A stretch of 36,363 nucleotides of DNA, from positions 1-36,363 of the forward strand of contig JAFGPB010000048.1 of assembly GCA_016926205.1 (NCBI GenBank), read 5' to 3'. A program made the translations under genes and the position numbers. The stretch is from Bacteroidales bacterium (lineage in GTDB: Bacteria > Bacteroidota > Bacteroidia > Bacteroidales > UBA10428). The notes beneath the pieces were generated by a model, which saw only the letters and a list, made by a program, of their open reading frames with translations, did no database searches and had not been told where the DNA came from. Shown here in pieces: positions 1 through 36,363 of the stretch (position 1 is its first letter; every line of letters begins with the position of its first letter).

Positions 1-133
1 ATAAAGGATTTTAGTATTTAGAAAGAATGCTTTTCAATAGGTAATTTTAACAATTTTTAATGATTCTAAATATAAATAATTTGTCAGATGTTTAAAAAAT
101 GTTTAATTTTGATAAACAAAAATTTGAACCATC

Positions 134-643
134 ATGACAGCAATCGAATTCAATTACCAGTTGACAGGCCTCAGCGAAAACCTGAAAAGGTTTGCCTTAA
201 GCCTGACCTCAAATCATGAGGATGCTTCAGATTTACTTCAGGAAACCTTTCTAAAGGCAATATCATACCGTGATAAGTTCGCCGACGACACAAATTTAAA
301 AGCCTGGACCTTTACGATTATGAAAAACACATTCATCAATAATTACAGAAGAATCATGAAATCAAACACTACTTTTGATCATACGGACGACCTGTATTAT
401 TTGAACCTGAACCGGGAGTCCAGAATGAGTCATCCTGATTCCTCTGTAACAGAAAGGGAAATCAGAGCGCATATCGAAAACCTGGAGGATGATTTTAAAA
501 TTCCCTTTGAAATGCATCTTCAGGGATTCAAGTACAAGGAAATATCGAAAAAGCTGGGTTTAAAGCTGGGGACCGTAAAAAGCAGAATTTTTTTCACCAG
601 AAAGAAACTGGCTGATTCACTGGGAAAAGACTATAATGAATGA
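134..643 (+). CDS. ECF-type RNA polymerase sigma factor
   Basis: This 169-aa protein has the two-domain layout of extracytoplasmic-function sigma factors. Region 2, around residues 15-75, contains the typical segment HEDASDLLQETFLKA, which binds core RNA polymerase and the -10 region. Region 4, around residues 110-160, ends in a helix-turn-helix (KYKEISKKLGLKLGTVKSRIF) that reads the -35 element. The length is normal for the family. The ATG at 134 is followed immediately by a family-like N-terminus (MTAIEFNYQLTGL). No anti-sigma gene is obvious next to it, only a possible 31-codon ORF overlapping its stop (636-731), and a strong terminator follows. The target genes cannot be told from sequence. 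The family call is secure; the subgroup is not determined. Confidence 0.93.
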   Translation: MTAIEFNYQLTGLSENLKRFALSLTSNHEDASDLLQETFLKAISYRDKFADDTNLKAWTFTIMKNTFINNYRRIMKSNTTFDHTDDLYYLNLNRESRMSHPDSSVTEREIRAHIENLEDDFKIPFEMHLQGFKYKEISKKLGLKLGTVKSRIFFTRKKLADSLGKDYNE

Positions 644-718
644 TCCTGATACGGATACGCTCAAAACTGCGATTAAGCATTTATTTTTGGGTTTGGTTAG
701 ATTAGGTTGTGTGAATTT

Positions 719-747
719 AAGCGCGGGCTGACAGCCCGCGTTTTTTT
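719..747 (+). terminator. Rho-independent terminator after the sigma gene
   Basis: An 8-bp perfect GC-rich stem (CGCGGGCT / AGCCCGCG, 722-740) closes on a 3-nt loop and is followed by seven T residues (741-747). It separates the sigma gene from the purM operon. The stop codon of the small ORF 636-731 lies in the loop region. Confidence 0.93.
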
Positions 748-772
748 GCATGAACAAGTCAACCATATTTAT

Positions 773-780
773 TACTTTTG
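773..780 (+). promoter_or_regulatory. Probable -7 box of the purM operon promoter
   Basis: TACTTTTG matches the Bacteroidota -7 consensus TAnnTTTG and lies 28 nt before the purM ATG, in the short gap after a terminator where a promoter is required. The nearest upstream TTTG (745-748) is 24 nt away, longer than usual, so the -33 element is uncertain. Confidence 0.55.
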
Positions 781-808
781 CATCACTCAAATCTATTAAT
801 TCAGTCAG

Positions 809-1975
809 ATGAAGAATTCTTCCAGATACATGCAAAGGGGCGTGTCATCAAAAAAGGAAGATGTACACAAAGCCATACAGGATGTTGACAAGGGTTTGTA
901 TCCCGACGCTTTCTGCAGGATTCTGCCTGATATATTGGGCAACGACAGGGATTATTGCAACATTATGCATGCCGATGGTGCCGGTACCAAGTCCTCCCTT
1001 GCTTATATATACTGGAAAGAGACGGGAGACCTGAATGTATGGAAAGGAATTGCCCAGGATGCACTGATCATGAATATCGATGACCTGATCTGTGTGGGCG
1101 CTGTTGACAATATTCTGATATCGTCCACCATTGGCAGGAACAAGCTTAAGATTACCGGTGATGTTCTTATGAATATCCTGAAGGGTTTTGACGAGGTTGT
1201 ACAGGAACTCGGAAGATGGGGCATTCATGTTTATCTTACCGGAGGGGAAACTGCTGATGTAGGCGACCTGGTGCGGACGGTCATCGTTGATGCAACAGTT
1301 GTCTGTCGCATGAAAAGAGCAGATTTGGTGCTTAACCGCATTCAGGAGGGTAACGTGATCATCGGTCTGTCATCCAGCGGAAAATCGATATACGAAAACG
1401 GTTATAACAGCGGTATCGGGAGCAATGGTCTTACTTCAGCACGTCATGATGTTTTTCAGAATTACCTGGCCGGAAAATATCCGGAATCCTATGATGACAT
1501 GATCCCCAATTCCTTGATTTATACCGGTCAATACGATCTGACGCAAATGATTGAAGAACTCGGTATGGATGCAGGCAGTCTGGTACTGTCGCCTACTCGG
1601 ACCTATGCACCTGTTGTAAAGCGTGTACTGGAACAATTCCATCCTCAAATTTACGGTATGATTCACTGCACCGGCGGAGGCCAGACCAAAGTCCTGAATT
1701 ATGTGAATAACCTGCATATTATTAAGGATAACCTTTTCCCTGTTCCTCCGCTCTTCAGCATGATCAGGGAATCTTCAGCTACGGAATGGAATGAAATGTT
1801 CGAAGTATATAATATGGGACACAGGTTTGAAATCTACACAGAAGATGCAATCGCAGAGGATATCATTAAAATTGCTTCAGATTTTCATATTAATGCCAGG
1901 ATCGTTGGAAGGGTTGAAAAATATTCAGGCAGGAGACTGACCATTTCTGGACAGTTTGGCACCTGCAGTTATTAA
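809..1975 (+). CDS. purM: Phosphoribosylformylglycinamidine cyclo-ligase (AIR synthetase)
   Basis: PurM closes the imidazole ring in purine synthesis: it converts formylglycinamidine ribonucleotide and ATP to aminoimidazole ribonucleotide in the cytosol. The protein has the AIR-synthase fold. The N-terminal half carries the glycine-rich HADGAGTKSSLAY (about residues 54-66), NIDDLICVGAVDN, and GGETADVGDLVRT; the C-terminal AIRS_C half starts near residue 170. At 388 aa it is longer than the ~345-aa proteobacterial enzyme, which is normal for Bacteroidota. The ATG at 809 follows a consensus -7 box by 28 nt. It is the first gene of a tight cluster with prfA (27-nt gap) and pyrF, an order I recall from other Bacteroidales. 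The antisense ORFs over it are shadows. Confidence 0.93.
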   Translation: MKNSSRYMQRGVSSKKEDVHKAIQDVDKGLYPDAFCRILPDILGNDRDYCNIMHADGAGTKSSLAYIYWKETGDLNVWKGIAQDALIMNIDDLICVGAVDNILISSTIGRNKLKITGDVLMNILKGFDEVVQELGRWGIHVYLTGGETADVGDLVRTVIVDATVVCRMKRADLVLNRIQEGNVIIGLSSSGKSIYENGYNSGIGSNGLTSARHDVFQNYLAGKYPESYDDMIPNSLIYTGQYDLTQMIEELGMDAGSLVLSPTRTYAPVVKRVLEQFHPQIYGMIHCTGGGQTKVLNYVNNLHIIKDNLFPVPPLFSMIRESSATEWNEMFEVYNMGHRFEIYTEDAIAEDIIKIASDFHINARIVGRVEKYSGRRLTISGQFGTCSY

Positions 1976-2002
1976 TTTCCAAAACGGCAAATTGGTTTAT
2001 TG

Positions 2003-3091
2003 ATGAGCAGAAATCTGATTATACAGAAACTTGAGGGGGTGAGGTCCAGGTTTGAGGAAGTGGGCAGACAGCTTACATTGCCGGATGTCATGAACGATAT
2101 GAAGAAATATATCAAACTGAACAAGGAATACAAGGAACTCCGGCCTGTAATTGGTGCTTATCAGGCATATAGGAATACCCTTAGCAATATAGAATCTGCG
2201 CGAGAAATCCTCTCAACGGAAAAAGATGAGGAAATGATTGAAATGGCGAAGGAAGAGCTGGACGCATTGCTTGAAAAAATTGGTCCGATGGAGGAAAAAC
2301 TGAAAATTCTGTTATTGCCTGCCGATCCTCAGGACAGCAAAAATGCAATTCTTGAGATCCGTGCGGGAACTGGTGGCGATGAAGCCAGCATTTTCGCCGG
2401 CGATCTGTTCCGCATGTATACAAAATTCTGCGAGCAGAAAGGTTGGAAAATCGATATTACGAATTATACAGAAGGCACAGCCGGAGGATATAAGGAAATT
2501 ATTGTCAATGTTAAGGGGGAAGGAGTGTACGGAGTTTTAAAGTATGAATCGGGTGTCCACCGTGTACAACGTGTCCCTCAGACTGAGACCCAGGGAAGGA
2601 TTCATACTTCTGCTGCGTCTGTTGTCGTTCTTCCCGAGGCTGAGGAATTTGACGTGGAAATCAGGCAGGAGGATGTTCGCATCGACCGTTTCTGTTCATC
2701 CGGTCCGGGCGGACAATCCGTAAACACAACCTATTCGGCTGTGAGACTGACCCATATCCCTACGGGACTGGTCGTATCATGCCAGGATCAGAAATCCCAG
2801 CTCAAGAACCTTGAAAAGGCCATGTCTGAATTGCGGACCAGATTATATAGCATTGAATATCAAAAACATATTAACCAGATCGCTGGGCAGCGTAAAACTA
2901 TGGTTTCCACGGGTGACCGTTCAGCCAAAATTCGGACATATAACTATCCTCAGGGAAGGGTAACGGATCACCGTATTAATCTTACTTTATACAATCTTCC
3001 AAATGTGCTGGACGGCAATATTGATGAATTGATACACCATCTGCAAATGGCGGAGAATGCAGAGCGTTTGAAAGTCAGTGCGTTTGCATAA
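2003..3091 (+). CDS. prfA: Peptide chain release factor 1
   Basis: RF1 recognises UAA and UAG in the ribosomal A site and triggers hydrolysis of peptidyl-tRNA. The codon-recognition tripeptide of the RF1 class (PxT) is visible as PQT in [16 protein letters not shown], near residue 192. The catalytic GGQ lies in [15 protein letters not shown] near residue 236; its glutamine is usually methylated. The length of 362 aa is normal and there is no frameshift site like the one in prfB. The track starts at TTG 2000; the ATG at 2003 ([13 protein letters not shown]) is a better start. It sits between purM and pyrF in a probable operon. Confidence 0.96.
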
Positions 3092-3107
3092 ACAGGAAAA
3101 CGGGACC

Positions 3108-3938
3108 ATGACTTCTGAACAACTTTTTGAACAGATCAGGCTTAAGAAAAGCTTTCTGTGTATCGGACTCGATCCAGATCCTGAAAAGTTGCCTGCACAT
3201 TTCAGGAATCTGGAAAATCCGTTTTTTGAATTCAACCGGGAGATCATTGACCGTACACATGATCTGGTTATTGCATACAAACCCAATACTGCATTTTATG
3301 AAAGTCTTGGTTCCGAAGGCTGGGATCAGCTGGAACAGACGGTTGGATATATCAGGCAAAATCATCCGGAGGTCTTTATCATAGCAGACGCCAAACGGTG
3401 TGATATTGGAAACACGGCTGCCAGATATGCCGAAGCTTTTTTTAAAAGGATGGATTGTGATGCAATAACGGTCTCCCCATACATGGGGGCAGATTCTGTG
3501 GAGCCATACCTTCGTTATCCGGGAAAGTGGATCGTTTTGCTTGCCCTGACTTCGAATCCGGGAGCTGACGATTTTCAGATGATCAGCGGGAAAGAACATG
3601 ACAGGTTTTTTGAAACGGTATTAAAGAAATCAAAATCCTGGGGCAATCCCGACAATGTAATATATGTTATCGGGGCTACCAGGGCAGGTATGCTTATAAA
3701 AGTACGGGAGATTGTCCCGGAACATTTCCTGCTGATCCCGGGGGTTGGTGTGCAGGGCGGGGATCTGAACGAAGTAGCGGGATATGGTCTGACCAATCGT
3801 TGCGGACTCATTGTAAATGTTTCACGATCAATTCTCTATGCTGATCCAACTGACAACTTTGCCAGTGCAGCCCGTGTCAGGGCCATAGCATTGCAGCAAA
3901 AAATGGAAAACATTTTAAAAGAAAATAATCTTATGTAA
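3108..3938 (+). CDS. pyrF: Orotidine 5'-phosphate decarboxylase (type 2)
   Basis: PyrF decarboxylates OMP to UMP, the last step of pyrimidine nucleotide synthesis. The catalytic signature DAKRCDIGNTAARYAEAFF carries the conserved Asp and Lys residues. The long C-terminal part with PGVGVQGG is typical of the type 2 subfamily (about 270-280 aa) rather than the ~235-aa E. coli type. The track starts at a GTG at 3078 inside prfA, but the family N-terminus resembles MTSEQLFEQIRLKKSFLCIGLD, which begins at the ATG at 3108, 16 nt after the prfA stop; this gives 276 aa. It is the third gene of the purM-prfA-pyrF cluster. Confidence 0.94.
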   Translation: MTSEQLFEQIRLKKSFLCIGLDPDPEKLPAHFRNLENPFFEFNREIIDRTHDLVIAYKPNTAFYESLGSEGWDQLEQTVGYIRQNHPEVFIIADAKRCDIGNTAARYAEAFFKRMDCDAITVSPYMGADSVEPYLRYPGKWIVLLALTSNPGADDFQMISGKEHDRFFETVLKKSKSWGNPDNVIYVIGATRAGMLIKVREIVPEHFLLIPGVGVQGGDLNEVAGYGLTNRCGLIVNVSRSILYADPTDNFASAARVRAIALQQKMENILKENNLM

Positions 3939-4071
3939 ATTCCCATGGTTTTGCCGGTATTGTGTCCGGTTTACCGTTATCCGCAAAATAACTGATGACT
4001 CAGATATGCATTATTTGTGATTTTCAGGCGTATCAGACCGGAATCTGTTTGTCAGAAAAACGATTCAGGTC

Positions 4072-5349
4072 ATGAATGAAGCTTTTTTACACTTTGTCTG
4101 GAGATACGGATTGTTCAGGCATCAAAGTATTTTCACGGATCAGGGAGAATCCCTTGAAATTATCAGACCGGGAGAGCTGAATGCGAATGCAGGACCTGAT
4201 TTCATAAATGCACGGATCAGAATTGAGGGTATTCTCTGGGCGGGTAATGTAGAGATCCATATCAGGTCATCCGACTGGTACCGTCATAATCATCATAACA
4301 ATAAAGCATTTGACAATGTGATCCTGCAGGTCGTTTATAAACACGACCGTCCGGCAGTAAACACCAGGCGGGAACACATACCCACTTTAAAACTCAGTTT
4401 CGATGCGCATCTGTATGAAACATACTGTAACCTGATGGGCATGAAAGGATGGGTATCATGCAGGGAAAAGATCCATAGCCTTGACCCTTTCATTTTTAAG
4501 TGCTGGTTGAACACCCTTGTGATCGAGCGGTTGCAGGAAAGAACAGAAAACATATCATTGATGCTTGATCAATATATCAACAATTGGGATGAGGTGTTTT
4601 ACATCCATCTTGCCCGGAGTTTCGGCTTTGGCCTCAACAACATTCCGTTTGAAATGCTTGCAAGATCATTGCCGCTGAAATATATTACCAAACACAGGGA
4701 CAGCTTGTTACAGACTGAGGCTTTGCTTTTCGGTCAGGCAGGGCTTCTTGAAAAGCATGGTGATTTTGATGCATATTATGTCACGCTGAGGGAGGAATAT
4801 GAACACCTCAGAAGAAAATACGGTCTCCAACCGCTTGAAAAACATTTATGGAAATTTTTGCGGGTACGTCCCGTCAATTTCCCCACCATAAGAATAAGTC
4901 AGTTTGCATCAATCATTCACCATTCACCACGCCTTTTCCCAATGATTCTGGAGTGTAAGTCTCTGGAAGCATTTCGCAAGATATTTGAAATCGAAACATC
5001 CCTTTACTGGCAAAGGCATTATATTTTTAACACATTATCGGATCAAAAAATCAAAAAATTGGGGAAGGAGAGCATCAATATATTGATCATCAATACAATA
5101 ATACCTTTTCTGTTCATTTATGGCAGTGTATATCATGATGAAATTCTGAAAAACCGTGCCATTGAACTGCTCGAGAACATGCCTCCTGAGCGGAACCGGA
5201 TCGTAAAATACTGGTCAGGTCTGGGATTGCATGCTTCTTCCGCATTTTACACTCAGGGTTTGCTGCAGCTTGCCAACAGTTATTGCGCTCGCAAACGCTG
5301 CCTGGCCTGTTCAGTTGGCATAAAAATCATAAAATCCGATAACATGTGA
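4072..5349 (+). CDS. DUF2851 family protein
   Basis: The 425-aa protein matches the DUF2851 family, a Bacteroidota-enriched family with no assigned biochemical role. Recognisable segments are the N-terminal MNEAFLHFVWRYGLF, then LEIIRPGELNANAGPDFINA and WAGNVEIHIRSSDWYRHNH (residues ~40-75). The rest is helical. Four cysteines close to the C-terminus include CARKRCLAC, which may bind metal or be structural. There is no signal peptide or membrane segment, so it is probably cytosolic. It lies 133 nt after pyrF, in a gap where I see no clear promoter, and 71 nt before the SPFH gene, which has its own promoter. The family name is from memory; the function is unknown. Confidence 0.85.
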   Translation: MNEAFLHFVWRYGLFRHQSIFTDQGESLEIIRPGELNANAGPDFINARIRIEGILWAGNVEIHIRSSDWYRHNHHNNKAFDNVILQVVYKHDRPAVNTRREHIPTLKLSFDAHLYETYCNLMGMKGWVSCREKIHSLDPFIFKCWLNTLVIERLQERTENISLMLDQYINNWDEVFYIHLARSFGFGLNNIPFEMLARSLPLKYITKHRDSLLQTEALLFGQAGLLEKHGDFDAYYVTLREEYEHLRRKYGLQPLEKHLWKFLRVRPVNFPTIRISQFASIIHHSPRLFPMILECKSLEAFRKIFEIETSLYWQRHYIFNTLSDQKIKKLGKESINILIINTIIPFLFIYGSVYHDEILKNRAIELLENMPPERNRIVKYWSGLGLHASSAFYTQGLLQLANSYCARKRCLACSVGIKIIKSDNM

Positions 5350-5355
5350 TTTTTT

Positions 5356-5387
5356 TTTGGAGAATTATGAAATTTGATATATATTTG
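5356..5387 (+). promoter_or_regulatory. Bacteroidota-type promoter of the SPFH/RHH operon
   Basis: A -33 TTTG (5356-5359) and a perfect -7 TATATTTG (5380-5387) are separated by 20 nt, close to the optimal spacing of the primary Bacteroidota sigma factor. Transcription should start about 30 nt before the SPFH ATG at 5421. Confidence 0.7.
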
Positions 5388-5416
5388 ATATCAATATAAT
5401 ATTATTTAAATATCAA
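5374..5416 (+). promoter_or_regulatory. Candidate operator: four TTGATAT half-sites
   Basis: The heptamer TTGATAT occurs twice in direct orientation (5374-5380, 5385-5391) and twice as its complement ATATCAA (5388-5394, 5410-5416). The inner pair forms the perfect palindrome TTGATATCAA. The array overlaps the -7 box and the leader. Paired short half-sites are what ribbon-helix-helix repressors bind, and such a protein is encoded in this operon. The repeats are seen; their function as an operator is inferred. The region is AT-rich, so chance is possible. Confidence 0.4.
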
Positions 5417-5420
5417 TCAA

Positions 5421-6275
5421 ATGAAAAACGAAAGAACGGTTACTCCTTACAACGGATACCTTATGTTATCCATCTTTTTGGTGCTTATTCTGGCTGCGAT
5501 TGGTGCAGGGATCTTTAATTCGATAGCGTTGATTATCATTTTTACGGTATTTCTGGTTTTCATACCCGGAGGATTGTTCATTGTGAATCCAAATTCTTCA
5601 AAAGTATTGCTGCTCTTTGGTGCATATAAGGGCAGCGTGAAGCAGAACGGATTTTACTGGATCAACCCGTTTTATAAAAGGATCGGGCTTTCTTTACGGG
5701 CGAGGAATTTTGAAAGCGATAAAATCAAGGTAAACGACAAAATCGGCAATCCCGTGCTTATCAGTGCGATCCTGGTATGGAAAGTCAGCGATACTTATAA
5801 GGCAGCCTTTGAGGTTGACAATTATGAGGACTTTGTGAAAGTTCAGACGGACGCTGCAGTCAGGAAACTTGCCGGCAGCTATCCTTATGATCAGTTTGAG
5901 GATGAAAAGGCTGAGATCACATTGAGTTCCGATTTTGAAAAGGTAAATAGTGACCTTGAAATGGAAATATCTGAACGGCTTGAGATGGCGGGACTTCAGG
6001 TGATAGAAGCCAGGATTGCTTATCTGGCATATGCTCCTGAAATAGCGCAGGCTATGCTGCGAAGGCAGCAGGCGACTGCTACCGTCGCGGCGAGACACAA
6101 AATCGTCGAAGGTGCTGTCGGAATGGTGGAAAGCGCCCTGCAATTGATGTCTGAAAAAGAAATCCTGCAGCTGGATGAAGAAAAGAAGGCGGCCATGGTA
6201 AGCAATCTGCTGGTTGTACTCTGCGGTGAGAGTCAGGTTGAACCGGTTGTCAATACAGGAACATTAACCCATTAA
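5421..6275 (+). CDS. SPFH/Band 7 domain membrane protein
   Basis: The 284-aa protein has two adjacent hydrophobic segments (about residues 13-31 and 35-55), followed by an SPFH/prohibitin-type domain starting at [16 protein letters not shown] and running through [17 protein letters not shown] and [18 protein letters not shown] helical end contains [23 protein letters not shown], the usual post-SPFH coiled region. SPFH proteins assemble into membrane-anchored rings or scaffolds that act with proteases or organise lipid domains. This one lacks the NfeD partner and the long repeats of true flotillins. Its stop codon overlaps the start of a ribbon-helix-helix gene (TAATG), so the two are translationally coupled. 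The family is certain; the specific role is unknown. Confidence 0.9.
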
Positions 6276-6436
6276 TGCTTATGACGGAGAAGAAGACATT
6301 TGTGCTGAGAATCAGAACAGATACCATGAAGAAAATTGAAAAATGGGCTGCTGACGAATTCAGAAGCATAAACGGTCAGATTGAATGGATGTTGAACAAA
6401 TGCCTGAAGGATCATGGACGATCCGGTAACCGGTGA
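6275..6436 (+). CDS. Arc-like ribbon-helix-helix DNA-binding protein
   Basis: This 53-aa ORF was too short for the ORF track. It starts at an ATG whose A is the last base of the SPFH stop (TAATG); a second ATG at 6281 is also possible. The core KKTFVLRIRTDTMKKIEKWA followed by DEFRSINGQIEWMLNKCLKD has the beta-strand (FVLRIR), helix A and helix B pattern of Arc/MetJ-type proteins. The conserved GQIEWML helix resembles the SVNGQIEYLL helix of Arc-family proteins. RHH proteins dimerise and insert the paired beta-strand into the DNA major groove. Coupling to the SPFH gene suggests autoregulation or coordinated function. The domain call is strong; the partner and target are inferred. Confidence 0.85.
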   Translation: MLMTEKKTFVLRIRTDTMKKIEKWAADEFRSINGQIEWMLNKCLKDHGRSGNR

Positions 6437-6524
6437 ATAAAACCGTCAGTAAGACCGGGAAATCGAATAACATTATAAGGAGAAAGTTTTTTCACAAATA
6501 CAATGATATATATAAAAAAAAGAA

Positions 6525-6532
6525 TACTTTTG
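6525..6532 (+). promoter_or_regulatory. Probable -7 box of the rpsO promoter
   Basis: TACTTTTG matches TAnnTTTG exactly and lies 36 nt before the rpsO ATG at 6569. No good -33 TTTG is seen at the expected distance. Its position inside the N-terminal extension of the track ORF argues that the extension is not translated. Confidence 0.5.
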
Positions 6533-6568
6533 CAATTCGATTTTTCATGCGATAATGATTTAACAATT

Positions 6569-6838
6569 ATGTATTTGTCACCGGAAAAGAAAAAAGAGAT
6601 TTTTAAAAAACACGGTAAGTCTGAAGCGGATACCGGGACTTCTGAGAGTCAGATAGCATTGTTTACATACAGGATCAACCATCTTACAGAACATTTGAAA
6701 AACAGCAAGAAGGATTTTTCCACACAGCGTGCGTTGCTTAAGATGGTGGGCAAGAGAAGAAGACTTCTGGATTATTTGCGGGAACGCGATATTGAAAGAT
6801 ATCGTTCAATCCTTAAAGAGCTGAATCTTCGAAAATAA
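6569..6838 (+). CDS. rpsO: 30S ribosomal protein S15
   Basis: S15 binds the central domain of 16S rRNA early in small-subunit assembly and contributes to an intersubunit bridge. The 89-aa product starting at ATG 6569 ([16 protein letters not shown]) has the standard family length and the conserved segments [19 protein letters not shown] and [21 protein letters not shown]. The ORF track start at 6503 adds 22 unconserved residues that lie over a -7 promoter box, so I reject it. It is followed by a terminator and pnp, the rpsO-pnp order found across bacteria. Confidence 0.97.
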
Positions 6839-6869
6839 AAGGGCAATTCCGGAATTGCCTTTTTTTTTA
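6836..6869 (+). terminator. Palindromic terminator between rpsO and pnp
   Basis: GGCAATTCC-GGAATTGCC (6842-6859) is a perfect 18-bp palindrome able to form a 7-bp stem with a CCGG loop. An A-rich stretch precedes it and nine T residues follow. The symmetric A and T flanks suggest a bidirectional-type terminator. It may attenuate rather than block read-through into pnp. Confidence 0.88.
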
Positions 6870-6918
6870 TTACAGGGTTTCACAATCCAAAAATTAAGTA
6901 TTTGTAATCTATTTGTTT

Positions 6919-9147
6919 ATGTTGAAGATATTTGAGAAAAAAATTCAGTTGGAGGACGGCAGGACCATAACCCTTGAGACGGGAAAACTGGCCAGGCAGG
7001 CCAATGGTTCCGTTGTCGTCAGGATGGGCAATACAATGTTGCTGGCCGCAGTTGTATCGGCAAAAGAACCGTTGGAGGACAGCGATTTCATGCCCCTGCA
7101 GGTTGAGTACAGGGAAAAGTTTGCTGCCATAGGCCGGTTTCCCGGCGGATTTCTGAAAAGGGAATCCAGACCCAGTGACTATGAGATACTGATTTCCAGA
7201 CTGATCGACCGGGCATTGCGTCCGTTATTCCCGGAAGATTACCATGCCGAGACGTTTGTCAATGTATTTCTGATCTCGGCGGACAAGGATACTATGCCTG
7301 ATTCACTTGCGGGTCTTGCTGCTTCTGCAGCACTGATGATGTCGGATATTCCCTTTCAAGGTCCGATATCGGAAGTAAGAGTAGGAAGGGTTGAAGGTAA
7401 GTATATCATCAATCCGACTTTCAACGAACTGTTAAGCTCTGATATGGATATCATGGTGGGTGCAACTGCTGAGAACATCATCATGGTTGAGGGTGAAATG
7501 AAAGAGGTTCAGGAAGAGGATATGCTTGAAGCGCTCAAGATCGCTCATGAAGCCATCAAAATACAATGCCGGGCTCAGCTGGATCTGATGAATGCCGCAC
7601 AAAAAGAACAAAAACGCGAATATGTACATGAAGTTCATGATGAGGAACTCAGAAAAAGGATGTCAGAAGAGCTGTATGAGAAAATTTACGGAATTGCCAA
7701 AAATACACCTGCAAAGCAGGAAAGGCATGATGCTCTGGATGGGTTAAAGGAGGAATTTCTTGCTTCCTTTCCTGAGGATATTGAAGTAAATGAAATCCAG
7801 GTCAGCAATTATTTCCATGAGGTGGAAAAGAAGGCAGTCAGAAATCTGATCCTGAATGAGGGACTGAGGCTTGACGGCCGAAAGACAGATGAGATACGGC
7901 CTATATGGTGCGAAGTTGATTACCTGCCAGCAGCTCATGGTTCAGCCTTGTTTACACGCGGTGAAACCCAGGCGCTTGCTTCTGTGACACTGGGCACCAA
8001 ACTGGATGAGAAGGAGATCGATGAAGTACTGATTCAGGGTACGGAAAAATTTGTTTTGCATTATAACTTTCCTCCATTTTCTACGGGTGAGGCAAGACCT
8101 TCCCGGGGAATCAGCCGCCGTGAAGTGGGACACGGGAACCTAGCACTTCGTGCACTAAAAAAGATGATCCCCGAAGACAATGTTTATGCCATCCGCGTTG
8201 TTTCTGATATTCTGGAGTCAAATGGCTCTTCATCCATGGCAACTGTCTGTGCGGGTACCATGGCGCTGATGGATTCAGGAGTCAAGATAAAGAAACCGGT
8301 TTCCGGCATTGCCATGGGATTAATTACCGATGAAAAAACAGGAAAGTATGCAATTTTGTCGGATATACTCGGTGACGAAGACCATCTTGGCGATATGGAT
8401 TTTAAGGTTGCAGGGACAAAAGACGGAATAACAGCTACACAGATGGATATTAAGGTAGAAGGTCTGTCATTTGAGATCATGCAGAAAGCATTGGAACAGG
8501 CCCGTAAAGGCCGGCTTCATATACTTGGGAAAATTGTGGAAGTTATTTCCGAGCCCAGGTCCGATTACAAACCGAACGTGCCAAGGATGGTCCAGATGAC
8601 CATTCCGAGAGAATTCATCGGAGCCGTGATTGGTCCCGGAGGCAGAGTCATCCAGGATATTCAGGCCAAAACAGGAGCAGTGATTGTGATTGAAGAAATT
8701 GACAGTATGGGTGTGATCAATGTTTCTGCAGTGGATAAGTCTTCCATCGATGCTGCTCTGGAAAGGATTAACAGCATTGTTGAACAGCCAGAGGCCGGGA
8801 AAGTATACAAAGGTACCGTCAAAAGCATTACAAGTTTTGGCGCCTTTGTTGAGATCCTGCCGGGAAAACAAGGTTTGTTGCACATTTCCGAACTTGAATG
8901 GCAGCGCGTGAACAATGTGCAGGACGTCCTTTCAGAAGGAGATGTTATCGAAGTCAAGCTGATGGAAATCGACGTGAAAAACGGGAAACTAAGCCTTTCA
9001 CGTAAAGCGCTTCTGCCTGTTCCGGAGGGTTATCAGCCTCCTTCACGTACACATGGTCCAAGAAGCAGGGATCATCGATCCCAGCGTGATAACAGGGATT
9101 CGAGAAATTTCAGGGACAAAAAAGACCGCCGGGACTCAAATCGATGA
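6919..9147 (+). CDS. pnp: Polyribonucleotide nucleotidyltransferase (PNPase)
   Basis: PNPase degrades RNA 3' to 5' by phosphorolysis. All domains are present in order: the first RNase PH domain (from [20 protein letters not shown]), the helical linker, and the second RNase PH domain starting near [14 protein letters not shown]. The phosphate/metal-site motif [19 protein letters not shown] has both catalytic aspartates. A KH domain ([17 protein letters not shown], about residue 575) and an S1 domain ([17 protein letters not shown], about residues 632-700) follow. A ~35-residue tail rich in Arg, Asp and Ser ([20 protein letters not shown]) ends the protein and may bind RNA or partners. The ATG at 6919 gives 742 aa; the track starts at a TTG two codons upstream. 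Confidence 0.97.
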
Positions 9148-9596
9148 GTTGCCGGATTCTTTCCATCATATCGAAATTCTGAAATCATTTCTTTGTCAGT
9201 TGGAAACCAGATAACTTTGTCTGTCAAACCGGGAATTCAGGTACCTGGAATGCATGAATCCGGAAATTCAGGTATTCCGTCAACAGCATAGAGCCTTTAT
9301 GCATAAATCAATTGTCTGGCAATTAATTAAACGTTATTAACCAGGTGGCACTACCTTTTAAATTTTATGAAATTTGTTAGATTCATTACAATGGTATAAA
9401 ATTTGTATGTTCTAATGTTCAATAATAATTTGATGGTCTTGATTCCGGACAGGTTCATTATTTTTATTATTTTTGAAAGAAAATGAAAACCAGCTCCATA
9501 TTTTTTTTTATTTCTCAAAAACATTTGTAAGTTTGTATGTACCATTATATTACATAGCTCCTATTTTAAGTTAATAAAACAAATAATTTTAGCATT
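9148..9596. other. 449-nt intergenic region without a recognised gene
   Basis: I see no convincing coding sequence; the 64-aa antisense ORF here has no recognisable features. The left part has two copies of a degenerate motif, CGGGAATTCAGGTA and CGGAAATTCAGGTA (around 9229 and 9261), the first overlapping the palindrome CAGGTACCTG. The right part is strongly AT-rich and holds three TAnnTTTG boxes: TAACTTTG (9212-9219), TATTTTTG (9468-9475) and TAAGTTTG (9528-9535). Any of these could drive the lipoprotein gene; the last would leave a leader of about 55 nt. None has a well-spaced TTTG. Confidence 0.5.
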
Positions 9597-11339
9597 ATGA
9601 AGAAAATGAGGCAAAACTACCTAATCTCAACAATTATCGCAGCTCTTGTCATGAGCGGTTGCGCCGGGCTGTCAAAAATGAGAGACAGTGCCAGCACGGT
9701 CGGATATGAAGTAAATCCCAATCCTCTTGAGATGCATGGTGATCAGACATTGCATGACAATGCTGTAGCCGTTGCAATCAACACAAGATTTCCTGAAAAA
9801 TATTTTAACAAGAAGGCTGTTGTGGTTGCAACACCTGTGCTCAAGTATGAGGGTGGAGAAAAGACGTACCCCTCCACCACGCTGCAGGGTGAAAAAGTGG
9901 ATGGCAACAACAGGGTAATTCCTTATGCCGGCGGCAATTATTCATATACAGGCACCATCCCTTATGAAGATGCCATGATGCAGTCGCAGCTTGTTGTCAG
10001 GATGTCTGCAAGCATTAATGACAAAGAACCTCTGGTCTGGGAATCCCCGAAGATTGCTGACGGTGTGTTAGCAACTCCTGCACTGGTTCAGGTTGTACCA
10101 AAAACCGTCATTATGCCCGACAATTTTCAACGAATTATACCGGAGGCTTATACGGCTGATATTCATTATGTGATCAATCAGTCTAACGTGAGATCATCCG
10201 AATTGAGGGCTGATGACATCGTGAAGCTTGAAGAAGACATGGTTGCAGCCGAAGTTGCTGAGAACATTGAAATAAAAGGCGCTGAGATCTCTGCATATGC
10301 TTCTCCTGATGGTCCGCTTGACCTGAATACCAGACTTTCGGAAAATCGTGAAAGTACTGCCCAGCGGTATCTCGAAAGAGCATTGAGGGATAACAAAATC
10401 ACGGAAGCTGAAGCAGCTAATTTCCTGAATATGATGAGTACACCAGAAGACTGGAACGGTTTCAGGGAATTGATGGAAGCTTCGGATATTCAGGATAAAG
10501 ACCTGATTTTGCGTGTGTTAAGCATGTATTCAGATCCCGTGGTCAGAGAGCGGGAAATTAAGAACATTTCACAGGCTTATGAAGAAATCGCAGAGAAAAT
10601 TCTGCCTCAGTTGCGCCGTTCCGTGATGACGATAAACGTGGATGTAATTGGCAAATCCGACAGTGAGATCATGAATCTGGTTCGCGTTGATCCCGATTCA
10701 CTCAATGTTGAAGAAATCCTCTTTGCAGCTACGCTGACCGATAACCTGAATGAAAAAGCAGCTATTTACGAAGCAGCAGCAAGAATTTACCCCGAATGCA
10801 TCAGGGCACACAACAACCTGGGTAATATATATTTACAGCTCGACAGACTGGATGAAGCAAAAGCTTCACTTGAAGCAGCTCAGAAGATCGATGATACTGA
10901 TGCTGTAAAAGCCAACCTTGGAGCTGTAGCTCTTGCAGAAAGAGATATTTCAACTGCTGAACAACTGCTGACTTCAGCCATGAGCGCAGGCAGTGAAGTA
11001 AGTTATAACCTGGGCATCATCAAGATCATACAGGGTGATTACGCGGCAGCTGTAAACTATTTTGGCAATGAACCCTCATTCAATGCAGCATTGGCTCAGA
11101 TGTTAAGTGGGAATAACGACCGCGCAATGACCACACTGAACCAGCTGGGAGATGTCAAAGATGCATCGGTATATTATCTTAAGGCTATTGCTGCTGCAAG
11201 AAGCGGAAACAATTCGGCAGTTTTCAGCAACCTGCGCAGTGCCATAAGTCTGGACAGTTCACTTAAGGAACATGCACAGAAAGATGCTGAATTTCTCGGG
11301 ATTGCAAGTGATGCAACGTTCATGCAGATCATTCAGTAA
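9597..11339 (+). CDS. Outer-membrane-type lipoprotein with OmpA-like and TPR regions
   Basis: The 580-aa protein starts with a lipoprotein signal: basic MKKMRQ, a hydrophobic stretch, and MSGC with the lipidated Cys at residue 22. Residues ~60-210 look like beta-rich repeats of an unassigned type. Residues ~225-270 contain ISAYASPDGPLDLNTRLSENR, resembling the peptidoglycan-binding helix region of OmpA-family domains, here with a large insertion before the final strand (MTINVDVIGKSD). Residues ~375-470 carry tetratricopeptide repeats such as IRAHNNLGNIYLQLDRLDEAKASLEAA. It is probably a periplasmic-facing envelope protein that scaffolds other proteins. It appears monocistronic, with its own terminator. 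I recognise this architecture from Bacteroidales but know no assigned name. Confidence 0.78.
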   Translation: MKKMRQNYLISTIIAALVMSGCAGLSKMRDSASTVGYEVNPNPLEMHGDQTLHDNAVAVAINTRFPEKYFNKKAVVVATPVLKYEGGEKTYPSTTLQGEKVDGNNRVIPYAGGNYSYTGTIPYEDAMMQSQLVVRMSASINDKEPLVWESPKIADGVLATPALVQVVPKTVIMPDNFQRIIPEAYTADIHYVINQSNVRSSELRADDIVKLEEDMVAAEVAENIEIKGAEISAYASPDGPLDLNTRLSENRESTAQRYLERALRDNKITEAEAANFLNMMSTPEDWNGFRELMEASDIQDKDLILRVLSMYSDPVVREREIKNISQAYEEIAEKILPQLRRSVMTINVDVIGKSDSEIMNLVRVDPDSLNVEEILFAATLTDNLNEKAAIYEAAARIYPECIRAHNNLGNIYLQLDRLDEAKASLEAAQKIDDTDAVKANLGAVALAERDISTAEQLLTSAMSAGSEVSYNLGIIKIIQGDYAAAVNYFGNEPSFNAALAQMLSGNNDRAMTTLNQLGDVKDASVYYLKAIAAARSGNNSAVFSNLRSAISLDSSLKEHAQKDAEFLGIASDATFMQIIQ

Positions 11340-11363
11340 ATCTGGTTTTTCGACAATATTTTC

Positions 11364-11392
11364 AAGGCGGTTCCCTAAGGACCGCCTTTTTT
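11364..11392 (+). terminator. Rho-independent terminator of the lipoprotein gene
   Basis: GGCGG pairs with CCGCC and TCC with GGA around a CTAA loop (11366-11386), with one bulged T, and six T residues follow (11387-11392). It lies 26 nt after the lipoprotein stop. The intron relic begins directly after the T-run. Confidence 0.88.
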
Positions 11393-11393
11393 G

Positions 11394-11560
11394 GTGCGGT
11401 GTGGTGTGGTTTGCCCGGCATAGGGAATAACCCTGGGGTGTAAGTCCCGAATGCACCCTGACAGTTGGAAATATCAGCCAGCAGCAAGGGTGTCCATCGT
11501 GAGGGGGAATCTGTAGGAAGCCGGCGGCAAAATCCTGACCTGACGGACAGGAACTTTAGA
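11394..11560 (+). mobile_element. Truncated group IIC intron (5' part of domain I)
   Basis: The segment reads like the 5' end of a bacterial group IIC intron. Shared landmarks, recalled from the Oceanobacillus iheyensis intron, occur in order: TGCCCGGCATAGGG, then GTAAGTCCCGAA, GCAAGGGTGTCC, GGGAATCTGTAGGAAGC, GGCGGCAAA, and GGACAGGAACTT near 11545. The 5' boundary is unclear among several GTG-rich positions (11394-11409). The rest of domain I, domains II-VI and the reverse transcriptase are absent; the trmH-family gene ends only 40 nt further on. IIC introns are known to insert just downstream of terminator hairpins, which is exactly the position here. It is therefore probably an immobile relic, although a retained structured RNA is possible. 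Confidence 0.8.
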
Positions 11561-11599
11561 ATGCCCGTGATCGTTCATTTCGGTGTGACCTTAAAAACC

Positions 11600-12139
11600 T
11601 TATGATTGCTGTAACTGAAAGAATCTGAAAAACTCCCACAAAACAATTCCCGCGCTTACGGCAATATTAATCGAATGTTTGGTACCCAGCTGGGGTATTT
11701 CTATGCTTTCATCACACAGGTCGGCAACCTTCTGCTCAACTCCCCTGACCTCATGACCGAAAACCAGGGCGTATTTCATGTCATTACGGATATTCAATTG
11801 ACAAAGCGGGGTGCTGCTATCTGTCTGTTCCACTGCAATAATGTTGTATTTCCTGTTTTTTAGTGACTGAACAGCTTCTGTGGTATGTCCAAAATACTGC
11901 CAGTAAACCGATTCAGTTGCTCCCAGTGCGGTTTTGTTGATTTCCCGGTGAGGAGGTGTGGCGGTAATTCCGCACAGGTATATTCCTTCTACCAGAAAGG
12001 CATCGGAGGTACGAAATATGGATCCGATGTTGTTCAGGCTTCTTACATTATCCAGAACAACCACAACCGGATATTTTCTGGTCGTTTTGAATTCTTCAAC
12101 GGTCAGCCTGTTTAATTCTGCATTCATTAATTTCTTCAT
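11600..12139 (-). CDS. TrmH/SpoU-family RNA 2'-O-methyltransferase
   Basis: The 179-aa protein has the three motifs of SPOUT methyltransferases, which use a trefoil-knot fold to bind AdoMet. Motif 1 is VVVLDNVRSLNNIGSIFRTSDAF (residues ~26-48), including the catalytic-type Arg in the NNIGSIFR segment. Motif 2 is YALVFGHEVRGV, and motif 3 is IEIPQLGTKHSINIAVSAGIVLWE. The short form without an N-terminal extension fits tRNA- or rRNA-modifying members, but the target nucleotide cannot be assigned. The gene is convergent with the lipoprotein gene, with the intron relic between them, and divergent from sucC. A second ATG four codons in (MNAEL) could be the start. Confidence 0.88.
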   Translation of the reverse strand: MKKLMNAELNRLTVEEFKTTRKYPVVVVLDNVRSLNNIGSIFRTSDAFLVEGIYLCGITATPPHREINKTALGATESVYWQYFGHTTEAVQSLKNRKYNIIAVEQTDSSTPLCQLNIRNDMKYALVFGHEVRGVEQKVADLCDESIEIPQLGTKHSINIAVSAGIVLWEFFRFFQLQQS

Positions 12140-12219
12140 GGGGGAATGTGTTATGAATTTGGCAGCAATGATAAAAATAGATTAAAAATAGATATTTTCG
12201 TATTTTCAATCCTTGACAA

Positions 12220-13407
12220 ATGAACATTCACGAATACCAGGGCAAACAGCTTTTAAAAGCTGCCGGTGTTAATGTATCTGAAGGTTATATGATTAAACGT
12301 GCCGAACAAGCAGAGATCATAGCCGGCAGGTTTCAAAAAAAGGGTGGAACAGACAGTTGGGTGATCAAGGCACAGATCCATGCCGGCGGTCGTGGCAAAG
12401 GGGGTGGTATAAAAACTGCCGAAAGCATTCCGGAACTCCGGAAACACGTCGGTGATATGCTGGGTATGCAGCTGGTTACGCACCAGACCGGACCGGAAGG
12501 GAAGAAGGTACGGAAACTGTTAATTGAGGAGAACGTATATCATGCCGGAAAAAGTTCTGTTTGTGAGTATTATGTGAGCATACTGCTGAACAGGGCAACT
12601 GCCAGATTGAATATCATGTATTCTTCCGAAGGGGGAATGGATATTGAGGCTGTTGCTGAGCATACCCCGCACCTGATTCACCGGGAGGAGATCCATACGG
12701 GTTTGGGATTACAGCAGTTCCAGGCAAGAAGAATTGCCTTTGATCTGGGCCTGACCGGCCAGGCATTTGATGAGATGATCCGGTTTCTGATAAGTCTGAG
12801 CAAAGCTTATGTGGATATGGATGCATCGTTGATTGAAATCAACCCGGTTGTCAAAACGTCAGACGACCGGATCCTTGCACTTGACACCAAGATTGTCCTG
12901 GACGATAACTCATTGATCAGACATCCCGGTTATGAGAAGATGCGCGATCCGGAAGAGGAAAATGACACTGAGACTGAAGCCCTGAAAAACAATCTGAATT
13001 TCATCAAGCTTCAGGGGAATGTGGGTTGTATGGTTAACGGTGCCGGGCTGGCCATGGCCACCATGGACATCATCAAACTTTCAGGTGGCGAACCGGCCAA
13101 TTTCCTGGATGTGGGGGGAACCGCGAATGCAAGGACCGTTGAATCAGGATTCCGGATCATTCTCAGGGATCCCGATGTCAGAATCATACTGATCAATATT
13201 TTCGGAGGCATTGTCAGGTGTGACAGGGTTGCTCAGGGTGTGGTGGAAGCATTCAGATCATTGCACCATGTGAGGGTACCTGTTGTTGTACGGTTACAGG
13301 GAACAAATGCTGAAGAGGCCATGCATATTATCAAACAATCGGGGCTCGATGTATATCCGGCACTTTCTTTTCAGGATGCAGCCGGTCAGATAAAAAAATT
13401 CATCTGA
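12220..13407 (+). CDS. sucC: Succinate-CoA ligase (ADP-forming) subunit beta
   Basis: SucC is the nucleotide-binding subunit of succinyl-CoA synthetase, which interconverts succinyl-CoA and succinate with substrate-level phosphorylation in the TCA cycle. The N-terminus [17 protein letters not shown] is diagnostic of the family. The ATP-grasp domain includes [16 protein letters not shown] and LIEINPVV, and the C-terminal CoA-ligase domain includes [13 protein letters not shown] and [17 protein letters not shown]. The length of 395 aa is standard. The alpha subunit gene sucD, often directly downstream, is absent here; sucC ends 6 nt from a convergent CDGSH gene. Confidence 0.95.
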
Positions 13408-13413
13408 GAGGAT

Positions 13414-13623
13414 TCATCCACTCATCACGGATTTTTTATGTGTTTCGTCACAATAGGGTTTGTTTCCTGATTTGCCACAGCTGCAAATGTAGATCTCATG
13501 CTCTTTTTGAGTTTCTTCACCGGAGGAGGTCCTGAATCTGAAAAAACCTTTCAGCATAATGGGACCATCCTTAAGAATTCTGACTTCAGGGATCTTTTCT
13601 CCGGATTTATGACCGTTTTCCAT
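13414..13623 (-). CDS. Small CDGSH-type iron-sulfur protein
   Basis: The 69-aa protein is a single CDGSH domain. The 2Fe-2S ligands are visible in CSCGKSGNKPYCDETH, three Cys and one His in the order C-x-C-x8-C-x3-H. The Gly of the CDGSH signature is replaced by Glu (CDET-H). CDGSH proteins bind a redox-active, labile 2Fe-2S cluster and are implicated in electron transfer or iron and redox homeostasis. It follows the larger CDGSH gene by 21 nt on the same strand and closely resembles that gene's C-terminal half, for example VRILKDGPIMLKG against ARIMKDGPLLLKG, so it probably arose by duplication. Confidence 0.9.
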   Translation of the reverse strand: MENGHKSGEKIPEVRILKDGPIMLKGFFRFRTSSGEETQKEHEIYICSCGKSGNKPYCDETHKKSVMSG

Positions 13624-13644
13624 ACATCCAATTTTGTTCGTGAT

Positions 13645-14094
13645 TCAGTCGCTTTTATAGCCTGTCTTGTTGTGTGTACCGTCGCAAAAAGGAAGATCTT
13701 TTGAAGCACCGCACCTGCATAATGAAGTTGTTCCTGTATGCCGGATTTCTTTTCCCTCGTGGTCAATGATCCTGAAATCTCCCTTCAACAACAGCGGGCC
13801 ATCTTTCATGATCCTTGCCTCAGACACCGTTTTGTCGGCAACGGACAAATCCCTGCTCTGTCCTTTTTGTGCATCCTTATTGTTGTATTCGTAGTCAAGT
13901 GCCTTTGTAGGGCAAAGTTTTACCACTCTGATGATTTCTCTGGTTGATGCACCATTCATATTGACCCAGGGTCTTCTCCCGGGATTGAATACTTCGATCA
14001 GTTCTCGGTAACAGTGTGTTGCATGAATGCATTTCTTGGGATACCAGAAAACCGTAATCTCTCCGTTGGTATATTTTTTGTTGCCCTGATACAT
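13645..14094 (-). CDS. Fused mono-cluster (4Fe-4S)/CDGSH iron-sulfur protein
   Basis: The 149-aa protein joins two iron-sulfur modules. Residues ~5-68 match the YjdI-like divergent 4Fe-4S mono-cluster domain (Fer4_19): FWYPKKCIHATHC, RPWVNMNGAS and VKLCPTKALDYEY, with Cys in the spacing of that family. Residues ~90-145 form a CDGSH domain with canonical ligands CRCGASKDLPFCDGTH. The two are joined by a polar linker (NNKDAQKGQSRDLS). Combined Fer4_19 and CDGSH proteins occur in many bacteria without a defined biochemical role. The gene has its own promoter at 14132-14165 and is followed by a second CDGSH gene in the same operon. Confidence 0.9.
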   Translation of the reverse strand: MYQGNKKYTNGEITVFWYPKKCIHATHCYRELIEVFNPGRRPWVNMNGASTREIIRVVKLCPTKALDYEYNNKDAQKGQSRDLSVADKTVSEARIMKDGPLLLKGDFRIIDHEGKEIRHTGTTSLCRCGASKDLPFCDGTHNKTGYKSD

Positions 14095-14131
14095 AATCTC
14101 AATTTTTCTGACAGGTTCATAACGATATTTG

Positions 14132-14165
14132 CAAATATAAAACTTTTTAACAGCTGAATGAACAA
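14132..14165 (-). promoter_or_regulatory. Promoter of the CDGSH operon
   Basis: On the minus strand TATATTTG (14139-14132) is a perfect -7 box with TTG 23 nt upstream (14165-14163). The start of transcription would lie about 30 nt before the ATG. It is back to back with a plus-strand box at 14177. Confidence 0.55.
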
Positions 14166-14176
14166 TGGCATTTTGC

Positions 14177-14184
14177 TAACTTTG
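14177..14184 (+). promoter_or_regulatory. Possible -7 box for the DUF4294 gene
   Basis: TAACTTTG fits TAnnTTTG and lies 160 nt before the DUF4294 ATG. No TTTG is seen at the usual -33 distance. The implied long leader (about 150 nt) contains no obvious riboswitch that I can recognise. Confidence 0.35.
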
Positions 14185-14343
14185 TATTTCTGAAACGGTA
14201 TGATATGTGCGCCAGTCGCTACACGGTTGAATTACGGCTTAACTCCGGCACCTGAACGGCATACGGATTCTGATCTGTGAAGCAGACAGTGCCATAACAT
14301 TTAAAACCGAATATCGTTTAATGATTAACTGATTTTGCAGGAA

Positions 14344-14955
14344 ATGGGTAAAAGGACATTCAGGTTCATCTTCATAGCAGGATTGTTTTATACATTAAAC
14401 GCAACCGCCTGGCCGCAGGATACTGTAAAAATGGAGTATGGGGGTTATCCTGTCTATGGCCGCATTGTTGACGGGGACACGGTTATGATTTCAAACATCC
14501 GTGAGGCAAACATCTATCCCCGTCAGCAATTCGATTCCAGACGTGATCTTCGTCAATATGAACGTCTGATTTACAACGTGAAGAAGGCTTATCCCTATGC
14601 GCTCATTGCGGGAGAAATGTTCAGGGAGGTTGAAAAAGACCTTGCCGGAATGAACACAGAAAAGGAAAGGAAGGAATACATCAAACAGGTGGAAAAGGAT
14701 TTAAAAGACCGGTTTGAAGGTGAACTGACCAAACTGACGATCACACAGGGACGGATTCTGATAAAGCTTGTTGACCGTGAGACAAGGCATACTTCATATG
14801 ATCTTGTAAAGGAGCTCAGAGGATCATTCCAGGCTTTTTTCTGGCAGGCAATCGCCAGAATATTCGGTTCAAATCTGAAATCGAGATATGATCCGGCAGG
14901 AGAAGATTATCTTATCGAAGAAATCATTATCATGATCGATGTCGGCATGATTTGA
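14344..14955 (+). CDS. DUF4294 family secreted or periplasmic protein
   Basis: The 203-aa product matches the Bacteroidota family DUF4294, function unknown. Characteristic segments are YGGYPVYGRIVDGDTVMIS, YNVKKAYPYALIAGEMF and TRHTSYDLVKELRGSFQAFFWQ. The N-terminus GKRTFRFIFIAGLFYTLNATAWPQ is a cleavable signal peptide, so the protein should be exported. The central stretch (residues ~85-125) is highly charged and probably coiled coil. The track starts at a TTG at 14335; the ATG at 14344 gives a cleaner signal peptide. The gene is convergent with elbB, 20 nt away. Confidence 0.85.
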   Translation: MGKRTFRFIFIAGLFYTLNATAWPQDTVKMEYGGYPVYGRIVDGDTVMISNIREANIYPRQQFDSRRDLRQYERLIYNVKKAYPYALIAGEMFREVEKDLAGMNTEKERKEYIKQVEKDLKDRFEGELTKLTITQGRILIKLVDRETRHTSYDLVKELRGSFQAFFWQAIARIFGSNLKSRYDPAGEDYLIEEIIIMIDVGMI

Positions 14956-14975
14956 GAGCCGGGACCCAGCCGGAT

Positions 14976-15635
14976 TCAGTCCATTATGTTCATCATACTG
15001 ATTATAACATTCTCTATTCCAACAGCAATATGTGCAATATCGGCATCAAGCATGTAGGCAGAAGTTGTTACCACTTTATGCGTTTCATCGACAGCAACCT
15101 CTCCGGATGAAGTGACCTGATGCGTGGCTCCCATTTCTTCCAGGGCTCTTGCCGTTGACATATCGTTCCCGACGGTCACTTTTACGTTGCCCAGGACTCT
15201 GGCAAGGATAACGGGGGCGATGCAGCACGCCCCGATGGGTTTTTTCCGGCTTGCCATCTGACGGATTGCCTGTTCAACATCTTTGTTCACGGTACATTTA
15301 CTTTTCTTAACCACAAAATCACAGAGATTTTTCACGGCACCCATACCCCCGGGGAAGATCAGTCCGTCATATTTTCCGGGGTCAAACTGGCTCAGGGGCC
15401 TGGCTTTCCCGCGGGCAATACGGGCTGATTCAGCAAGAACGTTCCGGGTTTCATTGCTTTCCTGATGCCTGTAATGGTCCACTACATGATGTTGCCGGAT
15501 ATCGGGAGCAAAAATATCATAACTGCCTCCATTTTTTACAATTGCATAAAGTGTCATGACGGCTTCGTGGATTTCAGAACCGTCAAAGACTCCGCAACCC
15601 GATAGCACAACTGCGAATTTTTTTGATTTTTCCAT
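14976..15635 (-). CDS. elbB: Isoprenoid biosynthesis glyoxalase ElbB
   Basis: ElbB belongs to the DJ-1/PfpI superfamily and is also known as the ES1 family. The N-terminal FAVVLSGCGVFDGSEIHEAV is diagnostic, followed by LIFPGGMGAVKNLCDF and the nucleophile-elbow region IGACCIAPVILARVLG, where the second Cys corresponds to the conserved catalytic cysteine. E. coli ElbB has weak glyoxalase activity, and its name comes from an effect on isoprenoid output; its physiological role is unsettled. The length of 219 aa matches the family. I prefer the ATG at 15635 (MEKSKKFAVV) over the track start three codons upstream. Confidence 0.92.
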   Translation of the reverse strand: MEKSKKFAVVLSGCGVFDGSEIHEAVMTLYAIVKNGGSYDIFAPDIRQHHVVDHYRHQESNETRNVLAESARIARGKARPLSQFDPGKYDGLIFPGGMGAVKNLCDFVVKKSKCTVNKDVEQAIRQMASRKKPIGACCIAPVILARVLGNVKVTVGNDMSTARALEEMGATHQVTSSGEVAVDETHKVVTTSAYMLDADIAHIAVGIENVIISMMNIMD

Positions 15636-15702
15636 AGCTGTCATAATATGATGTTAAAAAGGTAATTTATTGATTTTTTTATGAAGAACCTATTTTATAG
15701 TG

Positions 15703-15710
15703 TATTTTTG
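15703..15710 (+). promoter_or_regulatory. Possible -7 box for thpR
   Basis: TATTTTTG matches the -7 consensus and lies 77 nt before the thpR ATG. No -33 TTTG is seen at the right distance. Confidence 0.35.
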
Positions 15711-15786
15711 AATATAAGAAGCATATTGAAATAAACAATTCAACAAGTTTTTGTGGATCTGAAAACCGCATGTCATTCCGGACCCT

Positions 15787-16347
15787 ATGAAAAGAACATT
15801 TCTGGCAGTGGACATTCATCCCGGTGAACACTTCAGGAAGGATATTGAGGCAATACGCAATGCACTGCCCGACGGACATATCAAATGGGTGGATACTGAC
15901 CGGCTTCATCTTACCATCAGGTTTTTCGGGGATACAGAAGAGAATGATATCGCATTGATATCTGATGCGGTATTCAAGGCTGTAGCCGAAGTCCGCCCGT
16001 TCCGGCTCAGATTGAGCTCGCTGGGTGTTTTCAGAAGCCTCCGGCAGCCGCGGGTGATCTGGATCGGATGTGACCATCCGGAAGGATTGACGGATGTGAA
16101 AAAGAAAATCGACGATGAACTTGAACAACAGGGTTTCCCTCGTGATAACCAGGCATTTTCGCCACATCTGACACTGGGCAGGATCAGGTCATTGTCCTCA
16201 AAAAGAAAGCTTGCCGGTTTACTGGAGCATTACAGGGAACATATGTTTTACGAGCAACATATCCCCCGGATCGTATTGTATGAAAGCATACTCAGAAAAA
16301 ACGGACCGGAATACCTGACCATACAGGCATATGATCTGGAAGGATGA
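15787..16347 (+). CDS. thpR: RNA 2',3'-cyclic phosphodiesterase (2H family)
   Basis: ThpR (LigT) opens 2',3'-cyclic phosphate RNA ends to 2'-phosphates, and the family has reversible 2'-5' RNA ligase activity in vitro. Both catalytic HxTx motifs are present: HLTI at residue 41 (RLHLTIRFFGD) and HLTL at residue 127 (FSPHLTLGRI). The N-terminus MKRTFLAVDI and the length of 186 aa fit the family. The gene has a lone position between divergent elbB and convergent wcaJ-like genes, with only 9 nt to the latter's stop. The 162-aa antisense ORF is a shadow. Confidence 0.94.
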   Translation: MKRTFLAVDIHPGEHFRKDIEAIRNALPDGHIKWVDTDRLHLTIRFFGDTEENDIALISDAVFKAVAEVRPFRLRLSSLGVFRSLRQPRVIWIGCDHPEGLTDVKKKIDDELEQQGFPRDNQAFSPHLTLGRIRSLSSKRKLAGLLEHYREHMFYEQHIPRIVLYESILRKNGPEYLTIQAYDLEG

Positions 16348-16356
16348 AGGGAAGGT

Positions 16357-17766
16357 TCAGATGCCCTTTCTCTTCAGGATAGTCAGAATGGTATATATGA
16401 TGATCTTAAGATCCACATAGATCGACATGTTATCCAGATAGATCAGGTCATATTTCAGTCGTGCCACCATTTGTTCAACATTTTCCGCGTATCCGTACTG
16501 AACCTGGCCCCATGAGGTTATGCCCGGCTTCACCTTGAGAAGGTGAAGATAATGGGGTTCTTTCTCCACGATCTTGTCAATGAAATATTTGCGTTCCGGC
16601 CGGGGACCGACAAGAGACATTTCACCTTTCAGTACATTATAAAAATTGGGGATCTCATCAAACCGGGTCCTTCGCATAAACTTTCCGAATTTTGTAATTC
16701 TGCCGTCGTTTTTTGAAGAGAGCTCGGGACCGTTTTTTTCTGCTCCCATATGCATGGAACGGAACTTGTATATGGTAAAGGGCTTGCCGTATCTTCCAAT
16801 ACGTTCATGACTGTAAAACACAGGTCCCGGAGAAGAGATCCTGATGCCCGCGATCAGAAACAGTGTCAGCGGCAGGGTGATCAGCAGCGCAAGCAATGCA
16901 ATGGTAAAGTCCAGAATGTTTTTTACATTTTCCTGCCATGCCGGCATCAATTGATGTGAAACCAGTATCAGAGGCATTCCGAGTATCGAATTCATTTTCA
17001 CCTTGCCGGTCAGGATATCATGGATGCTTGGAATGGCTTTAATGACTACATCGGATTCGATCAGCTTGTTGATGATCCGGTTGATCAGATGATGTTCAGA
17101 TGATTCAATGGCGATGATCACTTCCTCGGTTTGATGTTCCGAAATTATATTCCGGATGTTATCAATGTTGCCCAGGTGCTTCATATATCCGGCAAGCAGG
17201 TTTTTGGTCTTTCCGTCCACATCTATGAAACCCACGAATCTGTTTCCGCTTCTTTTTGCCTGGTCTTTTATTTCAAGGTATGTATCGACAGCTTTTGCAT
17301 TGCTGCCTATGATCAGTGTGTTGAATCCGATGTCACCGCGGCGGATCCGTCTTGCCGTATAGCTGGTGATGGTGAACCGGGGTAAATATGTGATCAGGAA
17401 ATGCGATAAGAAATACACCAGATAAAGGGAATCGTTGTATAAAAAAAGGTTCAACCGCTCATCCAGGATAAGGAACAGTATAACAACACCAATAAAAGTG
17501 ATTCCGATCGTCTGCAGGAGTTCAGACAAACGTGATTTGCGGTATACTTCTTTATAATATCCCGAAAGGAAATAAAGCAGGATCCAGAAAACAGGCACAA
17601 GGAAAAGGCCATAGAAATAGACATTCTCAGGCGAAGCGGAGATCCCTTCATTCCGGGAATAGGATGCCAGATACTGCTTAAAATGAAAGGCTGCAACATT
17701 CCAGCTCAATGTTGCGGACAGAAAATCGGATAGAATGTATTTAAGTGTCTGAATCCTCTTGTTCAT
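16357..17766 (-). CDS. Polyprenyl-phosphate sugar-1-phosphate transferase (WcaJ-like)
   Basis: The protein is an initiating transferase for exopolysaccharide or capsule: it moves a sugar-1-phosphate from a nucleotide sugar to undecaprenyl phosphate at the inner membrane. The N-terminal third has about four membrane segments (for example YFYGLFLVPVFWILLYFLSGYY). A Rossmann-like central domain follows (FNTLIIGSNAKAVDTYLEI), then a further membrane helix and the bacterial sugar transferase domain. Catalytic-type motifs there include GPVFYSHERIGRYGKPFTIYKFRSM, RRTRFDEIPNFYNVLKGEMS and LVGPRPERKYF. I use the ATG at 17766 (MNKRIQTLKYILSD), giving 469 aa, in place of the track start six codons upstream. 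The sugar specificity, glucose or another, is not determined. An oxidoreductase-like gene lies upstream on the same strand. Confidence 0.92.
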   Translation of the reverse strand: MNKRIQTLKYILSDFLSATLSWNVAAFHFKQYLASYSRNEGISASPENVYFYGLFLVPVFWILLYFLSGYYKEVYRKSRLSELLQTIGITFIGVVILFLILDERLNLFLYNDSLYLVYFLSHFLITYLPRFTITSYTARRIRRGDIGFNTLIIGSNAKAVDTYLEIKDQAKRSGNRFVGFIDVDGKTKNLLAGYMKHLGNIDNIRNIISEHQTEEVIIAIESSEHHLINRIINKLIESDVVIKAIPSIHDILTGKVKMNSILGMPLILVSHQLMPAWQENVKNILDFTIALLALLITLPLTLFLIAGIRISSPGPVFYSHERIGRYGKPFTIYKFRSMHMGAEKNGPELSSKNDGRITKFGKFMRRTRFDEIPNFYNVLKGEMSLVGPRPERKYFIDKIVEKEPHYLHLLKVKPGITSWGQVQYGYAENVEQMVARLKYDLIYLDNMSIYVDLKIIIYTILTILKRKGI

Positions 17767-17834
17767 AACCGGGCAGCCGCTCATAGAGCCTATTTAGGCT
17801 GTTCTGTTAGATCATCACGGGAATTTAAGAAAAG

Positions 17835-17868
17835 CAAATATGGCATCAAAAATTGAAAAAATCACAAA
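17835..17868 (-). promoter_or_regulatory. Probable promoter of the wcaJ-like gene
   Basis: On the minus strand TTTG (17868-17865) and CATATTTG (17842-17835, one mismatch to TAnnTTTG) are 22 nt apart. The site lies about 70 nt before the gene start, so the gene may be transcribed separately from the upstream oxidoreductase gene. Confidence 0.45.
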
Positions 17869-17964
17869 ACAGGATTCGATTATTGTCTCCGGTTTTCATA
17901 CCCTTGATTCGTTCCTTCATTCTCTGGCAACCAGGATTGGGTTGTTGAATTTAACAGCACCTTT

Positions 17965-18906
17965 TCAGGTATACTGAATGACACTTTTCCTGACTTTTTC
18001 CAGAATTCTTTCTGTCAGGATAAAAGGTTCAAACCCGCATTCCGTTTCATCCTGATGTTTGCATCCGGAACCGGCAGACAATATGAATCCGGAAAGCTCG
18101 TCAAGAAGCGGATCCGGATTCTCAATTTCAATATTGTCAATGATCAGGGGGGAGTCATTATGGTTTTTTTTATGCTGTATGTTCCAGCTTGTCAATTTAT
18201 GTGAAATGAAATCATATTTAATGCATCTGTCTTTTAATATGATTGTTGCCTGAAAGTCATCCCTTGCAGCTACAATGTTGCAGGTGATATTCACGGCACA
18301 ACCGTTGTTGTATTCAAGGCGTGCGTTAATGATCTCAGGTATTGCGGACAACATGCTCAGTCCCTTTGCCTTGACGGAAAGGACCTGGCCTTTAACCAGA
18401 GTGCTGACAACCTGTGTATTGATCAGCAGGTCTTCGAGGATTGGATTTGAGACTGTCCTCTGATGGATGTTTCTGTAATAATGCAGTTCTATAAACTTGA
18501 TCCCGGAAACATCGGCAATCATTTTTTGGAGTCCCTTCAGGTTAATGCTTCCGACATTGTGTACCTTGAGCATTACATTTGCCTCCCGGGCCAGTTTGAC
18601 AAGTTGCATGGCCTCATCTGAAGACCTTATGGCCATTGGATGAAGCAGAATGTGTTTGCCTTTCCTGAGTGCTTTTTCAACCAGTTTGTTGTGCAGTCTG
18701 CCCGGGCCGGAAAAGATCATGGCATCGGCCCCGTCGATCAGCAGATCAGGAGAATGATAAGCAGCAACGACATTTGAAAATGTGATATCCGTTAACGGTA
18801 TACCAAAAGAATAGTACCCGACAATCCTGACATCCTGAATTTCGTCCAATATCCTGATGTGCCTGTCAAAACTGGCACCAGACCCGATAATACCAACATT
18901 CATCAT
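17965..18906 (-). CDS. Gfo/Idh/MocA-like protein lacking catalytic residues
   Basis: The 313-aa protein has the layout of Gfo/Idh/MocA sugar oxidoreductases: an N-terminal Rossmann domain beginning MNVGIIGSGASFDRHIRIL and a C-terminal alpha/beta domain. The region ADAMIFSGPGRLHNKLVEKALRKGKHILLHP lines up with the family segment that normally ends in EKP; here it is LHP, so the substrate-site Lys is missing. The conserved Asp-x3-His segment appears as LEDLLINTQVV, with Asn in place of the catalytic His. These alignments are by eye. It is probably a non-catalytic or altered-function relative, perhaps a sensor or partner in surface glycan synthesis because of the adjacent transferase gene. A TATGTTTG box lies 17 nt upstream. 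Confidence 0.8.
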   Translation of the reverse strand: MMNVGIIGSGASFDRHIRILDEIQDVRIVGYYSFGIPLTDITFSNVVAAYHSPDLLIDGADAMIFSGPGRLHNKLVEKALRKGKHILLHPMAIRSSDEAMQLVKLAREANVMLKVHNVGSINLKGLQKMIADVSGIKFIELHYYRNIHQRTVSNPILEDLLINTQVVSTLVKGQVLSVKAKGLSMLSAIPEIINARLEYNNGCAVNITCNIVAARDDFQATIILKDRCIKYDFISHKLTSWNIQHKKNHNDSPLIIDNIEIENPDPLLDELSGFILSAGSGCKHQDETECGFEPFILTERILEKVRKSVIQYT

Positions 18907-18922
18907 TCCCTGGATCGATACG

Positions 18923-18930
18923 CAAACATA
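18923..18930 (-). promoter_or_regulatory. -7 box of the oxidoreductase-like gene
   Basis: TATGTTTG on the minus strand fits TAnnTTTG and ends 16 nt before the ATG, so the leader would be very short. No -33 TTTG is evident; the upstream sequence is a poly-A tract on this strand. Confidence 0.45.
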
Positions 18931-18977
18931 AATTTTTTCGAAACAGGGGATTTTTTTTTTAGATTCGACTTATCAAC

Positions 18978-18985
18978 TAAATTTG
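18978..18985 (+). promoter_or_regulatory. -7 box of pcm
   Basis: TAAATTTG fits the consensus and lies 21 nt before the preferred pcm ATG. It overlaps the TTG that the ORF track uses as start, which argues for the downstream ATG. A run of T residues rather than TTTG occupies the -33 area. Confidence 0.5.
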
Positions 18986-19006
18986 TTGATAAAGCCGAAC
19001 CGCTGT

Positions 19007-19657
19007 ATGGTAAAAGTTGAGGACAATTATCGACATAAAGGATTAAGAAAGAAGCTTATTGATGAGATCAGTCAAAAGGGGATCACTGACGATCGCGTTT
19101 TATCGGCTATGAATAAGGTTCCGAGACATGCTTTCATGGACAGCGGATTCATCAATTTTGCATATAAGGATCAGGCATTTCCGATCGGTTCGGGACAGAC
19201 CATTTCGCAACCCTATACAGTTGCATTCCAGACCCAGCTTCTTTCGGTAGATCCATTGAACAGGGTGCTGGAAATCGGAACCGGTTCCGGTTATCAGGCA
19301 GCAATACTGGCTGAAATGGGAGCCAAGGTTTATACCGTTGAACGTCAGAAGGACCTGTATCTGAAATCACAGGCCCTGCTGGAAAGACTGAACTACCGCG
19401 TAAATTTTTTTTATGGTGACGGCAACCTCGGACTGCCCACTTACGGTCCCTTCGATCGGATTCTCATTACTGCTGCGGCACCTGAAATCCCCGAAAATTT
19501 GCTGGAACAGCTGAAAGTCGGGGGACGTATGGTTTTGCCGTTGGGGAAAGGTTCTTCGCAGGTGATGATCTTAGTGAAAAAAACCGGAGAAAACGAGACA
19601 ATGAGTTCAGAACACGGATTGTTCGTTTTTGTTCCCATGCTGAAAGGAAAAGAATAA
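19007..19657 (+). CDS. pcm: Protein-L-isoaspartate O-methyltransferase
   Basis: Pcm methylates isoaspartyl residues in aged proteins with AdoMet and so starts their repair. The 216-aa product has the conserved PRHAFMD and SGQTISQPYTVAFQTQLL substrate-site segments, then the AdoMet motif VLEIGTGSGYQAAILAEMG, FYGDGNLGLPTYGPFDRI and PLGKGSSQVMILV. The track start (TTG 18983) lies on a promoter box; the ATG at 19007 gives MVKVEDNYRHKGLRKKLIDEI, the N-terminus I recall for Bacteroidota members. It is 33 nt upstream of an MBL-fold gene and may be cotranscribed with it. Confidence 0.94.
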   Translation: MVKVEDNYRHKGLRKKLIDEISQKGITDDRVLSAMNKVPRHAFMDSGFINFAYKDQAFPIGSGQTISQPYTVAFQTQLLSVDPLNRVLEIGTGSGYQAAILAEMGAKVYTVERQKDLYLKSQALLERLNYRVNFFYGDGNLGLPTYGPFDRILITAAAPEIPENLLEQLKVGGRMVLPLGKGSSQVMILVKKTGENETMSSEHGLFVFVPMLKGKE

Positions 19658-19690
19658 ACATATGGAATACACGCTTTTGTTTGACTGATC

Positions 19691-20329
19691 ATGATCAATA
19701 TCAAGAGTTTCGTTTGCAATGAGATGGGTGTGAATGCCCTGTTGCTGTATGAGAACAACGGGCAATGTGTCATCGTTGATCCGGGTTGCTGGGATGAAGG
19801 TCCGTGCAATGTTCTGAAAGATTTCATAAACAAAGGATCCCTGAATCCTGTATGCGTGATCAATACACATGGGCATTTTGACCATATTGCAGGGAATGCT
19901 TTTATTAAAAATGAATTTAACTGCCCGGTCTGGATTCACAGGGACGATCTTTTTCTGCTTGAGCGGGCAGAGGAAATTGCCGGCATGTTCGGTTTTCAGA
20001 TCAGGAAACCACCGTATCCTGACAGGTTCCTGACGGAGAATGACACCATAGAACTGGGCGGTTCGGTGATCAGGATCATACTCGTACCGGGCCATTCACC
20101 CGGCAGTATCTGCCTGTATTCGGAATCCGACAAACTGCTGATTTGCGGGGATGTGCTTTTCAACGGAGGTATCGGGAGGACAGACCTTTTCGGGGGGGAT
20201 TACGGGACACTGGTCAGCGGTATCCGTAACAAACTGCTGGTCCTGCCCCGTGATACGGTCGTATACCCCGGGCACGGACCGGTAACAACAATCGGACAGG
20301 AACATGATACAAATCCTTTTTTGAAATAG
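19691..20329 (+). CDS. MBL-fold metallohydrolase (glyoxalase II-like)
   Basis: The 212-aa protein is a single metallo-beta-lactamase domain of the glyoxalase II/YcbL type. Metal ligands are visible in THGHFDH (H60, H62, D64, H65), LVPGHSPGSICLY (third His), CGDVLFNGGIGRTD (bridging Asp) and the last His in YPGHGPVT. The short form lacks the C-terminal helical domain of classical glyoxalase II, so hydroxyacylglutathione is unlikely to be the certain substrate; a thioester or sulfur compound hydrolase is possible. It sits between pcm and gcvP with gaps of 33 and 36 nt, suggesting one transcript. Confidence 0.9.
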   Translation: MINIKSFVCNEMGVNALLLYENNGQCVIVDPGCWDEGPCNVLKDFINKGSLNPVCVINTHGHFDHIAGNAFIKNEFNCPVWIHRDDLFLLERAEEIAGMFGFQIRKPPYPDRFLTENDTIELGGSVIRIILVPGHSPGSICLYSESDKLLICGDVLFNGGIGRTDLFGGDYGTLVSGIRNKLLVLPRDTVVYPGHGPVTTIGQEHDTNPFLK

Positions 20330-20365
20330 GGAAGACATACATTTTTACAATTTTATGCCTGAGAA

Positions 20366-23263
20366 ATGAATATGAACACTGACCATTTTGCAACCCGGCA
20401 TCTGGGTCCGCGGACACAGGAGGTTCAGGACATGCTGGATAAGACAGGAGTTGCAACCCTTGATGAACTTATCGGAAAAACCATACCTTCTTCCATCCAT
20501 TTGAAAGGCCCTCTTAAAGTTCCCAAAGGCATCAGTGAACGGGAATACCTGGAAAGGGTCCGAAACATCGCCCGCCGGAACAGGATGTTTAAAACATACA
20601 TCGGCACGGGGTATTACGGGACTTTCATGCCTCCGGTAATACAGCGCAATATCCTCGAGAATCCGGGATGGTATACTTCCTATACGCCTTACCAGGCTGA
20701 AATCTCGCAGGGAAGGCTGGAAGCTTTGCTGAATTTTCAGACCGTCATCACCGAACTGACCGGCATGGAGCTGGCCAATGCTTCGTTGCTGGATGAGGGA
20801 ACAGCTGCCGCTGAAGCCATGATCATGCTGTACAATGCACGTTCAAGGGAAAAGCTGGCAAAAGGGGCCAGCAGGTTCTTCGTCGATCTTAATGTTTTTC
20901 CCCAGACTCTGGCTGTAATAAAAACCCGTGCTGAAGCCTTAAAAATTGAACTGGTAACAGGTGATTTCAGGACCATGAACCCGGATGAGGCATACTTCGG
21001 AGCATTGGTTCAGTATCCGGCCGGTGACGGCAAAGTCATTGACTATGAGGATTTTGTGGAACAGCTGCACGCAAACGGCATCGGCCTGACTGTGGCAGCT
21101 GATATCATGAGTCTTATCCTTTTAAAATCCCCGGGAAGCTGGGGCGCTGATGTAGTAGTCGGCTCAACACAACGTTTTGGCATTCCCATGGGCTATGGAG
21201 GTCCTCATGCTGCTTTTTTTGCCGCAAAGGGCGAATACAAGCGCTTCATTCCCGGCCGCATCATCGGGGTCACCATTGACCGGGAGAACCGCCGAGCCTG
21301 CCGCATGGCACTGCAGACAAGGGAACAGCATATCAAGCGTGAAAAGGCCACGTCCAATATATGTACATCCCAGGCTTTACTGGCCATTATGGCAGGGATG
21401 TACGCAGTATACCACGGATACGAAGGTTTGCAGTTCATTGCCCGGCGCATCCATTCATATGCAGTGACGTTGTCGGACATGTTGACAACACTGGGATATC
21501 AGGAGGATAACGAAGTCTTTTTTGATACACTGAAGGTAAGTCTGCCGGGAAATGTTCCGCAGGACATGATACGTTCACTGGCACTGGACGACCGGATCAA
21601 CTTCCGGTATCGGAGCGACGGAAGTGTGGGCATCAGTCTGGATGAAACCACGACCATCGATGATCTGAACGATATTGCCGGGGTATTTGCAAAGGCCTTG
21701 GGAAATACTGGTCAGATGATCATGGATGCTGGTCGGTCCTTCCAGGATATTGCAGGATCAGGTCAGACACCGGGAATGGGTAAAGGGTTCCTCCGTGCGG
21801 ACCGGTATATGGATCTGCCGCTTTTTAAAAACTACAGGAGCGAAACCGGGATGATGCGGTATATCAAAAAACTCGAACGAAAGGATTTTGCATTGACAGA
21901 TGGTATGATCTCACTCGGTTCCTGCACCATGAAACTGACCGGAGCAGTGGAAATGCTGCCCTTAAGCTGGCCGGAATTCGGCAACATACATCCTTTTGTG
22001 CCTCCCGACCAGGCTGAAGGGTATCTGCAGATCATCCGCGAACTGGGAGATTTCCTGAAAGCCTTGACCGGATTCAATGCGGTGTCGTTTCAGCCAAATT
22101 CAGGTGCGGCAGGGGAGTATACCGGACTGCTGGTCATAAAAAAATACCTGGCCAGCCTGGGACAGTCGCACCGCGATGTGGTGCTGATACCGGCCTCGGC
22201 ACACGGTACCAATCCGGCAAGTGCTGCTATGGCAGGACTGAATGTTGTTGTCGTATCTTGTGATGACCATGGGAACATCGATGTGAGTGACCTTAAAGCG
22301 AAGGCTGAATTGCACCGCGACCGGCTGGCCGCTTTTATGGTCACCTATCCCTCGACACACGGTGTGTTTGAAGAGGCGATCCGGGAAATGGTCGACATCA
22401 TTCATCAGTATGGCGGTCAGGTTTATATGGACGGTGCCAATATGAATGCACAGATTGGCCTTACAAGTCCTGCTACCATCGGTGCTGATGTTTGTCATTT
22501 GAACCTTCACAAGACTTTCGCCATACCCCATGGAGGTGGGGGACCGGGTATGGGACCCATACTTGCGGCCAGTCATCTGGAAAAGTTTCTTCCTGCACAT
22601 CCTGTTGTTGACACGGGAACAAGTGACGGGATATCAGCCGTTTCATCGGCTCCGTTCGGGAGTGCAAGCATTCTGGTCATTTCACATGCCTATTGCTGCC
22701 TGATGGGAGGGGAAGGTTTGACACATGCCAGCAGGATCGCCATCCTGAATGCAAATTATCTTGCCTCATGCCTGAATGAATATTTCAATGTGCTGTATAA
22801 AGGCATAAACGGATTTGTAGGGCATGAAATGATTCTCGACTGCCGTGCATTTAAAAGTCTTGCCGGTATTACCGAAGCCGATATTGCCAAAAGACTGATG
22901 GATTATGGTTTTCATGCACCTACACTCTCATTTCCGGTGCACGGTACTCTGATGGTGGAACCTACCGAAAGTGAATCCCTGCAGGAGCTCGACAGGTTCG
23001 TCGAAGCAATGAAGGCCATACACCGGGAGATACAGGAGGTGATTGAATCCGGCAACACGGAGGATAACGTCCTGAAGAATGCGCCCCATACGGAAACCAT
23101 GGTGGTAAGCGATGAATGGAACCACTCTTATTCAAGAAGGAAAGCTGCATTTCCGCTGAAATGGCTGGAAGAACGCAAGTTCTGGCCTTCCGTAAGCCGC
23201 GTCGACGATGCGTATGGCGACCGCAACCTGGTCTGTACCTGCGTACCACCTGAACCGGAATAA
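20366..23263 (+). CDS. gcvP: Glycine dehydrogenase (decarboxylating), P-protein
   Basis: GcvP is the pyridoxal-phosphate P-protein of the glycine cleavage system; it decarboxylates glycine and passes the aminomethyl group to lipoyl H-protein. At 965 aa it is the long single-chain form equivalent to fused GcvPA and GcvPB. The N-terminal half has FIGTGYYG-like TYIGTGYYGTFMPPVI and YTPYQAEISQGRLEALLNFQT. The C-terminal half has GSCTMKL, PASAHGTNPASAAMAG and the PLP lysine at about residue 716 in NLHKTFAIPHGGGGPGMGP. The end WNHSYSRRKAAFPL is conserved. Two start ATGs (20366 and 20372) are possible. Partner genes gcvT and gcvH are not in the window. Confidence 0.97.
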   Translation: MNMNTDHFATRHLGPRTQEVQDMLDKTGVATLDELIGKTIPSSIHLKGPLKVPKGISEREYLERVRNIARRNRMFKTYIGTGYYGTFMPPVIQRNILENPGWYTSYTPYQAEISQGRLEALLNFQTVITELTGMELANASLLDEGTAAAEAMIMLYNARSREKLAKGASRFFVDLNVFPQTLAVIKTRAEALKIELVTGDFRTMNPDEAYFGALVQYPAGDGKVIDYEDFVEQLHANGIGLTVAADIMSLILLKSPGSWGADVVVGSTQRFGIPMGYGGPHAAFFAAKGEYKRFIPGRIIGVTIDRENRRACRMALQTREQHIKREKATSNICTSQALLAIMAGMYAVYHGYEGLQFIARRIHSYAVTLSDMLTTLGYQEDNEVFFDTLKVSLPGNVPQDMIRSLALDDRINFRYRSDGSVGISLDETTTIDDLNDIAGVFAKALGNTGQMIMDAGRSFQDIAGSGQTPGMGKGFLRADRYMDLPLFKNYRSETGMMRYIKKLERKDFALTDGMISLGSCTMKLTGAVEMLPLSWPEFGNIHPFVPPDQAEGYLQIIRELGDFLKALTGFNAVSFQPNSGAAGEYTGLLVIKKYLASLGQSHRDVVLIPASAHGTNPASAAMAGLNVVVVSCDDHGNIDVSDLKAKAELHRDRLAAFMVTYPSTHGVFEEAIREMVDIIHQYGGQVYMDGANMNAQIGLTSPATIGADVCHLNLHKTFAIPHGGGGPGMGPILAASHLEKFLPAHPVVDTGTSDGISAVSSAPFGSASILVISHAYCCLMGGEGLTHASRIAILNANYLASCLNEYFNVLYKGINGFVGHEMILDCRAFKSLAGITEADIAKRLMDYGFHAPTLSFPVHGTLMVEPTESESLQELDRFVEAMKAIHREIQEVIESGNTEDNVLKNAPHTETMVVSDEWNHSYSRRKAAFPLKWLEERKFWPSVSRVDDAYGDRNLVCTCVPPEPE

Positions 23264-23599
23264 GGCTGAATGCTGAACGAGAATTGGTTATGGAAATATT
23301 GGATAAGCCGGTTCATCATTTTATCATTGAATCAACATACGGTTAAATTTCCCGATGCGCTATATGGGAAATACGGGTCCGGGGTTATACTCTATGGTAT
23401 AATATTTATTATTATGTAAGGAAAAAAATTGAATTTTTTGTATTATGTTATCAATCAATTGTATATTTGAAGTCTTGATGAACGCATATGAATTTTTATG
23501 CACTTTCCTTAAATAATTGTGCGTAATGTTGTGTTTAAACGAGCAATATGGGATTTATTAAATGACAGGGTTATTTTTTACCCGTTAACAGTATAAACA
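23264..23599. other. 336-nt AT-rich intergenic region before the sigma operon
   Basis: No coding sequence is apparent. The left third follows gcvP without a clear terminator. The centre holds the promoter at 23437-23469. The right part is a leader of about 125 nt ending in an imperfect GGGT...ACCC hairpin (about 23572-23587) shortly before the TTG start of the sigma gene. I see no other element. Confidence 0.5.
23437..23469 (+). promoter_or_regulatory. Bacteroidota-type promoter of the second ECF sigma operon
   Basis: TTTG (23437-23440) and a perfect TATATTTG (23462-23469) are spaced by 21 nt. Transcription from here would carry a leader of about 125 nt before the sigma start at 23600. Confidence 0.6.
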
Positions 23600-24196
23600 T
23601 TGAAACGTTTTCATAATTTCACAGACAGGGATCTGGTCAGTGGTATCATTTCCCGCGATGAACGAATCATCGAAAAAATTTACAAACTGTATTATCAATC
23701 CATCAGGTTCTTTGTCATTAAAAACAATGGTACGGATGATGATGCATGGGATGTTTTCCAGAATGCTATCCTGATTCTGTTTCAGAAATTCAGGGATGAC
23801 AGTTTTAAATTAACCTGTTCACTGAAAACATATCTTCATTCCATTGCAAGGATTGTATGGCTCAGAGAGCTGAAGAAAAGGAAAAAGGGAAATGACCGAA
23901 TCGTTTTGGAGGAAGAATTACCGGATGCAGCATCAGATGTATCGGAAATATATGAGCGAAATGAACGCCTTGCGCTTTACAGAAGTGTACTGGAAAAAAT
24001 GAGCGGAAACTGTCAGAGGGTTTTGAATCTTCATTATGAAGGCAGATCGATCCGCGAAATCACGCATATTATGGGATTCAGGAACGAACAACATACAAGA
24101 AACCGCATTTATCGCTGCAAACTAACCTTAACAAACAGAATACAAGCTACATATGGTTACCAAGAATTGAGAAATGAAAAAGTCGAGGATGATTGA
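23600..24196 (+). CDS. ECF-type RNA polymerase sigma factor
   Basis: The 198-aa protein has sigma region 2 (about residues 10-75; LYYQSIRFFVIKNNGTDDDAWDVFQNAILILFQKF) and region 4 (about residues 130-185; RVLNLHYEGRSIREITHIMGF, then the recognition helix around NEQHTRNRIYRCK). It starts at a TTG (MKRFHNFTDRDLVSGI) with no alternative ATG nearby; a weak start is plausible for a low-level regulator. It overlaps the next gene by 23 nt, so the two should be cotranscribed and coupled. The helix-turn-helix helix is longer than in the sigma at 134-643, so the two regulators are not close paralogs. Confidence 0.9.
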   Translation: MKRFHNFTDRDLVSGIISRDERIIEKIYKLYYQSIRFFVIKNNGTDDDAWDVFQNAILILFQKFRDDSFKLTCSLKTYLHSIARIVWLRELKKRKKGNDRIVLEEELPDAASDVSEIYERNERLALYRSVLEKMSGNCQRVLNLHYEGRSIREITHIMGFRNEQHTRNRIYRCKLTLTNRIQATYGYQELRNEKVEDD

Positions 24197-24458
24197 GGAT
24201 TACCTGGATGGGTTGCTCAGCAAGCAGGAGAAAAAAGAGTTTGAAAAAAAGCTGGGTGAGGATAAGGAACTGGCGGATCTTTTAAAATTTCATGCCGAGG
24301 TGAATGAAAGCATCAGGGATCATGAGTTGCATGATTTGCGCAGGAAGCTTAAGGAACTGTATAACAAGGTTTGTGTTCGTCCGGTTGGCAAGGAGGATAA
24401 ATCTGTATCGAAAAGGGAAGATAAGGGATCACGGAATATAAAGAATCCTGATTCTTAG
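24174..24458 (+). CDS. Small anti-sigma-like protein without membrane segment
   Basis: The 94-aa ORF starts at an ATG inside the sigma gene; a second ATG at 24189 is possible. Its first half, IEDYLDGLLSKQEKKEFEKKLGEDKELADLLKFHAEVNE, resembles the N-terminal helical region of Bacteroidota membrane proteins encoded after ECF sigma genes, which act as anti-sigma-type partners. The usual transmembrane helix and periplasmic or TPR part is missing; a basic, Lys/Arg-rich tail (KEDKSVSKREDKGSRN) ends the protein. It could be a soluble anti-sigma or sigma-binding domain, or the remnant of a longer gene. The role is inferred from the overlap with the sigma gene. Confidence 0.65.
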   Translation: MKKSRMIEDYLDGLLSKQEKKEFEKKLGEDKELADLLKFHAEVNESIRDHELHDLRRKLKELYNKVCVRPVGKEDKSVSKREDKGSRNIKNPDS

Positions 24459-24673
24459 GCAACAATTATTACAGTGAAGAACAGACGTTTAAGTACTCTG
24501 AAGTCCCTCATAATCAAAAACATGAAATTGTCTTGATTCTGAAGCATTTTCAGCCTGCTGCCATGGGATTCCTTTGCAATTCAAATGCGATTTTCAGATA
24601 TACAAACAGATATTTAATAAGAATTACATCATGACGGGAAACATGTATCGGTGTATTTTCATAAAAATGGAAT

Positions 24674-25717
24674 TTACTTTGACGGGAAGGATTCGTCAGC
24701 GGATTTTCCTGAATATTTGCGCCATTTTTCGATAACCTGCAGCATATTCCCGGGAAGCTCGGAATCAAAGAACATGTCCTTTCCGGTCAGGGGATGCTTA
24801 AAACCCAGTGATTTGGCATGGAGCGCATGCGTGGGCATTAATGCAAAGCAGTTCTCGACAAATTGTTTGTACTTGCTGAATGTCGTGCCTCTGAGGATCC
24901 TGTTTCCTCCGTATCGTTCATCATTGAAAACCGGGTGTTTGATATGGGCCATATGAACCCTGATCTGATGGGTTCTTCCCGTTTCCAGTCTGCATTCCAC
25001 AAGACTGACATAACCGAGGTCCTCAATCACTTTATAGTTGGTAACAGCAGGTTTTCCGGATTCTTCACCGGTAAAGACCTGCATTTTTAGACGGTTCCTG
25101 GGACTCCGTCCGATGTTTCCGGTGATTGCACCTTCAACCTGCCTGAATCTTCCCCAGACCAACGCATGATAGTTGCGGCGGACAGTCTTTTCGTAAAATT
25201 GCCTTGCAAGTTTGTTGAGTGCCAGCTCTGTTTTCGCAATTACCAGAATCCCTGAAGTATCTTTGTCAATGCGGTGTACAAGCCCCGGACGGATTTCACC
25301 TTTCTGAAACAGGGGTAAGTCTTTTAAATGCCAGGCCAGAGCGTTCACAAGAGTGCCGGTATAATTGCCGTGACCGGGATGAACCACCATGCCTGCTTCT
25401 TTGTTCACTACAATCAGCGAATCATCTTCATAAATGATGTTGACAGAAATGTTTTCAGGGATGAGTTCAAAATCCCTGTGAGGATAGGGAAGCAAAATGG
25501 AAATTTCATCAAGGGGCTTCACCTTATAGCTGGATTTGACGGCATGACTGTTCACCAGTATATTGCCGGCTTTGGCTGCATTCTGAATTTTATTGCGCGA
25601 AATGTTCTCCAGTCTGTTGGAAAGGAATTTATCCAGCCTCAGCAATCCCTGACCTTTGTCAGCTATGAAATTGTAATGTTCATAAAGTTCCGTATGGTCA
25701 TTTGATTCTTCCTGCAT
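24674..25717 (-). CDS. RluA-family pseudouridine synthase (RluD-like)
   Basis: The 347-aa enzyme isomerises uridine to pseudouridine in RNA, for RluD-type members in helix 69 of 23S rRNA. An S4 RNA-binding domain occupies residues ~27-75 (LRLDKFLSNRLENISRNKIQNAAKAG). The catalytic domain includes VVNKEAGMVVHPGHGNYTGTLVNAL and the catalytic motif HRIDKDTSGILV, with the nucleophilic Asp at residue 151. LETGRTHQIRVHMAHIKHPV is the third conserved motif. It is the last gene of the PASTA/T9SS operon, 9 nt after the T9SS gene's stop. The exact target, rluD or another, is not proven. Confidence 0.92.
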   Translation of the reverse strand: MQEESNDHTELYEHYNFIADKGQGLLRLDKFLSNRLENISRNKIQNAAKAGNILVNSHAVKSSYKVKPLDEISILLPYPHRDFELIPENISVNIIYEDDSLIVVNKEAGMVVHPGHGNYTGTLVNALAWHLKDLPLFQKGEIRPGLVHRIDKDTSGILVIAKTELALNKLARQFYEKTVRRNYHALVWGRFRQVEGAITGNIGRSPRNRLKMQVFTGEESGKPAVTNYKVIEDLGYVSLVECRLETGRTHQIRVHMAHIKHPVFNDERYGGNRILRGTTFSKYKQFVENCFALMPTHALHAKSLGFKHPLTGKDMFFDSELPGNMLQVIEKWRKYSGKSADESFPSK

Positions 25718-25726
25718 GTTGCTGCA

Positions 25727-27607
25727 TTAATGACTGATGATGACCTTTTTACAGATGCTGTTGCCGTTCATCCAAAAGATCCTGATATAATAGATGCCTG
25801 AAGGTAAAGCAGAAACATCGATTGGTGAGGATCCGTGATCAGCTGAATAAACGGCCCTGCCGAGTCCGTCATAAAGTATTATCCTGTTGATCAAAGGATC
25901 TTCAGTAAGAATATGCAACAGGTTTTTTACCGGATTCGGGTAGATTATGAAATCCACATTGTGATCATTGTGTTCAACCATGCTTGTTACAACTGCCTTG
26001 CTGCCGAAAACAGGACGGATCATGAGGGAACCCGGAAGTATGCTCGTACCCGGATTGAACCATTCACCGGTGATGTTGACAAATATTTTGTTAAGGCTGT
26101 TCCGGTTTACATCATAACCTACATTGAGAAATTCTTCTGTGAGCTGCATCCATCCGGTATAAAAAACTGAATCTTCCACAATCAGATCCGTTGGACCGTG
26201 GATTGGGTAACGTACTGGTTCAAGGAAACCTTTTTGCCCGGGCATGAGGGCTTCCGGTGAAATATAAATCATTTCCCCCGGTTTCCCGTTTTCATCTGAC
26301 CAGATGCATAAATGGAATTTTTCACCAGAGGTAAAATCGTCACGGGTTGTGTTAAAAAAAATATCAATGGCCTTCAGGGTATCCGGCCTGTAAATCCTGA
26401 ATCGGTATGCCAGCATGGCACCGTATGTCGATTCTCCGGAAATACCAAAACCGTATTCAGGAATACCATCATCATACGCATAATAATCTTTGAAATTCAG
26501 GTATGTCCGTGCAGTATCATTGGCTTTGAACTGGGTGGCCGGAGTAACCAGGTATGCACCCACTTCGAGAAAACCTTCCTCTTCATTCCCTGAGTTAACA
26601 AAGGGTGTAAAAAACGGGTCATTTCTTCTTTCTATTGAGTTTGGTCCGAATTTGCTGTATGACTGTTCCGCAAATTCAGCAAAACCTGACTGCAGATCCC
26701 TGACATAATAACTTCTCCCGACATTCACAGAATCCCCTGTTTTTACCAGGTTCCTGATTGCATAATGCAACGTGTTGCGTGTGATGCTCTGGGCATCGTT
26801 CAGGTGGCTCCAGGGTATGATCTCGTAAAAATCGAGCAGGTACTTCGGAGGGTCAACAAGGGTGATATCATTTATGGAATGGTGCATAGAGACGGGTTCA
26901 GTGTTCATCATGATATAATCGATGTTCCAGAAATCAACATTGCTCAGCGCCCCCTTTCCGCCGGTTACATCGTTTACCGACATGCTGGTGTAATTGCGGA
27001 ATCTGAAACGGAAACCATCCTGACAGAACATTTCGGAAATGGGAAAAATGACCTGTTCGAAATCCGTAAAAGTGTCTTTCACTGCATACCAGACGTTGTA
27101 CCATTGGTCATCGGCAGGTGAATAAAATTCAAGCAGAAGAGAATCATTGATTTCGGGGACTTCACCAAGACCACCCGACTGATAAAAAAAACTCAGTATT
27201 ACTGTGTCTTCTGCATTCGCATAGGGTTGAAGATTAAAAGGTTTTGTTGTGAGTCTGTCGGATGAGGCCGGAAGATCGTTCAGGGCATAAATATTTCCTT
27301 CCGAATCAATGGCATCGAGGGTGGCTATCCCGGCAGACATGGGATCGACAGGGAATGAGTTATTGATGAAAGCCAGACTGTCATCCCATTTCAAAGGATC
27401 AGGATATACATCTGAAGTTGAAAAGTCTTCAAAGAAAGGCAGCGTATTTTCAGCAGTTTCAGTTGCTGATTTTTTGGAAAAGGATCCGGCAGCCCTGAAT
27501 TTTTTAATTACCTCGTTCTCAGAAAGACCTTTCAGTGACTGTCCCGATACATTGAAGTGAATCAGTGTGATGCATAATAACAATCCGATATGCCTGAACT
27601 GTAACAT
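25727..27607 (-). CDS. T9SS-secreted protein with type A sorting domain
   Basis: The 626-aa protein has a signal peptide (FRHIGLLLCITLIHFNVSGQ) and a C-terminal type IX secretion sorting domain of type A: FIIYPNPVKNLLHI, then IILYDGLGRAVYS, and ALPSGIYYIRIFWMNGN ending KKVIISH. Such proteins cross the outer membrane by the T9SS and are released or attached to the cell surface. The ~500-residue middle looks beta-rich (jelly-roll-like segments such as DTVILSFFYQSGGLGEVPEINDS) with no catalytic motif that I recognise. Its ATG overlaps the PASTA stop by one base (TGATG), so expression is coupled. The export route is well supported; the function is unknown. Confidence 0.9.
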   Translation of the reverse strand: MLQFRHIGLLLCITLIHFNVSGQSLKGLSENEVIKKFRAAGSFSKKSATETAENTLPFFEDFSTSDVYPDPLKWDDSLAFINNSFPVDPMSAGIATLDAIDSEGNIYALNDLPASSDRLTTKPFNLQPYANAEDTVILSFFYQSGGLGEVPEINDSLLLEFYSPADDQWYNVWYAVKDTFTDFEQVIFPISEMFCQDGFRFRFRNYTSMSVNDVTGGKGALSNVDFWNIDYIMMNTEPVSMHHSINDITLVDPPKYLLDFYEIIPWSHLNDAQSITRNTLHYAIRNLVKTGDSVNVGRSYYVRDLQSGFAEFAEQSYSKFGPNSIERRNDPFFTPFVNSGNEEEGFLEVGAYLVTPATQFKANDTARTYLNFKDYYAYDDGIPEYGFGISGESTYGAMLAYRFRIYRPDTLKAIDIFFNTTRDDFTSGEKFHLCIWSDENGKPGEMIYISPEALMPGQKGFLEPVRYPIHGPTDLIVEDSVFYTGWMQLTEEFLNVGYDVNRNSLNKIFVNITGEWFNPGTSILPGSLMIRPVFGSKAVVTSMVEHNDHNVDFIIYPNPVKNLLHILTEDPLINRIILYDGLGRAVYSADHGSSPIDVSALPSGIYYIRIFWMNGNSICKKVIISH

Positions 27608-28455
27608 CAGTTCAATAATGAATCAATGATCTCGATGGATTCCTGAACTTTAATGCTGTCAAGAGTAAGCCAGATGTCAATGGAGGAACCCAGTGCGAGT
27701 GTAGATTCCGGTCCGGGTTCAGGCACCTGTCTGAATACCCTTGCTGCAACCTCATCATCCTCTGTTATAATGGTGGCATCAGGGACAACAGCTCCAATGC
27801 TCAGGAACCTGTCAGAGGCCATAATTTTTGCTTCCTCAAAGGTAAGACCGACCAGTTTTGGAACTCCTGTTTGTTCTTCACTTAATCCCTGACCCAGAAC
27901 CAGATCTATAGGAGTGCCCTTGATGATGGAATCTCCGGGATTGACATTCATACCGTTCACTTTTTGAGCGAGTACAACGTTAACACCGATATTGGGTTCA
28001 TACGTTATATCACCGGTTTTTAGTCCGAATGATTCAAGTCTTGACCTTGCCTGCCTGAATGTAAGGTCGACAAGATCGGGCATGACGATTTTCTCGGGAT
28101 TCACCGCATTCATGGTGAGAAAGATCTTCCGGTTCTTCTTTACCCTGAAAGCCGGAACAGGATGTTGATCGACCACAGTACCGCGTTCGTATTCAGAAAG
28201 ATAAACCGAATCAAATACCTCAACACTCAAATCCCTGCTCAAGGCTGCTTCGGCGGTTTCCTCCAGGGTCAGTCCGGTAAAATCCGGAACTGAAAGATTC
28301 TGGTTGTGCCGGGTGTATATTTTGAGGATCTGCAGGATCAGAAACAGACCCACAATCAAGATCAGAAAAGCAATTACAAAGTTCCTGAGGACAATTCTAT
28401 CGGATATGTATTGTACGATGTGTTTGATGTAAGAGCCGACTCTATTGAAAGCCAT
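27607..28455 (-). CDS. Membrane-anchored PASTA-domain protein
   Basis: The 282-aa protein has a short cytosolic part, one transmembrane helix (residues ~25-45, FVIAFLILIVGLFLILQIL), and three consecutive PASTA domains outside, starting at SVPDFTGLTLEETAE, VMPDLVDLTFRQARSRL and GVPKLVGLTFEEAKIMA. PASTA domains are known from Ser/Thr kinases and PBPs, where they sense or bind peptidoglycan; there is no kinase here. Stand-alone PASTA proteins near an RluA-type gene are common in Bacteroidota. It is the first gene of the operon with the T9SS protein and the pseudouridine synthase, with a TATCTTTG box 30 nt upstream. Confidence 0.92.
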   Translation of the reverse strand: MAFNRVGSYIKHIVQYISDRIVLRNFVIAFLILIVGLFLILQILKIYTRHNQNLSVPDFTGLTLEETAEAALSRDLSVEVFDSVYLSEYERGTVVDQHPVPAFRVKKNRKIFLTMNAVNPEKIVMPDLVDLTFRQARSRLESFGLKTGDITYEPNIGVNVVLAQKVNGMNVNPGDSIIKGTPIDLVLGQGLSEEQTGVPKLVGLTFEEAKIMASDRFLSIGAVVPDATIITEDDEVAARVFRQVPEPGPESTLALGSSIDIWLTLDSIKVQESIEIIDSLLN

Positions 28456-28485
28456 AACATGTGATATTTAATATTAACGATCAGG

Positions 28486-28493
28486 CAAAGATA
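28486..28493 (-). promoter_or_regulatory. -7 box of the PASTA operon
   Basis: TATCTTTG on the minus strand matches TAnnTTTG and ends 30 nt before the PASTA ATG. It lies just downstream of the purine permease stop. No TTTG was found at the -33 distance. Confidence 0.5.
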
Positions 28494-28525
28494 AAATTAT
28501 ATCCATATATTATTCCGGGAAGAAT

Positions 28526-29830
28526 TTACAGCAACAGGTGCCTTAATACGAATAAAATACAGAGAACATACATGATAACGGATACTTCCTTCCAGCGCCC
28601 TGTAAAAAGTTTTAACAATACAAAACTGAATATCCCGAACACAATGCCTTCTGATATGCTGTATGCCAGGGGCATCATGACTATGGTAAGAAAAACCGGT
28701 ATGGATTCTGAATAATCCCCGAGGTTGATGTTTTTTACCGGACTGGTCATGAACAATCCCACGATGACGAGTGCAGGTGCGGTGGCGGCGGCGGGAATCA
28801 TGAGGAATACAGGGGACAGGAACAGGGCTGCAAGGAACAACAGGGCGACAACTAAGGCAGTCAGTCCTGTCCGGCCTCCTGCTGATATCCCGGCCGCACT
28901 TTCGACATAGGATGTTATGGTACTGGTTCCTAAAATGGCACCGAATGTTGTGCCTGCAGCATCAGCCAGCAATGCACGATTCACCCTGGGAACATTTCCG
29001 CTGCTGTCCAGCAATCCCGCTTTGGAACATACACCAACAAGCGTTCCGATAGTATCAAAAATATCCACAAAAAGAAATGTAAAAACGATGATCAGCATTT
29101 CCGGTTCAAAGATCTTATGGAAATCGAATTGGAAAAAAACCGGACTGAGGGAAGGGGGAGCAGCAAGGATACCCTGTTCCGGCAATTGTGTTATCCCCAA
29201 AGGAATTCCGACCAAGGTGATTATGATTATACCGATGATGAGGGCTCCTCTAATCTTTAAGATGAGCAGGACACCCATCAGGATAATTCCTGTCAGTGCC
29301 ATCAATACGGAAGGATCTGATAGATTTCCGAGCGACACCAGTGTATCAGGATTGCCTTCGATAATGCCGGAATTATGCAATCCGATTAGTGCGATAAAAA
29401 GTCCGATACCCACGGAAATGGCATGCTTCAGGTTGACCGGTATGCAGTTGACGATTGCTTCACGGACTCTGAAAAATGAGAGTATGATAAAGAGACTCCC
29501 TTCAATGAATACGGCAGTCAATGCCATGTCCCAGCTGTACCCCATAGTGAGCACAACAGTATAGGCAAAGAAAGCATTCAGGCCCATACCGGGTGCCAGA
29601 GCAATGGGCAGATTGGCATAAAAAGCCATAATGAAAATGGCAATAACCGATGCAAGAATTGTGGCTGTGAAAACGGCACCGCGATCCATCCCCGTTTCCC
29701 CGAGTATCTGCGGATTGACGGCCAGAATATAAGCCATGGTCATGAAAGTCGTGATCCCTGCAACCGCTTCCGTTCTTATCGTGGTATTCTCATCCCGGAG
29801 GTGAAAGATTTTCTCAATCATGATTGACAT
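28526..29830 (-). CDS. NCS2-family purine permease (AzgA-like)
   Basis: The 434-aa integral membrane protein matches the AzgA/hypoxanthine-guanine-adenine branch of the NCS2 transporters, which take up purine bases with protons. Diagnostic segments are RTEAVAGITTFMTMAYILAVNP, LPIALAPGMGLNAFFAYTV, LFVDIFDTIGTLVGV and LLADAAGTTFGAILGTSTITSYVESAAGI, the last being the substrate-site region. About 12-14 hydrophobic helices are visible. A second start at 29821 (MIEKIFHL) is possible. It follows murF-alr by 43 nt and also has its own promoter. Confidence 0.92.
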   Translation of the reverse strand: MSIMIEKIFHLRDENTTIRTEAVAGITTFMTMAYILAVNPQILGETGMDRGAVFTATILASVIAIFIMAFYANLPIALAPGMGLNAFFAYTVVLTMGYSWDMALTAVFIEGSLFIILSFFRVREAIVNCIPVNLKHAISVGIGLFIALIGLHNSGIIEGNPDTLVSLGNLSDPSVLMALTGIILMGVLLILKIRGALIIGIIIITLVGIPLGITQLPEQGILAAPPSLSPVFFQFDFHKIFEPEMLIIVFTFLFVDIFDTIGTLVGVCSKAGLLDSSGNVPRVNRALLADAAGTTFGAILGTSTITSYVESAAGISAGGRTGLTALVVALLFLAALFLSPVFLMIPAAATAPALVIVGLFMTSPVKNINLGDYSESIPVFLTIVMMPLAYSISEGIVFGIFSFVLLKLFTGRWKEVSVIMYVLCILFVLRHLLL

Positions 29831-29840
29831 CCTCCCTTAA

Positions 29841-29868
29841 CAAAAATAACAAATCTTGCCACACCAAA
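29841..29868 (-). promoter_or_regulatory. Promoter of the purine permease gene
   Basis: On the minus strand TTTG (29868-29865) and TATTTTTG (29848-29841) are 16 nt apart, slightly short of the usual 19-21. The transcription start would be within about 10 nt of the ATG. The -33 lies just after the murF-alr stop. Confidence 0.45.
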
Positions 29869-29873
29869 AGGCA

Positions 29874-32339
29874 TTATTCATGGAAGTAGACACGTTTTAC
29901 CCTTTCGGAAATACCCGTCAGAATTTCATACGGTATGGTACCGAGTTCACCGACCATTTGCGTCAGAGGCAGGGCATCACCGAATATGATCACCTCATCA
30001 CCTTCTTCGGCCGGGATATTGGTAACATCGATCATGGTCATATCCATGCATATGTTGCCTATAACGGGTGCCAGCTTACCATTTACAAGGAATTTGCCAC
30101 TGCCGTTGCTTAATTTGCGGTTCAGGCCGTCAGCATAACCGACAGGTATTACAGCAATCTTTGAATCTGTTCTGGGTTCACCCATCCGGTTGTATCCGAC
30201 CGTGTCACCCTTTTTAACGGATTTGATCTGCAGAATTGTAGTCTTCAAAGTACTGACATTTCTCAGTTTGTCGGGATTCACATTGCTGAAACCATAGAGA
30301 CCGATGCCCAGCCTTGCCATATCATATTGCGCATCAGGAAAACGCATAATACCTGCTGTGTTCAGAATATGTCTCATGAAAGGATATCCCAGCGAATCCG
30401 AAATCTTTTTTGTGAGCAGTTCAAAGTCCCGGATCTGTTTCAGTGTGAAATCGTCATGGATTTCTTCATCACTTCCGGCAAGATGCGAGAATACGGATCT
30501 TATTCTGATGTTTCTGCATTTTTTCAATGTATCGCAGAGCAGTATCATATCAGATTCAACAAAACCGAGCCGGTGCATCCCGGTATCGATTTTTATGTGG
30601 ACAGGAAAATCTACTTCCTGGTTTCTGATAACGGCTTCATTGAATAAAAGCAGACTTGTGATATTGTAAATTTCCGGCTCCAGTTTGTATTGAATAATCA
30701 GATTGAAGGACTCGGGTTCGGGATTCATGACCATGACGGGAAGGGTTATCCCCGCTTTGCGCAGAACTACACCTTCATCTGCAAAGGCCACTCCAAGGTA
30801 ATCGACACGCTGGTGCTGCAGCACACCTGCAATTTCATGCCTTCCGCTTCCGTAGGAAAGGGCTTTCACCATTACCATGATCCTGGTACCGGGTTTCAGC
30901 AGGGAACGAAAATGGTTCAGATTGTGCACCAACGCGCTCAGATTGATTTCAAGCCTTGTTGTGTTCTTTTTCAGTTCAAGCAGGGAGGAAATTCTTTCAA
31001 ATCTGAAATGTCTTGAACCCTTGATCAGTATACATTCATCCTGAAAGTCATCAGGATTGAACCGATAGAGGAATTCATCTGTGGTATGATAGAACTCCCC
31101 GGGCATAGCAAAGAACTGACGGTATTCATGAATGGCATCACCAATACCGACGATCCGTGTGATACCCTTTTCAGCAGAAAGTTTGGATACCGTTTTATAG
31201 AGTTCAACCTGTTTCTTTCCGCTCTGAAAGATATCAGAAAGGATGAGGGTTTTCTTTTTGTGCTGGAGTTGTCTTTCCTGTACATCAAGCGCAATGGAAA
31301 GGGAGGTGATATCCGAATTGTAGCTGTCATTAATAATCGTACATCCGTTGATCCCGTTCTTCTGTTCCAGACGCATGGCAACCGGTGGAAGTGTATGCAT
31401 CCGTGACTGTATTGTATCCGGTTCGATCTTTTGCAAAAGCAAAAATGAAAGACAATGAATGGCATTTTCAATGGATGCGTTGTCGGTAAACGGAATGGTC
31501 ACATCAATTGACTTATGGTTGTATATCCCTTTGATGTTTGTAATGCCTTTTTTCCTGATCGTTCCGGATATCTGCAGATTGGCCTTGCTGGTGAATGACC
31601 AGCGGAACAGCTCCACGCCTGCAAGTTCCGGGCTCCTTTCAATGCAGCTTCTGATGCCGGCGTGATCCTGACAGAATATGAGATGCCGGCAGCCATAAAA
31701 AAGTTTCAGTTTTTCCTCAATTTTCTGCTCGGTGTTCAGGAAATTTTCCTGGTGTGCTTCTCCAATGTTAGTAAAGATGCCAATGTCGGGCTTGATCATC
31801 TTTCGCAGACTGTTCATTTCACCGGGAAGGGAGATGCCCGCCTCAAAAATACCCAGACGGGTCTGATCATCCAAAAGCCAAAGTGAGAGCGGTACTCCGA
31901 TCTGTGAATTGTAGCTTTTCGGACTGCGTGTGACAGGGAGGATATCAGCCAGACAGTGATACAGCCATTCTTTAACGATTGTTTTTCCGTTGCTGCCGGT
32001 AATTGCTGTAACCGGACAGTTAAACGATTCGCGGTGGTGTGCAGCAAGATGCTGTAGAGATTTCAGGGTATCTTCAACCATGACAAATCCGGCATCAGGA
32101 TAATCAGCATACAGGACATTGCCTTCGGTTATAACAAATGCACGGACTCCACGCCGGTATAGATCAGGAATGAAATCATGACCATTGTGATTCCGGCCTT
32201 CAAGTGCAAAGAACAGCGTAACTTCCGGAATTGTGACAGTGCGACTGTCGGTAAGGATGTTCCTTATCACTATACCGGTATTTCCTGCGGTCCTGCCACC
32301 AAGAATCCCGGAAATATTTGCAACATCATATGAAACCAT
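29874..32339 (-). CDS. MurF-alanine racemase fusion
   Basis: One 821-aa chain joins two enzymes of wall synthesis. Residues 1-~450 are MurF, which adds D-Ala-D-Ala to UDP-MurNAc-tripeptide: the P-loop is AITGSNGKT (residues 112-120), followed by IGIFEAGISLPGEM and INDSYNSDITSL. Residues ~455-821 are alanine racemase, which makes D-Ala from L-Ala: the PLP lysine is in MVMVKALSYGSG at residue 492, and the catalytic Tyr is in VGYNRMGEP, followed by VIPVGYADGLNR. This fusion is characteristic of Bacteroidota. The minus-strand -7 box ends only 5 nt before the ATG, so the mRNA may be leaderless. The gene is a good marker for the phylum of the window. Confidence 0.95.
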   Translation of the reverse strand: MVSYDVANISGILGGRTAGNTGIVIRNILTDSRTVTIPEVTLFFALEGRNHNGHDFIPDLYRRGVRAFVITEGNVLYADYPDAGFVMVEDTLKSLQHLAAHHRESFNCPVTAITGSNGKTIVKEWLYHCLADILPVTRSPKSYNSQIGVPLSLWLLDDQTRLGIFEAGISLPGEMNSLRKMIKPDIGIFTNIGEAHQENFLNTEQKIEEKLKLFYGCRHLIFCQDHAGIRSCIERSPELAGVELFRWSFTSKANLQISGTIRKKGITNIKGIYNHKSIDVTIPFTDNASIENAIHCLSFLLLQKIEPDTIQSRMHTLPPVAMRLEQKNGINGCTIINDSYNSDITSLSIALDVQERQLQHKKKTLILSDIFQSGKKQVELYKTVSKLSAEKGITRIVGIGDAIHEYRQFFAMPGEFYHTTDEFLYRFNPDDFQDECILIKGSRHFRFERISSLLELKKNTTRLEINLSALVHNLNHFRSLLKPGTRIMVMVKALSYGSGRHEIAGVLQHQRVDYLGVAFADEGVVLRKAGITLPVMVMNPEPESFNLIIQYKLEPEIYNITSLLLFNEAVIRNQEVDFPVHIKIDTGMHRLGFVESDMILLCDTLKKCRNIRIRSVFSHLAGSDEEIHDDFTLKQIRDFELLTKKISDSLGYPFMRHILNTAGIMRFPDAQYDMARLGIGLYGFSNVNPDKLRNVSTLKTTILQIKSVKKGDTVGYNRMGEPRTDSKIAVIPVGYADGLNRKLSNGSGKFLVNGKLAPVIGNICMDMTMIDVTNIPAEEGDEVIIFGDALPLTQMVGELGTIPYEILTGISERVKRVYFHE

Positions 32340-32344
32340 GAATA

Positions 32345-32352
32345 CAAATATA
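32345..32352 (-). promoter_or_regulatory. -7 box of murF-alr
   Basis: TATATTTG on the minus strand is a perfect -7 match and is separated from the ATG by only TATTC. A transcript starting the usual few bases downstream would begin at or next to the start codon. No TTTG was found at the expected -33. Confidence 0.5.
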
Positions 32353-32644
32353 ATGAACGAATATGAATAGTGGATATTAAAAACGGTTATCGGTGAAACA
32401 GAAAGAGGTGTACAGGAAAACGATAAACATTGAAATCGCAGATACTGATCAGCAATACGGCAGTTGCCGGAACGACTATTGGTTTAAGCGAAAATGGTTG
32501 AAAATGTTGCAATGATGAGAGCAACGGTCAAAAGAGCGACAGTTTTCTAACAACATGCATGAAACATGAAAAGGTTCTGTAATAACCCGGACTGTTAATA
32601 ATGAATCACGCAATATTTACCATAAATAAAAGTTGATTATTTGT

Positions 32645-32652
32645 TATTTTTG
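32645..32652 (+). promoter_or_regulatory. -7 box of the repeat-containing gene
   Basis: TATTTTTG fits TAnnTTTG and ends 20 nt before the ATG at 32673. No TTTG is present at the expected -33 distance. Confidence 0.45.
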
Positions 32653-32672
32653 CTTATAAAAATCAGATTTTG

Positions 32673-33476
32673 ATGAGTTATCGGTATACGATTCAGGCAG
32701 GACTCGAAAGTCTGCATGAAATAGAGCAGCTGATAAGGGAATTTCCGCAACAGGGTGAAATTCCCGGTGTTGAGCTGGATCTGGTACTTCAGAAAATCAG
32801 GAACCTCTATGATATCATGTTGTTGCTCAGACAGTATCAGAAGGAACCCAAACCTGACGTCCATCCGGAGACCAAACCCGACGTCCATCCGGAGACTAAA
32901 CGCGACGTCCATCCGGAGACTAAACGTGACGTCCATCCGGAACCCAAACCCGACGTCCATATGGAACCCAAACCGGAATTCAACTCAGAAATCAAAGCTG
33001 AATCCAAACCTGAACTTCCGGAAGAAGAGGTTGCTTCCCCTTCACATAAAGATGAAGTCCCTCACGGAAAAGAACCTCTGAAGGACTCTGCCTCCGACAA
33101 TACCGGGGCAGGGGAGACAAAACAGGAAAAGGAAGCAAGGATCCTGTCGGAACGGTTCAGAGGTCGAACATCATTATATGACAGTATTCACGAGATTGTA
33201 TCGCAGAAGAACGGAGGCTCCATCGGACAGTCAAAACCGGTTGTAAGCATTACCACTGCGATCGGGATAAATGACCGGTTTACTTTTATCAAAGAACTCT
33301 TTAATAATGATCATCTGTATTATGAGGAGACCATTAAGGTCCTTGACGGTGCGTTAAACTTCAATGAAGCATACAACTACATGATCCAGAATTTTGACTG
33401 GGATATGGACAGTGAAGCGGTTCAGATGCTGCTTGATGTCATCAGAAGGAAGTACATCACAGGCAGGCATGAGTAA
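32673..33476 (+). CDS. Hypothetical protein with an acidic-basic octapeptide repeat linker
   Basis: The 267-aa protein is not one I can name. The N-terminal ~60 residues are helical (SLHEIEQLIREFPQQGEIPG, LQKIRNLYDIMLLLRQYQ). A linker follows with five tandem octapeptides of the type KPDVHPET, then a Glu/Lys/Pro-rich stretch. The C-terminal ~105 residues form a conserved-looking domain (TTAIGINDRFTFIKELFNND, YEETIKVLDGALNFNEAYNYM) similar to uncharacterised Bacteroidota proteins I recall. There is no signal peptide. The ATG at 32673 is preferred to the TTG at 32670. It overlaps rsmI by 8 nt (ATGAGTAA), implying translational coupling. Confidence 0.75.
   Translation: MSYRYTIQAGLESLHEIEQLIREFPQQGEIPGVELDLVLQKIRNLYDIMLLLRQYQKEPKPDVHPETKPDVHPETKRDVHPETKRDVHPEPKPDVHMEPKPEFNSEIKAESKPELPEEEVASPSHKDEVPHGKEPLKDSASDNTGAGETKQEKEARILSERFRGRTSLYDSIHEIVSQKNGGSIGQSKPVVSITTAIGINDRFTFIKELFNNDHLYYEETIKVLDGALNFNEAYNYMIQNFDWDMDSEAVQMLLDVIRRKYITGRHE
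32850..32969 (+). repeat. Five 24-bp tandem repeats in coding sequence
   Basis: Five in-frame copies of a 24-bp unit (AAACCYGACGTCCATCCGGA-type, then GACN) encode KPDVHPET, KPDVHPET, KRDVHPET, KRDVHPEP and KPDVHMEP. Copies differ at only a few bases. This points to recent expansion by slippage or unequal crossover; a diverged sixth unit (KPEFNSEI) follows. Confidence 0.95.
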
Positions 33477-34143
33477 ACTGTACCTGGTGCCAACCCCGAT
33501 AGGCAACCTTGAGGATATTACTTTCAGGGCTGTCCGCATTTTAAAAGAAGTTGATGTCATACTGGCCGAGGATATCCGCAATACCAAAAAACTCCTGAAC
33601 CATTACGGAATTTCAACCCGGATGGAGTCGCACCATAAATTTAACGAACACAGGAATGTTGCTGAGATTGCACAACGTATCAAATCGGGTGAGAACTTCG
33701 CACTGGTATCTGATGCCGGTACACCAGCGATTTCCGATCCCGGTTATCTGCTGATCAATGAATGCATGAAAAAGAACGTTGGGGTGGAATGTCTTCCGGG
33801 AGCCACTGCGCTGATCCCTGCACTTGTCAATTCGGGATTGCCGGGAGAACGGTTCTGCTTTGAAGGATTCCTTCCGCATAAAAAAGGCAGGAAAACACGA
33901 ATTTTCAATCTGGCACAGGAACAAAGGACCATTATTCTTTACGAATCTCCGCATCGTCTGCTGAAAACGTTGCAGGACCTGCAACAGGTTATGGGCAATG
34001 AAAGAGTATGTTCGGTTTCCCGTGAAATGACAAAGGTTTTTGAAGAAACAATCCGGGGAAATCTTTCAGAACTTGCCGGCTATTTTTCAACACATGTTCC
34101 ACGGGGTGAAATAGTTGTTGTCATAGCACCAAAAAAGGAGTGA
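33469..34143 (+). CDS. rsmI: 16S rRNA (cytidine1402-2'-O)-methyltransferase
   Basis: RsmI 2'-O-methylates C1402 of 16S rRNA in the P-site region with AdoMet. The product starting at ATG 33469 is 224 aa and shows the tetrapyrrole-methylase-fold motifs: LYLVPTPIGNLEDITFRA at the N-terminus, VILAEDIRNTKKLLNHY, ALVSDAGTPAISDPGYLL and CLPGATALIPALVNSGLP, then FEGFLPHKKGRKTRI and ILYESPHRLLKTL. It is shorter than the E. coli protein (~286 aa) because the C-terminal extension is absent, the usual Bacteroidota form. The track start at 33394 adds 25 residues that overlap the previous gene and are not family-like. Confidence 0.95.
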   Translation: MSKLYLVPTPIGNLEDITFRAVRILKEVDVILAEDIRNTKKLLNHYGISTRMESHHKFNEHRNVAEIAQRIKSGENFALVSDAGTPAISDPGYLLINECMKKNVGVECLPGATALIPALVNSGLPGERFCFEGFLPHKKGRKTRIFNLAQEQRTIILYESPHRLLKTLQDLQQVMGNERVCSVSREMTKVFEETIRGNLSELAGYFSTHVPRGEIVVVIAPKKE

Positions 34144-34181
34144 AGAACCTGATCATGAAATATGCAGCATGCAGTTGATAT

Positions 34182-34211
34182 TTTGATGCAATCCGGGAAA
34201 TTGTATCTTTG
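34182..34211 (+). promoter_or_regulatory. Promoter of the ABC exporter operon
   Basis: TTTG (34182-34185) and TATCTTTG (34204-34211) are 18 nt apart. Transcription should begin near 34218, about 42 nt before the GTG start. One of the best matches to the Bacteroidota consensus in the window. Confidence 0.65.
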
Positions 34212-34259
34212 CATTTCTTTTAACACATCTGTTTTTGAAAATTTTGAATACCATAGATT

Positions 34260-35246
34260 GTGAATGCCATTGATGTTGACCGGCTGACCAAAAAATTCAA
34301 CAGTTTAACGGCAGTTGATAACGTCTCTTTCAGTATTGTGACAGGTGAGGTGTTTGGCCTGCTCGGACCCAACGGAGCCGGCAAAACCACAATTATCTCC
34401 ATGCTGGCAACATTGCTTGATCGCACGTCAGGCAAGGCTTTTGTAAACGGTTTTGACATTTCCAGGGAGCAGGATGCGGTCCGTAAATCCATCGGAATCG
34501 TTTTTCAGGACCAGAGCCTTGATGAAGAACTGACCGCATATGAAAACATGGATTTTCATGGCAGGTTATACAGGATCCCCAAAGAAATACGCAGGGATAA
34601 ATCCCTTGAGCTTTTAAAACTTGTGGAGCTGGACGACAGGAAGGATGATCTGGTGAAGACTTATTCCGGAGGTATGCGGCGCCGGCTTGAAATCGCAAGA
34701 GGTCTGCTGCACGAGCCGAGGATCCTTTTCCTTGACGAACCTACCCTGGGACTGGATCCGCAGACGAGAAACCATCTTTGGGAATACATCCGGCGTTTGA
34801 ACCGTGACAACCGGGTGACCATTATTCTGACCACGCATTATATGGAAGAGGCGGATGCACTCTGCGACACACTGGCCATCATTGACAGGGGAAAGATCAT
34901 TGTGCAGGATACTCCCGATAATCTTAAGGATGCGATTGGTGGAGATATGCTGGTCATTGAATCCCCCGATTCCAGCCGGCTGAAGTCTGAACTGAACGGA
35001 TTCAACTGGGCAAAGGATGTGAGGATTCACAACCATACTGTGTATGTGAACCTCATGCACGCAGAAAAACACATCATCGAGATTGTAAATCTTTCCGGTA
35101 AGAGGGGTATCGAAATCAATTCGGTTTCAATTCACAAGCCCACACTTCAGGACGTATTTCTCCATTATACAGGCAGGACCATTCGTGATGAAGAGGCCAG
35201 TGCAAAGGATCAGGTAAGGATGAGAAGGTTCAGGAGGAACAGATAA
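34260..35246 (+). CDS. ABC transporter ATP-binding protein (DrrA-like)
   Basis: The 328-aa ATPase powers an ABC-2 type exporter. Walker A is GPNGAGKT (residues 36-43), the Q-loop is in IVFQDQSLDEELTAYENM, the signature is YSGGMRRRLEIARGL (from 135), Walker B is RILFLDEPTLGLDP (154-167), and the switch His is in LTTHYMEEAD. The C-terminal ~100 residues (to KPTLQDVFLHYTGRTIRDEE) are the extension typical of the DrrA/daunorubicin-resistance subfamily, although the substrate here is unknown. It starts at GTG, since an in-frame TAG lies just upstream. The stop is separated from the permease ATG by a single base. Confidence 0.93.
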   Translation: MNAIDVDRLTKKFNSLTAVDNVSFSIVTGEVFGLLGPNGAGKTTIISMLATLLDRTSGKAFVNGFDISREQDAVRKSIGIVFQDQSLDEELTAYENMDFHGRLYRIPKEIRRDKSLELLKLVELDDRKDDLVKTYSGGMRRRLEIARGLLHEPRILFLDEPTLGLDPQTRNHLWEYIRRLNRDNRVTIILTTHYMEEADALCDTLAIIDRGKIIVQDTPDNLKDAIGGDMLVIESPDSSRLKSELNGFNWAKDVRIHNHTVYVNLMHAEKHIIEIVNLSGKRGIEINSVSIHKPTLQDVFLHYTGRTIRDEEASAKDQVRMRRFRRNR

Positions 35247-35247
35247 A

Positions 35248-35997
35248 ATGGATATTGTATATACATTGTGGCTACGTAACGTAAAACGTTATATAAGATC
35301 GCGAAGCCGGATGCTTGGCAGTTTGGGAATGCCCTTGTTTTTCCTGCTGATGCTGGGTTTCGGACTGAATTCGGTGGTCAGTATCCCTGGATTTGATCAG
35401 GGATATATTGGCTTTATCATTCCCGGCATTGTAGCGATGAGTGTACTGTTTACCTCCATATTTTCGGGGATACAGATCATCTGGGACAAACAGTTTGGTT
35501 TTTTGAAAGAAACCCTTGTGGCACCCGTATCCAGGATGGAGATCATGATCGGACAAACATTCGGGGGGGCGACGATCGCCTTTATACAGGGCATGATCAT
35601 CCTCGTGATATCCTTGTTTTTGGGCAATCATATCGCAAGCTTTGCAGGTTTCCTGATCGCTTTCACATTTATGATCATGATCGGACTGTCCTTTACTGCC
35701 CTGGGTATTGCCATCGCTTCGAGGATGGAGGACATGCACGGTTTCCAGCTGATCATGAATTTTCTGATCTTGCCGGTGTTTGGTCTTTCAGGAGCTGTCT
35801 TTCCCATCGACAATCTTCCTCCGTGGCTGAAATCAATTACCCTGTTTGATCCGCTGACGTATGGAGTGGAAGGTATCCGATATGGATTGCTGGGTGTTTC
35901 GCACGTCAATCCGGTAGTGAGTTGTACAATTCTTGGGGCATTTATGCTGATCATGTTTGTTACAGGCGCTTACCTCTTTAAAAAGGTCAAAATTTGA
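35248..35997 (+). CDS. ABC-2 type transporter permease (DrrB-like)
   Basis: The 249-aa membrane protein is the permease partner of the preceding ATPase. Six hydrophobic helices are visible: PLFFLLMLGFGLNSVV, YIGFIIPGIVAMSVLFTSIF, GGATIAFIQGMIILVISLFL, FLIAFTFMIMIGLSFTALGIAI, LIMNFLILPVFGLSGAVFP and ILGAFMLIMFVTGAYLF. The segment FGFLKETLVAPVSRMEIMIG is the conserved coupling region of the ABC-2/DrrB family. It probably exports lipids, drugs or surface molecules, but the substrate cannot be inferred from neighbours. It is transcribed with the ATPase gene (1-nt gap). Confidence 0.93.
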   Translation: MDIVYTLWLRNVKRYIRSRSRMLGSLGMPLFFLLMLGFGLNSVVSIPGFDQGYIGFIIPGIVAMSVLFTSIFSGIQIIWDKQFGFLKETLVAPVSRMEIMIGQTFGGATIAFIQGMIILVISLFLGNHIASFAGFLIAFTFMIMIGLSFTALGIAIASRMEDMHGFQLIMNFLILPVFGLSGAVFPIDNLPPWLKSITLFDPLTYGVEGIRYGLLGVSHVNPVVSCTILGAFMLIMFVTGAYLFKKVKI

Positions 35998-36131
35998 TCT
36001 GTATTCTATGGAAAATATTCCTGACGGATCAGTAAGTTTATTCACAAGATCTGAATGTTTTTACATCCTGTCTGCTGAACAGAAATAGCTAAAAATTGCT
36101 TAAAATATTGTTTTATGGATGAATATTGATG

Positions 36132-36230
36132 TGGGTCTTAACTTTTATTTATGGATAGATGATCATACATCCTCAGAATATTCAATTATTATTATTGAGA
36201 AACAGAATAAATTATTATTTTTAAGACCCA
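36132..36230. repeat. 99-bp element bounded by 10-bp perfect inverted repeats
   Basis: TGGGTCTTAA (36132-36141) and TTAAGACCCA (36221-36230) are perfect inverted copies 79 nt apart in the gap before the DoxX-like gene. A smaller hairpin, TCAAT/ATTGA, lies inside (around 36182-36198). The 9-mer TTAACTTTT also occurs at both ends (about 36138 and 36232). No target-site duplication is evident. It could be a small non-autonomous element (MITE-like) or an RNA hairpin; the data do not decide. Confidence 0.5.
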
Positions 36231-36273
36231 TTTAACTTTTCAGTTTTTTTAAATACTAAATATTATATTTCAA

Positions 36274-36363
36274 ATGACTTTAAAGGATCAAAATTATTCA
36301 TGGTGTCAACTCACCGGGCTTGTATTGTTGAGGGTTGCGATCGGTTGGCATTTTCTGTATGAG
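36274..36363 (+). CDS. DoxX-like membrane protein, N-terminal fragment
   Basis: Thirty codons run off the right edge of the window and were too short for the ORF track. The peptide MTLKDQNYSWCQLTGLVLLRVAIGWHFLYE resembles the start of Bacteroidota DoxX-family membrane proteins, where LVLLRVAIGWHFLYEG opens the first transmembrane helix. DoxX/DoxD relatives include thiosulfate:quinone oxidoreductase subunits and redox-linked membrane proteins. A TATATTTC near-match to the -7 box (36264-36271) lies just before the ATG. The identification rests on one short conserved segment. Confidence 0.65.
   Translation, partial: MTLKDQNYSWCQLTGLVLLRVAIGWHFLYE

Follow-up and report, generated by a model that had tools for sequence, protein, structure and literature searches.

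The segment at positions 11394–11555 of the window (the whole 36,363-nt stretch of Bacteroidales DNA that was analysed, contig JAFGPB010000048.1) is almost certainly the relic of a group IIC (bacterial class C) intron, which was inserted and then lost its 3' portion by deletion. The relic lies directly behind the intrinsic terminator of a TPR lipoprotein gene, and consists of the 5' part of domain I, preceded by a short array of intron 5'-end pentamers. The features of the locus are as follows (window coordinates):

9597–11339, + strand: TPR lipoprotein gene, the upstream conserved flank
11366–11392, + strand: intrinsic terminator of the TPR lipoprotein gene, with the stem at 11366–11386 (GGCGGTTC/GGACCGCC) and a T-run (T6) at 11387–11392; read directly in the sequence
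11394–11413, + strand: tandem array of intron 5'-end pentamers, GTGCG-GTGTG-GTGTG-GTTTG, from the sequence
11409–11555, + strand: ∼147 nt from the 5' side of group IIC intron domain I; the intact element measures ∼1.9 kb
11493–11575, + strand: match to Rfam RF02001 (group-II-D1D4-3), 47.5 bits, cut-off 32
11556–11599, + strand: deletion junction and remaining host spacer, with the 3' breakpoint placed within these bounds only
11600–12139, − strand: SpoU-type RNA methylase gene, the downstream conserved flank

Identity and extent of the fragment

A preliminary description of this DNA noted a resemblance to domain I of group IIC introns and proposed a covariance search with the Rfam group II D1D4 families. 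The resemblance is borne out both by the RF02001 model, whose match (E = 1.1e-6 over the window; 1.2e-8 over 401 bases) is the sole Rfam match above cut-off in the window, and by homology to intact IIC introns. Plasmid records contain group IIC introns with ltrA annotations, and in BLAST alignments these match the window from 11405 to about 11556. The closest intron that we have seen belongs to another Bacteroidales genome (G152; loci L052/L082), and is 84.6% identical over 143 nt (window 11413–11555), or 83% identical over 148 aligned columns. Its 5' end, GTGCGCCCGGCAT, is also located behind a terminator T-run.

All intron homology stops at 11553–11556. Past approximately 11555 the window reads CAGGAACTTTAGAATGCCC, where intact introns have CAGAAACYGCATATAAGGC or a similar sequence, and we therefore place the end of the intron part at about 11555. 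The RF02001 match extends to 11575 since the alignment spans the model from one end to the other and omits its 90-nt middle, and the last ∼20 nt of the match (11556–11575) are not homologous to intact introns. The intron part is thus 11394–11555; the start behind the T-run agrees with the preliminary description, but the end, given there as 11590, does not. To place the original 3' exon junction, positions 11556–11599 were aligned with the closest relative's spacer and with an intact intron's 3' portion, and neither alignment convincingly beats shuffles.

Everything downstream of the fragment had been described as gone, and this is the case in both the window and the genome. Searches were made genome-wide by family and by DNA query. 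Domain V (RF00029) has no match above cut-off in the window or in the 2.24-Mb assembly, which is 88% complete, and from the same assembly the group II reverse transcriptase (TIGR04416) is absent; tblastn of a reverse transcriptase against the window gave no match. RF02001 itself is found nowhere in the whole assembly besides 11493–11575, so that the complete copies elsewhere in the genome, for which a search had been suggested, were not found by any of these three families. A donor copy could lie in the unassembled part of the genome. One domain-V-like match (G000:C101) scored 17.6 bits against a cut-off of 40 and was rejected; it falls within an apparent protein-coding stretch.

A functional group II intron has domains V and VI and a class C reverse transcriptase/maturase, and the fragment has neither. 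Judged from its sequence, the missing catalytic domain should in practice rule out splicing or mobility, and the remaining 5' ∼150 nt are predicted to be unable to splice, move or make protein, and to be decaying. Of the 24 pairs in the local domain I hairpins, 19 are kept; the nearest intron has all 24, and the others have roughly 18–23. Since some intact introns also have five broken pairs, the pair count does not set the relic apart from distant intact introns and alone is no proof of decay. However, domain I has lost its distal strands and therefore cannot fold.

The insertion site and its empty counterparts

The terminator at 11366–11392 is the 5' exon, or target, of the group IIC intron. 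The fragment begins directly behind the terminator stem and T-run, as had been observed previously, and the distance from the stem to GTGCG is 7 nt, which is the usual spacing and the same as in intact introns. A match of the suhB/mmgR sRNA family over the terminator scores 17.8 bits, below the cut-off of 41, and was rejected.

The same site is empty in relatives. Eighteen other genomes with the TPR-gene/SpoU-gene order carry a terminator at the corresponding position and nothing recognisable as intron sequence (one of them, G014, has ∼1.2 kb of other sequence between the two genes), and among the other 22 genomes in the family none has the fragment at this site. The empty sites include that of the closest relative (G005), whose TPR and SpoU proteins are 89% and 80% identical to those in the window, and in which the gap to the aligned end of the SpoU gene is 127 nt rather than the 260 nt seen here. 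The insertion is therefore lineage-specific and younger than the split from this relative. This gives an upper bound for the deletion, which had been called recent, and the dating goes no closer than that.

The pentamer array at the 5' end

The fragment carries the GTGYG 5' end in the form of GTGCG at 11394. Intact introns have one GTGYG unit (or GTTCG, GTACG) directly after the T-run, and the compared junctions (marked by a slash) are of the form ...CCTCTTTTT/GTGCGCCCGGCAT (L082), ...GGGGCTTTTTTTGTT/GTGTGCCGTGCAT (L083) and ...GGCCTCTTTTAGTA/GTGTGCCCGGCAG (L005). In the window the junction is CCGCCTTTTTTG/GTGCG GTGTG GTGTG GTTTG CCCGGCAT, with the T-run followed by four GTGYG-like units before the intron's CCCGGCAT, and the unit that adjoins the intron body is the divergent GTTTG. 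Tandem Repeats Finder reports this array, which the preliminary description had missed, with a period of 5 and 3.8 copies. The additional units appear to have arisen by tandem expansion of the 5' end of the intron itself, possibly by slippage after insertion.

Origin and fate of the relic

We propose that, once this lineage had separated from its closest sampled relative, a mobile group IIC intron landed behind the TPR lipoprotein gene's rho-independent terminator, and that a later deletion took the rest of domain I, domains II–VI and the reverse transcriptase gene. The homology, the truncation, the position and the empty sites are direct observations, and from them the order of the two events may be reconstructed as follows. 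Target-primed reverse transcription copies a group II intron starting at its 3' end, so that when insertion is broken off it is the 5' end that is missing. Here the 5' end is at its target position and there is no 3' end, and we therefore infer that the deletion followed insertion. Alternatively, the copy might have been mobilised in trans when it was already truncated. Miniature IIC elements that lack the middle of the intron do exist in a relative (G103), but these still have the domain V and 3' end that reverse splicing and priming require, and the window copy has neither. No second copy was found either, and in DNA searches of about 450 genomes the same 3' break was seen at no further locus. 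Arrival in truncated form is, in our estimation, very improbable.

A second question is whether the fragment is retained for an RNA function, be it as a small RNA, as an element of a 3' UTR or as one piece of an intron assembled in trans. The core motifs GGGTGTAAGTCCC, GCAAGGGTGTCCATCGTGAG and GGAATCTG are intact, which would suit such a role, and the preliminary description had suggested that the fragment may be kept for another reason. The other evidence runs against this suggestion. The fragment is absent at this site from all sampled members of the genus and family, so there is no orthologue that could show conservation. It folds with an unremarkable energy (z = +1.2 for 11394–11590; −1.2 for 11409–11555), although the same stretch in a related intron is no different, and this measure is uninformative for intact and broken copies alike. 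The five broken local pairs, compared with none in the nearest intron, count against a function, though some intact introns share that number; the loss of the distal strands of domain I leaves the retained strands without partners; and no domain V is found elsewhere in the genome for trans-assembly. We consider a functional RNA very improbable, and put no greater faith in exaptation, in which the truncated 5' piece and the expanded GTGYG array would together form a stable RNA or a 3' UTR element used by the host.

Genomic fossils like this inserted and 3'-deleted relic are common in bacteria, and we regard it as ordinary. It resembles group IIC introns and RF02001 in the 5' part of domain I, the position behind an intrinsic terminator and the usual spacing, but differs in lacking the rest of domain I, domains II–VI and the reverse transcriptase, and in having four 5'-end pentamers rather than one. 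IIC introns insert at terminators, and the majority of bacterial copies are truncated or inactivated (PMC4424553). Isolated group II intron fragments without a full-length counterpart have been catalogued for Enterobacteriales (PMC3522654), and intron decay via loss of the 3' terminus has been described (PMC4496777). Like those fragments, the window relic is isolated, inactive, missing its 3' terminus and without a full-length copy in the genome; it differs only in its host, an uncultured Bacteroidales, and not in kind. It adds to the documented record of group II intron decay a case in which relatives have clean empty sites, and shows that this lineage was once reached by IIC introns, which it then lost; no general view is changed. 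The small additions made here are the revised ends of the intron part, the array of pentamers and the evidence that the site is empty in relatives.

Introns and relics elsewhere in the order

A member of the same family (G016) has a complete IIC intron of ∼1.9 kb behind the terminator of an rplI-like gene, with a 471-codon reverse transcriptase frame and domain V. RF02001 matches occur in 68 of the 295 genomes of the order, and several of these are short. Relics that retain the 5' end and are truncated at the 3' side are found behind terminators in G036 (L005/L101), G266 (L088), G093 (L091) and G115 (L090).

Contig C165 of G103 contains three ∼335-nt miniature group IIC elements (L119, 64082–64419; L120, 105912–106161; L121, 108405–108738). 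Each is located behind a terminator, and each has a 5' domain I part and a domain V-like end without the middle and the reverse transcriptase. Two of the three are 93% alike over their full length and have different flanks, as if they had moved in trans after deletion, in a MITE-like manner. At L096 (G138:C277:1358-1487), domain I (GACGAAC) is fused straight to a domain V-like CCGCCGTATACG, with the deletion at a short shared GAAC-like word. The domain I breakpoints of L096, L088, L091 and the window cluster at roughly intron nt 130–150, possibly reflecting a detection bias of the Rfam model.
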